A stretch of 64,000 nt of DNA from Microthrixaceae bacterium (GTDB lineage: Bacteria; Actinomycetota; Acidimicrobiia; Acidimicrobiales; Microtrichaceae): NCBI GenBank assembly GCA_020027475.1, contig JAHRAZ010000023.1, positions 1 to 64,000 on the forward strand, given 5' to 3'. The notes beneath the pieces are model-generated. The model was not told the DNA's origin, ran no database searches, and saw only the letters and a list, made by a program, of their open reading frames with translations. This document shows, piece after piece, positions 1-64,000 of this stretch (position 1 is the first letter of the stretch; each line of letters begins with the position of its first letter). Made by a program: the position numbers and the translations under genes.

Positions 1-1698
1 TCAGGGTTCCATGACCACCGGAACGATCATCGGGCGACGGCGTGTCTTTTCGGACACAAAACCACCGGCGGCGCGTCGCACTGCACGCTCAACCTTCTTC
101 ATGTTCCCACCGTCCGCCAGCGACTTCTCGGTGGCTTTGCGCACGCGTTGGGCCAACTCGGCAATCAATTCGTCGGCCTCGGATCCGTCCACCCAGCCCC
201 TGGTGGCAATCTCGGGCCCGGCCACGAGCGTGCGGGTGGAAAAGTCCACGCAGACGATGGCCGAGACGACACCCTCGTCGGCGAGTATCCGTCGGGCGCT
301 CAGAACGTTGGATCCGATGTCACCAACGGTGCCGTGGACGAATATGTAGTCAGCGGGAATCTGACCATCGAAGCGCAGGCCGTCACCATCGAGGGTCAGT
401 CGATCGCCGTCCTCGGCCACCAGAATTCGATCCTTGGGAGTACCCATGATTTCGGCAAGCCGGGCATGGGCGGACATGTGTCGATATTCACCGTGCACCG
501 GAACGAACCAGTCAGGTTGAAGTATCGAATGCAACAACTTCAGTTCTTCGGCCTTGGCGTGGCCGGTCGCATGCACGTCCTGAATTCCCGAGTGCACCAC
601 TTCCGCGCCCTGACGGATGAGGTTGCCGATGACTCTGCTCACACTGTGTTCGTTTCCGGGAATCGGATGTGAACTCAGGATCACGGTGTCATGCGGAGTC
701 AGTTTGAGCCAGCGATTCTCCGATGACGCCAGCAGCGTCAGTGCCGACATCGGTTCACCCTGGGAACCGGTGCAGATCACACACACCTCACCGGGGGGAT
801 AGTCGTCGACCTGTTCGATGTCGATGATTGAGGTGTCCGGGATTCGCAGGAGACCCATCTCGCGGGCCATCGAAACATTGCGGCGCATCGAGCGGCCCAG
901 CGGTGCCACCTTCCGACCGAAAGAGATTGCCGCATCGGCAATCTGCTGGATCCGGTGAATGTGGCTGGCGAAACAGGCCGTGATAACTCGGCGTCCCTCA
1001 TGCTGATGCATCAGGTTGTAGAGAACCGCACCAACCGAAGTTTCCGATTGGGAGTGTCCGGCCTCCTCGGCGTTGGTTGAATCGGCCAGCAGAAGGCGGA
1101 TTCCTTCGTCGTCGGCGATCGAACCCATCCGCTGAAGATCGGTGAGGCGCCCGTCAACGGGAGTGAGGTCGATCTTCAGGTCACCCGAATGAAGAATCGT
1201 GCCCTGAGCTGTTCGAATGACTGTGGACACACCCTGTGGAACAGAGTGTGTGACGGGCAGGAACTCCAGCTCGAAGGGACCGACGTTCACCCGCTCGCCG
1301 TCGGCCACCACGTTGAACGAAGTCTGCGAAAGGAGACGGGCCTCCTCGATGCGCCCCTTGGCGAGGCCAAGAGTGAGTTCAGTGCCGTAAAGCGGGAAAG
1401 CCACTTCTCGCAGAAGGTAGGACAACCCGCCGACGTGATCCTCATGGCCATGAGTCGTGACACAACCCACGATCTGGTCTCGGCGCTCCAACAGCCACGT
1501 GAAGTCCGGCAACACCAGATCCACCCCCAACATGTCGGTGTCGGGGAACATGAGGCCACAATCGATCAGGAGTATGGAGCCGTCCTGTTCTATGGCCGCA
1601 CAGTTTCGGCCGATCTCACCCAAGCCGCCCAGAAATGCAATTGACACCGCACTCCGAGCACCAGATGAACCTTTGCGGGGATTGTTCTTCGGGACCAT
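1..1698 (-). CDS. rnj: Ribonuclease J
   Basis: Metallo-beta-lactamase/beta-CASP ribonuclease of 565 aa, with endo- and 5'-exonuclease roles in RNA processing and decay. The zinc motif HGHEDH lies at about residues 83-88, followed by an LHSGD segment and a C-terminal VPVHGEYRH segment, as in RNase J. The length is typical of the family. The stop codon occupies bases 1-3, so the gene is complete. The ATG at 1698 is chosen because it overlaps the dapA stop (TGATG), which predicts translational coupling; an upstream in-frame start would run deep into dapA. The dapA-rnj order is also found in mycobacteria. Confidence 0.95.
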   Translation of the reverse strand: MVPKNNPRKGSSGARSAVSIAFLGGLGEIGRNCAAIEQDGSILLIDCGLMFPDTDMLGVDLVLPDFTWLLERRDQIVGCVTTHGHEDHVGGLSYLLREVAFPLYGTELTLGLAKGRIEEARLLSQTSFNVVADGERVNVGPFELEFLPVTHSVPQGVSTVIRTAQGTILHSGDLKIDLTPVDGRLTDLQRMGSIADDEGIRLLLADSTNAEEAGHSQSETSVGAVLYNLMHQHEGRRVITACFASHIHRIQQIADAAISFGRKVAPLGRSMRRNVSMAREMGLLRIPDTSIIDIEQVDDYPPGEVCVICTGSQGEPMSALTLLASSENRWLKLTPHDTVILSSHPIPGNEHSVSRVIGNLIRQGAEVVHSGIQDVHATGHAKAEELKLLHSILQPDWFVPVHGEYRHMSAHARLAEIMGTPKDRILVAEDGDRLTLDGDGLRFDGQIPADYIFVHGTVGDIGSNVLSARRILADEGVVSAIVCVDFSTRTLVAGPEIATRGWVDGSEADELIAELAQRVRKATEKSLADGGNMKKVERAVRRAAGGFVSEKTRRRPMIVPVVMEP

Positions 1699-2588
1699 CA
1701 GTCCAGACCTTCCAAAACCAGTCGCGCCCTGTCCTGCAGGCCGTCGGGCGCCGTGCCCATCGGTGCACGACACTGCCCCACCCGCAGGCCGAGGACACGC
1801 AGCAGTGCCTTGGTCGGAATGGGGTTGGGAGCGTCGTCACCAGATTCGAATTCGTAGGACTCAATCAGGCGGGAATTGATCCCGCGGGCCAGTTCAACGT
1901 CGCCTTTGGCAAAGGATTCCACCATTTCCCCGAACTGGGCGGCTGCCCAATGCGCCGCCACCGAAATGATGCCGACCGCGCCGATCGACAACAGTGGGAG
2001 CGTCAACGAGTCGTCGCCGACGTACAGTTCGAAGCCGTCCGGTGTTTGCTGAACGACTTTGGCACTTTCGGCTGGATCACCTGCCGCATCCTTCACACCC
2101 ACGATGTTTGCAACGCTGTTTGCCAGCTCGATCAGGGTTTCGGTGGCGACCTTCCGGCCCGTTCGAATGGGAATGTCGTAGATGAGCACCGGCAGATCCG
2201 TGGCGTCGGCTACGGCCGTGAAGTGCTCCGTCAGGCCGCTCTGTGATGGTCGGTTGTAATACGGGGTAACCGTGAGGATGCCGTCGACCCCGGTCTCGGC
2301 TGCAGCCTTGGTGAGTTGCACCGCGTGTTCTGTGGAGTTGGAACCGGCGCCGGCGAGAATCGGAACGTCCACCGCTTCGCGAACGCGGCGGAACAAAGCC
2401 AGCATCTCCGATTCGCTCAGAGCGGGACTCTCCCCCGTCGTGCCAGCAAGCAGCAGCCCGTCGCTGCCGGTCTCGGCCAGCCAATAGGCCAATTCAGCAG
2501 CCGCATCGAGGTCAAGGTCACCGGAATCGTCGAACGGAGTCACCATCGCGGTGATCACCCGTCCGAAGCGGGGTGTTGTGTCGCCCAT
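1698..2588 (-). CDS. dapA: 4-hydroxy-tetrahydrodipicolinate synthase
   Basis: Condenses pyruvate with aspartate semialdehyde, the first committed step of the DAP/lysine pathway. The 296-aa sequence shows the TTGE segment at about residues 50-53, the YYN tyrosines near 110, and the Schiff-base lysine K166 in GVKDAAG. The ATG at 2588 is preferred over an in-frame TTG at 2597 because a TAGGGT -10 box ends 8 bases before the ATG and the TTG lies inside that promoter region. It is the first gene of a dapA-rnj transcript. Confidence 0.95.
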   Translation of the reverse strand: MGDTTPRFGRVITAMVTPFDDSGDLDLDAAAELAYWLAETGSDGLLLAGTTGESPALSESEMLALFRRVREAVDVPILAGAGSNSTEHAVQLTKAAAETGVDGILTVTPYYNRPSQSGLTEHFTAVADATDLPVLIYDIPIRTGRKVATETLIELANSVANIVGVKDAAGDPAESAKVVQQTPDGFELYVGDDSLTLPLLSIGAVGIISVAAHWAAAQFGEMVESFAKGDVELARGINSRLIESYEFESGDDAPNPIPTKALLRVLGLRVGQCRAPMGTAPDGLQDRARLVLEGLD

Positions 2589-2596
2589 CGAGCGCA

Positions 2597-2602
2597 ACCC
2601 TA
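2597..2602 (-). promoter_or_regulatory. Predicted -10 box of dapA
   Basis: TAGGGT on the minus strand lies 8 bases before the dapA ATG, which predicts a leaderless or near-leaderless mRNA. No clear -35 box is seen. Confidence 0.5.
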
Positions 2603-2631
2603 TCTGCCCGAAACGCCACTCGGGGCCGGCG

Positions 2632-3771
2632 TTATCGGGCGATGGTCAGCTCACCGTTGCCCAGGGAGAACTTCTCGTACTCGTCCGCGGTGTCCACCCA
2701 GTCCTCGAACTGGATCACTCCAAGTTCCTCGAACCGATGACGGAGCCATTTGTCGTTGCGGTCGAGAAGTCCCAGTTTCTTGCAGTTGGGGACGATCTTG
2801 GCGAACAACATCATCTGGAACATCTGTCGGGTCGGTGTGCGCATGACCAGCTCAACCGCCTCCTTCACGGGAACACCCATTCGTTCCCACACCTCCTGCT
2901 GGAGGAAGCGGTCGCGCATTCGAACTGCGGCCTCGTAGGCGAACTCCTGGCGTTCGAAGATCTCGGCGTCGCTCAATTCCTTGTAGAAGTCCTGAAGTGA
3001 CAGAACGCCGAATGCCACGTGACGTGCCTCGTCGCTCATCACGTAACGGAGCATCTTCTTCAGCAGGGGTTCCGTGGTCATCTGGTGCATGAAACCGAAC
3101 GCAGCGAGCGCCAGTCCCTCCACCATGATCTGCATGCCGAGATAAGTCATGTCCCAACGGGGGTCCGCCACGATGTCGTCGAGGAGCATCTTCAGGTGTG
3201 CATTCACCGGGTAATGGCCCGACAGTTTGGTGTCGAGGTATTTGGCGAACACCTCCACGTGGCGCGCCTCATCCATGACCTGGGTGGAGGCGTAGTACTT
3301 GGCATCGATCCAGGGCACGGTTTCCACGATCTTGGCAGTACACAGAAGGGCACCCTGCTCCCCGTGCATGAACTGGCTGAGCATCCAGTTCTGGCTCTCG
3401 ATGCCAAAGCGCATCCAGTCGGCGTCGGTCCACTTCTCGAAGGGCGTTCCCACCACATCGAAGTCCGCGAAGCCTCCGTCGGCATTGTTCTGGGCCATGT
3501 TGGCCACGAAGACCTGTTCCTGATCCACTTCGGTTTCCCAGGGCAGATCGGTCTCGCCGTTCCACATCGAGACCTTCGCCTTTTCGTAGAGCTTTTCGAG
3601 CGAAGGCTTGGCTCCCTTGTCGTAGTCCCAGGTGAAAATGACCTCGGATGTCTGCTCCACGTGGCTGACCAGGGCGTCACGGTCCTCGTTGCTCACTGCG
3701 AGGATGGCCTCCAGGTCATCCACGTCCGCTCTTCCGATCAGATCCTCACTGGATGATGCAGTTTCGGTCAT
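2632..3771 (-). CDS. Ferritin-like di-iron protein (probable oxygenase)
   Basis: 379-aa soluble helical protein with a complete carboxylate-bridged di-iron ligand set: E138 (in HGEQGA), E168 and H171 (DEARH), E218 (VEGLA), and E248 and H251 (a second DEARH). This is the 4-Glu/2-His pattern of the ribonucleotide reductase R2, acyl-ACP desaturase and AurF-like superfamily. The substrate cannot be told from the sequence. The ATG overlaps the stop of the upstream TetR gene by 4 bases (ATGA), so the regulator and di-iron protein are one transcript and are probably co-regulated. The di-iron call is firm; the reaction is unknown. Confidence 0.85.
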   Translation of the reverse strand: MTETASSSEDLIGRADVDDLEAILAVSNEDRDALVSHVEQTSEVIFTWDYDKGAKPSLEKLYEKAKVSMWNGETDLPWETEVDQEQVFVANMAQNNADGGFADFDVVGTPFEKWTDADWMRFGIESQNWMLSQFMHGEQGALLCTAKIVETVPWIDAKYYASTQVMDEARHVEVFAKYLDTKLSGHYPVNAHLKMLLDDIVADPRWDMTYLGMQIMVEGLALAAFGFMHQMTTEPLLKKMLRYVMSDEARHVAFGVLSLQDFYKELSDAEIFERQEFAYEAAVRMRDRFLQQEVWERMGVPVKEAVELVMRTPTRQMFQMMLFAKIVPNCKKLGLLDRNDKWLRHRFEELGVIQFEDWVDTADEYEKFSLGNGELTIAR

Positions 3772-4412
3772 TGTTTGTGCTCCTCATTTGGTTGGTCCCC
3801 CACAAGTGCAGGAACGAAATATCTTCTGACAATGCCCCGCGAGTACTCAACGTCAGCCAGGGAGTGGTCCGGATCGGGATTCGTGTAGTTCGACACCACC
3901 AGTCTCGATGCCCAGATCACGACTTCGGTGGCGGTCACGGCGTCGAGGTAGCGATGCAGTCCGGGCGACAGGAGATCCGCCGCGGTCTCGAACAGTTGGC
4001 TCAGGCGATCGAACGACAGGAACGCGGCGAGTTCGGCCGGCTCATGATCTCTCATGAAGGCCAGCACCGGATGCGCCGAAACACCGACGAAACCATCATG
4101 GAGCAGAACTGTGATCGCTTCCTCCAGGGAGGTCGCTTGATCCAGTCGGGTGATCACCTCGGACAGCAGGCCGATCACCTCGACTTGTTTCGCAATGTTG
4201 AGCACCGTGGGTTTTCCACCGGGGAACAACCGATAAACCGTTGCCCTGGAGACCCCGGATTCACGGGCAATGTCGTCAACGGTGGTTCTGGACATTCCCC
4301 ATCTGGCGGCGCACACCACGACCCCGGCCACTATGTCGGCTTCCACCGAGTCGGGTTCAATGCCGAGCAGTTGCAGCGGCGCCACACCACGGCTGGAGGT
4401 TGCCAGATCCAT
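3768..4412 (-). CDS. TetR family regulator
   Basis: 214-aa one-component regulator. The N-terminal helix-turn-helix is seen in TVDDIARESGVSRATVYRLF (about residues 43-62); the C-terminal half is a variable ligand domain. It is co-transcribed with the di-iron gene (ATGA overlap). A palindrome overlaps its own -10 box, which suggests autoregulation. The ligand is unknown; a lipid or hydrophobic substrate of the di-iron partner is a guess. Confidence 0.88.
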   Translation of the reverse strand: MDLATSSRGVAPLQLLGIEPDSVEADIVAGVVVCAARWGMSRTTVDDIARESGVSRATVYRLFPGGKPTVLNIAKQVEVIGLLSEVITRLDQATSLEEAITVLLHDGFVGVSAHPVLAFMRDHEPAELAAFLSFDRLSQLFETAADLLSPGLHRYLDAVTATEVVIWASRLVVSNYTNPDPDHSLADVEYSRGIVRRYFVPALVGDQPNEEHKQ

Positions 4413-4445
4413 ACGAGTTACAATAAGACCAAATCTGTCTCATTG
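4413..4445 (-). promoter_or_regulatory. Promoter with TetR-type operator
   Basis: TATTGT (4425-4420 on the minus strand) ends 7 bases before the TetR ATG. An inverted repeat with 9-base arms, caataagac and gtctcattg, separated by 7 bases, spans 4421-4445 with 8 of 9 positions paired, and it covers the -10 box. This is the geometry expected for TetR repression of its own operon. Confidence 0.6.
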
Positions 4446-4542
4446 CTATCCCTTTGTCCTGTGACAGCAGTCACACACTGCCACTCCTGCAAGGTTCCCC
4501 GACCCAATGCCGTCCGGCCCGGTCATGCTGGACGCTGTGTGG

Positions 4543-5139
4543 TCAAACCTGATCGGGCGCCGAGATTCCACCGAGAAACTGCGTTCGAACCACCCTGCGG
4601 GTCTGTTCAGGATCTGTGAAGTCAACGCCGGCCGGGCTGGTCAGAGCGGAGAGCGTCATCCGCGTTAGGTAGTCAGCGGCCTCGGCCACGTCGACTCCGT
4701 CGGCAAGCCGTCCGGCATCCGCTTCGAGAACCAGCGTCTCTGCAACGTAGTCGCGCACCAATGTGTGCAGGAGCGGCCGAGCCGGTTCGAGAGCACCGGC
4801 CAACTCCGACACGTCCGGTTCCATCAGGTTCGCCAGGATGCGGCTCTGATTCATGCGCTTCGCGCCGACGACCAAGCCTTCGACCAACCGGTCCTCGAGT
4901 GATTCAAGATGGGCAACTCCGATTGCCAGTCCGGTCCAGAAGCGGGCCACTTCCCATGTGGCAGTCTCCTCGAGGAGTTGCGACCGTCCATCCGGGAAAT
5001 GCCGGTAGATGGATGTCCGGGACAATCCGGACTCCGATGCGACGTCTTCCAGGGAGAACCCTGAGACTCCGGAACGCTCAGCGCAGCGCAGGGTGGCGCG
5101 CATGATCCGTTCTCGTGTGTCACTCACGGCCGGAAGCAA
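4543..5139 (-). CDS. TetR family regulator
   Basis: 198-aa regulator with helix-turn-helix LEDVASESGLSRTSIYRHF at about residues 25-43 and a variable C-terminal domain. Its start overlaps the end of the SURF1 gene by about 20 bases, so it is probably transcribed with SURF1. A start at the in-frame GTG near 5127 is also possible. The target is unknown. It is not close in sequence to the TetR protein just downstream. Confidence 0.82.
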   Translation of the reverse strand: MLPAVSDTRERIMRATLRCAERSGVSGFSLEDVASESGLSRTSIYRHFPDGRSQLLEETATWEVARFWTGLAIGVAHLESLEDRLVEGLVVGAKRMNQSRILANLMEPDVSELAGALEPARPLLHTLVRDYVAETLVLEADAGRLADGVDVAEAADYLTRMTLSALTSPAGVDFTDPEQTRRVVRTQFLGGISAPDQV

Positions 5140-5878
5140 CCTTGCGGAGAATCAATATGTATCCAACGCCGAAGATGGTGGCGAACAAAAACCACTGGAC
5201 CATGTATGAGAAGTTTTGCGAAGGAGTTGGGACCTCGACGTTCACGGTCTGGACAACTTCGTTGGTCGGCGCCGGATTCATGCCATCCATCGTCAGCCAG
5301 ACACCCAGCAGATCCTGCTCCAGCTGCTGGTCATACCGGGACAGGTCCACGCGAGCCAATGAATCGATTGTCCCATCGGCGGGATCCTTGGCCCCGAAAC
5401 CCGGTTCCTCCTGGGTCAGGCCGATCACACCGCTGAGGTGAACTTCGCCGGCTGGAGGTTCGGCGCCCTCGACCGGGCCCCCTTCATTGGCCAACCCGAG
5501 GGGAACCCATCCTCGCACGACGCCCACCGCTGTTCCGTCTTCGAGTACCAACGGAGTCATCACCCAACCACCGGGAGCGCCGTTGAGGGACCGGTTGCGG
5601 ATCACAACTTCATCCTCCGGTGCCCACGTGCCGACAACCGAGGCCCGCTTGAACCGGAGATCCTCGGGGACCTCCGTTGGGTCGCCGGACACGTCCACCA
5701 GCAGATCCTCGAGAGGAACCGGATCCTCGTCGAGACCCTGTTCGATTTGCCCCTTGCGCTCGTTTTCGTCTTGCCAGCGACTCATCTGCCAGAACCCGAG
5801 ACGAATCATCACCAACACGGCGACAATCACGAGAACGTGGCTCAGAATCCACCAGGGTCGCCGAAGGAAGTCGTACAC
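5120..5878 (-). CDS. SURF1 family cytochrome oxidase assembly protein
   Basis: 252-aa membrane protein with one N-terminal transmembrane segment (about residues 9-28, ending near GFWQMSRW) and one C-terminal segment (about 227-245). The soluble loop between them carries the SURF1 hallmarks: GFWQ...RW after helix one, RNRSLNGAPGGWVMTPL, and VRGWVP. SURF1 proteins help insert haem into aa3-type cytochrome c oxidase. Starts at GTG; a TATCGT box lies 8 bases upstream. No oxidase subunit is in the window. Confidence 0.88.
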   Translation of the reverse strand: MYDFLRRPWWILSHVLVIVAVLVMIRLGFWQMSRWQDENERKGQIEQGLDEDPVPLEDLLVDVSGDPTEVPEDLRFKRASVVGTWAPEDEVVIRNRSLNGAPGGWVMTPLVLEDGTAVGVVRGWVPLGLANEGGPVEGAEPPAGEVHLSGVIGLTQEEPGFGAKDPADGTIDSLARVDLSRYDQQLEQDLLGVWLTMDGMNPAPTNEVVQTVNVEVPTPSQNFSYMVQWFLFATIFGVGYILILRKVASGRE

Positions 5879-5896
5879 GACCCCAGACGATACGGC

Positions 5897-7528
5897 TCAG
5901 TCACCCGCAGTCGGCAACACGTGATCTCCGAAGCGCTCCCGGAGGTCCTTCTTGGAGAACTTGCCCACGCTCGTCTTCGGCACTTCGGAGATGAAAATGA
6001 TGTCGTCCGGAAGCCACCACCCGGGTACCCGACCATCCAGGAATTCGAGTATTTCCTCCTTGGTGACCTCGGAGCCTTCAGCGGCCACAACACATGCCAG
6101 GGGACGTTCGGACCACTTCGGGTGTGACACGCCGATCACGGCCGCCTCGGCGACCGCGGGATGGGCCATGATCTCATTCTCGAGTTCCACCGAGGAGATC
6201 CATTCACCGCCGGACTTCACCACGTCCTTCGTGCGGTCAACGATCTTGACGAAACCTTCGGGAGTGATCACGGCCACGTCACCAGTCTTCAGCCAGCCGT
6301 CGGAAGTGAAGCTCTGGGGGGACCGTTCGTCGTTGTAGTACGACGCCGTGACCCACGGTCCGGCCGCCTGCAACTCCCCCGATGTCTCGCCGTCCCACGG
6401 AAGTTCCTCGCCGGTGACCTGATCAGCGACTCGAAGCCCCACGCACAACACCGGTGGACCCTGCGAGGCCCGCAGGTCGATCAATTCATCCTCCGGACGA
6501 TCGGCCAGCGTGCTGGGAATCCGCGCCACGGAAGCCAGAGGAGACGTCTCCGTCATGCCCCATGCTTGCAGGATCGGCAGACCGACTTGTGCGCGGTACG
6601 CCTCTGAGAGTGCCTTGGGCACAGCAGATCCGCCGCACGGTATCAAACGCAACGCAGACAGGTCACGGCCTTCCAGTTCGGGCAACACACCCATCCAGAT
6701 CGTGGGCACACCAGCCGCAATCGTGACCTTTTCGGATTCGATCAAACCGGCGAGCGCCGGCGGTGTCATCTGCGGCCCGGGCATCACCAGCGACGCCCCT
6801 GTTGCCACAGCGGCGTGGGCGAGGCCCCAGGCGTTGGCGTGGAACATCGGAACAACCGGCAGAATCGTGTCTGTCTCGGCCACTCCCACGGAGTCGGCGG
6901 TCATGGCTCCCATCGTGTGGAGAAATGTGGAGCGGTGTGAGTAGATCACACCCTTTGGATGACCCGTGGTGCCGGACGTGTAACACATGGAAGCCGCGCG
7001 GTTTTCGTCGTCGACCGAGAACTCCACCGGTTCCGCGCCGGCCAGAAGTTCTTCGTAATCTGCGAACTCATGGCCCGCCGGAAACTCGGTGGGAGCTCCG
7101 TCGTCCATCACTATCAGGTGTTTCACGGTTTCGAAGGTGTCCAGCAGCGGGCCGATCAACCCCAGCAGCGAACGATCGATGAAGATCGCTTCGTCTTCTG
7201 CATGGTTCACGATGTAGGTCAGTTGCTCGGGGAACAACCGGATGTTGAGCGTATGCAGCACGCGGCCGCTGCACGGAACTGCGAAGTAGAGCTCCAGGTG
7301 ATTGGCGGTGTTCCATGCAAAGGTGGCAACCCTGCCGGCTTCGGAGATTCCGAGTTGATCGAGTACACCTCCCAGGCGACGGGTCCTGTCTGCCCACTCC
7401 CCGTAGGTACGTCGTTGAACCCCACCCGTGGCGTCACCCGTGATGATCTCCTTCCTGGAACTGTATTTCTCGGCCCGTTCGAAGATGTGCGGCAGCACGA
7501 GTGGCCGGTCCTGCATGGTCCCAAGCAT
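5897..7528 (-). CDS. Acyl-CoA synthetase (FadD-like)
   Basis: 543-aa AMP-forming ligase that activates a carboxylic acid (probably medium or long chain) to its CoA ester. The AMP-binding motif CYTSGTTGHPKGV is at about residues 186-198; AWGMTETSP and the WLKTGDVA and VVKSGGEW segments follow. The ATG at 7528 is chosen because a GGGGGA ribosome-binding site lies 7 bases upstream; 30 extra in-frame residues upstream look unlike the family. Substrate is unproven. Confidence 0.9.
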   Translation of the reverse strand: MLGTMQDRPLVLPHIFERAEKYSSRKEIITGDATGGVQRRTYGEWADRTRRLGGVLDQLGISEAGRVATFAWNTANHLELYFAVPCSGRVLHTLNIRLFPEQLTYIVNHAEDEAIFIDRSLLGLIGPLLDTFETVKHLIVMDDGAPTEFPAGHEFADYEELLAGAEPVEFSVDDENRAASMCYTSGTTGHPKGVIYSHRSTFLHTMGAMTADSVGVAETDTILPVVPMFHANAWGLAHAAVATGASLVMPGPQMTPPALAGLIESEKVTIAAGVPTIWMGVLPELEGRDLSALRLIPCGGSAVPKALSEAYRAQVGLPILQAWGMTETSPLASVARIPSTLADRPEDELIDLRASQGPPVLCVGLRVADQVTGEELPWDGETSGELQAAGPWVTASYYNDERSPQSFTSDGWLKTGDVAVITPEGFVKIVDRTKDVVKSGGEWISSVELENEIMAHPAVAEAAVIGVSHPKWSERPLACVVAAEGSEVTKEEILEFLDGRVPGWWLPDDIIFISEVPKTSVGKFSKKDLRERFGDHVLPTAGD

Positions 7529-7649
7529 TTCGATTCCCCCTAGGAATGGATTGCCGAATGGAATGAATTGCCACCATAGAAGACCCCGCCAGCCACCGCT
7601 GACGGTTGGCACTGCCACCCTTGTGCGAACCCATGCTGAGGTTTCCGAA

Positions 7650-7685
7650 TTGATGCTGGTTCCGCCTCATTGATGCTGGTTCCGC
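7650..7685. repeat. Two-copy tandem repeat, 16-base core
   Basis: ttgatgctggttccgc occurs at 7650-7665 and 7670-7685 (period 20) in the divergent gap between the acyl-CoA synthetase and the membrane-protein gene. A second short duplication, aagtgacagac, occurs at 7704-7714 and 7720-7730 and covers the GTG start of the next gene. Confidence 0.85.
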
Positions 7686-7721
7686 TTCCGGAATTCCCCA
7701 CCTAAGTGACAGACTCACCAA

Positions 7722-8504
7722 GTGACAGACGAGGGGCCCGCCCGCCAACAGGACTCACCGTCGGAATTCTCCGGCGAACCCGAGTCCGATCCGCACGCGC
7801 CGAGGAACGTCAATCACCCGAAGTGGCTGATACCCGCGATCGGTGTCCTCATCGTTGCGCTGGTCGTGGCCAATCAGCTCGGCAACGCGTTCTGGGCTCG
7901 CTGGATCATCGAGCGGCCATATCAGCTGCTGGCCCTCAACTCATCAAACAAGTACCTGATCGGCACCACTCCCAACACGGAGCTCTGGGCCGCGTTGGTG
8001 GTATCAACATTGAGGCTCATGGCGCCGGATCCCCTTTTCTACGCCATCGGCTACATCTACCGGGGGCGAGCCCTGCACTGGGCCCGTCAGGTGTTTCCCG
8101 CCTCAGGGCAACTCTTCGACTCCTTCGACGTGGAACAGGACGGTCCGCGCCCCTTGCTGGACGCGATGGTGATCATCGCACCCAACAATCCTGTCTGTCT
8201 CGTGGCAGGTGTGGCCGCCATGAACAAGATCCGGTTCGTGGTGTTGGCAACTGTCGGCACCATCGGGCGCATTCTCGTGATGCGCGGTATCGGAACGGTC
8301 TTCAGCGACCAGATCGACGACATTCTGGAGTCCGTTGCCCAGTACCAGAAATGGCTCACCATTGGTTCAATCGCCCTCGTTGTCCTGTACGTCCTGTGGC
8401 AGGCCCGCAGCCGCAAGGGCCTCATCGGCGGGGTGGAAGAACTCGAAGAGGAGTTCGGGGATCCCGAACCCGACCCGGACGGAACGCATCCGCCGGGCAC
8501 CTGA
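7722..8504 (+). CDS. Integral membrane protein, possibly DedA/VTT-like
   Basis: 260 aa. A hydrophilic N-terminus (about 35 residues) is followed by a hydrophobic helix (WLIPAIGVLIVALVVANQ) and further hydrophobic stretches near residues 85-110, 150-190 and 210-228. DPLFYAIGYIYRGR recalls the loop region of DedA/VTT-domain lipid transport proteins, but the match is weak. The C-terminus is acidic. The start is GTG; its surroundings are tandemly duplicated, so the exact start is uncertain. It ends 1 base from the convergent dapB. Confidence 0.6.
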   Translation: MTDEGPARQQDSPSEFSGEPESDPHAPRNVNHPKWLIPAIGVLIVALVVANQLGNAFWARWIIERPYQLLALNSSNKYLIGTTPNTELWAALVVSTLRLMAPDPLFYAIGYIYRGRALHWARQVFPASGQLFDSFDVEQDGPRPLLDAMVIIAPNNPVCLVAGVAAMNKIRFVVLATVGTIGRILVMRGIGTVFSDQIDDILESVAQYQKWLTIGSIALVVLYVLWQARSRKGLIGGVEELEEEFGDPEPDPDGTHPPGT

Positions 8505-8505
8505 G

Positions 8506-9297
8506 TCAGTCAGCCCCCTCCAGCAGGTCATCGAGGCCGACAGTCACGCCCGGGAGTCCGCCAACCTTCTTCACGGCCAGCAAAACGCCGGGCATGAAAC
8601 TTGTGCGGTCGATTGAATCGTGTCTGATGCTGAGTGTCTGACCCGTGGTGCCGAGCAGCACTTCCTGATGAGCGACCAGCCCTCGCAACCGCACGGAATG
8701 CACCCGGATGTCTCCCGGCCCCAAGGCACCGCGGGCACCTTCGATCACCTCGGAGGTGGTGGGATCGGGGGTCCAGTCGGAGGATGCCGCTGCCATGCGG
8801 TCAACCGTGAGCATCGCGGTGCCCGAAGGTGCGTCGACCTTGTTTTCATGGTGCAGCTCGATGATTTCGGCCGAATCGAAGTACGGGGCGGCCATCTCGG
8901 CAAACTTCATCATCAGAACCGCGCCGATCGCGAAATTCGGCGCTATCACCGCGTTGGATTTCTTGAAGCCTTCGCGGAACGAGTCCAGTTCCGACTCGGA
9001 AAACCCCGTGGTTCCGACCACAGCGTGAATTCCCTTGTCGGCCAGGAACCTGAGTGTGTCCACCGAGACGTCGTGGGTGGTGAAGTCCACAGCCACCGCT
9101 GCGCCGGCATCCACCACCGCAGACAGATCCGCTGAGATGTCCAGGTCAGTGTCGATGCCGGTGAGGGCCGCAACCGACTCGCCGACGTGACCGGGATCCA
9201 CGGCGGCCACAAGCTCGGTATCTGGATCCGCCAACACCGCAGAACAGACCGCTTGTCCCATTCGGCCGCCTGCACCCAGAACTGCCACTTTGATCAC
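8506..9297 (-). CDS. dapB: 4-hydroxy-tetrahydrodipicolinate reductase
   Basis: Reduces the DapA product with NAD(P)H in DAP/lysine synthesis. The 263-aa form has the nucleotide-binding GAGGRMG near the N-terminus, GTTGFS, and the signature around ELHHENKVDAPSGTA. GTG at 9297 is chosen over an upstream ATG because AGGAGG lies 5 bases before it. It is encoded about 6 kb from dapA and so transcribed separately. Confidence 0.95.
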   Translation of the reverse strand: MIKVAVLGAGGRMGQAVCSAVLADPDTELVAAVDPGHVGESVAALTGIDTDLDISADLSAVVDAGAAVAVDFTTHDVSVDTLRFLADKGIHAVVGTTGFSESELDSFREGFKKSNAVIAPNFAIGAVLMMKFAEMAAPYFDSAEIIELHHENKVDAPSGTAMLTVDRMAAASSDWTPDPTTSEVIEGARGALGPGDIRVHSVRLRGLVAHQEVLLGTTGQTLSIRHDSIDRTSFMPGVLLAVKKVGGLPGVTVGLDDLLEGAD

Positions 9298-9509
9298 AAC
9301 GACCTCCTGCTGTGGCCTCGGGCTGATCCGAGCACCATCGGCCGCAATCATCAGATTCCGGCTGGACCCCAGATTCTAGGTTGCCTGCAAGTGAGGTCGA
9401 ATCGCGAGTGCCCGCAGCATCATGACCCGGTAGCACAGCGACTCCGAGCGGAGAATCCTGCCGGGAGAAGCCACCGGGGCAACGGAGCTATCGGATCGGG
9501 CCGACAGAA

Positions 9510-10832
9510 TCAACGCGCGCCCAGAGCGTCGGCGATCGCTTCCAGCCCCGCCACCCTGGAACCCTTTATGAGGACCGCGGTGTCGGCATCGCTTTCACCC
9601 AGTCGCTGCAACAACAATTCCGCGGCCTCGTCTGCGTCGGCCGCATCAGCTGGTCTGGCGTACAGGTCGGTCCCGACGGCGATCACCTCGATGCCGTGGG
9701 CTTTCGCGAGGTCTGCCACCTGGCGGTGCTCCTCGGCCGCTCGATCTCCGAGCTCCGCCATTGTTCCCAACACTGCGATTCGGCGAGGCGGTGCAAGCTC
9801 TGCCAACGAGAGCATCGCTGCCTTCATCGAAGCCGGGCCGGCGTTGTAGGAATCGTTGAGCACCACGACACCGTCGGGAGTGCGCAGGAGTTCCATGCGC
9901 CACTTGGAGCCGATCGGACTGGACAGTCCCGCAGCCACAGCCTCCACCGACACCCCGGAGGCCAGAGCGACCGCCGCTGCGGCCAGGGCATTCGACACGT
10001 TGTGGGCTCCCCTTGCGCCCATCTCCACCTCTGCACTCCCCCATTCGGACTCGAGGCGGAATCGGCCACGCAAATCAGCATCGAACTCGATCCCGGTGGC
10101 ACGGACATTGGCTCGCGAGGATCCACCGAAGAACACCGTCGCTGCCCTTGTGTGCTCCGCCATCGCGGCCACCAGTGGATTGTCGGCGTTGAGAACCGCC
10201 AGACCATCGGGCGGGAGGCACTCGGGCAGTTCCCGCTTTGCCAACGCCACCTGCTCCATCGAGCCCAGGTACTCGGTGTGTACGGCCTCCACAGTTGTCA
10301 CCACCCCGATTGTGGGCAGGGCCATGGAGCACAGATGGGAGATATGGCCGTGCCCGCGCGCTCCCATTTCCACCACCACGGCTTCGGTGTCATCGGGGGC
10401 GTTGGCCAAGGTCAGCGGCACACCCAACTCGTTGTTGAACGACTCGGGGGAAGCTGCGGTCCTGAAGCGCTCGGTCAACACTGCAGCGAGCAAGTCCTTG
10501 GTAGTCGTCTTGCCGACCGATCCCGTGACCCCGACCACGAACTCCGGCAATCTCCGACGAGCGAGACCGGCCATGCGGGTGAGTGCCATTGAGACATCCG
10601 GAACCACAATGGAGGGGCCGTCGTCGAGCACCCTGTTCACCAGAACCGCACCTGCTTCGGCTTGTCTGGCTGCCGATACGAAGTCGTGACCATCGCGGTC
10701 GCCCTCGACTGCGGCAAAGAGTTGACCCGGCTGAAGGATCCGCGAATCGATGGCGAGACCGCTGATTCCGGCGTCGTCGCCCCATAGGGTTCCTCCCAGG
10801 TTCGCTGCCAGACGCGATGCGGTGAAATCCAT
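9510..10832 (-). CDS. murF: UDP-N-acetylmuramoyl-tripeptide--D-alanyl-D-alanine ligase
   Basis: Adds D-Ala-D-Ala to the UDP-MurNAc-tripeptide in the cytoplasm. 440 aa with Mur ligase layout: N-terminal UDP-binding region (GLAIDSRILQPGQLFAA), central ATPase domain with TGSVGKTT at about 103-110, EMGARGHGH, and the C-terminal domain with NDSYNAGPASMKAA. The ATG at 10832 fits the family start; 14 further in-frame residues upstream are possible. The downstream ddl at 12.3 kb makes its dipeptide substrate. Confidence 0.93.
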   Translation of the reverse strand: MDFTASRLAANLGGTLWGDDAGISGLAIDSRILQPGQLFAAVEGDRDGHDFVSAARQAEAGAVLVNRVLDDGPSIVVPDVSMALTRMAGLARRRLPEFVVGVTGSVGKTTTKDLLAAVLTERFRTAASPESFNNELGVPLTLANAPDDTEAVVVEMGARGHGHISHLCSMALPTIGVVTTVEAVHTEYLGSMEQVALAKRELPECLPPDGLAVLNADNPLVAAMAEHTRAATVFFGGSSRANVRATGIEFDADLRGRFRLESEWGSAEVEMGARGAHNVSNALAAAAVALASGVSVEAVAAGLSSPIGSKWRMELLRTPDGVVVLNDSYNAGPASMKAAMLSLAELAPPRRIAVLGTMAELGDRAAEEHRQVADLAKAHGIEVIAVGTDLYARPADAADADEAAELLLQRLGESDADTAVLIKGSRVAGLEAIADALGAR

Positions 10833-11003
10833 TCCAGAATCATCACATGCCGAACTACTCCACTCGGGCATCACTGACTCATCTCACTGGCGAGGTTGAT
10901 CCGCCAAGAGGTGTGGTCCCATAGGTCAGCAGGCCGCCATCGCCAAGGTTCGGAACTGGATGGAACAGATTCACAACCGCAAGGAATACTCGGTTGAATG
11001 GAG

Positions 11004-11009
11004 TACTAT
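11004..11009 (+). promoter_or_regulatory. Predicted -10 box of the ATPase gene
   Basis: TACTAT ends 7 bases before the ATG at 11017, which predicts a leaderless transcript and decides this start over an in-frame ATG 19 codons upstream. Confidence 0.5.
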
Positions 11010-11016
11010 CGGCTCC

Positions 11017-12108
11017 ATGGAACGAAGTCCTTTCCCGTACCAAGGCCCATTGAAGCCGGGCGAAGTGACAGGCCGCGATGAACTGCGAGCCGATCTTGCC
11101 GAGCGACTGATGCAACGGCGGGTCACGGCGCTCCTCGGCCCCAGACGATACGGCAAGACCAGCCTTCTGCGCCGGGTTACCGCAGATCTGGAACAAGTCG
11201 GTCCCGCACCCATCTGGATCGACTTCTACGGGCTCACCTCGATGGCCGATGTTGCCGCCGCGATGGATCGTGGTCTGGCCGGCACCAGAGGACCACTCCG
11301 CAGGGTTCTGGAGGGCGTGGCCGGAGGAATCTCGCTTCGCCTGGGAGTGGTGGGTGTGGAGTTGTCCAAGTCGAAACGGGACAGGCCGGACCCGGTTGCG
11401 TTGCTTTGGTCGTTGCTGGATGTGCTCGTCAAAACCGCAGAACGCAAGGATGTAATTGTGGTGTTCGACGAGTTCTCGGGGCTGGCGAACGCCGAGGGAG
11501 CGACGTCGATCCTGCGCACGGCGCTGCAACATCACTATCGGGACATGGGGATAGTTTTTGCAGGATCCGATCCCTCCACCATGCGCCTGCTCTTTTCGGA
11601 CAGTGCCCAGCCCTTCTTCGCACAGGCGGATCTGGTTGAGATCGGTGCCCTCACCGACCTGGAAGTACTCGACATCATCCGGGACGGTTTCGAAGAAACA
11701 GGTCGCGATCCGGGCGGATCAGCCACCAAGATCGTTGCTATGGCCGACGGACATCCGCAGAGGGCGATGCAGTTGGCAGACGCCGTGTGGCAACAAACCG
11801 ATCCAGGAGGGGTTGCCACCGATCAGATCTGGGAGACAGCTCTCGGCGAGGTCCGCGCGACAGTGGACGCCGGCTCCGAGCGTTTGCATGCGTTGTTGCC
11901 CACCGGCCATCAGAAGACGTTGCGGGTGCTCGCCGCCGGGGGAAGCATCTATGGCACCGCTGCGGACGCTGTGAACCTGGCTCCGGGTACCGCAAGGGGG
12001 GCGATCGAGGCACTCACGGGCAATGGCTTTCTGCAGAACACGCCAGAGGGAACGGTGATCGTGGATCCACTCCTGGCCGACTGGTTGCGCCGTCGATTCC
12101 CGTTTTGA
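11017..12108 (+). CDS. STAND-like P-loop ATPase
   Basis: 363-aa ATPase of the AAA/ATPase_2 (STAND) type. Walker A GPRRYGKT is at residues 41-48 and Walker B VIVVFDEF at about 146-153. Beyond these are a sensor-like segment (GIVFAGSD) and a helical lid. The C-terminal quarter resembles a winged helix (VLAAGGSIYGTAADAVNLAPGTARGAI). Relatives are often poorly characterised regulators or toxin-like switches. It is a lone gene between murF and ddl with no visible partner. Function unknown. Confidence 0.75.
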   Translation: MERSPFPYQGPLKPGEVTGRDELRADLAERLMQRRVTALLGPRRYGKTSLLRRVTADLEQVGPAPIWIDFYGLTSMADVAAAMDRGLAGTRGPLRRVLEGVAGGISLRLGVVGVELSKSKRDRPDPVALLWSLLDVLVKTAERKDVIVVFDEFSGLANAEGATSILRTALQHHYRDMGIVFAGSDPSTMRLLFSDSAQPFFAQADLVEIGALTDLEVLDIIRDGFEETGRDPGGSATKIVAMADGHPQRAMQLADAVWQQTDPGGVATDQIWETALGEVRATVDAGSERLHALLPTGHQKTLRVLAAGGSIYGTAADAVNLAPGTARGAIEALTGNGFLQNTPEGTVIVDPLLADWLRRRFPF

Positions 12109-12248
12109 GAACGGACGGCACCCGGATCCATCAGGCCTGTTCGGGCGATCGCTGCACCGCCATCCGTGGGCCCGGGGAGGAAGTCATCGCCTCCACTCCA
12201 CGGCGACGATGCACAGCAGCAGCAGTGCCTGTGCTCCTCGGGGCGCAA

Positions 12249-12254
12249 TAGACT
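12249..12254 (+). promoter_or_regulatory. Predicted -10 box of ddl
   Basis: TAGACT ends 8 bases before the ddl ATG; it would also drive the coupled lipid genes downstream. Confidence 0.5.
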
Positions 12255-12262
12255 GCCCGCTC

Positions 12263-13348
12263 ATGGCTGAATCCGGAAATGAGCACCAAAGAACACGGCT
12301 GATCGTGCTTTTTGGTGGACAATCCGCAGAACACGAGATCAGCTGCATTTCTGCCAGCCACATTCTGCGCGCGGCAGACCCAGCCAAGTACGAATTGATC
12401 CCGATCGGCATCACCAGAAGCGGAAGCTGGGTCGCTGCTGACAAAGCGGCGGCGCTACTGGCTGCAGGTCGAGCACAGGAACTGCCGGAGTCGGTGCCGG
12501 CGGAGGGAACTTCACTCGAGCCGGGCGCCGCGCTCAACTCCGGCGCCGCTGCAACGGTGGTACTGCCCATCCTGCACGGACCCAATGGGGAAGACGGCAC
12601 CGTTCAGGGAATGCTGGAGCTCGCGGGCATTCCCTACGTGGGATCCGGAGTCCTGGGATCCGCAATGGCCATGGACAAGGTGATGGCCAAGACAGTCCTC
12701 GAGGCCCATGGAATTCAACAGGCCCGGTGGCTCGCCTTGAGCAGAACCGATCTGCCCGACCTCTCGGCGAAACAAGTACTCGCCGAGTTGGGTCCGGTCG
12801 TGTTCGTGAAACCGGCGAACATGGGATCATCCATCGGGATCAGCAAGGTCACCACCGCGCAACAGCTCGAAGCAGCGGTAACCGAAGCGTTCCTCTACGA
12901 CGACTTGATTGTCTTCGAGGAGGGTGTCGAGGCTCGCGAGATCGAGTGCGGTGTGCTCGGAAACGATCACCCTTCGGCTTCGCGAGTGGGCGAGATAGTC
13001 ACCACCGCGGACTTCTACGACTTCGAGGACAAGTACTTCGCTGGAACGTCCGAGACGGTCGTGCCGGCGGATCTTCCGGCCGAAACGTCGGACCGAATGA
13101 GATCCACGGCGATCGCTGCATTCAAGATCTTGCGTTGCAGCGGTATGGCACGGGTCGACATGTTCCTTCGCGGCGATGACATTCTGCTCAATGAGGTGAA
13201 CACCATCCCCGGGTTCACACCGATATCCATGTATCCGAAGATGTGGAAGGCGACAGGGCTGACCTACCCCGACCTGATCGACGAGTTGGTGAATTTGGCA
13301 TTGGAACGCCATCAGCAACGCTCAATCCACAAGGTCAGCCCATCATGA
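12263..13348 (+). CDS. ddl: D-alanine--D-alanine ligase
   Basis: ATP-grasp enzyme of 361 aa that makes D-Ala-D-Ala for MurF. The N-terminal LFGGQSAEHEIS, LHGPNGEDGT, the FVKPANMGSSIGI ATP-grasp loop, and the C-terminal LNEVNTIPGFTPISMYP metal- and substrate-binding segment are all present. The ATG at 12263 follows a TAGACT box by 8 bases; an upstream in-frame ATG would add 18 residues outside the family. Its stop overlaps the next gene's start by 4 bases (ATGA), which ties it to the lipid operon. Confidence 0.95.
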   Translation: MAESGNEHQRTRLIVLFGGQSAEHEISCISASHILRAADPAKYELIPIGITRSGSWVAADKAAALLAAGRAQELPESVPAEGTSLEPGAALNSGAAATVVLPILHGPNGEDGTVQGMLELAGIPYVGSGVLGSAMAMDKVMAKTVLEAHGIQQARWLALSRTDLPDLSAKQVLAELGPVVFVKPANMGSSIGISKVTTAQQLEAAVTEAFLYDDLIVFEEGVEAREIECGVLGNDHPSASRVGEIVTTADFYDFEDKYFAGTSETVVPADLPAETSDRMRSTAIAAFKILRCSGMARVDMFLRGDDILLNEVNTIPGFTPISMYPKMWKATGLTYPDLIDELVNLALERHQQRSIHKVSPS

Positions 13349-15690
13349 ACCCGAAGGACCAAGCGGCCCAGATCCCGGGATCACTGGCCGGACACACGAT
13401 CTTCCTCACCGGTTCGACGGGATTCGTGGGAACCGCAGTACTCGAACGGCTGCTGCGGCTCGATGTTGCCAAAGTCGTTCTGTTGATTCGTGACGGACGG
13501 CGACGATCAGCCGAGGAGCGCATGAGGCGCGAAATCCTGCGCAACAACGCATTCGACCCTATGCGCGCGGCCCTCGGCGACGAAACGTTTCAGGACCTCA
13601 CCAGCCGGATACACGTGGTCAGCGGAGACGTCGGAGCCGAGGGCCTCGGGCTTGACCCTGACGAACTGGAGTTGCTCGCAGAATGCGACACTGTGATTCA
13701 TTCTGCCGCAACCGTGGCATTCGATGCCCCGCTCGATCGCGCGATCGAAATCAACCTGCTGGGTCCGGTCCGATTGGCAGAAACTATCCGGGCGGCCGGC
13801 AGCCGTCCGCATCTGGTTGTGGTCAGCACATGTTATGTGGCGGGCAACAAACGCGGTGATGCAGCCGAGGAACCGGTTACCTCCAATCCGTTCTTCGGTG
13901 ACATCGACTGGAGAGCCGAAGTGGCGGCGTCTCGACGCACCCGAGGTGATCTGGACGCACGGAGCCGCACTCCGGAGCGGCTCGACGGTTTCCACGCCGA
14001 CGCCCGCAGCGAAATCGGTCCGGCCGGAGGACCACTGCTGGCAGACAAAACCGAGGAGATGCGGCGCGACTGGGTTGCCGACGAGATGGTCGAGGCCGGG
14101 CGGGCCCGAGCCCGTTCGCTCGGTTGGGCCGACGCTTACGCCCTCAGCAAGGCACTCGGCGAAGTGGCGCTCACCGAGACTCTGGCCGGCTTCGGAGAAA
14201 GTGGCCCGGCCACACTCAGCATCGTTCGGCCGTCCATCATCGAGTCCGCCCTGGAACTGCCCAGGCCAGGCTGGATCCGCGGGTTCCGCATGGCGGAACC
14301 GATCATCTTGTCCTACGCCCGTGGCTTGCTGAAGGAGTTTCCGGGTGTTCCCGAAGGGATCATCGACGTGATTCCGGTGGATCTCGTCGTGTCAGCCATC
14401 GTGGCTGCCGCCGAGAACCCGCAGCCGGGTTCCACCCATGATCCCGACATCATTCAGGTGGCCTCCGGATCACGAAACCCGCTTCACTACCAAGTGCTGG
14501 TGGATGAGGTTCGCGACTGGTTCACAGCCACACCGATCCATGACGATCACGGCCAGCCAATCATCGTTCCCGACTGGTCATTCCCCGGTCGTGGGCGGGT
14601 TCAACGACAGCTGACCGCAGCCACCACCGCACTGAAGAAGATCGAGAAAGTTGTCTCATCGCTGCCGGTGCGTGGCAAAGCCGCGCAGTGGGGTGCCGAC
14701 CTCGAGTCAAAGCGCAGTGAGGCGGAACGTGCCCTGGATTTCGTCAAGCTGTATGGCGCCTACACCGAGTGTGAAGCGATCTACGGCGTCGACCGGCTAC
14801 TGGAACTGGGTGTGGATCCCGCAGTCATCGACTGGCCCACCTACATCTCGGAGACACACATCCCTTCGGTGGTCAAACACGGTCGGGCGTCACTGAAGCC
14901 GTCCCGCAAGGATCCCGACCAACGGTCGCGGCGTCTGCGTTCCCAGGTTCTCTCGGAGAAACGCCATCTGGCCGCCTTCGACCTGGAGAACACACTCATT
15001 GCCTCCAACGTGGTTGCCTCCTACGCATGGTTGGCAAGCCGCCGACTCGACAAGATCGACCGAATCCGTCTGGTAGGTCGGCTCCTGGCAGAGGCGCCTT
15101 CACTGATCGCTGCGGATCGTCGGGACCGATCCGACTTCCTTCGCGAGTTCTACCGGCGATACGAAGGGGCTCCCCTCGATGAGGTCACCGAGGACAGTGC
15201 TGAAGCCTTCAGCCGATTGCTCCTGGACCGCGCTTTTCCCGATGCGATTCGCCGCGTCAGGCAGCACCGGCGTCTCGGGCATCGAACTGTGCTCATCACC
15301 GGTGCGCTGGACATCGTGGTGGAACCGATCCGTCCCCTCTTCGATGACGTGATCTGTGCTGTGTCCACCAAGGAACAGCGCAACGGAACAACCGTGTTGA
15401 CCGGTCACCTCAGGAACGCTCCACCAACTGCTGAAGCACGGGCAACGGCTATCCAGGAAATCTGCGACCTTCATGGCCTGGATCCCGCGGAATCAGTTGC
15501 CTATGCCGATTCCTCGTCGGATCTCTCGATGCTGAACGCAGTCGGTTACCCGGTTGCAGTGAATCCCGAACCCCGCCTGGCCACCATTGCCCGCAAGCGC
15601 GGATGGCTGATCGAGGAATTCACCACTGCCAAGGGTCATAGGCCCACCCTGTTGCCGCTGGCTCCTCGTTGGACGGGAGTGACCCCATGA
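13345..15690 (+). CDS. Acyl thioester reductase-HAD phosphatase fusion
   Basis: 781-aa two-domain protein. Residues 1 to about 400 form an extended SDR of the fatty acyl-CoA reductase type: GSTGFVG at 23-29, a Y265-x3-K269 catalytic pair, and a C-terminal FAR-like region (LYGAYTECEAIYGVDRLLE). Residues from about 540 form a HAD-IB (SerB-like) hydrolase: motif I FDLENT with nucleophile D546 but Glu548 where Asp is usual, motif II LITGA, motif IV YADSSSDLSML (D722). It plausibly makes an aldehyde or alcohol from an acyl thioester and cleaves a phosphate ester; substrates are unknown. The start is the ATGA overlap with ddl. Confidence 0.85.
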   Translation: MNPKDQAAQIPGSLAGHTIFLTGSTGFVGTAVLERLLRLDVAKVVLLIRDGRRRSAEERMRREILRNNAFDPMRAALGDETFQDLTSRIHVVSGDVGAEGLGLDPDELELLAECDTVIHSAATVAFDAPLDRAIEINLLGPVRLAETIRAAGSRPHLVVVSTCYVAGNKRGDAAEEPVTSNPFFGDIDWRAEVAASRRTRGDLDARSRTPERLDGFHADARSEIGPAGGPLLADKTEEMRRDWVADEMVEAGRARARSLGWADAYALSKALGEVALTETLAGFGESGPATLSIVRPSIIESALELPRPGWIRGFRMAEPIILSYARGLLKEFPGVPEGIIDVIPVDLVVSAIVAAAENPQPGSTHDPDIIQVASGSRNPLHYQVLVDEVRDWFTATPIHDDHGQPIIVPDWSFPGRGRVQRQLTAATTALKKIEKVVSSLPVRGKAAQWGADLESKRSEAERALDFVKLYGAYTECEAIYGVDRLLELGVDPAVIDWPTYISETHIPSVVKHGRASLKPSRKDPDQRSRRLRSQVLSEKRHLAAFDLENTLIASNVVASYAWLASRRLDKIDRIRLVGRLLAEAPSLIAADRRDRSDFLREFYRRYEGAPLDEVTEDSAEAFSRLLLDRAFPDAIRRVRQHRRLGHRTVLITGALDIVVEPIRPLFDDVICAVSTKEQRNGTTVLTGHLRNAPPTAEARATAIQEICDLHGLDPAESVAYADSSSDLSMLNAVGYPVAVNPEPRLATIARKRGWLIEEFTTAKGHRPTLLPLAPRWTGVTP

Positions 15691-16883
15691 GCCGTGGGCG
15701 CGAATCCCTCGTCTTCGAGCGCAACATCGCGCGCTTTGGCGCCGCCCGGGTGGCTTCGCAGTGGAAACCCGGCTCGGGCGGATCCGTGGGTCCGCTGAAG
15801 CTGAAAACCCGGCTGCCGGAACTCGATCTGCCGGCCGACGGCTGGGTGCGGATCAAGCCGCACCTGTCCGGTATCTGCGCCTCTGATCTGGCGGCCGTGG
15901 ATGGTCGTTCCTCACGCTGGTTCGACCCGATCGTGTCCATGCCGTTCGTGCCCGGCCACGAGGTCGTTGCGGACCACGATGGTGTGTGAGTGGTCGTGGA
16001 GCCGGTTCTGGGATGTGTTGCCCGCGGCGTCGAGCCGGTCTGCGCCCCCTGCGCACGCGGCGATCTGGGCAACTGCGGCAACCTCGCCCACGGTGACGTG
16101 TCCAAAGGTCTGCAGAGCGGATTCTGCTGCGACACCGGCGGTGGCTGGTCGACATCGATGGTTGCGCACCGGAGCCAACTGCATCCGGTGCCGGACGATC
16201 TCAGCGACGAAGCCGCCGTGCTGATCGAGCCGATGGCATGCGCCACCCACGCCGCCCTTGCCGCCCAGGTCCAACCCGACGAACTTGTTGCCGTCATTGG
16301 CGCCGGAACCATGGGTCTCGGGGTGACCGCGGCGCTGCAGAGATGGACTCCACCCGCAACGCTCCTGGTGGCGGCAAAACACCCGCAGCAAACCCAACTG
16401 GCCCATTCTCTGGCCGACTGCAGCACCGTTGCACCCGCGGAGATCCTCAGAGCCGCACGCCGCATCACCGGGTCACAGGTTCTCGGAAGAGGATCCAGCG
16501 CCCGTCTGGCCACAGGAGTGGACGTGACCATCGACTGCGTTGGTTCGCCTGCGAGCATCGAATCAGCCATCAGCATCACCAAACCCACCGGTCGGGTCAT
16601 CCTCATGGGCATGCCCGGAAAGTCCACCATCGACCTGACCGCGCTCTGGCAACGCGAGATCAACCTGCGCGGCGCCTACACCTACGGCCGGGAGGTGATC
16701 AGCGGGCGGAATTACCGTACTTTCGATCTCGCTGCGGAGCTGATCGCAGCAGCGGACCTTCAAAGGATGCTGAGCGCTGTGTACCCGATGAACAGATACA
16801 CCGAAGCAATTTCGCATGCCGCCTCCGCAGGTTCGCGAGGTGCGGTGAAGATTGCAATCGACCCGAGAAAGGGATCCCGTTGA
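15687..16883 (+). pseudogene. Zn-dependent alcohol dehydrogenase interrupted by an in-frame TGA
   Basis: Medium-chain dehydrogenase of 398 codons counting the internal stop. GICASD (catalytic Zn Cys), PGHEVV, the structural-Zn cysteine cluster in GCVARGVEPVCAPCARGD, GAGTMG (NAD(P) Rossmann) and VDVTIDCVGSP are all in one frame. A TGA at 15987-15989 splits it between HDGV and VVVEPV, where an Arg codon CGA would fit. The rest of the frame is intact, so this is a recent nonsense change, an assembly error or readthrough. The GTG after the stop could restart translation. The ATG overlaps the previous stop (ATGA); the stop overlaps the next start. Confidence 0.8.
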
Positions 16884-18484
16884 GCCGACAGTACCGATCG
16901 AGGCCCGGCCTGGTTCTGGACGTCGATAGATCAACTGCTCCGGTGCTGATGCACCACGGAGAGCAGCTCAGACTCGAGAAGCTGCCGGCAGGTCGCTCGC
17001 GCGTGATCTATCCACCCGAACCCTTGAAACCCATCGAGGATCCGGACGCAGCTATTCGCGACGCGCTCGAGAACCCGATCGACTCGGAGCCCCTGCGCGA
17101 ACTCCTGCATGCCGACATGGTGCTCACGATTGCCTTCGACGACATATCACTGCCCCTGCCACAAATGAGGCGACCGGATGTCCGCCAGCGGGTGATGGAG
17201 GCCGTGCTGGACATCGCGGCCGAAGTGGGTGTGGACGACATTCATCTGATTGCTGCGCTGGCCCTGCACAGGCGGATGACCGAGGAGGAGTTGCGACACG
17301 CCGTGGGCGATCGAGTGTACGACGCCTTTGCTCCCCGCGGCCGGCTCTACAACCATGACGCCGAAGATCCCGACGGACTGGTCCTGATCGGCGAAACGGA
17401 TCAGGGCGAGGAAGTTCAGATTTCCAGGCGGGCTGCCGAGAGCGACCTCGTGATCTACGTGAATCTGAACCTCGTTTCCATGGATGGAGGCTGGAAATCG
17501 ACGGCCACCGGGCTGTCGGGCTACCAAGCGCTGCGCCATCACCACAATGTCCACACGATGCTCCACAGCAAGTCCTTCATGGACCGTGAGAACTCGGAAC
17601 TCCACAAGAGCAACTGGCGTCAGGGTGAGGTGCTCGCCAAGGCCGGAGTGAAGGTCTTTCAGATCGAAACCACGGTGAACAATGACCTCTACGGTGATGG
17701 CGCCCTCGAGGTGCTCGGGAAACGGGAATGGGAATGGTCGGCCAGGGATCGGGCCACGTTCATCGGCCTGAGAGCAAGTCTTGACCGGATGAGTCCGTCG
17801 CTGCGCCGCCGGTCGATGCAGGGATGGAGGGCACCGTACGGACTCACCTCTGTACAGGCCGGCGAGGTTTCCGCCGTCCACGAGATCACCACCCGCCACG
17901 TGTTCGACCAGCAGATCGTGCCCGTGACCGGCCAGACCGACATCTTGATGTTCGGGCTTCCCTATGTCGGTCCCTACAACGTGAACTCGATCATGAATCC
18001 GATCCTCGTGCATTGTCTGGGCCTCGGATACATGTTCAACATGTATCGGGGCAAACCCCTTGTGCGCGAGGGCGGAGTGCTCATACTCAGCCATCCGACA
18101 GAACCCGAGTTCAGCCCCGTGAACCATCCGAGCTACATCGACTTCTACGAAGAAGTGCTGACCACAACAACTGATCCCGAAGTGATGGAGCGGGACTTCG
18201 AGAAGCGATATGCCGAAGATGAGTGGTACCGCCATCTGTACCGCACCGGGTACGCCTACCACGGGGTTCATCCGTTCTACATGTGGTACTGGGGTGCCCA
18301 CGCACTGTCCCACCTGGGTGACGTCGTGATAGTCGGAGGCAATCCCGAAGCTGTTCGCAGGCTCGGCTATCGCCCGGCGTCCACCTTGGCCGACGCCCTG
18401 GAGATCGCCTCCGACACGGTTGGTCACCAGCCAAGCATCACTTACTTCAAGAATCCCCCGTTGGCCATGGCGGATGTGAGCTGA
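16880..18484 (+). CDS. LarA (lactate racemase)-like DUF2088 protein
   Basis: 534 aa, related to nickel-pincer lactate racemase LarA. The N-terminal FDDISLPLP, LALHRRMTEEEL (H130, equivalent to a catalytic His), GGWKSTATG (K206, at the place of the Lys that holds the pincer nucleotide) and RHHHNVH (219-225) are visible. The segment before K206 has no His, so one catalytic His may be missing. A longer in-frame upstream extension is rejected because it lies over the dehydrogenase. The TTG start at 16880 overlaps that stop (TTGA). The substrate may be an alpha-hydroxy acid or acyl alcohol rather than lactate. Confidence 0.75.
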   Translation: MSRQYRSRPGLVLDVDRSTAPVLMHHGEQLRLEKLPAGRSRVIYPPEPLKPIEDPDAAIRDALENPIDSEPLRELLHADMVLTIAFDDISLPLPQMRRPDVRQRVMEAVLDIAAEVGVDDIHLIAALALHRRMTEEELRHAVGDRVYDAFAPRGRLYNHDAEDPDGLVLIGETDQGEEVQISRRAAESDLVIYVNLNLVSMDGGWKSTATGLSGYQALRHHHNVHTMLHSKSFMDRENSELHKSNWRQGEVLAKAGVKVFQIETTVNNDLYGDGALEVLGKREWEWSARDRATFIGLRASLDRMSPSLRRRSMQGWRAPYGLTSVQAGEVSAVHEITTRHVFDQQIVPVTGQTDILMFGLPYVGPYNVNSIMNPILVHCLGLGYMFNMYRGKPLVREGGVLILSHPTEPEFSPVNHPSYIDFYEEVLTTTTDPEVMERDFEKRYAEDEWYRHLYRTGYAYHGVHPFYMWYWGAHALSHLGDVVIVGGNPEAVRRLGYRPASTLADALEIASDTVGHQPSITYFKNPPLAMADVS

Positions 18485-18489
18485 TCCAC

Positions 18490-19416
18490 ATGCGCCCAAC
18501 ACTCCCCCGGCCCCGGTTCCCCTTGAGTTCCGCACCCACACCGACTCAGGTGGAACCCCTCCCCGGCCCGGACCTGCAGGACCGATATGACACCGCGTGG
18601 GCCCGCAAACCGGTTGCCCGCTGGACACGGATCGCCGCCACCGAGACGCTCGGCCGGGCGGTCGTGACCAGCCTTTGTGCTCCGGTGATCCACAACCGTG
18701 ACCGCATCGCCGATCTGGATGGACCCCTCATCTTTGTGGCCAATCACCACAGCCACCTCGACACGTCACTGGTCCAGATGGCCATACCGCGGCGCTTCCG
18801 TCACCGCCTGGTGGTGGCCGGGGCAGCCGACTACTTCTTCGACACACGGCCCAAGGCCGTCATCAACGCGTGGGCATGGGGTGCCATCCCGATGGAGCGA
18901 CACCGTGTCTCGCGCCGTTCGGCCATCGGAGCAGCCGACCTCCTCGACGACGGATGGTCCCTGGCCATCTTCCCCGAGGGCGGACGCAGTCCCGACGGAT
19001 GGGGTCAGGCCCACAAGGGTGGAGCGGCCTACCTCGCGTGCCGTTGCGGGGTCTCAGTGGTTCCGATCTTCATCGACGGGACGGACCGGGTGCTGCCGAA
19101 AGGCTCCAAGCGGCCCGAACCGCGCCGGGTGCATCTCAGTTTCGGCGAACCACTCTCCGCTGAGGAATCAGAGGATCCGCGGAAGTTCGCCGAGCGAATC
19201 GAAGCTGCGATGGAAATGATCGCCGACGAGCGCCAAACGGACTGGTACACGGCCAGACTGCGAGCCCACGCCGGGCACTCACCGTCGATGCGTGGACCCG
19301 ATCTCGATTCGTGGCGACGCAGTTGGTCCAAACCAGCCACCGAAATCGACGAAAGCGCCAAAGGCCTCCTTGGGAGACTTCATCGAACGAGAAAGCGCCA
19401 GAAGCGCCAGTGGTGA
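18490..19416 (+). CDS. PlsC-type 1-acylglycerol-3-phosphate acyltransferase
   Basis: 308-aa membrane-associated acyltransferase. Motif I NHHSHLD (H86 and D91) and motif III FPEGGRS (161-167) are the acyl-transfer and phosphate-binding signatures of the LPAAT family; VPIFIDGTD follows. The C-terminus is basic (RTRKRQKRQ). It starts 5 bases after the LarA-like stop and closes the operon, so a lipid acceptor is likely, but which one is unknown. Confidence 0.88.
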   Translation: MRPTLPRPRFPLSSAPTPTQVEPLPGPDLQDRYDTAWARKPVARWTRIAATETLGRAVVTSLCAPVIHNRDRIADLDGPLIFVANHHSHLDTSLVQMAIPRRFRHRLVVAGAADYFFDTRPKAVINAWAWGAIPMERHRVSRRSAIGAADLLDDGWSLAIFPEGGRSPDGWGQAHKGGAAYLACRCGVSVVPIFIDGTDRVLPKGSKRPEPRRVHLSFGEPLSAEESEDPRKFAERIEAAMEMIADERQTDWYTARLRAHAGHSPSMRGPDLDSWRRSWSKPATEIDESAKGLLGRLHRTRKRQKRQW

Positions 19417-19489
19417 TTCACGCCACCGCGTGATCCGTTGCACCTGCTCGTGATTGTGCGCGCGGTATCCGCTGAATGTTGTCCTGAGG

Positions 19490-21010
19490 TCAGGCCTCTG
19501 AAGGGTCCTCGGCAACAACTTCTTCCGCGTCTTCTTCGGCAACTGTTTCCTCAACTACGGCTTCTTCGGCTACTGCTTCTTCGGCTACAGCTTCTTCGGC
19601 AACTGCTTCTTCGGTAACGCCTTCCTCAGCAGCAATTGCCTCCGTCGCCGCAACGTCCTCCGTGGTATCCGCAGGGGGTGCCTCACCATCATCGGCGTAG
19701 AACTCCTGCCAAGCTTCCTGACCTTCGGAAGTCTCCTCGTCCTCGGGCTCGCCGATGAACTTGCCCTCGGAGTCATACGCGTGTTCACCGAAGTGCTCCT
19801 GATACTCCGGAGCGACGATTCCACCTTCGGCAGCCTGCTTGATCGAAAGGCTGATACGACGGCGCTCGAGGTCCAGATCGATGATCTTGACCCACAGTTC
19901 CTCACCCGGAGTGACGACCTGCTCGGGGAGATCAACGTGGTGTGCGGACATCTCGGAAATGTGCACGAGGCCTTCGATGCCGTCGCCCACCTGGATGAAC
20001 GCACCGAAGGGCACCAGCTTGGTGACACGGCCATAGACCAGTTCGCCGACCTGGTGAGCAGAAGCGAACTCCTGCCAAGGATCTTGCTGAGTGGCCTTGA
20101 GGGACAAGGAGATGCGCTCGCGCTCGAAATCTACCTCGAGAACCTCAACATCGACCTCGTCGCCGACTGTGACCACGGAACCGGGGTGATCAACATGCTT
20201 CCAGGAGAGTTCCGAAACATGGATGAGCCCATCCATTCCGCCGAGATCCACGAAGGCACCGAAGTTGACCACGCTGGAGATGACACCCTGGCGGCGTTCT
20301 CCGGGCTTCAGGTTGTTGAGGAAGTCCTCACGCTGTTCCTTCTGGGTTTCCTCGAGGAATGCCCGGCGGGAAAGGACCACGTTGTTGCGATTCTTGTCGA
20401 GTTCGATGATCTTGGCATGCAGCTCCCGACCGACATACGGCTGGAGGTCGCGCACACGACGAAGTTCAACCAGTGACGCCGGAAGGAATCCACGAAGACC
20501 GATGTCAACGATCAGTCCACCCTTGACCACCTCGATGACCGGTCCTGAAACTACGCCTTCTTCTTCCTTGACCTTCTCGATGGTTCCCCAGGCCCGCTCG
20601 TACTGAGCACGCTTCTTGGAGAGGACCAGACGGCCTTCCTTGTCTTCCTTCTGCAGGACGAGTGCTTCCACCTCGTCACCGACCGAGACAACCTTGCCCG
20701 GGTCGACCTCGTTGCGGATCGAGAGCTCGCGGTTAGGGATCACTCCCTCGGACTTGTAACCGATGTCCAGCAAGACCTCGTCGCGGTCGACCTTCACGAT
20801 TCTGCCGGTCACCATCTGGCCATCTGCGACGTCGACCATCGATTGTGCGTAGGCGTCATCGAGCGACAGGTCACCCAGGTCATTCTCGATGATCTGTCGG
20901 GGAACGTATTCCTCGACCTTTGGTTCGGTCTCGGCTTCGGTGCTGGGTTCGGGCTCGCCCATGGGTGCGACCGCAGGTTGCGGCTGGGCCTCGGCATTGG
21001 TTTCGGACAC
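19490..21010 (-). CDS. rpsA: 30S ribosomal protein S1
   Basis: 506-aa RNA-binding protein that recruits mRNA to the 30S subunit. Four S1 (OB) domains can be read, for example DGQMVTGRIVKV...GVIPNRE, then the GAFVDLGGMDGLIHVSE and GAFIQVGDGIEGLVHISE types. An acidic tail of about 50 residues contains five-residue EEAVA-type repeats encoded by 15-base units (about 19553-19618). The start is GTG; a TAAACT -10 box lies about 40 bases upstream. Followed by a methyltransferase, polA and pdtaR-like order. Confidence 0.95.
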   Translation of the reverse strand: MSETNAEAQPQPAVAPMGEPEPSTEAETEPKVEEYVPRQIIENDLGDLSLDDAYAQSMVDVADGQMVTGRIVKVDRDEVLLDIGYKSEGVIPNRELSIRNEVDPGKVVSVGDEVEALVLQKEDKEGRLVLSKKRAQYERAWGTIEKVKEEEGVVSGPVIEVVKGGLIVDIGLRGFLPASLVELRRVRDLQPYVGRELHAKIIELDKNRNNVVLSRRAFLEETQKEQREDFLNNLKPGERRQGVISSVVNFGAFVDLGGMDGLIHVSELSWKHVDHPGSVVTVGDEVDVEVLEVDFERERISLSLKATQQDPWQEFASAHQVGELVYGRVTKLVPFGAFIQVGDGIEGLVHISEMSAHHVDLPEQVVTPGEELWVKIIDLDLERRRISLSIKQAAEGGIVAPEYQEHFGEHAYDSEGKFIGEPEDEETSEGQEAWQEFYADDGEAPPADTTEDVAATEAIAAEEGVTEEAVAEEAVAEEAVAEEAVVEETVAEEDAEEVVAEDPSEA

Positions 21011-21049
21011 TTGGTAGCTCAGTATTGGTAGACGGTAAGGGACTTGCGA

Positions 21050-21055
21050 AGTTTA
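21050..21055 (-). promoter_or_regulatory. Predicted -10 box of rpsA
   Basis: TAAACT on the minus strand, about 40 bases before the rpsA GTG. This is one of the few promoters here that predicts a real 5' leader. Confidence 0.4.
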
Positions 21056-21134
21056 CTCGGCGAAACCGTGCCACGGAAAGTGGCAGAGGCAACTCCCGGG
21101 ACCCTCATCGGTGCAGCGAAGCCATTTCGGGTTC

Positions 21135-21911
21135 TCAGGCGGGCCTGCTCCCCAGCACCAGGAACTCCGGGCTGTCCAGGCTGGGATCGTTGGCCGCGTA
21201 CTCTCCGGGTGTCACCGAGTGAATCGATTCGCAGGTCAGTCCGCAACTGTTCACCAGAAGCCTCAGTTCCCTCGGCGTGTAACAAGTGGTCCAGAGTTCG
21301 GCATCTGTGGTCCTGCCTTCGGCATTCCTGAGTTCTGTCTGCTCATGGGTGACCGCCGTGGCAGCGAAGAATGAGTCCTGGTCTTCCAGCCATCGCAGCT
21401 GGAAGTAGGAGGAGAAGGCAGAAACCGCGAAGCGTCCGCCGGGCGCAAGCGATTCACGGATGCCGGTCAGAACTGCTGAATCTGGGGCCAGATTCTGCGG
21501 ATCGCCGCTGTCGGGCGGCCCTCCCAGGCCGAATGCTCCTTGGCACAAGGAAATCGCCGCTGAGAATCCCCTGCCGGCGAAGCGATCGTCATCGGCCATT
21601 TCCCGAGCGTCGGCACGGTGGAACTCCGTCAGGTCTGACAGACCGGCCTGTTCGGCAGATTCGCCGGCCAGTCCGATGAACGTTGCCGAGATGTCCACCC
21701 CGACGACCCGGATTCCCATCCGAGCCAGCGCCAGGGAGTGCCTGCCCGGCCCACAGCCCACATCGAGCACCGTGTCTGCGGGCGACAGTCCGAGAGCGTC
21801 GACGAGAAACCCCACTTCGGAATCGGTTCCCTTGGTGAAGGAGTAACGCAGGTACGCCGGGCCGAGGTAATCGGCCACGTCCTCGAACCAATGCCTTGGT
21901 GGATCTTTCAC
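21135..21911 (-). CDS. SAM-dependent class I methyltransferase
   Basis: 258-aa Rossmann methyltransferase. Motif I VLDVGCGPGRHS, GVDIS (acidic residue binding SAM ribose) and FHRADAREM are clear. The substrate is unknown. GTG at 21911 is preferred because it does not overlap polA and a weak AAGGG lies upstream; an in-frame TTG at 21941 would overlap the polA stop. It lies between rpsA and polA and probably shares the polA transcript. Confidence 0.8.
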   Translation of the reverse strand: MKDPPRHWFEDVADYLGPAYLRYSFTKGTDSEVGFLVDALGLSPADTVLDVGCGPGRHSLALARMGIRVVGVDISATFIGLAGESAEQAGLSDLTEFHRADAREMADDDRFAGRGFSAAISLCQGAFGLGGPPDSGDPQNLAPDSAVLTGIRESLAPGGRFAVSAFSSYFQLRWLEDQDSFFAATAVTHEQTELRNAEGRTTDAELWTTCYTPRELRLLVNSCGLTCESIHSVTPGEYAANDPSLDSPEFLVLGSRPA

Positions 21912-21919
21912 GTGAGTGT

Positions 21920-24601
21920 CTACCCTTTCGCCTCGGCCCAACTCATACCGCGGGACAGGTTGATCTCAAGGGGAACCCGTAGATCGAAAGCTCCACCGAG
22001 GGCCTCCAGAACCATTGCTTCAGTGGCGTCCCAATCATCGGGCGGCACTTCGAGCACAACCTCGTCATGGACCTGCAGGATCAATCGACTGGCCGAATCC
22101 GATGAAGACATGGCAGCGTCGAGCCGAACCAGTGCGATCTTGAAAATATCGGCGGCAAGGCCTTGTATCGGAGCGTTCATTGCCTGTCGCTCACCGGCTG
22201 CACGTATCTGCCGCTGATTCGAGGACAGTTCGGGAATCTGACGACGTCGACCGAACGCGGTTTCGGTGTAGCCCCGCTCCCGAGCCTCCGCCACGGTGGA
22301 TTCCATGAAGTCCGCAACGCTCGGGAACGCCTCGAAGTAGGCGTCGAGGATCTCCTGGGCTTCGTCGCGCCCGATGTTGAGGCGCTGGGCCAACCCGTAG
22401 GCCTCCATGCCGTAGGCGAGACCGTAGGACACCATCTTGGCCTTGGACCGCTGTTCGGTACTCACCTCCGCCGGATCAACTCCGAACACCCGCGATGCGG
22501 TGCGATTGTGGATGTCGTCACCAGATGTGAATGCCTCGACCAGTCCGGGATCCTCCGCCAGATGCGCGATGCAGCGAAGCTCGATCTGGTTGTAGTCGGC
22601 AACGAGAAACTCGTACCCGTCTGCCGGCACGAACGCCTCGCGGAACCGACGGCCTTCTTCGCTTCGAACGGGGATGTTGTGCAGGTTGGGCTGGTCCGAG
22701 GACAACCGCCCGGTGCGGGCAACAGTCTGATTGAAGGTGGCATGTATTCGGCCATCCCCCGCTATCTCGGCGAGCAGTCCGGTTCCATAGGTGGACCGCA
22801 GCTTCTCCACTTCGCGGTAGGCGAGAATGTGATCGATTATCGGGTGCTCGCCCTTGAGCCTCTCCAAGGTCTGCTGATCGGTGGACGGCCCGGTCTTGGT
22901 TTTCTTGTGGATCGGCAATCCAAGTCGCTCGTAGAGAACCTCGCGCATCTGCGGAGTGGAGTTGACGTTGAGATCTCCGCCGGCTTCGGAGATGATCGCC
23001 GCTCGTTCTGCATCACTTCGAGCAGTGAGTTCCTCGAGAAGATTCTCCAGAATCGAGCGGTCCACACCCACGCCCAGGTGCTCCATCTTGGCCAGGACGT
23101 GGACCAGCGGAACCTCGATCCGGGTATTCAGATCAGCGAGCCCCTGCACCTCCAGAGCCTCCGCAATGGGTGCCGCCAGCACGGAAACGCCGAGAGCCTC
23201 GCGAGCGATTGCCTGGTGCGGCGGCAGCGCGTCAGGATCGAAGTTGAATTCCCCCGCCGGAGCATCTCCCTCCGTGGCCAACTCGGCAGCGGCGTAGCGG
23301 GCAAGCAGGTCATTGAGGAGGTACTTGCCCTCTGCCGGGTCAAGGAGATAGGCGGCGAGTTTGGTGTCGGCGCCCAGCGATGCCAGGTCGAGGTCAATCG
23401 ACAACAAGGAGCGAATCAGGGGTTTGGCATCGTGGGCAACAACCGGGTTCTCGTCCAGCAGCGCCCCCACGGCCTGCCGGGATTCAGGGGCACGAAGCAG
23501 ATCGCCGGGGAGCCAGGCAACCTCACCGGCTTCGGCGTCGGTGACCACGGCCAGACCCATCAGATCACTGCGTCCGGGCTCCCCGGTCCATCCAGCGGCA
23601 ACGACCGTGTTCGTGTTTGCCGACAGCTCCTTGCGCAGCAATCCCAGCCCCTCGGCGGATTCGACAACCGTGACCTCCGCCTCCAGAACCCGAAAGTCTT
23701 CAACGCCAGGTGAGCCTTCACCAAACAAATCCGGGAACGCCTCGGTCAGCCTCGGAACGAGGCTCGGGAACTCGAGGAACTTGAACAACTCGAGTACTGC
23801 AGCGGTGTCGACCTCTCCTTGTTCCATCTCATCGGCGGACACATCCAGAGGGACATCGCGCACGAGATCCATCATCTCGACGTTGATCCTCACCAACTCC
23901 TCGGCCGCTTCCAGGTTCTCGCGGAGTTTGGGGGTTTGATCCGCAACATTGGCGAAGATGCCATCGATGCCGCCGTACTTGTTGATCAACTTTGCGGCAG
24001 TCTTTTCACCCACACCGGGAACGCCGGGCAGATTGTCGGACTTGTCTCCGCGCAGGGCCGCGTAGTTCAGATAGTCGGCAGGTCGGACCCCGGTACGGTC
24101 GAGGATCCCCGCTTCGTCATACAGCGCGTAGTCGGAAACGCCCCGCTTGTTGTAGAGCACCTTGATGTGGGGATCATTGACCAACTGGTAACTATCGCGG
24201 TCACCCGTGACCACCAGGACATCCTCACGGCGCAGTTCGGCGGCTGTGGCCAGCGTGGCGATCAAGTCGTCGGCCTCGAAGCCGACCATCTCCACCACCG
24301 GGATGGCGAACGTGTCCACCACTTGGCGAACCAGTCCCATCTGCTGACGGAGGATGTCGGGTGCTGAATCCCGATTGGCCTTGTACGAATCGAGTCGTTC
24401 GTGGCGGAAGGTCGGTTCCGGGCGATCGAAGGCGACGATCACCTTCTCGGGCTGATGATCACGAATCAGGTTCAAAAGCATGGAAGTGAATCCGAACACG
24501 GCGTTGGTTATCTGACCGCTCGCTGTGGACAAGTCCGTCGGCAGCGCGAAGAACGCTCGATAGGTCAAGGAGTTGCCGTCAACGAGCATCAGGTCGGTCA
24601 T
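21920..24601 (-). CDS. polA: DNA polymerase I
   Basis: 893-aa repair and replication polymerase. An N-terminal 5'-3' exonuclease (about 1-290; MLVDGNSLTYRAFFALP, GDRDSYQLV, GVPGVGEKTA), a middle 3'-5' exonuclease-like domain and a C-terminal polymerase domain (TGRLSSDQPNLHNIP, VADYNQIELR, GMEAYGLAQR, QVHDEVVLEVP) are present. The proofreading domain lacks the usual D-x-E motif, as in many actinobacteria, so it is probably inactive. A GGAG site precedes the ATG; pdtaR is just upstream. Confidence 0.96.
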   Translation of the reverse strand: MTDLMLVDGNSLTYRAFFALPTDLSTASGQITNAVFGFTSMLLNLIRDHQPEKVIVAFDRPEPTFRHERLDSYKANRDSAPDILRQQMGLVRQVVDTFAIPVVEMVGFEADDLIATLATAAELRREDVLVVTGDRDSYQLVNDPHIKVLYNKRGVSDYALYDEAGILDRTGVRPADYLNYAALRGDKSDNLPGVPGVGEKTAAKLINKYGGIDGIFANVADQTPKLRENLEAAEELVRINVEMMDLVRDVPLDVSADEMEQGEVDTAAVLELFKFLEFPSLVPRLTEAFPDLFGEGSPGVEDFRVLEAEVTVVESAEGLGLLRKELSANTNTVVAAGWTGEPGRSDLMGLAVVTDAEAGEVAWLPGDLLRAPESRQAVGALLDENPVVAHDAKPLIRSLLSIDLDLASLGADTKLAAYLLDPAEGKYLLNDLLARYAAAELATEGDAPAGEFNFDPDALPPHQAIAREALGVSVLAAPIAEALEVQGLADLNTRIEVPLVHVLAKMEHLGVGVDRSILENLLEELTARSDAERAAIISEAGGDLNVNSTPQMREVLYERLGLPIHKKTKTGPSTDQQTLERLKGEHPIIDHILAYREVEKLRSTYGTGLLAEIAGDGRIHATFNQTVARTGRLSSDQPNLHNIPVRSEEGRRFREAFVPADGYEFLVADYNQIELRCIAHLAEDPGLVEAFTSGDDIHNRTASRVFGVDPAEVSTEQRSKAKMVSYGLAYGMEAYGLAQRLNIGRDEAQEILDAYFEAFPSVADFMESTVAEARERGYTETAFGRRRQIPELSSNQRQIRAAGERQAMNAPIQGLAADIFKIALVRLDAAMSSSDSASRLILQVHDEVVLEVPPDDWDATEAMVLEALGGAFDLRVPLEINLSRGMSWAEAKG

Positions 24602-24604
24602 GGC

Positions 24605-25207
24605 CTACTCCGCAGCGGTCTGCGACGGAGTGATCGAACCGGTGAGAATGCCGTCGGCCACTGCGCGCATCTGCTGCCGGGAACTCATGGCCGTCTTCTG
24701 AATGAACCCGAAGGCATCCTGTTCGTTGAGGCCGTGAACATCCATCAGTTGCCCCTTGGCGCGATCCAGGACCTTGCGGGCCTCCAGACGTTCCTGGGTG
24801 TTGGCAACCTCGGCGATCAACCGCGTTTCCGCGCTCTGTCGGGCGAGTGCCACCTCAATCGCAGGCACGAGGTCGTGGCGCTCGAAGGGTTTGACCACGT
24901 AGCCATGAACGCCGGCATCAATGGCCTCATCGATCAGTTCGCGCTGGGAGAAGGCCGTGACGAGGACCACCGCACAGCGATGGTCCTGATTGATCTTGCG
25001 CGCAACGGCGATGCCGTCCATGCCTGGCATCTTGATGTCCAGCAAGGCCAGATCCGGCTTCAGGTCCTGGACCTTCTGCCAAGCGTCATCGCCGCGGCCA
25101 CAATCGGCCACGACCTCGTAACCTTCTTCCTGGAGCAGCTCCTTGAGGTCCATCCTGATGATGGCCTCGTCTTCAGCAACCACCACACGAGTTGGCTCCG
25201 TTGCCAT
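24605..25207 (-). CDS. pdtaR: ANTAR-domain response regulator (PdtaR-like)
   Basis: 200-aa antitermination regulator: receiver domain with E12/D13, phospho-acceptor D57 (LALLDIKMPG) and YVVKPFE, then a C-terminal ANTAR RNA-binding domain (about 125-190). ANTAR proteins bind paired hairpins in mRNA to prevent termination. The ATG at 25207 is fixed by GGAG 8 bases upstream; an in-frame start 11 codons earlier is less likely. A PdtaS-type histidine kinase is not in the window. The mycobacterial pdtaR also lies near polA and rpsA. Confidence 0.88.
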   Translation of the reverse strand: MATEPTRVVVAEDEAIIRMDLKELLQEEGYEVVADCGRGDDAWQKVQDLKPDLALLDIKMPGMDGIAVARKINQDHRCAVVLVTAFSQRELIDEAIDAGVHGYVVKPFERHDLVPAIEVALARQSAETRLIAEVANTQERLEARKVLDRAKGQLMDVHGLNEQDAFGFIQKTAMSSRQQMRAVADGILTGSITPSQTAAE

Positions 25208-25255
25208 CTCAGTTCTCCGCTTCCGTCTGTCGTCCGACAATCTCGACTGGGTTTG

Positions 25256-25320
25256 GTCAGTTTAGGCGCTGACCGGATCGGCCAGTCTCGGGGCTGACCG
25301 AATCCGTCAGTTTAGACGAC
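25256..25320 (-). repeat. Three 25-base tandem repeats carrying duplicated -10 boxes
   Basis: Units begin at 25256, 25281 and 25306 and share gtcag...ggctgaccg. Units 1 and 3 contain, on the minus strand, TAAACT at 25264-25259 and 25314-25309; unit 2 has the decayed form GAGACT. They lie 50-110 bases upstream of pdtaR and look like duplicated promoters. Confidence 0.6.
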
Positions 25321-25325
25321 GGAGA

Positions 25326-25622
25326 TCACCCGCTGGCCCCTGGGCGCCGCGCACTCAGCTGATCCAGCAGATCATCCTGTTCCCGCTCAAGGGCGTTCAA
25401 CTGGGTTACCAGATCACTGCGGTGGCGCTGCATTGCAGCTTCGGCCTTTTCGGCCTCACGGTGCTCGTGGTCAGCCAGAGGTGTCTCGGACACCAGAGAC
25501 CGCAGCCGTGTGTCGTCCGCCTCTTCCGTGAAGTGCAGTAATTGTTCATCCGCGATTCGAAGTTCTTCGCGCAGCTTGACCAAACGCGTCGATACCCGCC
25601 TGAGCCGACGTTCTGTCAGCAC
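25326..25622 (-). CDS. Small coiled-coil protein
   Basis: 98-aa, highly charged, almost entirely helical protein with heptad-like Leu and Ala spacing throughout, and no cysteine or membrane segment. GTG at 25622 has a GGAG site 7 bases upstream; TTG at 25637 is also possible. Not recognised; possibly a structural or adaptor protein. It is upstream of pdtaR, separated by the tandem repeats. Confidence 0.6.
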   Translation of the reverse strand: MLTERRLRRVSTRLVKLREELRIADEQLLHFTEEADDTRLRSLVSETPLADHEHREAEKAEAAMQRHRSDLVTQLNALEREQDDLLDQLSARRPGASG

Positions 25623-25793
25623 TTGCCGACTCCGCAAAGCCCCTTCAACTCCATCGAGCCCTCACTTCGTCGTCCATTTCCCGACTCGCTTGCCTTGTTG
25701 CATGTCCTTCATCGCATCTCGGCACTTTGTGGCCACCGCCGCGGTTCCCGGCATTCACGAGTTCAATGAAGCCAACCGGACCGGGCGGGCTGG

Positions 25794-25876
<83 letters not shown>

Positions 25877-25920
25877 AAGGCTGATCAGGCTAGCCTAAGG
25901 GGACCAGGTTGGAGGCCATC

Positions 25921-26115
25921 GTGAGCGAAGCATCATCGGAGATCATTGAGCAGGTTGATCCGATCAACACTCGCTGCCGAAGGCGGCCCCCACGCCTGCT
26001 GACCATGTTGATATTGGCTGTTCTGGCCGCAGCGATCGCCCGGAAGCTGGCCCTCGCGAACGCCGACAGGCAATTCGAGGAACGCCTGGCTGCGCTCGAC
26101 GACAGTTTGTCCTGA
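25921..26115 (+). CDS. Small single-pass membrane protein
   Basis: 64 aa. A short N-terminus and an RRRPPR basic patch precede one hydrophobic segment (LLTMLILAVLAAAIA). The tail is charged. GTG at 25921 is fixed by GGAGG five bases upstream, and a TAGCCT -10-like box lies at about 25891. Not recognised; the basic patch before the helix suggests a cytoplasmic N-terminus. Confidence 0.6.
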   Translation: MSEASSEIIEQVDPINTRCRRRPPRLLTMLILAVLAAAIARKLALANADRQFEERLAALDDSLS

Positions 26116-26149
26116 CCACAAGGTGTATTGATCCCAGTGGGGACTCGAC

Positions 26150-26611
26150 TCAGTCTGATTCGACAGCAGCGAGCAAGTTGGCTGGGGTGTCCTTGGGGCT
26201 GACCTTGTACCAAGCCTCGGCCACCGTGCCTTTTTCGTCGATCAGAAATGCCGACCTGACGATTCCCATGTGCGACTTGCCGTACATTTTCTTCTCGGCC
26301 CACACTCCGTACTTCTCGGCAACCTTGTGCTCCGGATCAGACAGCAGGGGGAACCCGAGTGAGTGCTTCTCGTCGAAGTTGGCCTGCTTGTCCGGCAGGT
26401 CAGGACTGATGCCGATGATTGCCACATCGCCTATGTCCGCAGCGATGTCCCGCAAGCCACAAGCCTGGGTGGTGCACCCAGAGGTGTTGGCCTTCGGATA
26501 GAAAAACACCATCACCTTGCGACCCTTGTATTGCGAAAGCCGTTGCTTCGTGTCGGTCTGATCAGCCAGGTGGAAAGCGGGTGCACGGTCGCCTGATTCG
26601 AGTTTCGCCAT
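26150..26611 (-). CDS. bcp: Thiol peroxidase (peroxiredoxin Q / Bcp)
   Basis: 153-aa thioredoxin-dependent peroxiredoxin that reduces hydroperoxides. The peroxidatic Cys46 and the nearby resolving Cys51 (SGCTTQACGL) match atypical 2-Cys PrxQ. The motif before it is FFYPKANTSGC. A TAGGTT box 6 bases before the ATG predicts a leaderless mRNA. It stands alone, convergent with the small membrane protein gene. Confidence 0.93.
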   Translation of the reverse strand: MAKLESGDRAPAFHLADQTDTKQRLSQYKGRKVMVFFYPKANTSGCTTQACGLRDIAADIGDVAIIGISPDLPDKQANFDEKHSLGFPLLSDPEHKVAEKYGVWAEKKMYGKSHMGIVRSAFLIDEKGTVAEAWYKVSPKDTPANLLAAVESD

Positions 26612-26617
26612 CCCCGG

Positions 26618-26623
26618 AACCTA
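26618..26623 (-). promoter_or_regulatory. Predicted -10 box of bcp
   Basis: TAGGTT on the minus strand, 6 bases before the ATG. Confidence 0.55.
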
Positions 26624-26668
26624 TCAGCCGCCGATTCGACTTCGAGGTGTGTCCCGGTCCGCAAAGGG

Positions 26669-26690
26669 CCCCGGTCCCGCAAGGACGGGG
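26669..26690. other. Imperfect hairpin
   Basis: ccccggtcc-cgcaa-ggacgggg folds into an eight-pair stem with one mismatch. It lies downstream of the HU gene and upstream of bcp; no U-tract follows on either strand, so it is not a clear terminator. Confidence 0.3.
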
Positions 26691-26766
26691 GCGGGAAGGC
26701 GCCCGAAAGCACCTACCCGCTCCGTTTCACAGACATTGGTCCCGGATGCAGCCCGGACCTGACCTG

Positions 26767-26808
26767 TCGCCCTTGGGTTATCGCCCTTGGGTTATCGCCC
26801 TTGGGCTA
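26767..26808. repeat. Three-copy 14-base tandem repeat over the HU stop codon
   Basis: tcgcccttgggtta occurs twice and tcgcccttgggcta once (26767, 26781, 26795). The stop codon of the HU gene is the last three bases of the third unit (26808-26806 on the minus strand), so the other units are new 3' sequence. Confidence 0.85.
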
Positions 26809-27090
26809 TTGCCCGGACTTGGCCCGCTTCTTCAACTTGTTGCCGGCGCTGACCTTTGCAGCGTTGGCTGCGGGCACCTGGATCTCTTCCCCCGTCTGAG
26901 GGTTGCGACCCTTCCGGGCTGCCCGGAAGGTCTGCTCGAACTTCAGGAATCCGGGAATGGTCAGGGTTTCGTTGCCCTTGGCAACGACGTCCCCGGCGAT
27001 TTGCTCGAACTCGTTGAGCACGCTGGTGACGTCGGTTTTCGACACCCCGGTGCGCTGAGCGATGGTCTCCACCAATTCGGTCTTGTTCAT
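26806..27090 (-). CDS. hup: DNA-binding protein HU
   Basis: 94-aa nucleoid protein with the full bacterial HU/IHF fold, N-terminal MNKTELVETIAQRTG, the beta-arm region (FEQTFRAARKGRNPQTGEEI) and the VPAANAAKVSAGNKLK tail. It lacks the long Lys-rich tail of mycobacterial HupB. The ATG at 27090 has an AGAGGA ribosome-binding site. An upstream in-frame extension is rejected. Confidence 0.95.
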   Translation of the reverse strand: MNKTELVETIAQRTGVSKTDVTSVLNEFEQIAGDVVAKGNETLTIPGFLKFEQTFRAARKGRNPQTGEEIQVPAANAAKVSAGNKLKKRAKSGQ

Positions 27091-27166
27091 TGGTCCTCTG
27101 ATCCTTCGGCCGGCACCGATGCCGACGGCTTGTAATGACAACCATGTAACTATCACGAAACTTGGC

Positions 27167-27193
27167 ATTTGTGGCGGCAATCCGCCCACAAAT
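27167..27193 (-). other. Stable hairpin between trpA and the HU gene
   Basis: atttgtggcgg-caat-ccgcccacaaat: an eleven-pair stem with one bulged base and a four-base loop, followed on the minus strand by GCCAAGTTTC. It is about 105 bases past the trpA stop and could be a weak terminator for the trp operon or part of the HU leader. Confidence 0.35.
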
Positions 27194-27298
27194 CCTGACC
27201 CGACCACGCACCGCGCGAATGAGATTTTGGCCCAATCGGCAGGGTTGCGGCCGATCTGGTTCAGTTTCTGCCATCCGCTCTGTCCCGGATTCTCAAGG

Positions 27299-28108
27299 TC
27301 AGGACATCGCCTGGCGGAACTCACCGACTAGTTCACCGACGGCCTCCGGTGAGTTGGTCTCAAGTGCCCTGCGGACCACGGCCGAGCCGATCACCACACC
27401 GTCGGCAACCTCGCACACCTCGGCGGCCTGATCAGGACTGCCGATTCCCACGCCGACAAGAACCGGCTTGTCGGTCATTGCCTTGAGTCGCCTCGCAATC
27501 TCTGAGGAGGTTTCAGCGAGGCTCTCCCGCTCCCCTGTCACGCCCAGCAGGCCGACGGCGTAGACAAATCCCCTGGCGCGCACCACTACCCTTCGGAGGC
27601 GGGCATCAGAGCCTGTCGGAGCGCCCAGCATGATCGTCTCCACGCCTCGGGCATCGGCAGCAGCGCACCAGGGCTCCGATTCCTCCAAGGGAATGTCCGC
27701 CACGATGGCACCGGAAACGCCGCTGACCACGAGGGCGTCTGCAAATCTGTCCCAGCCGAAGCGATACACAAGATTGGCGTATGTCATCACGGCGAGCGGT
27801 ACCCCAACGTCAGCGGTTGACAATTCGTCGAGGACACTTCCGGGAGTGGTGCCGGCCTCGAGGGCACGCCGGCTCGCCTCCTGAATCACCGGACCATCCA
27901 TCACCGGATCCGAGAAGGGAATACCCACCTCGATCGCGTCCGCGCCAGCCGATGCAATCGCTCCAACCGTGGTGACCCAATCACCCAGACCCCCTGTCAT
28001 ATATGGGACAAGCGCCTTTTCGCCCGAATCAATTCGCGACCGCAATGCGCTCTCGAGAGGGCCCGGCCCCGGATCGGTCGGTTGCGATGCCGGCGCTGGT
28101 GAGTTCAC
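27299..28108 (-). CDS. trpA: Tryptophan synthase alpha chain
   Basis: 269-aa TIM-barrel subunit that cleaves indole-3-glycerol phosphate. The catalytic Glu ([18 protein letters not shown]) and Asp ([10 protein letters not shown]) regions and the phosphate loop GVGIGSPDQ are present. The GTG at 28108 overlaps the trpB stop (GTGA), so translation is coupled. A longer upstream in-frame extension lies over trpB and is rejected. Confidence 0.95.
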
Positions 28109-29298
28109 AGTCGATCCGCCAACACATCCATCATCTGGGCAACGTCCTTGTCTCCCCTGCCAGAGAGGTTGAGCAGCACGCTCTTGCCGTGCAGCCTTTC
28201 GGAATTGGCGACTATCCACGCCAACCCGTGTGCAGATTCAAGGGCGGGGATTATCCCTTCGGTCCGACTCAGCAGAACAAATGCCTCGATCACCTGGGCA
28301 TCAGTTACCGATTCGTAGGTCACCCGGCCGGATTGGCTGAGGAAGGAATGCTCAGGACCCACACCCGGATAATCCAGCCCGGCTGAGATCGATTCGGCCT
28401 CCAGAACCTGTCCGACGTCGTCCTGCAGCAGGAAGCTGTTCATGCCGTGCACGATTCCGGGAACACCGTGTCCAACTGCGGCTCCACCGGCCGGCTCAAC
28501 GCCGACAAGGGAAACCTCGGGGTTGTCCACGAAGCCGGAGAAGATACCGGCGGCGTTGGAGCCGCCCCCCACACATGCCACCACCACGTCGGGCAACTGC
28601 TGATCCAGGGCCAGCAACGACTGTTCCCGGGCCTCGGATCCGAGCACTCGCTGGAGCTCCCGAACCATCCATGGATACGGGTGGGGTCCCATGACCGACC
28701 CCAACAGGTAATAGGAATCCTCCACCGTGGACACCCAGTGGCGCATCGCCTCGTTGACGGCGTCCTTGAGGGTTCGGCTACCACTGTGAGCGGCTGTCAC
28801 TTCTGCGCCGAGCAGGCGCATTCTGAACACGTTTAGTTCCTGGCGGCCCATGTCCACCTCACCCATGTAGATCACACACTCCATGCCCATCAGTGCAGCG
28901 GCAGTGGCGGCGGCCACACCGTGCTGGCCTGCACCGGTCTCCGCAACCAGGCGCGTCTTGCCCATGCGACGCGCCAGGAGGGCCTGACCCAGCACATTGT
29001 TGATCTTGTGTGAACCCGTGTGATTCAAGTCCTCACGTTTGAGGAGGATCCGGCACCCCAACTCCGCGGACAACCGGTGGCATTCGGTCAGCGGGCTGGG
29101 TCTTCCCGCGTATTCGGTGAGCAGGTGATCCAGTTCGGAGCGGAACTCAGGGTCACCCCAAGCAGCCCGGAACTCCTCTTCCAGCTCAATCAGGGCGGGC
29201 ATCAGGGTCTCGGGCACGTAGCGGCCACCGAAATCACCGAAACGCCCACCGGCGTCAGGCTCTCCCATGACTGGTTTCTGGTGAGCATCATCGGACAC
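28105..29298 (-). CDS. trpB: Tryptophan synthase beta chain
   Basis: 397-aa PLP enzyme that joins indole and serine. The PLP lysine lies in [18 protein letters not shown] is at the N-terminus and GGGSNAAG binds the phosphate. The GTG start at 29298 is preceded by TACCTT six bases upstream, so trpBA may also have its own leaderless promoter inside the cluster. An ATG 10 codons in is an alternative start. Confidence 0.96.
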
Positions 29299-29304
29299 GC
29301 TGCC

Positions 29305-29310
29305 AAGGTA
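29305..29310 (-). promoter_or_regulatory. Predicted -10 box of trpB
   Basis: TACCTT on the minus strand, six bases before the trpB GTG, inside the 111-base gap after trpF. Confidence 0.5.
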
Positions 29311-29409
29311 GTTCCTTCGTCTGTGCGCGCCTGCAACAGTTTTCCGCTCACCGACTCGGCGGTCGGTCTGCGGCTGTGGGCGGCAGTCACACCTCTGGCA
29401 GCGGCCGGA

Positions 29410-30081
29410 TCAATCTCCGTCGAGTGACCAATCGAACGGGTCCGGACCGAGGTCGGCCAGATCCCCGACAGGCGCAGCGGCATCGCGGGCTGCCTTTATG
29501 AAGGCGTGGACACGCAACGGGTGCTTCCGCTGCGGATCTCCGGGCACCTCCACACCCGTTGACACGTCCACACCCCAGGGCTGCACTCGCTGGACCGCTT
29601 CAGCGACGTTCTCGGGTGTGAGTCCTCCGGCGAGGATCACCCTCTGAGTCACTGGTAGATCAGCCACCAGATTCCAGTCGAACACACTGCCCGAGCCCGG
29701 CGCCGGTGAATCCAGCAGCACGGCATCGGCACCGTATTCACCGATGTGTTCCAGTCCGGGATCACCTGCTGGGAACGCGACGAAGAGGATCTTCGCGGTG
29801 TTGCGCACGAGCTGGGCATCGCCGGGGGTTTCGTGGCCGTGCAGTTGGGCACCGGTGAGTCCGGCCGCGAGAACCGTTTCGTTGACTTCCTCGGGTGACT
29901 GATCGCGAAACACACCGATGGTGTGAACATCCGGGGGAAGTCGCTTGACGATGTCGCGCACCGTGCCCACACTCACCTGGCGATCACTCGGCGCAAAGAG
30001 GAATCCGAGCATGTCCGCGCCAAGACCGACCGCCATGAGCGCATCTTCCTCATTCGTGATCCCGCAGATCTTGATCTTCAT
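29410..30081 (-). CDS. trpF: Phosphoribosylanthranilate isomerase
   Basis: 223-aa TIM barrel for the third Trp step. KIKICGIT and the acid residue in LLDSPAPGSGSVFDW are typical. The ATG at 30081 follows a GGAG site. Because a dedicated trpF is present, the HisA here need not double as TrpF, unlike in the many actinobacteria that use bifunctional PriA. Confidence 0.93.
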   Translation of the reverse strand: MKIKICGITNEEDALMAVGLGADMLGFLFAPSDRQVSVGTVRDIVKRLPPDVHTIGVFRDQSPEEVNETVLAAGLTGAQLHGHETPGDAQLVRNTAKILFVAFPAGDPGLEHIGEYGADAVLLDSPAPGSGSVFDWNLVADLPVTQRVILAGGLTPENVAEAVQRVQPWGVDVSTGVEVPGDPQRKHPLRVHAFIKAARDAAAPVGDLADLGPDPFDWSLDGD

Positions 30082-30106
30082 CACTACTCCGTGTTTCCCC
30101 AAGACG

Positions 30107-30892
30107 TTAGTGGCGTGGCACGAGCAGATCGTTGAGGGCATCGGATGGGTCCTCTGCGGTCACCAGGTGCTCTCCGACGAGCACAGCGTGGTACCCCGCG
30201 GCGGCAAGTGCACTCGCATCGGCAGGGCCACGGACACCGGATTCTGCAACCTTGACCGCGGTGTCGGGTATCTCTCTTGCCACCCTCACGGCGCGCTCCT
30301 GATCCACCTGGAATGTGAGCAGGTCCCGTTGGTTCACACCAATCAACGAGCCTGATGTCTGGTTCAGGGCACGCTGCAGCTCAGCTTCGTCGTGAACTTC
30401 GATCAGGGCATCCATGCCCAGCTCACCGGCCAAGGCCGCGAAGTCCGCCAGTTCGGCGTCATCGAGTGCTGCCACGATCAACAACACGCAGTCAGCGCCC
30501 ATGATGCGGGCATCAACAACATCGTTGGCCGACACCGTGAAGTCCTTCCGGATAATCGGCAAGGCCACGGCCTCCCGAGCAGAACGCAGATCGCGCACCG
30601 AACCACCGAAGAAGTCCTCATCGGTGAGGACGGACACACAACTCGCCCCGGCGTGTTCGTAGGTTCGTGCAAGCCCCGCCGGATCAAGGTCCACGAACAG
30701 ATCGCCTCTGGAGGGAGAGCGACGCTTCACCTCTGCAATCACGCGCAGGTTGTTCCCGGGCGCCAGGCTTGCCGCAAACCCACGCGGGGAGCCTGATTCG
30801 GCGGACTTGGTGATCAGGGAATCCAGGGATCGACCGTCGCGTGATGACACTTCCCGGTGCGACAGAAGAATCTTGTCCAGGTAGGTGCCCAT
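30107..30892 (-). CDS. trpC: Indole-3-glycerol phosphate synthase
   Basis: 261-aa TIM barrel that closes the indole ring. VIAEVKRRSPSRGD (catalytic Lys), VLTDEDFFGGS, RKDFTV and VAESGV motifs are present. Its ATG overlaps the ygfZ stop by one base (TGATG), so the two are translated in tandem. Confidence 0.96.
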   Translation of the reverse strand: MGTYLDKILLSHREVSSRDGRSLDSLITKSAESGSPRGFAASLAPGNNLRVIAEVKRRSPSRGDLFVDLDPAGLARTYEHAGASCVSVLTDEDFFGGSVRDLRSAREAVALPIIRKDFTVSANDVVDARIMGADCVLLIVAALDDAELADFAALAGELGMDALIEVHDEAELQRALNQTSGSLIGVNQRDLLTFQVDQERAVRVAREIPDTAVKVAESGVRGPADASALAAAGYHAVLVGEHLVTAEDPSDALNDLLVPRH

Positions 30893-31821
30893 CAGGGGGA
30901 TCCGGCCTCCTCGCCTCCGGACAGCTTCACCTCTTCGCCTCCGGGGGACCCGAGGTCCGGGATTTCGGGGAACAGTTCGCCTTCGTCGGAAACGGCTCGG
31001 GCCACGAACGCCAGAGCCACTCGTTCCCCCGAGCGGGGATCAGTGGCGGCACTTGTGACCACCGCATCGGGACGAACTCCCTTGGCAGACCCCTGAACGA
31101 ACAGTTTCGCTCCGGGGACGATTCGTTGCGCCGCCGTGCTCTGGGATTCAAACGAGAGGAAGCTGAGGCGGCGCGGGGCATTGCCTCCGCGGCTGTGCAC
31201 GCGAGCTGTCAGTTCCTGACCCACGTAACAACCCTTGTCGAAACTCACTGCCGCGGTGATCAACCACGATCCGATCTCGGCCGGAATTGTCGACTCCGTG
31301 ATCTCCGCGCCCTGGACCGGCCACCCGGCCCGAATTCGCAATACTTCAAGCAGTTCGACATCGGCGGGTTCTGCGGAATCGGGCAACCTGACATCGGGGC
31401 CGAGCAGATCAAGGCCCTCCACTGCGGGCCACAGACCGAGTCCCATGAGTTCCGCGCCGCTGTCATCGACATCGACCGCTGTTGCTCCGTCACCCCGCAG
31501 CGCAACAGCGCCCCAATCGAGTTGGCTGATGGTGGCGTCGGTGCGGAGCAGGAATCGCGCCAACCTGGTTGCCACCGCCGGACCGTGACCGGCATCGGTG
31601 TCGAGCACGAATTGGGTCTCGTCGGTTCGCCAAACCCGCAGCAGGGCTTCCATCTTGCCACTCGGTGCCAGAAGCAATGCCAGTGCGGATTGTCCGATCT
31701 CGAGGGCCTCAACATCAGCAGACAGTTGACCCTGAAGGTATGCCGCCGCGTCCGGTCCCTTCACCAACAACACGTCTCGCGGCCATCGGGCACCTACCAC
31801 CGGGATTGCCAACTCGCTCAT
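30892..31821 (-). CDS. ygfZ: YgfZ/GcvT-like folate-binding protein
   Basis: 309-aa protein of the YgfZ group, which supports Fe-S cluster assembly or repair, probably with tetrahydrofolate. The signature KGCYVGQE is present in the middle domain, and a barrel-like C-terminal domain follows. It sits inside the trp operon between trpE and trpC, overlapping both by 1 to 4 bases, so it must be co-expressed with them; the reason is unclear. Confidence 0.85.
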   Translation of the reverse strand: MSELAIPVVGARWPRDVLLVKGPDAAAYLQGQLSADVEALEIGQSALALLLAPSGKMEALLRVWRTDETQFVLDTDAGHGPAVATRLARFLLRTDATISQLDWGAVALRGDGATAVDVDDSGAELMGLGLWPAVEGLDLLGPDVRLPDSAEPADVELLEVLRIRAGWPVQGAEITESTIPAEIGSWLITAAVSFDKGCYVGQELTARVHSRGGNAPRRLSFLSFESQSTAAQRIVPGAKLFVQGSAKGVRPDAVVTSAATDPRSGERVALAFVARAVSDEGELFPEIPDLGSPGGEEVKLSGGEEAGSP

Positions 31822-33494
31822 TCCTGAACCTTGCCTTCTGGGCCTTGTGTGCCTTCTGTGTTCTCTGGGCTACCGCCGCAAGACACCACCTTTGATTCCT
31901 GGTGCAGCGCTGAATCTTGGCGCGCCGCGAGGGCCATCGCCCTTCTCTGGGCAGTCATCACCTCGGCCGCGGGTATTGCCGACAGCAATGCCCTGGCCTT
32001 GTTGCGGGTTTCCAGTTCTTCGTCCTGGGGAACCGAATCGGCCACAACTCCTGCACCCGCCTGCACCGATGCCCTCCGCACACCGTTGCGGGCGTCGGTG
32101 TCCACGACCATCGTCCGGATCGCAATCGCGGTGTCGATGTTGCCGGAGAAGTCCAGGTAACCCACCACTCCGGCGTACGGGCCCCGGCGGATTGGCTCGA
32201 GATCATCGATGATCTCCATCGCACGCACCTTCGGTGCACCCGATACGGTTCCGGCCGGCAACGTGGCCCGCAGCACATCGATTGCACTCTGGCCCTCGGC
32301 CTTGACCCCGGACACCTGTGACGTCAGGTGCATCACATGGCTGAATCGCTCCAGGGTCATGAGTTCATCCACCTTGGCGGTCCCGAACTCCACGACACGC
32401 CCGACATCATTTCGAGCCAAGTCCACCAACATGATGTGCTCGGCCCGCTCCTTCGGGTGTTCCCTGAGCTCAGCAGCCAACCTGCGGTCATGCTCGTCGG
32501 TCAGGCCCCGGAATCTGGTTCCCGCGATCGGACGTGAGATCACCCGGCCATCGAGCAGTTGCACCATGGGTTCAGGGGAACAACCAACCAGCGTCAACTC
32601 GGGTTCCCTCACGTAATACATATACGGCGAGGGATTGATCTGGCGCAGCACGCGGTACACATCAAGCGGATCACAGGTGAGGTCGACGTCGAATCGCTGC
32701 GACAGCACACTCTGGAAGATGTCACCGGAGCGGATGAATTCCTTGGCAACCTCCACGGCTGTCTCGTATTGGCCACCCGCCATGGACGACTTCACCCGCG
32801 CAGGCATTTCCTGTGAATCGGGAGGGGTTACCAGCGGCTCATCGAGAGGCCGCGCTCCATCCACTGCCATTCGGTCCAGTCGGCCAACTGCGTCGTCATA
32901 GGCGGCGTCCACGGCCTCCAGCGGAGCATCGGCCGCCACGAACGCGTTGGCCACGAGAGTCACTTGCTGATTCCAGTGATCGTACGCAGCCAACTCGCCG
33001 ATCACCGACAACACGGCATCGGGCCAACCTCGATCACCCGAAGGTGCATTCGGAAGGTCTTCGATTTCCCTGACCACGTCATAGCCGAGAAAACCCACCA
33101 CGCCGCTGTGCAGGGGCGGCAGATCGTCGGCCTGCGGAATTTCGAAATACTCAAGAAGGACTTCCAGGGTTGCGAGAATCCCCTCCGACAATGGCAATCC
33201 GGCCGGCAAATCGCCCTCGGTTGTGACAGTTCCGAGCCTCGAAACGATTCGAGCCCGCGGATTGCGCCCCACAAACGACCAGCGGCTCCACCGCCCGCCC
33301 TGATCCACGGATTCGAGGAGGAATCCCGGAATACCTCCTCCGTCATTGCCACACAGGCGCATGAACGCCGCCACCGGCGAGGTCAGGTCGGCCAACAGCG
33401 TTCGGTGAACGGGAACCACGCGCTGCGTGGCCACCAATTCGTGGAAGGTTGCCCTGTCAGGGGTGGCCGCCGACTCGTGGCCGATCCCGGTCAT
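31818..33494 (-). CDS. trpE: Anthranilate synthase component I
   Basis: 558-aa chorismate-using subunit. The tryptophan feedback site FLLES lies in the N-terminal half, and the catalytic C-terminus has SPEPM, GTRFRG, HIMLVDLARND and AGAGVVADS. The ATG at 33494 follows hisI by 8 bases; a longer in-frame ORF would overlap hisI. The last about 20 residues are low-complexity. The glutaminase partner trpG is not in the window. Confidence 0.95.
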   Translation of the reverse strand: MTGIGHESAATPDRATFHELVATQRVVPVHRTLLADLTSPVAAFMRLCGNDGGGIPGFLLESVDQGGRWSRWSFVGRNPRARIVSRLGTVTTEGDLPAGLPLSEGILATLEVLLEYFEIPQADDLPPLHSGVVGFLGYDVVREIEDLPNAPSGDRGWPDAVLSVIGELAAYDHWNQQVTLVANAFVAADAPLEAVDAAYDDAVGRLDRMAVDGARPLDEPLVTPPDSQEMPARVKSSMAGGQYETAVEVAKEFIRSGDIFQSVLSQRFDVDLTCDPLDVYRVLRQINPSPYMYYVREPELTLVGCSPEPMVQLLDGRVISRPIAGTRFRGLTDEHDRRLAAELREHPKERAEHIMLVDLARNDVGRVVEFGTAKVDELMTLERFSHVMHLTSQVSGVKAEGQSAIDVLRATLPAGTVSGAPKVRAMEIIDDLEPIRRGPYAGVVGYLDFSGNIDTAIAIRTMVVDTDARNGVRRASVQAGAGVVADSVPQDEELETRNKARALLSAIPAAEVMTAQRRAMALAARQDSALHQESKVVSCGGSPENTEGTQGPEGKVQE

Positions 33495-33502
33495 GTGAAC
33501 CG

Positions 33503-33907
33503 TCAGGTGGGCCCGGGCGAATCCGCACTGGACTCGTCGGTGCCAAATTGGGAGAAGAAGCAACTGTATGAACCCGTGTGGCACGCGCCCTTGCCCTCTT
33601 GTTCCACCATGAACAACAAGGTGTCACCATCGCAGTCATAGTGGGCTGAGCGGATGAACTGCCGGTCACCGGAAGTATCACCCTTGCGCCAAACCTCCTG
33701 GCGGCTACGCGACCAGAAGACCGTGCGGCCCTGATCGAGGCTCATGCGCAGCGTTTCAGCGTTCATCCACGCCATCATCAGCACGGCGCGCGTACTGCGA
33801 TCCTGAACGATTGCCGCAACCAATCCGTCGCCGTTGTACTTGACCTTGGAGAGGTCGGACTCACGCACTCCGATTGGTGTGGCAACTGATGATTCTGATG
33901 AGGGCAT
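33503..33907 (-). CDS. hisI: Phosphoribosyl-AMP cyclohydrolase
   Basis: 134-aa zinc enzyme of the third His step. AWMN, the [14 protein letters not shown] metal site and [12 protein letters not shown] are clear. The start ATG is 8 bases after TAGGAT. It is not with the his operon but heads the trp cluster, 2 kb away from hisF. Confidence 0.93.
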
Positions 33908-33915
33908 GCCCGGAC

Positions 33916-33921
33916 ATCCTA
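33916..33921 (-). promoter_or_regulatory. Predicted -10 box of the hisI-trp cluster
   Basis: TAGGAT on the minus strand, 8 bases before the hisI ATG; it would drive hisI-trpE-ygfZ-trpC and perhaps the rest. Confidence 0.5.
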
Positions 33922-33968
33922 CGGCTCCGCCCATCGGCATCCCCAACCAGTTACGCCATGTTCGGCGA

Positions 33969-34361
33969 CTAGAGGTACAAGCCGGTGTGACCCTCTTCAA
34001 GGCGCTCCGAAGCCACGGCATGCAGGTCTCGTTCGCGCAACGTGATGAACGTCTCGCCGCCAACCTCCACTTCGTAGACGTCTTCATGGTTGAAGAGGAC
34101 CTGATCCCCCTCCTGTACCGATCGGACATTCGGACCCGCGGCGCGGACCGCCGCCCATGTCAGTCGTTTGCCGAGCTGAGCGGTGGCCGGAATCACGATT
34201 CCGCCGCTGGACCGCCGCTCCATCTCGGAGTCATCAACCTGGACCAGAATGCGGTCGCTCAGCATCTCCACCGGAATCTTGTCAGCGCGTCCCATGCGCT
34301 GGACCGAATCTGACTCTGGCTTGGGTTCCGCAGACGTGCTCACTGCCACCGATTCTGGCAT
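33969..34361 (-). CDS. GroES-like co-chaperonin
   Basis: 130-aa protein with the GroES fold. [23 protein letters not shown] contains the mobile-loop region, and [31 protein letters not shown] is the C-terminal half. It has about 35 extra N-terminal residues (Ser/Glu-rich), which are unusual for a 10-kDa chaperonin. No groL lies nearby. A shorter start at an internal ATG (about 23 codons in) is possible. Confidence 0.75.
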
Positions 34362-34364
34362 GGA

Positions 34365-35165
34365 CTACCGTCGATCGGCCAAGAACGGGTATTTGGACCG
34401 AACCTCGGAAACGGTTCCGGCGTCGAGCACTGCATGCAGAATCGTCTCCTGTGCGCCGGCTCCGTCCGACACCACCTCGCCCAACGGATCAACGATGAGG
34501 GAGTCTCCCGAATACTCCACGTTTCCCCCGAGGCCCACCCTGTTTGCGCCGACCACCCAAGCCTGATTCTCGATCGCCCGGGCAATCAGCAGGGAACGCC
34601 AGTGTGCAATGCGCACCGCGGGCCAATTGGCGATCACCACGTAGGCATCGGTGTCAGGGGCAAGCGCCCAGAAGTCGTCGGCGAAACGAAGGTCGTAACA
34701 GATGAAAAAGCTGATCCGGACTCCCCAGATCTCCACGTTGAGGAATCCATTCCCCGCCGAGATCCGTTGGTCTTCTCCCGAATATGAGAAGAGGTGTCGT
34801 TTGGCGTAACGCTGAACCGAGCCGTCGGATTGGGCAACAACGGCCACATTCGAAGGCAGGCCGCCCCCGGTGGAGCGTTCGCATATTGATCCCACGAGTG
34901 TGATTCCATGCTCGTGAGCCAACTCCGCGAGAAATGTGGAGGTCTCTCCGCCCTCGGGCTCCGCGATCAATTCGGTGTTGGCCGTGAATCCGGTGGCGAA
35001 CATCTCGGTGAGCACTATCAATTCGGCACCCGAGCGCGCCGCAGCGACGATCTCGGGGCGGAGGCGGGCGCGGGTGGCCTTGGCGTCCTCGAAGGTGATG
35101 TCGTGTTGAAGAACAGCGACCGGAAGTCGTCCTATTGTGATGACTGTGACGGTAGTTCCCCTGAA
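34365..35165 (-). CDS. Carbon-nitrogen hydrolase (nitrilase family, omega-amidase-like)
   Basis: About 260 aa with the nitrilase Glu-Lys-Cys triad: E in LTEMFATGF, K in AKRHLF, C in FFICYDLRF. The ICYDLRF form is closest to omega-amidase YafV-type enzymes. The start is uncertain: GTG at 35165 is given, but a TACCGT box on this strand points to a non-standard ATC start at 35141, and the family start fits that place. See findings. Confidence 0.85.
   Translation of the reverse strand, partial: FRGTTVTVITIGRLPVAVLQHDITFEDAKATRARLRPEIVAAARSGAELIVLTEMFATGFTANTELIAEPEGGETSTFLAELAHEHGITLVGSICERSTGGGLPSNVAVVAQSDGSVQRYAKRHLFSYSGEDQRISAGNGFLNVEIWGVRISFFICYDLRFADDFWALAPDTDAYVVIANWPAVRIAHWRSLLIARAIENQAWVVGANRVGLGGNVEYSGDSLIVDPLGEVVSDGAGAQETILHAVLDAGTVSEVRSKYPFLADRR
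35133..35154. promoter_or_regulatory. Interlocked divergent promoters
   Basis: TATTGT (35133-35138, plus strand) lies 7 bases before GTG 35146; TACCGT (35154-35149, minus strand) lies 7 bases before ATC 35141. Each promoter lies inside the start of the other gene, so the two mRNAs would diverge without overlapping. Confidence 0.45.
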
Positions 35166-35760
35166 CACCTCCGACGGGATCACCTTGGCGGCCGAGACCG
35201 TCTTGCCCGAAGGTGAGGTGCTGGCAGCAGCGGTGCTGCTGCATCCCCATCCACTGATGGGTGGCAACATGGCCGCTCCGGTCCCGGATCATCTGTTCAG
35301 GCTCCTTCCGGCCGAGGGGATCGCAGTCATGCGGTTCGATTTCCGGGGCGCCGGATCATCCGGTGGCGAATTCGGTGGCGGAATTGCAGAGGCGACCGAC
35401 ACAGAAGCGGCCATCGACCATCTGGCCACATCCACGGGCCTACCCGTGTGGCTCGTTGGCTGGTCCTTCGGCGCTGACGTGTCCCTTCAGGTGGTGGATC
35501 CTCGCGTGGCGGGCTGGGTCTGCATCGCTGCCCCGCTGAGAACGGTTTCCACCGACTTGATGTTGGCTGCCGATGATCCCCGACCGATTCACCTGATGGT
35601 CGCCGAGCACGATCAGTTCACCACACCTGAGCAGATCGCCGAGTCGAGTGCCGGCTGGGTGAACACCCGGACACAGGTGATCCCGGGAACCGATCACTTC
35701 CTCGCGGGCAGACTCGGAGCGGTGGCACTCGCGACAACAGCAATTCTCGAATCAGGCTGA
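35146..35760 (+). CDS. Alpha/beta hydrolase
   Basis: About 204-aa serine hydrolase core. The oxyanion region HPHPLMGG, FDFRGAGSS, the nucleophile elbow GWSFGAD (Ser), and the acidic residue in VAEHDQF and His in GTDHF complete the catalytic triad. The length fits the small dienelactone-hydrolase/YpfH-type group. The GTG at 35146 fits the 7-base distance to TATTGT; ATG at 35140 is an alternative. Substrate unknown. Confidence 0.82.
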   Translation: MTVVPLNTSDGITLAAETVLPEGEVLAAAVLLHPHPLMGGNMAAPVPDHLFRLLPAEGIAVMRFDFRGAGSSGGEFGGGIAEATDTEAAIDHLATSTGLPVWLVGWSFGADVSLQVVDPRVAGWVCIAAPLRTVSTDLMLAADDPRPIHLMVAEHDQFTTPEQIAESSAGWVNTRTQVIPGTDHFLAGRLGAVALATTAILESG

Positions 35761-35876
35761 ACGAGTCCGAACACGCTCCCGGACCGACCCCGGTGGACGC
35801 CGGACCGGCATGTCCATGCTCGCACCCAGATCAGATCGGGTGTCGGTCACCTCGGACGTCGATCAGGCCGTGCGGA

Positions 35877-36683
35877 TCAGAGCCTGTCGGGACTCGGACG
35901 GACACGAACCCCGGCCGCAGCCAGAGCCTCCTTCGCATCGCCGACCGAATGCTCGCGGAAATGGAATATCGATGCTGCCAGGACAGCCTCGGCCCCGGCC
36001 TCGGTGATGCCTTCCACAAGATGGCGGAGGGTTCCGACTCCTCCGGACGCGATCACCGGAACCGTGACGGAACCGGCAACTGCCGCGGTGACCGGCACAT
36101 CGAAACCGTCGCGGGTGCCGTCGCGGTCCATCGAGGTGAGCAGAATCTCTCCGGCTCCGAGCTCAACAGCCTTTTCAGCCCATTCGAGAGTGTCGAGTCC
36201 TGTGGGAGTCCGACCGCCGTGGGTATACACCTCGAACTCGGGAGCATCGGGCCGATCCGGCTTACGGCCACGTGAATCAATGGCCACGACCACACACTGC
36301 GCACCGAATTCTTCGGCGATCTCGCTGATCAGTTCAGGCCGTTCCACGGCTGCGGTGTTCACGCCCACCTTGTCCGCGCCTGCCCGCAGGATCGCCCTCG
36401 CGTCCTCAACGGAGCGGATTCCGCCTCCAACGGTGAAGGGTATGAACACCTGCTCGGCTGTGTGGCGAACCATCTCCAGTGTGGTGTCCCGGGCATCACT
36501 GGAAGCCGTGATGTCGAGGAATACCAACTCGTCGGCACCTTCGGCGTCGTAACGCTCAGCCAGTTCCACCGGATCACCGGCGTCGACCAGGTCGACGAAG
36601 TTCACACCCTTGACCACCCGGCCGGCATCCACATCGAGACAAGGTATGACCCTTGCGACATTCATTCCCTGCCCCCCGGTCAT
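35877..36683 (-). CDS. hisF: Imidazole glycerol phosphate synthase, HisF
   Basis: 268-aa cyclase barrel of the fifth His step, partner of His[10 protein letters not shown] (first catalytic Asp) and VVVAIDSRG (second catalytic Asp) are present. The ATG at 36683 overlaps the hisA stop by 4 bases; an internal ATG six codons in is the more usual family start. It is the last gene of the his operon; nothing clear lies in the gap to 35760. Confidence 0.95.
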
Positions 36684-37435
36684 TCCCCGGCCTTCGGCGC
36701 AGAGCCCCAGGTGCCACCAAGACTCGCCACGGCCTCGGCAACCGTGAACGCACCCTCGTAGATGGCTCGACCAACTATCACTGCGGCCAGGGAACGGCCG
36801 CGGCGTTCCATGCGATCCAGAACCTCAAGATCCGCCAAAGTGCCGACACCTCCGGATGCAACAACCGGTATCTCCGTGGATTCCAGTACCGAGGCCAGGC
36901 CAGTGGTGTCCGGTCCTTCCAGTGTCCCGTCCCGACCGATCTCGGTCACGATCAAGGCTTCCACCCCGTCAGACGCGAAGGAGGCCGCCACCTCGATCAG
37001 GTCCCGACCGGAGCCTTCCTTCCAACCCCGAACCGCAACATCGCGTCCCCGGGCGTCCAGTCCGACCGCCACGCGATGTCCGGCTGCCAGCCGCCTGACA
37101 AATTCCGGATCCTCCAGCGCCGCCGTTCCGACCACAACGCGGGTCACCCCGAGGTCGAACAGCGCATTTGCCGACGCAAGGTTCCTCACACCGCCGCCGG
37201 TCTGCACGGGAACCGACACCGCTTCGGCAATTGCGCCGATGGCAGCCCGATTGGTGGGTTCACCCGTGCGGGCCGCGTCGAGATCGACCACATGGATCCA
37301 CGACGCACCCTCGGATTCAAACGCGAGGGCCTGAGCCACGGGATCTTCCCCATATACCTTCGACTGCTCGTAGTCGCCCTGGTAGAGGCGCACACAGTTG
37401 CCGCCGAGAAGATCGATTGCGGGGAAGAGTTCCAT
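36680..37435 (-). CDS. hisA: ProFAR isomerase HisA
   Basis: 251-aa barrel that isomerises Pro[12 protein letters not shown] and VGLDARG carry the two catalytic aspartates. A separate trpF exists (29410-30081), so dual PriA activity is not needed. Its start overlaps the hisH stop by one base. Confidence 0.94.
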
Positions 37436-38070
37436 CAGTTTCGGACCGCCTGAACAGATCCGACAAAGTTCCGCAGGAGTGCCAAGCCGGACTCACTGGA
37501 CTTTTCCGGATGGAATTGGCAGGCACTGACATTTCCTCTCGCCGAGGCTGCGGTGATTTCCGTGCCGTAGGTGCACGTCGCAATCGTGTCAGCAGTTACC
37601 ACGGGAGCGAATGAGTGCACGAAGTACATCCAGGGTGACTCTCCCAGATCGGCGAATAGCGGAGAGGAGCGAATCACTTTGAGTTGATTCCACTGCATCT
37701 GCGGCTTCTTCACGGTGTCCGGCAGTTCGATCACCCGGCCGCCGAACACACCCAGTCCGCGAACTCCTGGGGATTCATCCGAGTCCTCGTAGAGCATCTG
37801 CATTCCGACGCAGATTCCGAGGAATGGTCGCCCGGTCTCGATGAAGTCCAGCGCCACGGTGGCCAATCCGCTGTCTCGCAGGGCCGCCATGGCGGGACCG
37901 AACGCGCCGACCCCCGGCAGTACCATGGCATCGGCTTCGGCCACGTTCTGTGGATCGGAACTCAGGAAAGCGTCGGCTCCCACGTGCTGCAATGCCTTCT
38001 CCGCGGAGCGCAGATTGCCGATTCCGTAGTCCAGAACAGCTATCTGTGGAGCGTCGAAGTCGGCCCTCAC
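37435..38070 (-). CDS. hisH: Imidazole glycerol phosphate synthase, HisH
   Basis: 211-aa class I glutaminase subunit that feeds ammonia to HisF. GICVGMQ carries the nucleophile Cys; the His-Glu pair lies in CQFHPEKS. The GTG start overlaps hisB by 4 bases (GTGA). Confidence 0.95.
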   Translation of the reverse strand: MRADFDAPQIAVLDYGIGNLRSAEKALQHVGADAFLSSDPQNVAEADAMVLPGVGAFGPAMAALRDSGLATVALDFIETGRPFLGICVGMQMLYEDSDESPGVRGLGVFGGRVIELPDTVKKPQMQWNQLKVIRSSPLFADLGESPWMYFVHSFAPVVTADTIATCTYGTEITAASARGNVSACQFHPEKSSESGLALLRNFVGSVQAVRN

Positions 38071-38663
38071 AACACCCCTTTGGTGGAGGGAACTCCCCCG
38101 CCTTCGATGCGGACCGCGTCACGAAGAGCGCGGGCAGCAGCTTTGACGGAGGCTTCGATGATGTGGTGAGTGTTACGGCCATGGATCATTTCGAGGTACA
38201 ACGTGATCGCTGCGCCGCCGGCGAACGCTCGCCAGAACTCCTCCATCAACTGCGGATCGAATGGCGGATCTCCCAGGATCTTCTGGCCCGGCGGATCGAC
38301 CTCATAGTGCAGGAAGGGGCGGCCTGACAGGTCCACCACAGCGGAGACCAGTGCCTCATCCAGAGGTACCCGGATCGACGCGAAACGCCTCACGCCGGAC
38401 CGGTCACCGAGGGCCTCTCCGAGCGTCTCACCGAGCAGGATTCCTGTGTCCTCAACGGTGTGGTGCGCGTCGATCTCTGTGTCGCCAGTGGCCGAAACGG
38501 TCAGGTCCATCCCCCCATGGCGTCCAAGTTGGTCCAGCATGTGATCGAAGAAGGCGATGCCCGTGTTGACGTTGGTCTTTCCGCTGCCGTCGACGTCGAC
38601 GGTGATCTCGATCCTTGTTTCCCTGGTTGATCGCGATCCACGCGCTGTCCGTCCGGTCGTCAT
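38067..38663 (-). CDS. hisB: Imidazoleglycerol-phosphate dehydratase
   Basis: 198-aa manganese enzyme. DHMLDQLGRH and DAHHTVEDTG are the first metal and substrate motifs; a second EDT-type His-rich motif is at the C-terminal end. The ATG at 38663 has AAGGGTG upstream; a longer in-frame ORF runs into hisC. It is a stand-alone dehydratase with no phosphatase domain. Confidence 0.95.
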   Translation of the reverse strand: MTTGRTARGSRSTRETRIEITVDVDGSGKTNVNTGIAFFDHMLDQLGRHGGMDLTVSATGDTEIDAHHTVEDTGILLGETLGEALGDRSGVRRFASIRVPLDEALVSAVVDLSGRPFLHYEVDPPGQKILGDPPFDPQLMEEFWRAFAGGAAITLYLEMIHGRNTHHIIEASVKAAARALRDAVRIEGGGVPSTKGVL

Positions 38664-38748
38664 GTCAGTCACCCTTCCAGCGTCGCGCACTCTCGCGGCA
38701 TCGCGGGAACACGGTGGTGTGACCCGACAAGCAAGTCCGCCCGAGTTG

Positions 38749-39837
38749 TCATCCCAACACTTCCTGCAGCGCCACCAGAAATCGGTCATTTTCGGCGCGG
38801 GTTCCCAGCGTGACCCTCAGGCAGTCGGTCAATCCCGGCCAACTCGCACAATTTCGCACCAGAACTCCGGATTCCACAAGCCGATTCCACAGCTCGTCGC
38901 CGGGCACCGCTCGAGGCCGGAACAGTATGAAGTTTGCCCCGGAGGGCCACTGGTCCAGGGGTAGTTCATCCAGGGCCGTGGCCACGCGGCCACGTTCCTC
39001 CACAAGGAAAGCCACCCGGGCTTCCATCTCATGGTGAAAGTCGAGTGCAACCCTTCCGGCAATCTGCTTGAAGGCATCCAGGTGGTACGGCAGAACCACC
39101 CTGAAGAGATCAGAGACTGCCCAGCTGGGTCCGATCAGGTAACCCAGTCTCAGCGCCGCCGCCGACCAAGTCTTCGAGAACGTCCTGGAAACCAACAGTG
39201 ACCGGTCCTCCGAAACGAGTTCCAGGGCGGAATGCGCAGCGAACTGACCGTATGCCTCGTCGACCACGAGGATTCCGTCAACCGACTCAACGAGCTTCAA
39301 CACGGTTTCAATCGTCTGTGTGGTCTCCACTGCACCGGTCGGATTGTTGGGAGAACACAGAAACGTGATCGAAGGTTTCCAGGAGGTGATGAGTTCTTCC
39401 GCTGCGCCGAGGTCCAGATTGAAGTTCTCGTCCCTGGACGCCGATATCACCTCGGCGCCGGCGATTTTCGCGATGTGGCTGTGCAGTGCATATGTGGGCT
39501 CGAAGGTGGCGACCGATCGACCCGCGCCGCCGTACGCCAGGCAAACCGACTGGAGAGCTTCGTTGGATCCGTTGGCGACGAACACCTGATCGGCATCCAG
39601 CGCTCGGCCTGCCGCCCCGGATTCGACTTCGGCAATCGACTCCCGCAATTGCAGTGCTGTGCGGTCCGGGTAGCGGTGCCAGTTGATGGAGTCGAGTCGA
39701 TCCCTCAATGCGATGTCGAATTCTGCCGGCGGTGGCTCCGGTGACTCGTTGGTGTTGAGTCGCACATCCACATCCATCTGGGGAGAGTGATATCCCTCCA
39801 TGGGGGCGAGGTCGTCGCGAACCCTTGGTCGACTCAT
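38749..39837 (-). CDS. hisC: Histidinol-phosphate aminotransferase
   Basis: 362-aa fold-type I PLP enzyme. The PLP lysine is in RTFSKTW; LCSPNNPTG and DEAYGQF are typical of HisC. Its start overlaps the hisD stop by 4 bases, and hisB follows after about 85 bases. Confidence 0.94.
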   Translation of the reverse strand: MSRPRVRDDLAPMEGYHSPQMDVDVRLNTNESPEPPPAEFDIALRDRLDSINWHRYPDRTALQLRESIAEVESGAAGRALDADQVFVANGSNEALQSVCLAYGGAGRSVATFEPTYALHSHIAKIAGAEVISASRDENFNLDLGAAEELITSWKPSITFLCSPNNPTGAVETTQTIETVLKLVESVDGILVVDEAYGQFAAHSALELVSEDRSLLVSRTFSKTWSAAALRLGYLIGPSWAVSDLFRVVLPYHLDAFKQIAGRVALDFHHEMEARVAFLVEERGRVATALDELPLDQWPSGANFILFRPRAVPGDELWNRLVESGVLVRNCASWPGLTDCLRVTLGTRAENDRFLVALQEVLG

Positions 39838-41144
39838 CTGGAACTTTCCTCAGCCAGGGGCAGACGATCCAGCCTCATGCGAACGGAGCGTGCATGTGCA
39901 TCAAGGCCTTCCGCCCGCGCGAGTGTTTCCGCGGCCGGACCCACGGCTCGAATGCCCTCCTCGGACACGCTCACGATGTGATGTTGTTTCAGGAAATCAT
40001 CCACGGTCAGAGCGGACGAAAAACGCGCGGATCCGTGCGTGGGCAGGACGTGACTCGGACCGGCCACATAATCGCCGATCGCCGTAGGCGACAGCGGGCC
40101 GCAAAACACCGCGCCGGCATTCTCGACCGTGCGCGCCAAGTCCTGTGCAGAGACACAGAGCAGTTCCAGGTGTTCAGGTGCCACCAGGTCACTCACGGCG
40201 ATCGCCTGTTGGGGATCATCCACCAGAACGCAATGGCCACTCCTCGCCAGCGTCGCAGCAATATCTTCGCGCCTCGGTGCCGCGGCAGTGAGTCGCTCGA
40301 CGGACTTGATCACCGCATCGGCAACGTCGGGATCCCAGGTGATCACCCAGGCAAGACCGTCAGGTCCGTGCTCGGCCTGGAGCATCACGTCGATTGCGGC
40401 CAGATCCGGGTCAACCGAGTCGTCAACCACCACCACGACTTCCGACGGTCCGGCGAATGCGGCTGCAATCCCGACCTCGGACGCAACAGCCCGCTTTGCG
40501 AGAGCTACATAGACGTTGCCGGGACCGCAGATCACATCTACCGCGGCAATCGTCTCGGTGCCATAGGTGAGTGCAGCGATGGCTTGCGCCCCTCCGACCG
40601 CGTAGACCTCGTCCACCCCTGCAATCGCAGCAGCCGCCAATGTGACGTCGGCAACCGCAGCGGTATCGCGATCGGGCGGCACACACACGGCCACTCTCGG
40701 CACTCCGGCAACCTTGGCGGGGATGGCTGTCATCAGAAGGGTGGATGGATAGGCAGCGCGGCCGCCGGGGACATAACAGCCGGCCGAAGCCACCGCACGG
40801 AAATATGAGGTGACGTGGACACCGCTGCCCTCATGAGTCACTTCCGGCCGGAGCTGCTCCATGTGGTGAATCCGGATCCGTTCTGCCGCGAATGCCATGG
40901 CCTCGAGCACTTCGGGGTCGACCCGTTCGGCGGCCGCAGCTATCTCTGCTGGACTCACCCTCGGGCTGACCAGACGTACACCATCAAGGCTTTCGGTGAG
41001 ATCCAGAACTGCGGAATCCCCACGGGTCCTGACGTCGCGCAGGATCTCGGCAACCGTGTCGATTGCTGCGTCAGCGATCGCCGGGGGCCGCGGAAGAAGG
41101 GATTCAATATCGGTTTCCCCTCGGAGATCCAAGCGTGTGAGCAC
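39834..41144 (-). CDS. hisD: Histidinol dehydrogenase
   Basis: 436-aa zinc enzyme doing the last two oxidations of His synthesis. CYVPGGRAAYPST, GGAQAIAAL, and HVLPTHGSARF are the family signatures. The GTG at 41144 is 6 bases after TAGCTT, so the his operon mRNA should begin at the GTG. First gene of hisDCBHAF. Confidence 0.96.
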   Translation of the reverse strand: MLTRLDLRGETDIESLLPRPPAIADAAIDTVAEILRDVRTRGDSAVLDLTESLDGVRLVSPRVSPAEIAAAAERVDPEVLEAMAFAAERIRIHHMEQLRPEVTHEGSGVHVTSYFRAVASAGCYVPGGRAAYPSTLLMTAIPAKVAGVPRVAVCVPPDRDTAAVADVTLAAAAIAGVDEVYAVGGAQAIAALTYGTETIAAVDVICGPGNVYVALAKRAVASEVGIAAAFAGPSEVVVVVDDSVDPDLAAIDVMLQAEHGPDGLAWVITWDPDVADAVIKSVERLTAAAPRREDIAATLARSGHCVLVDDPQQAIAVSDLVAPEHLELLCVSAQDLARTVENAGAVFCGPLSPTAIGDYVAGPSHVLPTHGSARFSSALTVDDFLKQHHIVSVSEEGIRAVGPAAETLARAEGLDAHARSVRMRLDRLPLAEESSR

Positions 41145-41150
41145 CGTGCC

Positions 41151-41156
41151 AAGCTA
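41151..41156 (-). promoter_or_regulatory. Predicted -10 box of the his operon
   Basis: TAGCTT on the minus strand, 6 bases before hisD GTG. A leaderless start leaves no room for a classical His leader-peptide attenuator. Confidence 0.55.
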
Positions 41157-41300
41157 CCGATCCGGATGAGGGCACGGCCAACACATTCCTGTCAGGACCT
41201 TGCCGGCCGATTTTCGCGCGTACCGGATCACGATTTGCCACGGGCAACTTCCGGTAGCTTCCGGCCACCTTGGCAGGGGTCCTCTGGCTTGAGCACCGAC

Positions 41301-41338
41301 CCCGACGGACCAGAACTGCCCCGACGCACTAGAACTGC
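41301..41338 (+). repeat. Tandem 19-base duplication carrying a -10 box
   Basis: cccgacggaccagaactgc (41301-41319) is followed by cccgacgcactagaactgc (41320-41338), 17 of 19 identical. The second copy turns CAGAAC into TAGAAC, exactly 6 bases before GTG 41342. Confidence 0.75.
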
Positions 41339-41341
41339 AGA

Positions 41342-41533
41342 GTGAGCCTGCACGCCGACCTCGCCTCCCTCGTTTCGTCGCTTGATCAGATGCTGGAGAG
41401 AATCGAGTCTGCGGCTGAGGCCGTGAAAGGCACGTCGGAGGAGGTACTGCTGGTGGACCTCTACGAAGTCGAACGCAATCTCAAGATGGCGAACCGCCGA
41501 CTCAATCGGGTGCTCGCAGCGCACGAACCCTGA
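41342..41533 (+). CDS. Small helical protein
   Basis: 63-aa protein, likely two helices with coiled-coil spacing (LASLVSSLDQMLERIESAAEAV and VERNLKMANRRLNRVL). No motif recognised. The GTG start is supported by the TAGAAC box six bases upstream. Function unknown. Confidence 0.6.
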   Translation: MSLHADLASLVSSLDQMLERIESAAEAVKGTSEEVLLVDLYEVERNLKMANRRLNRVLAAHEP

Positions 41534-41883
41534 TCACAGAAGCCCTCGTCACGCGAACACTGCCCATGACAACGCTGCCGGAAAAAGCGAATCGACGCCC
41601 CGAGGGGCGCCGATTCGGTGACCCGGGCGGCGGGAGCCTCAGATCACCAAGCCAGGTGGCGGGAACCTGGTGAGCAGGAGTCCAGCACATCAGCCCACCA
41701 CTGTCGAGGGTTTCTCGCACACTTTTCGTGAGATCCTGCCGAACTAGCGAGTTCGAGTTGGCTGTCGGTGACTTTCGTCATACCACGCGCCATCTCCTGT
41801 ACAAGACATGAATGCTCCATCGCCCCGAGTCTGCATCCACAACAGGATTCCCTCGCGCGGCCTTGTTCACTTCCACGGAAGCC
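41534..41883. other. Non-coding stretch with two hairpins
   Basis: A near-perfect 13-base inverted repeat, gaatcgacgcccc / ggggcgccgattc (41589-41616), is followed on the minus strand by a five-T run (41586-41582), which fits an intrinsic terminator for leftward transcription (nth). A second, weaker stem (ccaggt/acctgg, 41652-41670) lies beside it. No credible ORF is seen here. Confidence 0.5.
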
Positions 41884-42525
41884 TCAGAGTTCCACCGAAG
41901 GGCAGTACCAGGCGAGCGAGCACTCTCCGCAGCGAGGTTTGCGGGCACCGCAGACGCGTCTGCCGTGGAGAATGAGTCGCAAACTGAAATCACCACGTTC
42001 CACAGCCGGCACCATCGGGTTCAACTCGTGTTCCACCTTCACCGGATCTGTTTCGGAGGTGAGTTCCAGGCGTTTCGACAACCTCAGGACGTGGGTATCC
42101 ACCGGGAGACCCGGCAAGTCCATGACCACGCTGCGGACTACATTGGCCGTCTTGCGACCCACACCGGGTAGCTTCACGAGGTCGGCCATTGCTGAGGGCA
42201 CTTCTCCGCCATGTCTTTCGGTAACGGCGTCAGCCATGCCGATCAGGCTCCTGGTCTTTGATCGGAAGAACCCTGTTGATCGCACGATCTCCTCGACATC
42301 TTCCGGATTCGCCACCGCCAGATCGCCGGCCTGCGGATACTTGGCGAACAGAGCCGGGGTAACCATGTTGACCCGCACATCGGTGCATTGCGCCGACAGA
42401 ATCGTGGCGGCCAGCAACTCGTAGGCATTGTCGTGATCAAGTTCGCAGACTGCGCCGGGATACTCCTCCTTCAGCAGCTCGTTCGCCCAACGGGCACGCC
42501 CTTTGGGTGTTCGAGGTCGCCGCAC
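41884..42525 (-). CDS. nth: Endonuclease III
   Basis: About 213-aa DNA glycosylase/AP lyase for oxidised pyrimidines. The helix-hairpin-helix LPGVGRKTANVV, catalytic Lys and the VDTHVLRLSKRL Asp, and the four-cysteine [4Fe-4S] loop (C-x6-C-x2-C-x5-C in CGARKPRCGECSLAWYC) are all present. GTG at 42525 is a best guess; the in-frame ORF extends to 42627 with low-complexity residues. It is divergent from and overlaps the promoter side of mshD. Confidence 0.92.
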   Translation of the reverse strand: MRRPRTPKGRARWANELLKEEYPGAVCELDHDNAYELLAATILSAQCTDVRVNMVTPALFAKYPQAGDLAVANPEDVEEIVRSTGFFRSKTRSLIGMADAVTERHGGEVPSAMADLVKLPGVGRKTANVVRSVVMDLPGLPVDTHVLRLSKRLELTSETDPVKVEHELNPMVPAVERGDFSLRLILHGRRVCGARKPRCGECSLAWYCPSVEL

Positions 42526-42600
42526 ACCCAGCGGCGGTGCCGGTGGAGATATCCCTCTGGACGCTGATGATGACCGCGATGTTGCCACGACTGCGCACGG

Positions 42601-42606
42601 TAGCCT
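42601..42606 (+). promoter_or_regulatory. Predicted -10 box of mshD
   Basis: TAGCCT ends 7 bases before GTG 42614, within the possible 5' end of nth. Confidence 0.5.
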
Positions 42607-42613
42607 CCGGGCG

Positions 42614-43243
42614 GTGACAGATCCCACGGCCGGCGGTCCGACCCTGCCTCCAGCCGACGAACTCGAGTGGGTTGTGCCGCTGGAACCCTCCAGCGATCAA
42701 GCTATGTCGGAGCGCGGCTTGGCGCGGGTCAGAACAATTCTGCAGATGCGCAGCGGGCTACCGCTCGCCGACGGGGCGACTGCGTCGGTTCGCAGGATCA
42801 CGACGCAGGCGTTTGATCCGATGATCGACTCAGCAGGCTTTCTGGACGTGAACAATCGGGCGTTCTGGTGGCATCCGGATCAGGGTGGCTGGGATCAGCA
42901 ACGGTTGATGAGCGAATTGCACGCCGACTGGGTGGATCTGGATGGCTTCCTCGTGCACCGCGACGACACCTCGCGAATCGACGGATACTGCTGGACGAGG
43001 ATTCATCCACCCTCTGCAGATGACGATGAACCGGCGCTGGGCGAGATCTACGCCATTGCCACGGATCCACGCTGTCATGGACGTGGTCTGGGAAAGGCAC
43101 TGGTGGCGGCAGGACTGAGCCACCTTGGTTCAGAAGGTCTCGGTCACGGGATTCTGTATGTGGAGCAAGACAACGAGGCTGCGGTGCAGATGTACCTCAA
43201 GCTCGGTTTCCATGTTCACGAGCGACGCGGAGGCTACCGATGA
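42614..43243 (+). CDS. mshD: Mycothiol synthase-type acetyltransferase (single GNAT domain)
   Basis: 209-aa GNAT protein. LDVNNRAFWWHPDQGGWD, WVDLDGFLVH, IDGYCWTRIHP, GEIYAIATDPRCHGRGLGKAL and LYVEQDNEAAVQMYLKLGF match the C-terminal (active) domain of MshD, which acetylates the cysteine amine in mycothiol. Mycobacterial MshD has two GNAT domains in about 315 aa; here the N-terminal one is replaced by about 60 residues without a GNAT motif. The GTG start fits the TAGCCT box. Confidence 0.82.
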   Translation: MTDPTAGGPTLPPADELEWVVPLEPSSDQAMSERGLARVRTILQMRSGLPLADGATASVRRITTQAFDPMIDSAGFLDVNNRAFWWHPDQGGWDQQRLMSELHADWVDLDGFLVHRDDTSRIDGYCWTRIHPPSADDDEPALGEIYAIATDPRCHGRGLGKALVAAGLSHLGSEGLGHGILYVEQDNEAAVQMYLKLGFHVHERRGGYR

Positions 43244-43256
43244 GTGGGGGCCACCG

Positions 43257-44384
43257 ATGAACGCTGCGCAGCCACCGCCGCTCCTGTATGACCTCGAGCG
43301 CGAAGAACTCGCTGAGTTCCTCAGCGATGAGCCGAAGTACAGGGTGGATCAACTCTGGGAAGGTCTCTACCGCGACGCCCTCTTGCCGGCAGAGATATCG
43401 AATCTTCCGAAACGCCTTCGCGAGGAACTCACCGATGCCCTTCCCACCGGATGCGAATTGGCGAGGGAATCCGTCGCCGATGACGGAGACACGGTGAAGT
43501 TCCTGTGGTCCCTCGCGGATCAGGCGACCGTTGAGACCGTACTGATGCATTACCCGGGATCGTCCGCGAGCGCGGCGAGATCCACGGTCTGTGTGTCGAG
43601 CCAGGCGGGTTGCGCCATGGCGTGCAGTTTCTGCGCCACCGGCCAAGCCGGATTCGAAAGGCATCTGAGTGTCGGAGAAATCGTGGAACAGGTCCTGAGA
43701 GCTCAAAGACGCTCCGGTGATCGCCGCGTCTCCAACGTGGTGTTCATGGGAATGGGTGAACCCATGGCCAACTTCGACGCCACTTGGATGGCAACGAAAC
43801 GACTGCACGAAGCTGTCGGGATCGGCGCCCGTCACATCACGATCTCAACGGTCGGTCTGATCCCGGGGATCAGGAAACTCACGGAGGCAGAGTTGCCGGT
43901 GAGCCTTGCGGTGTCTCTGCACGCGGCCGACGACGACCTCCGAAACGAGCTCGTGCCACTGAATCGCAAATACCCGCTCGATCAGCTCATGGATGCGTGC
44001 GGGGAGTACTTCGGCCGGACCGGGCGCAGACTCACGTTCGAGTGGGCACTGATATCAGGCGTGAATGACCGCTATGAGGATGCCGACCGTCTGGCCGATC
44101 GGTGCAGACCCACGTCGGCGCACGTGAACCTGATACCGCTCAATCCGACGCCCTCCTACGGGGTTCCGGGCTCGAGCAGAAACCGCGTCCACGCCTTTGC
44201 GAACCGTCTTCGCCACCGTGGAGTGAACGTGACAATCCGGGACACCCGCGGATCGGACATCGATGCGGCCTGTGGCCAACTGTCCACGGCTCACTCCCTC
44301 GGGCGGGCCGGTGGGAAATCGCCGAGCGGCGACACGACAAGCGACCGAACCCGATCAGTGCAGATCACCGAACGCAGACAGTGA
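43257..44384 (+). CDS. rlmN: 23S rRNA (adenine-2503-C2) methyltransferase
   Basis: 375-aa radical-SAM enzyme that methylates A2503 of 23S rRNA and A37 of some tRNAs. CxxxCxxC is C119-C123-C126 (CAMACSFC), followed by MGMGEP and a C-terminal CGQL region. The ATG at 43257 has a GTGGGGG site; it starts 13 bases after mshD, so they may be co-transcribed. Its end overlaps the convergent nucleotidyltransferase gene by 20 bases. Confidence 0.94.
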   Translation: MNAAQPPPLLYDLEREELAEFLSDEPKYRVDQLWEGLYRDALLPAEISNLPKRLREELTDALPTGCELARESVADDGDTVKFLWSLADQATVETVLMHYPGSSASAARSTVCVSSQAGCAMACSFCATGQAGFERHLSVGEIVEQVLRAQRRSGDRRVSNVVFMGMGEPMANFDATWMATKRLHEAVGIGARHITISTVGLIPGIRKLTEAELPVSLAVSLHAADDDLRNELVPLNRKYPLDQLMDACGEYFGRTGRRLTFEWALISGVNDRYEDADRLADRCRPTSAHVNLIPLNPTPSYGVPGSSRNRVHAFANRLRHRGVNVTIRDTRGSDIDAACGQLSTAHSLGRAGGKSPSGDTTSDRTRSVQITERRQ

Positions 44385-45162
44385 GTGGGCCCGCCCGTAT
44401 CGAGTCCCGGAGCACCTCGGCTTCACCCACAACGCTGTCGGGCCACACGACACAGCGGTCGATCAAGCCGGTGATCCGGGTCCCGCCGCCAATCACGGAG
44501 AGCCCGCCGGAGAAGGTGAGATTCGCCCGGAGATAGTCCGCCGGTGTGCCGCAGTCGATGGCAACGGCGCTCGTGTGCACCGTCTGCAAGCGAGCCTCGG
44601 CCACCTCCCGGCTCCACAGGGTTTCCCAGAGTCCAGATGGTTCCACCGGCAATCGAGCCACAGCGGCGGCCGGGGTCAGTGACGCCACCACCGTGCTCCG
44701 TGCGCCGAACGGTCCGGAACTGGTTGTCAACACCGCCACGCGTTGATGATCCCACTCGGCAACGAACTCCCCCAGATCTGCCTGATGCCACATGTCGGAA
44801 TTCACCGTGAGTAGCGCGCGGTCTCCCACCCAGCCGGACAGATTGGCCAAGGCCCCGGAGGTGCCCAGCGCAAAACGCTCTTCCACAGAGGGATGGATCT
44901 GTTGATCAAGTCGGTCGAGATGTTCAACCAACTCCTGCCATCGGTGGTGTGCATTCACCGCCACCGAAGAGGTCACGACCCCAACCGCTTCAATGGCGTG
45001 GTCCACCAGAGCGCTGTTCCCCACTGGACACAATGCCTTGGGTCGCAGATTCGTCAGAGGTCGAAGGCGCGTTCCGGAGCCCGCGGCGAGAACCAAGGCA
45101 GCAATTGAATCGAAATGGTCGGGTTCCGGGGTTGCACCCAGCGGTGCCAGACTGTCAGCCAT
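44365..45162 (-). CDS. Sugar nucleotidyltransferase-like protein
   Basis: 265-aa NTP_transferase fold. VLAAGSGTRLRPLTNLRPKALCPVGN is the nucleotide-binding signature, with SDMWHQ as the metal-Asp region; the C-terminus has a left-handed helix-like stretch (GGLSVIGGGTRITGLIDRC). It may be a glucose- or mannose-1-phosphate transferase; the substrate is not clear. The start ATG at 45162 overlaps the ATG of the divergent gene; a downstream start is possible. Confidence 0.75.
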   Translation of the reverse strand: MADSLAPLGATPEPDHFDSIAALVLAAGSGTRLRPLTNLRPKALCPVGNSALVDHAIEAVGVVTSSVAVNAHHRWQELVEHLDRLDQQIHPSVEERFALGTSGALANLSGWVGDRALLTVNSDMWHQADLGEFVAEWDHQRVAVLTTSSGPFGARSTVVASLTPAAAVARLPVEPSGLWETLWSREVAEARLQTVHTSAVAIDCGTPADYLRANLTFSGGLSVIGGGTRITGLIDRCVVWPDSVVGEAEVLRDSIRAGPLTVCVR

Positions 45163-45568
45163 GGCATCCCGCTGGTTCAACAATCGGCTTCCACAAACGC
45201 TCGTGATCGCCCAGATGCTGTTGTACATCGACGGGTTCTTTGCACTGCTTGCGGTGATATCCACCAGCGTCAACGTGCCGCTCACCATCTTCGCTCGGGT
45301 GCTGTTGGTGGCCTCCGTGGTGGGATATGTCTACGGAGCCTGGGGAATCGCCAACCAAAAGAAGCTGGGTTACCAGATCGCAGTGGCCGCGTCGTTCATC
45401 CCGCTCCTGGCGAGGACCGTGGCAACGTTCTCCGCAGGTGGGCCACTCCAGAACCTGGGGTTCATCTTTCTCGGGTCCGGACTGATCGGCGCGCTGTTCG
45501 AATATGGCCTGATCGCACTGCTGCTGCACAATCAATCCCGCGAGCACGTGCGCATCTGGTTCGACTGA
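45161..45568 (+). CDS. Small four-helix membrane protein
   Basis: 135 aa with about four hydrophobic segments (LLYIDGFFALLAVIST, LLVASVVGYVYGAW, AVAASFIPLLARTV, LGSGLIGALFEYGLIALLL). No motif identified. CAGACT 7 bases before the ATG could be its -10 box. A longer in-frame ORF upstream lies over the divergent gene and is rejected. Confidence 0.6.
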   Translation: MASRWFNNRLPQTLVIAQMLLYIDGFFALLAVISTSVNVPLTIFARVLLVASVVGYVYGAWGIANQKKLGYQIAVAASFIPLLARTVATFSAGGPLQNLGFIFLGSGLIGALFEYGLIALLLHNQSREHVRIWFD

Positions 45569-45583
45569 GTCCGGCTCGTCAGG

Positions 45584-45589
45584 CATGAT
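45584..45589 (+). promoter_or_regulatory. Predicted -10 box of the MaoC-like gene
   Basis: CATGAT, a C-start variant of TANNNT, six bases before ATG 45596. Confidence 0.35.
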
Positions 45590-45595
45590 CCTCCC

Positions 45596-46057
45596 ATGAC
45601 CATGAACGTTGAAGGAATTGCTGGGCTCAAGGCACTCGTCGGAGAACACCTCGGGTACTCCGACTACATGGAGATCACCCAAGAACGTGTGAACACCTTT
45701 GCTGACGCCACAGGGGATCACCAGTGGATCCACGTGGATCCGGAGCGGGCCAAGGCTGAGTCTCCATTCGGTGGGCCGATTGCGCACGGCTACCTCACAC
45801 TCTCGTTGGGTCCGGTCCTGATGCCCACCATCATGACCGTATCGGGAGTTCGCATGGGCGTGAACTATGGCTGCGAAAAAGTTCGCTTCCCCTCCCCTGT
45901 TCCAGTCGGTGCCAACCTCCGCCTCGGCGCGCAGCTCGACAAGGTCGATGATCTCCCCAATGACGGCGCTCAGGTCTACATGACCTTCACCTTCGAGAGC
46001 CAAGGCGCCCCGAAGCCGTCTTGTGTGGCGCAGATCATCTTCCGCTACTACGAGTGA
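45596..46057 (+). CDS. MaoC-like (R)-specific enoyl-CoA hydratase
   Basis: 153-aa hot-dog fold protein. FADATGDHQWIHVDPERA is the MaoC hydratase motif with catalytic Asp and His, then PIAHGYLTLSL. Such enzymes hydrate (or dehydrate) acyl-CoA esters in fatty-acid metabolism. The gene stands alone; the neighbouring LLM gene converges on it. Confidence 0.9.
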   Translation: MTMNVEGIAGLKALVGEHLGYSDYMEITQERVNTFADATGDHQWIHVDPERAKAESPFGGPIAHGYLTLSLGPVLMPTIMTVSGVRMGVNYGCEKVRFPSPVPVGANLRLGAQLDKVDDLPNDGAQVYMTFTFESQGAPKPSCVAQIIFRYYE

Positions 46058-46130
46058 CCAGCCACCACTCGTGATCCGTGGCCAAAAATGATCCTGTCGC
46101 GCCTCGATTCGCAGAGCCGGGAGCATGCGA

Positions 46131-47102
46131 TCAGCGGAACTCCGGCATCACCTTGGTCGCAAACAACTCGAGGGTCTCGGTGGAGGGATAGTCGGCGCAC
46201 CAGGGCACCACGCCACCACACCCCAGATCCGCATACACGGCCAACTTCTCGCAGACCTGTTCGGGAGTCCCCACGAGGTTGCCTGCCCTCCACGATTCCT
46301 CAGGTTCTCCCCACAGGCTCTGCGAACCAGCAGCGGCTATCTCCTGCTCCGATTCCCTGACAAACACGTCGGGAGACCAAGTCATCACGATGTCGGAGGG
46401 ATCTCTGGCGACGTCGGCACAATGGCGACGCAAGACAGAAACCTTGTGAGCGAACTCCTGCGGATTGCCCCCGAAGTTCGATCGGTCGGCGTGTTCCGCC
46501 ACAACCCTCAACGTGAGTTGCTCCCCACCACCGCCGATCCAGACCGGCGGATGGGGACTCTGAATCGGTTTGGGATCACACTCCGCTCCTTTCACCGAAA
46601 AGTGTCTGCCCTCGAATGTCGATTGGGGCTCGGACCACATCATTTTCACGATTTCCACGGTTTCGGCCATCTGGCCGATTCGGTCGGCATTCGAGTCGAA
46701 GTCGTATCCGTAGGCGGCGTATTCCTGTTGATACCAACCAGCACCTATTCCCCAGTCGAGCCGACCACCACTGATGACATCGATGTTCGAGGTGATCTTG
46801 GCCACCATTGCAGGATTGCGGTATCCGGCGCAGCTCACCATCTGTCCCAGGCGAATCCGACTGGTCAACTGCGAAAGCGCGGCCATGGTGCTCCAGCATT
46901 CGAAGATGGACTCGTTCGCCGGAACAGGCACGTTGTGCATGTGGTCGTACACCCAGATCGAGTCGTATCCCAACTCCTCGGCGAGTTGGGTCACCTCCAC
47001 CACAACTTTCCATTGCTCCGAAGGACTCCACCGCTGCGCGGAGTCGGCGGGACCCGACAGTTCGGTCTTCCATCCCTGCGGTGCGAACGTTCCAAAGATC
47101 AT
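46131..47102 (-). CDS. LLM-class (probably F420-dependent) oxidoreductase
   Basis: 323-aa luciferase-like TIM barrel. YDSIWVYDHMHNVPV, FECWSTMAALSQLTSRIRLG and GGGRLDWGIGAGWYQQEY-type segments (see GAGWYQQEY) are typical of F420-using LLM enzymes in actinobacteria; FMN is a possible alternative. Substrate unknown. A TAGTCT box lies 6 bases before the ATG. Confidence 0.82.
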   Translation of the reverse strand: MIFGTFAPQGWKTELSGPADSAQRWSPSEQWKVVVEVTQLAEELGYDSIWVYDHMHNVPVPANESIFECWSTMAALSQLTSRIRLGQMVSCAGYRNPAMVAKITSNIDVISGGRLDWGIGAGWYQQEYAAYGYDFDSNADRIGQMAETVEIVKMMWSEPQSTFEGRHFSVKGAECDPKPIQSPHPPVWIGGGGEQLTLRVVAEHADRSNFGGNPQEFAHKVSVLRRHCADVARDPSDIVMTWSPDVFVRESEQEIAAAGSQSLWGEPEESWRAGNLVGTPEQVCEKLAVYADLGCGGVVPWCADYPSTETLELFATKVMPEFR

Positions 47103-47108
47103 CGACTC

Positions 47109-47114
47109 AGACTA
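47109..47114 (-). promoter_or_regulatory. Predicted -10 box of the LLM gene
   Basis: TAGTCT on the minus strand, 6 bases before the ATG at 47102. Confidence 0.55.
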
Positions 47115-47243
47115 CGTCGATCGTCAGGCGTCCCCACGGGACATCGCCGGGACGGATCGCTTCGGAACAGGCGCTGAATATCGCCTGGGATCCAACGGCG
47201 GCGGCCGACCCACTCCCGATACCGGGGAGAGATCGACTGCTCC

Positions 47244-47249
47244 TAGGAT
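47244..47249 (+). promoter_or_regulatory. Predicted -10 box of the lipoprotein hydrolase gene
   Basis: TAGGAT, 6 bases before GTG 47256. Confidence 0.55.
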
Positions 47250-47255
47250 TCCCGG

Positions 47256-48728
47256 GTGACCAAGGCGTGGAATCCAGCACGGAGTGCACCGTTTCCGGTG
47301 CTTCTGTCGGTGCTTCTGTCGGTGCTTCTGGCGATTGTGCTGATCGCATCCGCTTGTTCAGGTGCGGAGACCGGCACCGCGCCGGCACCCACAGACCCTC
47401 TCTCCACCCTCGATTGGCACCCCTGCGATGGAATCGACGGGCACGAGGTGGAATGCGCCGACATGGAAGTTCCCCGGAACTGGGATGATCCAGAGGGTCA
47501 CCAGATCATCCTCGCGCTGGCCCGCAGGCCGGCCACCGGTGAACGGATCGGCTCGGTGATCATGAATCCGGGCGGACCGGGCGCATCCGGAGTCGACAGC
47601 ATCAAACGGGGACCGTTCACTCCCACTGTGCACCAGAGTTACGACGTTGTGTCATGGGATCCCCGAGGGGTTGGAGACTCCACTGCATTGAGCTGCAATG
47701 ACGTGGACGCCTTCCTGGCGCTGGATCCCTCGCCGAACACAGAGCAGGACCGTCGGATCCTCTCCGATGCCGCCGCCGCCGTGGCTGAGAACTGCGAACG
47801 CACCGACGGGCCACTTCTCCCCTACTTGGGAACCGATGCCGCGGTCCAGGACCTGGAAGCTATTCGCGTGGCCCTCGGCAACAAACCACTCAACTACGTG
47901 GGATTCAGTTTCGGAACTGCCATCGGTCAGAGGTACGCGCAACGCCACGGCGCCAACGTGTCGAAGATGGTTCTGGACGGTGTCGTGGACACGTCACTTG
48001 ATTTTGAGGAACTCCTCCTCGGTCAGGTCGCCGGATTCGAGAGCTCATTCCGGCGTTTTGACACCGAGTGCATCAGAGCCGGGCAATCACGCTGTGGTGT
48101 CGACAGCTTGACCGGGGCCTTCGACACTGTTGCGGAAGCGGTCGAAGTCACTCCGCTGCCTTCCGAAGGCACCCCGATCGGTCCAGCCCAACTCGCGACC
48201 GCCGCGATCTATTCGTCCTACCTCTCCAATGGGTGGCTCAGGCTCGGCCCGGCCCTCGGCGATGCCCTGGATGGCGACGGGCAGGCCCTGTGGGATCTCG
48301 CCGAGGGCTACTACCGCTTCGCCGAATTCGGAACGTACGCCGCAGTGTTCTGCACCGACAATCCCCGCCCTCGCGACCAGGAGGAATACCAGGCATTCGA
48401 GCGCAAAGCCACGGAGGTATCACCACGATTCGGACCGTCCGTTGCCAACGAGTTGCTTCCCTGTGCCACTTGGCCGGTGCCCGCATCCCCCGACACCCGC
48501 GAGATCACTGCGCCCAACGCGCCAACCATCCTCGTGGTCGGCAACACCGGCGATCCTGCAACGCCGCTCGAGAACGCCGAGGCGGTCTCTGAGCGGCTCA
48601 GCTCCTCCAGGCTTCTCGTGGTTGACTCCGCCGGCCACACCGCCTATTCCACCAACGATTGCGCTCGATCGACCATCGATGAATACCTGCTCGGTGGGAC
48701 TCTTCCTGCAGATGGTTCCCGCTGCTGA
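47256..48728 (+). CDS. Secreted lipoprotein alpha/beta hydrolase (TAP-like, tripeptidyl aminopeptidase type)
   Basis: 490-aa exported serine hydrolase. An N-terminal signal with lipobox LIASAC (Cys at about 34) predicts lipid anchoring. NPGGPGASGVDS forms the oxyanion side, GFSFGTAIGQRYAQ holds the nucleophile Ser, and the C-terminal TAP domain has NTGDPATPLENA and the catalytic His in DSAGHTAY. The signal peptide includes three 12-base tandem repeats (47297-47332). Confidence 0.88.
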   Translation: MTKAWNPARSAPFPVLLSVLLSVLLAIVLIASACSGAETGTAPAPTDPLSTLDWHPCDGIDGHEVECADMEVPRNWDDPEGHQIILALARRPATGERIGSVIMNPGGPGASGVDSIKRGPFTPTVHQSYDVVSWDPRGVGDSTALSCNDVDAFLALDPSPNTEQDRRILSDAAAAVAENCERTDGPLLPYLGTDAAVQDLEAIRVALGNKPLNYVGFSFGTAIGQRYAQRHGANVSKMVLDGVVDTSLDFEELLLGQVAGFESSFRRFDTECIRAGQSRCGVDSLTGAFDTVAEAVEVTPLPSEGTPIGPAQLATAAIYSSYLSNGWLRLGPALGDALDGDGQALWDLAEGYYRFAEFGTYAAVFCTDNPRPRDQEEYQAFERKATEVSPRFGPSVANELLPCATWPVPASPDTREITAPNAPTILVVGNTGDPATPLENAEAVSERLSSSRLLVVDSAGHTAYSTNDCARSTIDEYLLGGTLPADGSRC

Positions 48729-48799
48729 GGTTCATCCGGCTTTGCAACGCCTCGGAGGCCTCATATGGTCTTTCCGATCAGCTATCAAGGGGAAATTCA

Positions 48800-50455
48800 G
48801 TGCAGTTCAACCTCGCGGAGATACACGAGACAATCGAGTCCGCTTGTCCCGACCGTGAATGTGTGATCTTTCGTGACAAACGACTGACCTACCGACAGTT
48901 CGGCGACCGCACCCGCCAGCTCGCCAACCTCCTTCGATCCAGGGGACTCGGAGAGGTGACTCCACGCTCCGATCTGGATGGCCACGAAAGCGGACAGGAT
49001 CACCTCGCGGTATACCTGCACAATGGCAACGAGTACCTCGAGGCCATGGTCGGTTCCTACAAAGCCCGCGTTGCGCCGTTCAACGTCAACTACCGCTATG
49101 TGGCGGAAGAGTTGCTGTACCTGCTCAAGGATTCCCGGGCGCGGGCGATCGTGTTCCACTCCGCCTTTGCTCCCACACTTGCCGAGATCGTGGATGACCT
49201 GCCGGAGCTCACAGTGTTGCTCCAGGTAGCGGATGGCTCCGGGAACGATCTCCTCGAGCGCGCGCAATGGTACGAAGAGAGCCTTGCCCAACAGCCCACC
49301 GAGATCCCGGATGAACTGCGGGATTCCTGGAGCCCGGACGACCTCTACATCCTCTACACCGGGGGCACCACCGGAATGCCGAAGGGTGTCCTCTGGCGCC
49401 AGGACGACATCTTCATGGCGGCCCTTGGTGGCCGACGGCTCGACACCGGCGAAGACTTCGCATCTCTAAAGGAGTTGGCGGAAAACACCGCTCAGGGCGG
49501 AACCAAGGTGATGCCGGGACCGCCGTTCATGCACGGTGCGGCCCACTGGATGGCATTCAACGCATTCAGCAACGGCAACACGGTGGTGATCGCGAATGTG
49601 GTCGAACACCTCGATGTGGACGATCTTCTCGGCCTGGTGGAATCTGAAGGAATCATGGTCCTGTTAATCGTCGGGGATTCCTTCGGCCGTCCCCTGATCG
49701 ACCGAATCGAATCAGGTGCGGATGCCGGCAAGAGCTACGACCTGTCCAGCCTGTTCATCCTCGTGTCGGGCGGTGCTGCCCTCAGTTCGGGCATCAAGTC
49801 ACGTTTCCTCGAAGCGCTTCCGTCCATGATGATCATGGACGGCCTCGGTTCCTCCGAGGCCGGCCAGCAGGCCAGCCAGATGTCATCCGCAGGTGAGGAC
49901 ACATCCACCGGTGATTTCGTGCCCGGACCAGATCTGCGCATCCTCTCCGAGGACATGACCCGTGTGCTCGCCGCCGGCGACGATGAGACCGGCTGGCTCG
50001 CGCAGCAGGGTCGGGCGCCCCTCGGTTATCTCGGCGATGCGTCAAAAACTGCTCGCACGTTCCCGGTGGTGGACGGGATCCGTTACTCCGTTCCCGGTGA
50101 CCGCGCTCGCATCTCAGCGGACGGCAACCTCGAGCTGTTGGGCCGGGATTCGGTCACGATCAACTCTGGTGGTGAGAAGGTCTTCGCCGAAGAAGTCGAA
50201 TCGGCGATCCTGCAGCATCCCGGAGTTGACGATTGCGTCGTGGCCGGCCGACCATCCGAACGCTGGGGCAGCGAGGTGATCGCCATTGTGCAGTTGAATG
50301 CCGATACTTCCGACGAGGATCTTCTCGCCGCGGCGGCCGAGCACATCGCCCGGTACAAACTGCCCAAGGGGATCGTGCGCCGGGAGCAGATTCTGCGCAG
50401 CCCGGCCGGCAAGACAGACTACCGCTGGGCGAAGGCACAGGCGATCGAAGGTTGA
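48800..50455 (+). CDS. Acyl-CoA synthetase
   Basis: 551-aa AMP-forming ligase. YILYTGGTTGMPKGVLW is the AMP-binding motif; GLGSSEAG and the C-terminal VTINSGGEKVFAEEVE (with a catalytic Lys in the final domain) complete it. Its closest look-alikes act on fatty or sterol-side-chain acids in actinobacteria. GTG start with AAGGGGA upstream. It is one of three AMP-forming ligases in the window; the substrate is unknown. Confidence 0.88.
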   Translation: MQFNLAEIHETIESACPDRECVIFRDKRLTYRQFGDRTRQLANLLRSRGLGEVTPRSDLDGHESGQDHLAVYLHNGNEYLEAMVGSYKARVAPFNVNYRYVAEELLYLLKDSRARAIVFHSAFAPTLAEIVDDLPELTVLLQVADGSGNDLLERAQWYEESLAQQPTEIPDELRDSWSPDDLYILYTGGTTGMPKGVLWRQDDIFMAALGGRRLDTGEDFASLKELAENTAQGGTKVMPGPPFMHGAAHWMAFNAFSNGNTVVIANVVEHLDVDDLLGLVESEGIMVLLIVGDSFGRPLIDRIESGADAGKSYDLSSLFILVSGGAALSSGIKSRFLEALPSMMIMDGLGSSEAGQQASQMSSAGEDTSTGDFVPGPDLRILSEDMTRVLAAGDDETGWLAQQGRAPLGYLGDASKTARTFPVVDGIRYSVPGDRARISADGNLELLGRDSVTINSGGEKVFAEEVESAILQHPGVDDCVVAGRPSERWGSEVIAIVQLNADTSDEDLLAAAAEHIARYKLPKGIVRREQILRSPAGKTDYRWAKAQAIEG

Positions 50456-50515
50456 GCTCGGGCACCAAACAACCATCCCGTGATCGATGTAACCGATTCC
50501 ACACCCGCCGAGATC

Positions 50516-50521
50516 TAGTCT
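50516..50521 (+). promoter_or_regulatory. Predicted -10 box of the kinase-like/flippase gene
   Basis: TAGTCT, 6 bases before GTG 50528. Confidence 0.55.
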
Positions 50522-50527
50522 GAAACA

Positions 50528-52915
50528 GTGCCCGCCGCCATGATCGATGGGGTCGAAGTCGACCTCAGCCCCTCTGACCGGGTTCGCTCAGCAGGTGACG
50601 TCCTCCGGTTGATGACCGGAGCGGCGGTCATCGCGGTCGGCCTCCTTCTGGCTCTGGTGTTCCAGAACACCTTGGGCGGGGCCGAAGCAGACATCGCCGA
50701 GAGCCTCTCCCGCATCCCCAGCAAGTGGGAGCAGGCCACGATGAGCCTGGCCGAGCTGCTCGTTGCAACCACGACGGTTGCAACAGCGATTTACCTGCTG
50801 ACTACGGGTCGGGCGCGACTCCTGGGTTGGATCGCGCTAACCGTGGTGGCGGCCACCGGGTTCACCGTTGTTGCCGGATGGGCCATCACAAGCCAGGACT
50901 CGGCCGACTACTCGGCGCAATCCCTCGAGCACTGGGTGGTGGCCGACCCCGACTTCCCGAGTTCATGGCTCCTTGCAGCCTTCACAGCCGCCCTTGTGTT
51001 CGGATCGCCCTGGATGACCCGTCGGTGGCGCCTGACCGGGTGGATCAGCCTTGCTTTGCTGCTTGCGATGCGTGTGGGATTCGCAGCGGATCCCTCAGTG
51101 GACGTCGTGGTGGCCGTTGGGATTGGCATCGCCACGGGTTCCGGGGTACTCCTGCTTCGAGGGGCACCCAGTCTCGAGCCCACTGGAGACACCCTTGTCC
51201 TGGCGCTTCGATCTGCCGGCCTCAGGCCGACGAGGATCGTGCAGGCACCTCCTTGGCGAACCCGTCTGTCCTATGACATCGAAACCGAGGACGGGGGACA
51301 TCTGGTTCTCCCACTACGCACCCAACATGACCGCTCCGCAGATGTTCTGACCCACATGTGGCAGAGCATTCGATTCAAGCCGGATGCTCTCGATGAACCC
51401 TTCAACAGCATTCAGCACAAGGTTGAGCACGAGGCTCTGTGCCTGACACTGGCCGAGCGGGCAGGCACGCTGGTTGCCCATTTCGATGCCATGGTTGGCA
51501 CCCCCGACGGTTCGATCGGCATCGCCGAGGTGAAGATAGATGGGCGGCAGGCCTCCGACGTGACCGAACTGCCGAAAGACACACTTGACTCTGCCTGGAA
51601 GCAGGTCGAACGACTTCATTCCGCAGAGATGGCTCACCGGGCCTTGAGTCTGCGGAATCTCATCGTGGACAGCGAAGGCAGGATCTGGATCACCGACTTC
51701 CAGCGGGCGCAGATTGTCGCAACACCCCGCGAACGGTCAATGGACGTTGCCCAACTGCTGACGGACACCGCCGCGAACACTGACCCGCAAGACGCTGTGG
51801 ATTCAGCGATCGAAGTCCTCGGGAAGGATCGGACGGCCGAAGCCTTGCGTTTCCTGCAGCCCCTGGCCCTGCCCCGATCCACACGGCAGTCCCTCAAGGG
51901 CAAGGGCGACTTCCTCGCGAAGCTCCGGGGTGTGGTGGAGGAGCGAACCGGAACCACGGGTGCACCCCTCGAAAAGATCGAGCGGGTGACACCGCGGACG
52001 CTCGTCACGATCATTGCCCTGACACTCGCCTTCTACCTCGTTCTCCCCCAACTGGCCGACATTCGCGGCACCGCCGACGCGTTCACCCATGCGAACCTTG
52101 CTTGGGCACCGTGGATCATCATCGGATCCGTCCTGAGCTACCTGTTCGCAGCCATCTCGTTCATGGGAGCCGTCCCGCAGTCTGTGCCTTTCATGCCATC
52201 CCTACGCGCCCAGCTGGCTTCCAGCTTCGCCGGATTGATTGCCCCCGGGAACTCCGGTGCACTGGCAGTGGGTGTTCGATTCCTCCAGCGCAGCGGTTTG
52301 GACCCGACGCCGGCAGCCGCTTCAGTCGGGCTAAATGCAGCCGCCGGACTCATCGTGCACCTCGCCCTCACGGTGGTGTTCGTCGCATGGAACGGGTCGG
52401 CGGGTGGATTGGGTAGCTTCGAACTCCCGAGCACCCTGCTCATCCTGATCATCATCGGAATTGCCGCCGCTTTGATCGGGCTGTCTCTGCTCAACCGCAA
52501 GATTCGTGAGCGGGTTCTGGGTCCGATGCGATCGGTCATGCGCTCAGCAGGCACCTCGATGGGGACCGTGCTCACCAATCCAATTCGTGTGGCCCAGCTC
52601 TTTGGCGGGTCGATCGGCATCACGCTGTCGTACATTCTGGCGATGGTGGCGGCGGTTGAAGCATTCGGTGGTGGACCCAGCCTCACCCAGATCGGGGTTG
52701 GTTTCCTGGTGGCTTCTGCTCTTGCAAGTGTTGCTCCCACCCCTGGCGGCCTGGGGGCTTTCGAAGCAGCGATGATCGCCGCTCTCAGCGGTTTCGGGAT
52801 GGACGGCGCCGCAGCAGTGTCCGCCACCCTCTCCTTCCGACTTGCCACCTACTGGCTGCCCGTGATCCCGGGGTGGATCGCTTTCACGTACATGCAGCAC
52901 CACGACGAGGTGTGA
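50528..52915 (+). CDS. Kinase-like domain fused to flippase-like membrane domain
   Basis: 795-aa multidomain membrane protein. N-terminal hydrophobic helices (about 25-215) precede a kinase-like region (about 230-470). In its catalytic loop, H370-R-A-L-S-L-R-N377 replaces the usual HRDLxxxN, so the catalytic Asp is Ala372, while D390-F (DFG position) is kept. From about 495 the protein is an MprF/UPF0104-type flippase domain with many helices (for example GLIAPGNSGALAVGVRFLQR, ALASVAPTPGGLGAFEA). Likely lipid or lipid-linked sugar flipping; not proven. Confidence 0.8.
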   Translation: MPAAMIDGVEVDLSPSDRVRSAGDVLRLMTGAAVIAVGLLLALVFQNTLGGAEADIAESLSRIPSKWEQATMSLAELLVATTTVATAIYLLTTGRARLLGWIALTVVAATGFTVVAGWAITSQDSADYSAQSLEHWVVADPDFPSSWLLAAFTAALVFGSPWMTRRWRLTGWISLALLLAMRVGFAADPSVDVVVAVGIGIATGSGVLLLRGAPSLEPTGDTLVLALRSAGLRPTRIVQAPPWRTRLSYDIETEDGGHLVLPLRTQHDRSADVLTHMWQSIRFKPDALDEPFNSIQHKVEHEALCLTLAERAGTLVAHFDAMVGTPDGSIGIAEVKIDGRQASDVTELPKDTLDSAWKQVERLHSAEMAHRALSLRNLIVDSEGRIWITDFQRAQIVATPRERSMDVAQLLTDTAANTDPQDAVDSAIEVLGKDRTAEALRFLQPLALPRSTRQSLKGKGDFLAKLRGVVEERTGTTGAPLEKIERVTPRTLVTIIALTLAFYLVLPQLADIRGTADAFTHANLAWAPWIIIGSVLSYLFAAISFMGAVPQSVPFMPSLRAQLASSFAGLIAPGNSGALAVGVRFLQRSGLDPTPAAASVGLNAAAGLIVHLALTVVFVAWNGSAGGLGSFELPSTLLILIIIGIAAALIGLSLLNRKIRERVLGPMRSVMRSAGTSMGTVLTNPIRVAQLFGGSIGITLSYILAMVAAVEAFGGGPSLTQIGVGFLVASALASVAPTPGGLGAFEAAMIAALSGFGMDGAAAVSATLSFRLATYWLPVIPGWIAFTYMQHHDEV

Positions 52916-52952
52916 CACGATCCCTCCACTTCTGAGTTGGGTCATCGCGCCC

Positions 52953-52958
52953 TACGAT
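52953..52958 (+). promoter_or_regulatory. Predicted -10 box of menG
   Basis: TACGAT, 6 bases before GTG 52965. Confidence 0.55.
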
Positions 52959-52964
52959 TGTCCC

Positions 52965-53687
52965 GTGCCCGAGGACCCGCGAGATCTGATTCCCGACGCG
53001 AAAGCGCCATTGCCGACAGGTGAGGACAAGACCCGTTCCGTGGAGGCGATGTTCGACGTGATTGCTCCCCGTTATGACTTGGTGAATCGCCTCATGACGT
53101 TCGGCATGGATGTGGCTTGGCGCCGCCGCACCGTCACCGGGCTCGGTTTGCCGCCGGGATCGGTCGTCGTGGATCTCGCCTGCGGTACCGGAGACCTCGC
53201 CATTGAGTTGGCCGAACGGGGCCTGAGGCCGGTCGGCGCGGACTTGAGCCTGGGTATGCTGCAAGCCGCTCCGGTGCCATTCGATCGGGTTCAGGCCGAC
53301 GGTTCCGCCCTGCCGATCGCAACGTCGGCAGTCCACGGGGTGACATGTGGTTTTGCGTTGCGAAACTTCACCGACCTGGACGCAACGCTTGCGGAGGTCG
53401 CACGGATTCTCGAACCCGGCGGCCGCATCTCGTTTCTGGAGGTGGCTGAGCCTCCCAACCCAACAATGCGATTCGGCCATGGCATCTACTTCAAACGAAT
53501 AGTCCCACTCATCGGCGGACTGTTGAGCGACCGGGGGGCCTACGCCTATCTACCCAGATCCGTCGCGTATCTTCCGGGTCCGGAGGAACTCCTCGACCGG
53601 ATCCGCAACGCCGGATTCAATCATGTGTCCCGAACCCTGCTCAGTGGCGGAGTATCCCAACTGATCACGGCGACGCGCAGTCAATGA
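52965..53687 (+). CDS. menG: Demethylmenaquinone methyltransferase
   Basis: 240-aa SAM methyltransferase of the UbiE/MenG family, final step of menaquinone. VVDLACGTGDLA (SAM site), FDVIAPRYDLVNRLMTFGMD at the N-terminus and FALRNFTDLDATLAEVARILEPGG are typical. Its stop overlaps menF by 4 bases. GTG start. Confidence 0.94.
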   Translation: MPEDPRDLIPDAKAPLPTGEDKTRSVEAMFDVIAPRYDLVNRLMTFGMDVAWRRRTVTGLGLPPGSVVVDLACGTGDLAIELAERGLRPVGADLSLGMLQAAPVPFDRVQADGSALPIATSAVHGVTCGFALRNFTDLDATLAEVARILEPGGRISFLEVAEPPNPTMRFGHGIYFKRIVPLIGGLLSDRGAYAYLPRSVAYLPGPEELLDRIRNAGFNHVSRTLLSGGVSQLITATRSQ

Positions 53688-54901
53688 ACCAACTCTTCGC
53701 CACATCCGCCCCTGATGACGCCGCCAGGCCAGACACCGCAGAGTTCGCGGATTCCGATTTCCGGGCATTCGCCTCTCCCCGACGGGGGATAACAGGAACG
53801 GGGACGGCTCGGGCAATCGAGGTTCCCGCGCCGTGGCCGGAGAATCTCGGGTTGGTCACCCACGCCCTGGAGTCGGTGCAGACCGATGACCCAACGAACG
53901 CAATCGCGTTGGGTGCCATGCCGTTCAACACCTCAGAATCCGCCATGTTCGTGATCCCGGGCGATATCCGATTACACACCTCCGACGGCGAACGACGACG
54001 AATCCGGATCCACTCCTCCCATTCGCCACCTCCGACCGCGACATCGCCACAGTCGCTGGTCTCGGCCACTCCGTCGTATCCCACAGAGATCACAACGAAG
54101 GCACTTCAGCCACCTGAGGACTGGATGGAGTTGGTTCACCTCGCAACCGAGCGGATCCGCGCCGGTGCCCTGACCAAGGTTGTGCTGGCCCGGGCCATCG
54201 ACCTCGTATCCGACGTGTCCTTCGACCCGGAAGTGATCTTCCGCAGACTCAGCGCCCAACACCCCACCTCCATCCGTTTCGCCATGAACGGTTTCGTGGG
54301 TGCCAGCCCTGAGCTGCTTGTGTCACGAACAGGTTCCACGGTGAAGGCCCACCCAATGGCCGGAACCACGCCGAGAACCGGTGACCCCGAACTGGATCAA
54401 CGGCGCGCGGGGGAACTGCTCGCGTCACTCAAGAACCAGAAAGAGCACTTGATCACGATTGATGCGGTGGTGGATGCGCTACTGGACAGCTGTTCCTATC
54501 TGGACTCCGAGCCCACACCAACGATCGTGGCCGCCGGTCCCGTGCAGCACCTCGCCACGATGGTGCAGGGCCGTCTGAGTGCGCCTGAGCCAAGTGTGCT
54601 CGACCTGGTCGCCGCGCTCCATCCCACCCCGGCGGTCGGGGGACATCCGACAGCCGAGGCACTGGCGCTGATGGCGGAGCTGGAGACGGTGCCACGCGAT
54701 CTGTACGCGGGGCCGGTCGGATGGGTGGATGCAACGGGCAACGGCGCCTTCGCCGTCGGAATCCGCTCAGTTCAGTTGACAGGCCTCACGGCGCGCCTTT
54801 TCTCCGGAGTTGGTGTGGTTTCCGACTCCGATCCGCTGGCGGAACTGGCAGAGACAAGAGCAAAGGCTCAGACGCTGCTCGGCGCCCTCGTAAGGCTCTG
54901 A
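53684..54901 (+). CDS. menF: Isochorismate synthase
   Basis: 405-aa chorismate-binding enzyme that makes isochorismate, the first menaquinone step. [11 protein letters not shown], the [23 protein letters not shown] region, [10 protein letters not shown] and [13 protein letters not shown] are typical, and the FSGVGVV.DSDP end closes the site. Coupled to menG (ATGA). Confidence 0.93.
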
Positions 54902-54947
54902 GCGATACGACCGGCGAGAGTTGACCGGCCGGACCGGGGATTTTGAT

Positions 54948-55919
54948 TCAGGCGAGGGGTTCAGCGGTCTCGTCTGCCCAGGTTTCGCGCAATGAGTCCA
55001 GCACCGTGGTCACGTCGGAGAACCCGGCGAAATGACCTTCACCCTCCCGGACTCGAAGGGTCGCGTTGCCAAGACGGGCAGCTTGATGATGGCCGTGGGA
55101 TTCGGGAACGATGATGTCCGCAAGTCCCTGCCAAACCACAACGGGTGTGCTCACGTCGGCCAACATGAATCCCCAATGCCGCGAAAACAGAACGACGTCA
55201 TGGGCCATCGCTCGCAGGTCGCCGGCACTGACCAGGTCAGCCAGGAACATGGCCTTGAAATCGGGATCGGACAGAACCTCCTGATCCGATCCGCCCACAA
55301 GCTTGGCGAACAAGTCGAGGGCCCCGTCGCCGACACCTTCCAGTGCAACCACCAATGGACCAAAGACCGCTCCCAAAGGGGTGCGTACCGCTCGAAATGC
55401 TGGCCCCAAGACCTTGAGAACTCGGGTGAACGAGTACACGGCGTCTGGCCCCCGGGTTGGCCCGATGCCGCCAAGGAGGCTGGCCGCGACCACTCGATCG
55501 GGCAACTCGTGACATACCGCCAACGTGAAAGGTCCTCCACCTGACAGACCAATCACACCAAACCGATCAAGTTCGAGATCGTCGGCAAGAACTTCGATGT
55601 CGGCGGCAAAGTCCACAATGCGGTCATACTCGTGATTTGTGGAGATCCCTGTTCCCGGTCGTTCCACCGCGATGATCCGGAACCCGCGCTGAAGCGCCGC
55701 TTCCTGAACCTTCGGTGGAACCTGCTTGCGCGCACCAGGAGTTCCGTGGAACCACAGAACCGGATCTCCATCCGGGTGACCGTACTCAGCCCAGCCCAGC
55801 ACACGCCCGGGAGCCACCGTGGATTCCCCAACCCTGCGAGGTTCCGGTGCCGTGCCGACCAACTCCTTCGTGGTGTCGCCCGGCGCCTTCACGGTCTTTG
55901 GTTCTTCCGCCTTTGCCAT
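54948..55919 (-). CDS. Alpha/beta hydrolase
   Basis: 323-aa serine hydrolase. A basic, disordered-looking N-terminus (about 40 residues) precedes the fold. LWFHGTPGARKQ is the oxyanion region, GLSGGGPF the nucleophile elbow, and the C-terminal GEGHFAGF has the catalytic His. No family name assigned. TAGCTT lies 6 bases before the ATG. It converges with menF and points away from menD. Confidence 0.8.
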   Translation of the reverse strand: MAKAEEPKTVKAPGDTTKELVGTAPEPRRVGESTVAPGRVLGWAEYGHPDGDPVLWFHGTPGARKQVPPKVQEAALQRGFRIIAVERPGTGISTNHEYDRIVDFAADIEVLADDLELDRFGVIGLSGGGPFTLAVCHELPDRVVAASLLGGIGPTRGPDAVYSFTRVLKVLGPAFRAVRTPLGAVFGPLVVALEGVGDGALDLFAKLVGGSDQEVLSDPDFKAMFLADLVSAGDLRAMAHDVVLFSRHWGFMLADVSTPVVVWQGLADIIVPESHGHHQAARLGNATLRVREGEGHFAGFSDVTTVLDSLRETWADETAEPLA

Positions 55920-55925
55920 GCACCC

Positions 55926-55931
55926 AAGCTA
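55926..55931 (-). promoter_or_regulatory. Predicted -10 box of the hydrolase gene
   Basis: TAGCTT on the minus strand, 6 bases before ATG 55919; it lies just before the menD stop. Confidence 0.5.
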
Positions 55932-57710
55932 CACGGCACGGGGTTCAACCGCCGCAGCCACGAACTCGTTCAACCGCCGATGGACTCCAACGTTTGCCGC
56001 CCGATCAGAGCGGGCAATGATCACCCGGGGACCGCGGCGGTGCAGCGCTCCGGCCAGCGCCGCCTGCAAACCTGCCCTCGTGCGCACCTGTTCGGGGGCC
56101 AGACCATGCGCGGCGCAAAGGAAACGCAGATCGGTTCCGTGGGGTGTTCCGAAGAGGAGTTCGAACTCCCCTTCTGTCATCTCCTGTGCCTGGGGCAGGA
56201 AGCTGAAGATGCCACCCCCGTCATTGTCGATCACCACGATCACCAGGTTGACGTCGCGATTGCGAAGCCCCGTGAGGGCAGCCGAGTCATGCAGGAAGGC
56301 GACATCGCCCACGAGCAGCACTGTGGGTGCTCCGGAGCCAAGCGCCACGCCGATTGCCGTGGATGTGACTCCATCGATGCCGTTGGCTCCCCGGTTGGAG
56401 TGAACCACCACCTGATCCCTGGGGGCTGCGAAGGATTCCAGGTCCCTGATCGGCATCGAGGAAGACACAACCAGGCGTCCGCCAGTCGGTACCGCTGCAA
56501 GCACATCCATGACCGCAGCGGGTTCAGTGACCTCACCCAGCCCAACAAGTCCGCTCTGCAGCGCAGCACGTGCGCGTTGATCGGCATCGCTCCAATCGGC
56601 AAGCCAGCCGGCTGGAGCCGGCGAAATGTCATGGTGGATCAGAGCTTCGGCGAGTACCGCAGGGGAGACCGGATGGGATCGGCTCAGTACACGGTCCGGA
56701 TCAGGGCATCGACCATGACGGTCGAACGCCACCTGAACTGCTCCACTGCTGATCAGCCAGGCATTGACAACCTTGGACGTGAGAAGGCCGCCGAATCGAA
56801 AGACCACTTCCGGTTGCAGATCGGAGGCGAAGCGCTCGTTTCGCAGGAGCAGGTCGAACGTGGACACAACCGCGGGGTCGCCAACGCGCACCCCAGATGC
56901 AGCGTCGGCGAACACGGGCCAACCGAGGCCGGCAGCAAGTCTCAATACGAGTTGTCGTTCCGTTTCCTGATCACCACCGGACGGCATCGTTGTACGCACA
57001 CCGGCGAGGATGATCCCGCGCCGACCGCCGACCAGGCCGATCAGTCGTGCCAGATCCTCGTCGGGAAGTCCGACGGTCGCCGGCCGGCGATCATCGGGCC
57101 CTTCATCCCGCCCGGGCAACTCACCAGCGGTACCCGTCAGTGGTTCGCGAAATGCAAGATTCAGCTGCACCGGCCCGGGTATTCCATCCTGCGCACGCGT
57201 CAAGGAATCGCGAGCCAGATCACGCCACCAGGGGGAACCTCCGGAATCGGGGACTCCGGGCTCGCAGTACCAGCGCACCGAGTCGCCGTACAGGTTCCGC
57301 TGATTGATCGTCTGGGGAGCAAACACACCGTGGAGTTCCGGGGGCCGGTCTGCTGTGACCGCAATCAGAGGCACCGCCGACAAATCTGCCTCCACCACTG
57401 CAGCATGGAAGTGCACTGCAGCCGTTCCACTGGTGCTGAGCAAGATGGCCGGTTTGGCTGATTCCAGCCCCAAGCCCAGGGCCATGAAACCAGCTGATCG
57501 TTCGTCGTGGACCACGTGAACCAGAATCCCAGGGTGGCGGGCCAACGCAGTCGCCATCGGTGTGGAACGCGATCCGGGACACACAACGGCGTGGTCGACC
57601 CCGCCCAGGGACCATTCGTCGACCAGGGTTGCGCAGTAGGTGGCGGCAACAGCACCCGAATCTGGGGAATCGGTGGAACCGGGATCTCCGGAAGCAGCAG
57701 GTCGGTCCAT
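55929..57710 (-). CDS. menD: SEPHCHC synthase MenD
   Basis: 593-aa thiamine diphosphate enzyme, second menaquinone step. VCPGSRSTPMA and STSGTAAVHFHAAVVEA are N-terminal MenD motifs; the ThDP motif VGDVAFLHDSAAL...IVVIDNDGGGIFSFLP is at the C-terminus. The start ATG lies 9 bases after TAGGCT, in a shared divergent promoter with menH. Confidence 0.95.
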   Translation of the reverse strand: MDRPAASGDPGSTDSPDSGAVAATYCATLVDEWSLGGVDHAVVCPGSRSTPMATALARHPGILVHVVHDERSAGFMALGLGLESAKPAILLSTSGTAAVHFHAAVVEADLSAVPLIAVTADRPPELHGVFAPQTINQRNLYGDSVRWYCEPGVPDSGGSPWWRDLARDSLTRAQDGIPGPVQLNLAFREPLTGTAGELPGRDEGPDDRRPATVGLPDEDLARLIGLVGGRRGIILAGVRTTMPSGGDQETERQLVLRLAAGLGWPVFADAASGVRVGDPAVVSTFDLLLRNERFASDLQPEVVFRFGGLLTSKVVNAWLISSGAVQVAFDRHGRCPDPDRVLSRSHPVSPAVLAEALIHHDISPAPAGWLADWSDADQRARAALQSGLVGLGEVTEPAAVMDVLAAVPTGGRLVVSSSMPIRDLESFAAPRDQVVVHSNRGANGIDGVTSTAIGVALGSGAPTVLLVGDVAFLHDSAALTGLRNRDVNLVIVVIDNDGGGIFSFLPQAQEMTEGEFELLFGTPHGTDLRFLCAAHGLAPEQVRTRAGLQAALAGALHRRGPRVIIARSDRAANVGVHRRLNEFVAAAVEPRAV

Positions 57711-57719
57711 GGAAGATCC

Positions 57720-57729
57720 AGCCTATGTT
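57720..57729. promoter_or_regulatory. Overlapping divergent -10 boxes of menD and menH
   Basis: Minus-strand TAGGCT (57725-57720) and plus-strand TATGTT (57724-57729) share two bases. Both lie 9 bases from their start codons, which are only 28 bases apart. Confidence 0.45.
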
Positions 57730-57738
57730 TGTGCGCAC

Positions 57739-58512
57739 ATGAGTCCGAACACGTATCCGAAACCGTCAGTCACGGGCACCGGTTCTCGCGTCGTCCTGCT
57801 CCACGGTTTTGCCCAGAATCGCAACTGCTGGGGACCGATGCTGGAAGAACTGTCGACGGCACGTCAATGTTGGCGATTTGATGCACCTGGCCACGGATCG
57901 GCCGAACAATTCGCTGATTTGACCTGCTCCCAAGCTGGGGCAAAGGTGCTGGCCTCCTCCGGCGAAGCGGCCTATCTGGGTTACTCGATGGGCGGACGCA
58001 TGCTGCTCGCCGCGGCGCTCGATCGCCCCGAGTCCGTGAGGGCGCTCGTTCTGCTGAGCGCAACCGCGGGGATTTCGGATCACGCCGAGCGCGCCGACCG
58101 GCGGGCACAGGATGAGCAACGGGCCCTGCGGATCTCCGAAATCGGGGTGGAGTCCTTCGTCGAGGAGTGGCTGGCGATGCCGATGTTCCAGTCCCTGCCC
58201 GCCGGGGCCGGATTCCGCGAGCAACGGCTGGAGAACACCGCTCAGGGCCTGGCCGCCTCGCTTCGCAATGCCGGCACGGGCTCGATGGAGCCGCTGTGGG
58301 ATCGACTGGGCGAACTGACCATGCCCGTTCTCTGCGTCGCCGGTGGTTCGGACACCTCCTACGTGGAGCGTGCACATGAAATGGGCGAGAGCATCGGATC
58401 GAACTGCTCCGTGCAGATTGTCGCCGGTGTTGGTCACGCCCCTCACCTCGAGGCCCCGGAAGCAACCAGCTCGGTCGTGAGGCGATTTCTGGCGCGGAAC
58501 ACTCTCGACTGA
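57739..58512 (+). CDS. menH: SHCHC synthase MenH
   Basis: 257-aa alpha/beta hydrolase-type lyase of the third menaquinone step. VVLLHGFAQNRNCWGPM is the oxyanion turn, GYSMGGRM carries the catalytic Ser, and GVGHAPHLEAPE the catalytic His. The ATG at 57739 fits TATGTT; a longer in-frame ORF upstream overlaps menD. The stop meets the convergent menA. Confidence 0.88.
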   Translation: MSPNTYPKPSVTGTGSRVVLLHGFAQNRNCWGPMLEELSTARQCWRFDAPGHGSAEQFADLTCSQAGAKVLASSGEAAYLGYSMGGRMLLAAALDRPESVRALVLLSATAGISDHAERADRRAQDEQRALRISEIGVESFVEEWLAMPMFQSLPAGAGFREQRLENTAQGLAASLRNAGTGSMEPLWDRLGELTMPVLCVAGGSDTSYVERAHEMGESIGSNCSVQIVAGVGHAPHLEAPEATSSVVRRFLARNTLD

Positions 58513-59439
58513 TCAGAACTGCAACAACAGACCCAACGTCACGAATCCCGCATAGACCATCTGGGTCCTGGCCGTGCGTCCGAGAACCGGCAGCAGGACC
58601 GGGCCTCCGGCGCCGCCCAGAACGTCCACCACGGCCTGGCGACCAACAACCACGGAGATGAATCCCAACGCAACGGTCGGCGGCGCCCCGAGAACCACAT
58701 ATGCCGGTATCAGCAGTACCGGCACAACGAGCAGCACCACGTACAGGATGCGGGTCCGGTGCTCGCCGATCCTCACCGCGAGGGTCACCTTCCGAGAAGC
58801 CATGTCACCACGGATGTCTCGCAGGTTGTTGATCACCAGCAAGGCGGTGGCGAGGCAACCCATTGCCACTCCTGCGGTGATCGCGATCCCGTTGGCCGAC
58901 TCGGTCTGTATCCAGGCGGAGCCAATCGTTGCCACCAGGCCGAAAAAGACAAACACGAACAACTCACCGAACCCGGCGTACCCGTACGGTTTGGGACCGC
59001 CGGTGTAGAACCAGCCCGCTGCCACAGCGGCGACACCGACCAGCCCGAGTCGCCAGTCCACGAAGATGACCAGTGGCACTCCAGCTGCCACGGTCAGGCC
59101 GAAGCTCACGATCATCGCCTTCTTCACCGCAGACGCCGATGCCAGACCGTTTCCGACCAGGCGTGGCGGCCCCAGCCGGTCCTTCGGGTCATCGGTGCCG
59201 CGAATGCCATCGCTGTAGTCGTTGGCATAGTTGGTGGCCACCTGAACGAAGACGGCCACCGCAAGTGCGCAGGCGAAGCGCCACCAGATGACGGCGTCGA
59301 GCGAATCACCCGAGTCAACCGTGGCCGCAGCCGTCCCTACCAGGACCGGCGCCACGGCGGCCGGAAGTGTTCTCGGCCGTGCCCCCATCCACCACAGTCT
59401 CCAACCGGTGGGCGGGTCATGCGGTGGTGGCGGGCTCAT
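58513..59439 (-). CDS. menA: 1,4-dihydroxy-2-naphthoate polyprenyltransferase
   Basis: 308-aa integral membrane UbiA-family enzyme that prenylates DHNA. The Asp-rich site NYANDYSDGIRGTDD (first) and DIRGDMASRKVTLAVRIG (second) binds Mg and the prenyl diphosphate. About eight transmembrane helices are visible. The ATG at 59439 fits the family and is preceded by TACGAT 8 bases upstream; the in-frame ORF extends further but overlaps menE. Confidence 0.94.
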   Translation of the reverse strand: MSPPPPHDPPTGWRLWWMGARPRTLPAAVAPVLVGTAAATVDSGDSLDAVIWWRFACALAVAVFVQVATNYANDYSDGIRGTDDPKDRLGPPRLVGNGLASASAVKKAMIVSFGLTVAAGVPLVIFVDWRLGLVGVAAVAAGWFYTGGPKPYGYAGFGELFVFVFFGLVATIGSAWIQTESANGIAITAGVAMGCLATALLVINNLRDIRGDMASRKVTLAVRIGEHRTRILYVVLLVVPVLLIPAYVVLGAPPTVALGFISVVVGRQAVVDVLGGAGGPVLLPVLGRTARTQMVYAGFVTLGLLLQF

Positions 59440-59447
59440 CGCTGAGA

Positions 59448-59453
59448 ATCGTA
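59448..59453 (-). promoter_or_regulatory. Predicted -10 box of menA
   Basis: TACGAT on the minus strand, 8 bases before ATG 59439. Confidence 0.45.
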
Positions 59454-59491
59454 GGCCCACCAGCGACCCCGCGATGAGGCAGAGTACAGGT

Positions 59492-60685
59492 GTGAACGAG
59501 TTGGTGGCCATCGACCTGCCGGGAGCGGAGCTTGTCTCGGCTGTTCTCGCGGCGTGGGATGCGGGCGACGCCGTCATTCCCCTCGGCACCCGGCACCCGA
59601 GCGAACACAAGCAGCAGATCATCGATGCCGCCATGCCCACCAGCCTGATCGATCGAGCGGGTCGACACACCTTGGGTTCCGGACAGGAAGTCGAACCCGG
59701 TGATGCAGTTGTGATTGCCACTTCGGGAACCACCGGCACACCGAAAGCTGCCGTTCATACCTGGGAGGCGATCGAGACCGCCGCGTTCATGACCTCTGCC
59801 GGGGCGGCGAGCACTCCTGAGTCGAAGTGGTTGGCATGTCTGCCCCTCAATCACGTCGGGGGATTCTCGGTAATCACCCGGGCATTGACCACCGGGGCTG
59901 AACTCGAGGTCCACGATCAATTCGTTGCGGCGGCGGTCGAGGAAGCGCCAGACCGTGGCGCAACACATGTCTCACTGGTTCCCGCGGCGATGCACAGAAT
60001 CGATGCTTCCCGGTGGGAACGAATCCTGCTGGGTGGTTCGGCGATACCCGCGGATCGCCCGGCCAACTCAATCGCCACCTACGGAATGACCGAGACCTTC
60101 GGCGGCGTTGTCTACGATGGCCTGCCCCTCAACGGAGTGAGCATCCGAATCATCGCTCCCTCCGGCTTCGCTGATCGAGAAACCACGGGAGGCGACGCCG
60201 GAACCATAGAAATCAGCAGTCCAACACTCATGCGGGGATACCGGCATCCCGGCGGAACCGTGAGCACACCACAGTGGTTTCCCACCGCTGACCTGGGCAG
60301 CCTGGATGCTGAAACCGGTATGCTGACGGTCTTCGGGCGGTCGGATGACCTGATCAACTCCGGCGCAGAGAAAGTCTGGCCCGCCGATGTGGAGCGGTGT
60401 CTGAAGGCCCTGACATCGGTGGCAGACGCAGCTGTGCTCGGAGTGCCCGACCCCCAGTGGGGTCAGGCAGTGGCTGCTGTGGTGGTCCCCGGCGACAAAC
60501 GAAACCCGCCATCTCTCGAGATGCTCCGCTCCGCTGTGCGCGAGACCATGCCGGCCCATGCGGCACCGAAGTTCCTTGCTCTGACCGACGAGATACCTCG
60601 TACTTCCCTCGGCAAGCCCGCGAGACATAACCTTCGGGAATTGATCATCAGCGGCCACACCACCAAGAGTGACGGGAATGACTGA
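59492..60685 (+). CDS. menE: o-Succinylbenzoate--CoA ligase
   Basis: 397-aa AMP-forming ligase of the menaquinone pathway. VIATSGTTGTPKAAVHTW is the AMP-binding motif, then LPLNHVGGFSVI, YGMTETFGGVVYDG and FGRSDDLINSGAEKVWPADVE. Length and the short N-terminus fit actinobacterial MenE. GTG at 59492; a GAGG site lies 12 bases upstream. It is divergent from menA. Confidence 0.9.
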   Translation: MNELVAIDLPGAELVSAVLAAWDAGDAVIPLGTRHPSEHKQQIIDAAMPTSLIDRAGRHTLGSGQEVEPGDAVVIATSGTTGTPKAAVHTWEAIETAAFMTSAGAASTPESKWLACLPLNHVGGFSVITRALTTGAELEVHDQFVAAAVEEAPDRGATHVSLVPAAMHRIDASRWERILLGGSAIPADRPANSIATYGMTETFGGVVYDGLPLNGVSIRIIAPSGFADRETTGGDAGTIEISSPTLMRGYRHPGGTVSTPQWFPTADLGSLDAETGMLTVFGRSDDLINSGAEKVWPADVERCLKALTSVADAAVLGVPDPQWGQAVAAVVVPGDKRNPPSLEMLRSAVRETMPAHAAPKFLALTDEIPRTSLGKPARHNLRELIISGHTTKSDGND

Positions 60686-60710
60686 GGGCGACAGGAATGA
60701 CTGAGGGTGA
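60675..60710 (+). repeat. Tandem 19-base duplication at the menE/VOC junction
   Basis: gaatgactgaggg is repeated with period 19 (ATG at 60678 and at 60697). The first copy overlaps the menE stop and would encode an 8-residue peptide; the second copy is the VOC start. Confidence 0.75.
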
Positions 60711-61554
60711 TGCAGACCAAGCTGCGTTCAGCGTGCAGCTCGACCATGTTGCGGTGGCCCTTGAACGAATGACGGATGGCTGGCCGATTCTGGCCGATGC
60801 CCTCGGCGGCCGATACCGCAATCAAGGTCTGGCCCCCGGATACAGCTGGCTGGAAATGTGCTTCGCCAACGATTTCGCGATCGAAACCATCCATCCCGAG
60901 AACCACGTTGAAGCACCCGTTGGATCCCGCGGCGACTTCGTGCACCGTTTCCTGCGGGATCGCGGGCCAGGGGCACACCACCTGACATTCCTCGTCGATG
61001 ACCTCGACACCGCAATGAGTTCACTCTCGGCCGCCGGACTGCGGGCCGGCACCGTGGACCGCTCCGATCCTCAGTGGCAGGAAGCACTCTACGGCGCTGC
61101 TCAGGCGCACGGAATAGTGCTGCAACTTGCTCAACCTGGTGATTCCCTTCCGGAAGCGCCGGCACCGCCCGAAGGAATGCCTGAACCCCAATTTGATCAT
61201 CCCATGGCCAGCCTCTCGAGGGTTGTCCACGCGGTGTCGGATCTCGAGGACGCCTTGTCGCTCTACCGGGATGCCCTTGGCGCAACCGTGCACTGCTCTG
61301 GCGCCGCAGTGGACGGAAACCACTGGGTAGAACTGGGATGGAACGGACCGGGCCGACTCCGCCTTCTGGAAGCAACACATGGCGATCTGGCGGAATGGCT
61401 GGGTGACCGCAACGGCAGGCTTCGCCACCTTTTCTTCACTTTCGACGATCCGGGTTCGGTCCCCGGAGCCCGCGAAGAGGCTGAATCCCGCTGGGCGATC
61501 GGCCCGGACAACCCGCTTGGGGTTCGAATCGTGCTGGGCTCTGCCGTCGTCTAG
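60697..61554 (+). CDS. VOC (glyoxalase-like) family protein, two repeats
   Basis: 285-aa protein with two vicinal-oxygen-chelate modules: QLDHVAVALERM...GPGAHHLTFLVDD (first) and SRVVHAVSDLEDALSLYRDALG...LRHLFFTF (second). Metal-site His and Glu residues vary, so activity is uncertain; lyase, epimerase and binding roles all exist in this family. It follows menE by 11 bases. Its stop codon is one base from the transposon end. Confidence 0.78.
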   Translation: MTEGDADQAAFSVQLDHVAVALERMTDGWPILADALGGRYRNQGLAPGYSWLEMCFANDFAIETIHPENHVEAPVGSRGDFVHRFLRDRGPGAHHLTFLVDDLDTAMSSLSAAGLRAGTVDRSDPQWQEALYGAAQAHGIVLQLAQPGDSLPEAPAPPEGMPEPQFDHPMASLSRVVHAVSDLEDALSLYRDALGATVHCSGAAVDGNHWVELGWNGPGRLRLLEATHGDLAEWLGDRNGRLRHLFFTFDDPGSVPGAREEAESRWAIGPDNPLGVRIVLGSAVV

Positions 61555-61555
61555 G

Positions 61556-62255
61556 TGTACTCAGCAGAGACGTTGGTGACAGGTCCCTGAATAGGTGAAG
61601 ACCTCCGGGCGGTGTGGAGTTTGCCGCTTCACACGACCCAGGAGGTCTTCGTGTCTCACCGGAATTCCCGCCTCACTTTCCGGGGACGACGTCTGCTCGT
61701 AGAGCGTGTCTGCGACCAAGGAATGCCGGTCGCTCATGTCGCGAAAGCCATGGGGTGTCGCGTCAGTGTGTCCACAAGTGGGTCCGTCGCTTCAGACTTG
61801 AGGGACAAGATGGCCTGTTCGATCGGAGCTCACGCCCGCACACCTGTTCCCGCCAAACGCCGCCCGGTATCGAAGACACCGTGATCGCTGCGCGCCGTAA
61901 CCATCAGCGTGGCCCGCAATGGTTGTCGTGGGAGACCGGAGTTCCCGCCCGGCGGGGGCTGGCGGGCACATGGCAGAGCAATGGGCTGGACCGCAGCGAA
62001 GAATAAAGCCCGGATCGGCTACGACTACATCCACTCAGCAGTCAATGACCACTCCCGCCTCGCCTATTCAGAAATCCATGCCGATGAACACGGCGACACC
62101 GCTGCCGGGTTCATTCAACGCGCCGCGGAGTTCTTCGTCGGCCACGGGATCAAATCGATCAAACGGCTCATGACCTACAACCACCACCGACCGCACCACG
62201 CCCTCGGAGGACACCCACCCATCACCCGCTGTCACCAACCTGAATGCTGAGTACA
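61556..62255. mobile_element. Decayed IS481-type insertion sequence
   Basis: 700-base element bounded by 27-base inverted repeats (61556-61582 and 62229-62255) that match in 22 of 27 positions, with perfect 11-base outer tips tgtactcagca. It holds a broken transposase with internal deletions. The usual full length is over 1 kb. No target duplication is obvious. It sits one base after the VOC stop codon and may now be movable only in trans. Confidence 0.9.
61651..62250 (+). pseudogene. Transposase remnant, IS481 family
   Basis: GTG start after GGAGG. Translation gives the IS481 N-terminal SRLTFRGRRLLVERVCDQG, then a one-base loss in a G run at about 61752-61755 shifts the frame (GVSRQCVHKWVRRFRLEG). 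A central deletion follows near 61920-61960. A third frame has GGGWRAHGR, GYDYIHSAVNDHSRLAY and NHHRPHHALGG. The stretch between HGIKS and YNHHRPH, including a catalytic Asp/Glu region, is gone. Confidence 0.85.
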
Positions 62256-62301
62256 ACCCAGGTCCAGCGACCAGCGCCCGACCACACGGCCAATTCGGCT
62301 C

Positions 62302-63063
62302 CTACAGGAGCATTCCCCCGTCCACGACCATCGTGGTACCCGTGATCCATGAACCGGCGTCAGAGGCAAGGAACAGTGCTGCAGAAGCGATGTCCTCGGG
62401 TTCTCCGAGGCGTTTCAGGGGGATGATCTCCGACACGGCTTCCTCGTTGCTTTCCCACAGGGCGCGGGCAAAGTCGGTCTTCACCAATCCGGGGGCGATC
62501 GCGTTCACCCGCACCTTCGGCGCCAATTCCTTCGCCAGCGACTTGGTGAGGTGGATCAGTGCGGCTTTGGTCACGTTGTAGTGGCCCAGGGATGTCTCTA
62601 TCGACAATCCGCCGATGGAGGACAAGTTCAGCACGCTTCCACCGTGTTCGGACATGTACGCGTTCCACACCTCCTGGACCCACACGAAGGGTCCGCGCAG
62701 ATTCACGTCGTGCGTCTTGTCCAGGCGGGGAAGATCTATGTCGATCATCTGGCCCATGTACGGATTGGTGGCGGCGTTGTTGACCAGTACGTCAATGGCG
62801 CCGAAGCGATCCATCGTGGCCCGTACACATGCCTCGATGTCATCGGGGTTGCCGGCGTTGGCGGCAAACACGTCGAGTTGTGCATCACCCGATGGATTCA
62901 TGTCCGAGGCGGCCTGCTCCAACGCGTCGTGCTTGCGCGAGCTGAGCATCACTGATGCACCGGCCGCCGCGTACGACGCCGCTATCGCTCTGCCAATTCC
63001 GCGCGAGGCACCCGTGACCAGGGCGACCTTGCCGTCAAGACGCATTGAATGTTGATCACTCAC
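62302..63063 (-). CDS. SDR family oxidoreductase
   Basis: 253-aa classical short-chain dehydrogenase. The cofactor site TGASRGIG is at 17-24, NNAA marks the central strand, and the catalytic Ser plus Y-N-V-T-K pair follow. The C-terminal GTTMVVDGGM is typical. The GTG at 63063 has GGAGG 5 bases before it. The substrate is unknown (3-oxoacyl or other). Confidence 0.9.
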   Translation of the reverse strand: MSDQHSMRLDGKVALVTGASRGIGRAIAASYAAAGASVMLSSRKHDALEQAASDMNPSGDAQLDVFAANAGNPDDIEACVRATMDRFGAIDVLVNNAATNPYMGQMIDIDLPRLDKTHDVNLRGPFVWVQEVWNAYMSEHGGSVLNLSSIGGLSIETSLGHYNVTKAALIHLTKSLAKELAPKVRVNAIAPGLVKTDFARALWESNEEAVSEIIPLKRLGEPEDIASAALFLASDAGSWITGTTMVVDGGMLL

Positions 63064-63165
63064 ACAGACCTCCGGGGGTTCGACAATCGCTCACCCTAGC
63101 GATGAACACGGGGCTGGTTCCGCCGATGTTCTCCCCAGTGGACTCTCCTGTGGGATCCTCGCCGC

Positions 63166-64000
63166 ATGAGCAATCGACTGGCCGGGCAGACGAGCCCCTA
63201 CCTCCGCCAACACTCCGACAATCCTGTGGACTGGCACCCGTGGGGAGCGGAGGCGTTCGCGGAGGCCACGAAACGTGATGTCCCGATACTGCTGAGCGTG
63301 GGCTATTCGGCTTGTCACTGGTGCCACGTGATGGCCCACGAATCATTCGAGAACCCCGACGTTGCCGCGCTCATGAACCAGTGGTTCGTTCCGGTGAAGG
63401 TGGACCGCGAGGAGCGCCCCGACGTGGACTCGATCTACATGGAGGCAACTCAGGCCATGACCGGCCGTGGTGGCTGGCCGATGACGGTCTTCATGGATGA
63501 CCAGGGAAGACCTTTCTTCGCCGGCACGTACTTCCCCCCGACCGCAAGGGGTGGAATGCCCGGATTCTCCGACCTCATGGAGGCGGTCCACGAAGCCTGG
63601 ACCAACCGCCGAGGTGAACTCCTGGAGCAGGCTGACCAGCTGACCGAGGCCATCAGCGCAGCTTTGCCCACTGGATCCGGCGATGGATCCCCGAACCCCG
63701 ACATCCCCGAGGCATACCTCGCTGCTGCCACTCAGACACTGCTCGAACAGCATGACCCGCAGTGGGGTGGATTCGGAGCCGCCCCGAAGTTCCCGCAGAC
63801 CCATTCCCTCGGACTCCTGATGCGGCAGTACCAACTGGATGGCGATTCCGAATCTCTGAAGGCGGTGACCACAACCCTGGATGCGATGGCCGCCGGCGGG
63901 ATGATGGATCACATCGGAGGCGGCTTCAGTCGGTACTCCGTGGACAGGCAATGGCTGGTTCCACACTTCGAGAAGATGCTCTATGACAATGCGCTGCTCA
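63166..64000 (+). CDS. Thioredoxin-domain protein (DUF255/YyaL family), truncated by the window
   Basis: First 278 codons; the gene runs past base 64000. [26 protein letters not shown] (C50 and C53) and GGWPMTVFM are hallmarks of the spermatogenesis-associated-protein-20/YyaL thioredoxin domain, which precedes a glycan-hydrolase-like (six-hairpin) domain; its beginning may be [12 protein letters not shown]-like near 240. The function of the family is poorly known. The ATG at 63166 follows the divergent SDR gene. Confidence 0.88.

Follow-up and report, generated by a model that had tools for sequence, protein, structure and literature searches.

A candidate 5'-terminal AUC start codon in a conserved amidase gene interlocked with a divergent, putatively leaderless hydrolase gene in Microthrixaceae

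Which codons are able to start a leaderless mRNA bears directly on how ribosomes pick a start in the absence of a leader. Leaderless genes account for a mean of 19.2% in actinobacterial genomes (PMC3160421, in the part available). Here, we analysed a 64,000-nt stretch of a Microthrixaceae genome (the window; the genome is referred to as G000), in which an alpha/beta hydrolase gene on the plus strand diverges from a carbon-nitrogen hydrolase (amidase) gene on the minus strand, and the amidase frame offers no usual start codon where its product should begin. The question raised by this locus is from which codon, and on which transcript, the amidase is translated. The features concerned, whose letters were read directly, are as follows.

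35133..35138, plus strand: TATTGT, predicted -10 box of the hydrolase; its antisense reads as amidase codons ACA ATA (TAGGGT in G001, the second species of the genus)
35146..35760, plus strand: alpha/beta hydrolase coding sequence with a candidate leaderless GTG start (MTVVPLNTSDG..); Pfam Hydrolase_4 / Abhydrolase_6
35149..35154, minus strand: TACCGT, predicted -10 box of the amidase; its antisense reads as hydrolase Thr-Val codons ACG GTA
35139..35141, minus strand: ATC, candidate 5'-terminal start, seven bases past TACCGT; predicted 5' end C[A]T
34365..35141, minus strand: carbon-nitrogen hydrolase (nitrilase superfamily amidase), read from ATC; Pfam CN_hydrolase, E 1.7e-37
35133..35135, minus strand: ATA (CTA in G001), in the same column as the ATG start of the amidase in G016, a genome of the same family
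35166..35168, minus strand: rival start GTG, without upstream TANNNT and with GGAG abutting
35268..35270, minus strand: rival start ATG, five bases downstream of a GGAG and also in G001; requires a transcript antisense to the hydrolase
33969..34361, minus strand: GroES-like (Cpn10) gene, 3 bp past the amidase stop; Pfam Cpn10, E 2e-15

On the plus strand, TATTGT is followed by seven bases (N7) and GTG 35146; its minus-strand counterpart, TACCGT (35154-35149), leads through CACAGTC (N7) to ATC (35141-35139). Along the plus strand the elements therefore come in the order hydrolase -10 box, amidase start, hydrolase start and amidase -10 box. Each predicted -10 box lies inside the first codons of the opposite gene, and the predicted 5' ends lie at a distance of 5 bp, enclosing 4 bp. 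Direct reading confirmed the interlocked divergent arrangement described in the initial annotation, including the fit of TATTGT to GTG 35146 and of TACCGT to position 35141. The same annotation had stated that the amidase frame lacks any ATG, GTG or TTG near 35141 and resumes only at a GTG at 35165. The first part holds, since none of these codons occurs in the frame between GTG 35168-35166 and TTG 35021; the coordinate needs correction, as 35165 belongs to the next codon, TTC.

The amidase belongs to the nitrilase superfamily (CN_hydrolase), with a domain score of 129.6 bits vs a Pfam gathering score of 23.2. Residues E55, K123 and C157, which we take to be the nitrilase catalytic residues, are invariant among 27 amidase sequences. 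A more specific assignment to the PRK10438 amidohydrolase (NCBIfam NF007757) was rejected, the score of 164.1 bits falling below the curated cut-off of 249. Comparison within the genus comprises two genomes, G000 and G001. The amidase of G001 is 94% identical, and its junction reads GTG TTC AGA GGG ACT ACC GTC ACG GTC ATC ACC CTA; TACCGT, N7 and ATC are retained there and a usual start codon is likewise absent. The comparison of start codons in orthologues, proposed earlier as a check, returned the same ATC for G001. From this ATC to the stop, the alignment of the two genes is free of gaps, frameshifts and stops and gives a dN/dS of 0.10; judged by this ratio, the amidase is under purifying selection. 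Because G001 keeps TACCGT-N7-ATC without a usual start and dN/dS is this low, neither a sequencing or assembly error nor decay is likely to lie behind the missing start codon.

In most relatives a usual start codon is close at hand. The survey of amidase starts used 45 of the 80 loci of an earlier relative list; 99 loci were entered and 96 rows returned, some of them representing the same genome twice. ATG, GTG or TTG was found at most nine codons upstream of the conserved Val in 91 of the 96 rows, which is a generous count in that the distant L024, L027 and L029 enter it only through a GTG at the conserved Val itself. In these three, the likely start is 16-22 codons upstream of the conserved Val, with TANNNT five bases ahead. 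A near start is missing from five rows, namely G000, both entries of G001 (L003 and L061), G002 (L004) and L077; in G002 and L077 a GTG or ATG occurs 12 codons upstream.

The predicted protein is compatible with a start at ATC. The residues immediately following it (GRLPVAVLQHD) indeed fit the start of the family, as had been suggested. An AlphaFold model of the amidase read from upstream has a mean pLDDT of 94.0; residues 1-7, upstream of ATC, score below 50 and the first strand begins past the ATC residue. In this model, a start at ATC would leave the fold whole. Starts further in (TTG 35021, GTG 35015 and ATG 35003) were rejected, as the product would then lack the first strand and helix of the model. 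How well the upstream extension is conserved cannot separate the possible starts, because the two frames share their wobble positions and dN/dS is similar in the extension and in the control antisense frame (0.20 vs 0.17). Suppression of third-position changes near the junction, considered as a sign of promoter elements, is only slight.

The start of the hydrolase is clearer. In-frame candidates other than GTG 35146 are GTG 35137 and ATG 35140. The product read from GTG 35146 aligns without gaps with the orthologue in G016, MTVLELRTSDG, which begins with ATG and whose start is preceded by TACCGT-N6. A search at E at most 1e-30 matched 116 of 397 genomes of the order, and the best 30 loci of these, including those of G000 and G001, were analysed. 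TANNNT lies six to nine bases before ATG or GTG in 27 of these best 30 loci, the exceptions without a fitting TANNNT-RTG being L036, L168 and L189. Because the motif and its distance to RTG are kept in orthologues and the G016 alignment is gap-free, a leaderless GTG start is well supported for the hydrolase by comparative evidence, and the window gene shows the same layout.

We then asked how much weight the two boxes can bear in this genome. The survey covered 283 kb of G000 (the window and 20 further stretches), with genes taken from a simple codon model built for this analysis; its counts are rough, as the model missed the hydrolase of the window. TANNNT occurs at a frequency of 0.00091 per position per strand. 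The base composition of the window would predict 0.0068, so the motif is depleted. Around the coding onsets of 213 ORFs, TANNNT-N6..N9 is followed by ATG 33 times, by GTG 17 times and never by TTG, and TANNNT was found near the onset of 38 of the 58 genes with a divergent neighbour vs 15 of 159 equal-length control stretches inside genes. The leaderless spacing is real in G000. ATC stands at N6-N9 three times, including this amidase, which is a low background like that of other codons; near the onset of these 213 ORFs there is no sign of a general class of non-RTG leaderless starts.

At the locus itself, TATTGT is the sole TANNNT on the plus strand in 34901-35200. TACCGT is the sole one on the minus strand between 36442 and 33921 (~2.5 kb); of these two flanking boxes, the upstream one (36442) falls within hisF and the downstream one (33921) beyond the Cpn10 gene. 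The pattern in G001 is identical, with boxes matching 36442 and 33921 and no others in that stretch. The probability that the minus-strand box fits by chance was estimated by hand as ~4% (about 40 placements, from in-frame codons near the expected start and four spacings). Taken alone, the fit is suggestive and no proof.

The gene order in relatives offers a possible origin for such a junction. In G016, the locus runs hisH-hisA-hisF, hydrolase (reversed), a luciferase-like gene, amidase, Cpn10 gene, hisI and trpE, the his and trp names being presumed throughout. The amidase ATG of G016 overlaps the stop of the luciferase-like gene, whose product matches Pfam Bac_luciferase and exceeds the cut-off of NCBIfam TIGR03560 (F420-dependent class). 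G002 and G017 have no hydrolase at the locus and carry a luciferase-like frame with the same beginning; G015 has the hydrolase and the luciferase-like frame, with no amidase match within the stretch; and in G008 the hydrolase adjoins the Cpn10 gene, the amidase being on a different contig. At 24 of 25 order-level loci (L168-L192), a Cpn10 match points away from the hydrolase, and the extrapolated starts of the two are no more than about 50 bp apart (eight of the Cpn10 partners were read and one was scanned against Pfam). GGTACC, mostly as ACGGTACCGT, is present near the hydrolase start at 20 of these 25 loci and also in G015 (L164, about 3791). A search limited to ATG and GTG placed a start of each gene six to nine bases from the shared box at 22 of the 25, the two starts being separated by 24-27 bp.

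It appears that in these order-level relatives a single palindromic -10 box serves the hydrolase and the GroES-like gene in opposite directions, both genes being leaderless. From the gene orders we infer that the ancestor likely had a shared palindromic promoter between the hydrolase and the Cpn10 gene, and that these two genes were later separated by the luciferase-like gene and the amidase. In the genus of G000, the luciferase-like gene is absent at the locus and the amidase ATG would have been lost, such that the amidase frame now enters the hydrolase promoter. In the alignment with G016, the lost ATG column is ATA in G000 and CTA in G001; the exact junction is ambiguous, as the same bases also align with the -10 box of the G016 hydrolase.

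Two side observations concern the Cpn10 neighbour. The Cpn10 gene of the window matches Pfam Cpn10 and scores below the NCBIfam GroES cut-offs; it is perhaps a GroES-like paralogue beside hisI/trpE. The hydrolase orthologue of G008 (L165, about 4600-4760), which lies beside a Cpn10 gene, has neither ATG or GTG near the conserved start nor a fitting TANNNT, and perhaps represents another broken shared promoter.

The best explanation that we can offer for the window locus is that gene loss rebuilt a divergent promoter and that translation of the amidase begins at a 5'-terminal AUC, a reading held tentatively and at somewhat less than even probability. RNA polymerase would bind either TATTGT, producing a hydrolase mRNA with its 5' end at GTG 35146, or TACCGT, producing an amidase mRNA with its 5' end at 35141; the opened stretches of the two promoters would overlap, so that the two bindings would be mutually exclusive. 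The amidase mRNA would start at A35141 (C at -1 and T at +2) and read AUC ACA AUA GGA, with no RUG within reach. If the TACCGT transcript is translated, its start codon must be non-RTG, because there is no RUG in reach. Initiation at AUC would be the simplest reading if the sole promoter motif is the one used, most likely at the very 5' end and probably weak. Considered by itself, AUC initiation at the amidase is plausible, with a chance likewise below even. The full proposition, that a gene under purifying selection in two species breaks the RUG rule by starting at a 5'-terminal AUC of a leaderless mRNA, having been joined to a divergent leaderless promoter by a gene-loss frame fusion, is a shade more doubtful.

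The evidence on this start points both ways. The initial annotation had considered an AUC start possible and rare. In its favour, TACCGT-N7-ATC is kept in G001 while the codon at 35135 changed there from ATA to CTA, and the predicted 5' end, C[A]T, agrees with the commonest arrangement of -1/+1/+2 bases in Mycobacterium tuberculosis (PMC3898074, in the part available). On the other hand, mycobacterial 5' ends were active only with ATG or GTG in the accessible part of PMC4633059: in M. smegmatis, without a Shine-Dalgarno site, only 547 of 343,242 selected reads had anything other than ATG or GTG at +1, ATC served as a negative control at the 5' end, and it retained 0.2% when placed behind a leader with a Shine-Dalgarno site. 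Furthermore, one substitution at 35139 would give ATG while sparing both the hydrolase coding sequence and its -10 hexamer, and it is absent in both species. Either a low output therefore suits the cell or translation starts elsewhere. A special initiator tRNA for AUC was also considered and discarded: ARAGORN, run on 30 of 33 tRNA loci, reported two CAU tRNA-Met and one Ile-GAU, and no special initiator among them.

If translation starts elsewhere, the amidase may be carried on a longer mRNA, arising by read-through from hisF or from a start inside the hydrolase in antisense, and initiate at GTG 35168 (9 extra residues) or ATG 35270 (43 extra residues). We regard these rivals to AUC as doubtful, though as a serious possibility. 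The RUG rule would stay intact, both codons are kept in G001, ATG 35270 is provided with its GGAG, the orthologues of G002 and G017 have a GTG, much like GTG 35168, located 16 codons upstream of the conserved Val, and no terminator-like site was found in 35700-35950. However, the minus strand is devoid of TANNNT between 36442 and 35154, the GGAG directly abutting GTG 35168 is not a proper ribosome site, and from hisF to the hydrolase the minus strand forms a strong fold (-56 kcal/mol, a value that carries no shuffled control). The disorder modelled for residues 1-7 also argues against an upstream start.

TACCGT may also be a by-product of the Thr-Val codons of the hydrolase, in which case the amidase promoter would be of a non-TANNNT type. 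In favour of this, 20 of the 58 genes with a divergent neighbour lack TANNNT near their onset, and the -10 motif is absent from 27% of M. tuberculosis start sites (PMC3898074, same part). Nevertheless, the box is at the same place in G001, a similar TACGGT occurs in G016, and the N7 distance is exact and accompanied by a C[A]T initiator, so that this explanation seems unlikely. The G016 hydrolase also uses the Val codon GTA, which gives TACNGT on the opposite strand, and GTA is rare, accounting for 4.1% of Val codons in G000.

Even less probable is initiation of the TACCGT transcript at AUA 35135, the former ATG column, behind a six-base leader. The ungapped alignment with the G016 ATG start would favour it, but the codon varies between the two species and ATC does not, the CUA of G001 would be expected to initiate even worse, and six bases are too short for a ribosome site. 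The least probable account is that the amidase is barely expressed and being lost, for its start codon and the neighbouring luciferase-like gene are gone, and yet its dN/dS, its intact gap-free alignment and its invariant catalytic residues speak against decay.

With 5'-terminal AUC initiation as the preferred reading, the locus can be compared with known systems. Actinobacterial leaderless genes have TANNNT about 12 bp upstream of a 5' RUG. The window locus resembles them in the -10 motif, the spacing and the lack of a well-placed Shine-Dalgarno site, and the hydrolase has its GTG. The amidase has its TANNNT within six to nine bases of the candidate start, as does that of G001, but differs in having ATC at the predicted 5' end in both genomes where mycobacterial assays found only AUG and GUG active. 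Among natural non-RTG starts in bacteria, LC-MS confirmed one GTC start in Caulobacter (PMC4117421) and AUC, AUU and AUA are listed as rare starts (PMC9094748), each as given in the part of the source available. The amidase is similar to these cases in having a candidate start outside ATG, GTG and TTG in a conserved gene, and would differ in that the codon is 5'-terminal on a leaderless mRNA; within the collection of papers searched, no report of a leaderless mRNA with an AUC start codon turned up. A conserved natural gene that seemingly has only AUC at its 5' end makes the mycobacterial AUG/GUG rule testable in another actinobacterial lineage.

In its predicted divergent transcription from overlapping elements, the locus also resembles the bacterial bidirectional promoters of Warman, Grainger and colleagues. 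The order-level relatives are alike in having one shared palindromic -10 box, whereas the window locus has two separate boxes with the start points between them. Start points of bidirectional promoters are most often 18 and also 10 and 23 bp apart (PMC12825309, in the part available), a set that does not include the 5 bp predicted here. The locus suggests that gene loss can rebuild a divergent promoter shared by two leaderless genes, with the promoters inside each other's coding sequence.

To examine the interlock in other genomes, its canonical form (RTG on both sides, i.e. CAY in place of GAT, at the same spacing) was searched in the 397 order genomes. It was not enriched: there were 26 matches in 25 genomes, and the backwards control, summed by hand, gave 34. 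The idea of an enriched design of the order was therefore rejected. Of the six divergent pairs of leaderless type that the 283 kb of G000 contain, none has this spacing. Four of the 25 matched sites that were read are flanked on each side by a frame of at least 100 codons. Two of these four are one pair in G157 and G085 (L230 and L231, about 1501-1522), with ATG on both sides, encoding a MoCF_biosynth protein and a dienelactone-hydrolase-like protein that are 92% and 97% identical between the genomes. Because the MoCF domain match begins at residue 27 and a further Met is at 19, the true start of the former may lie further in. The remaining two sites have a Pfam match on one side only.

Additional leaderless-type starts were observed elsewhere in the window. 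Past the Cpn10 stop, TAGGAT-N8-ATG at 33921-33905 on the minus strand, whose box is also present in G001, is likely a separate leaderless start of the following gene. Two more divergent pairs of long frames, at 42597-42606 and 57720-57729, have leaderless-type starts that share one palindromic -10 box.
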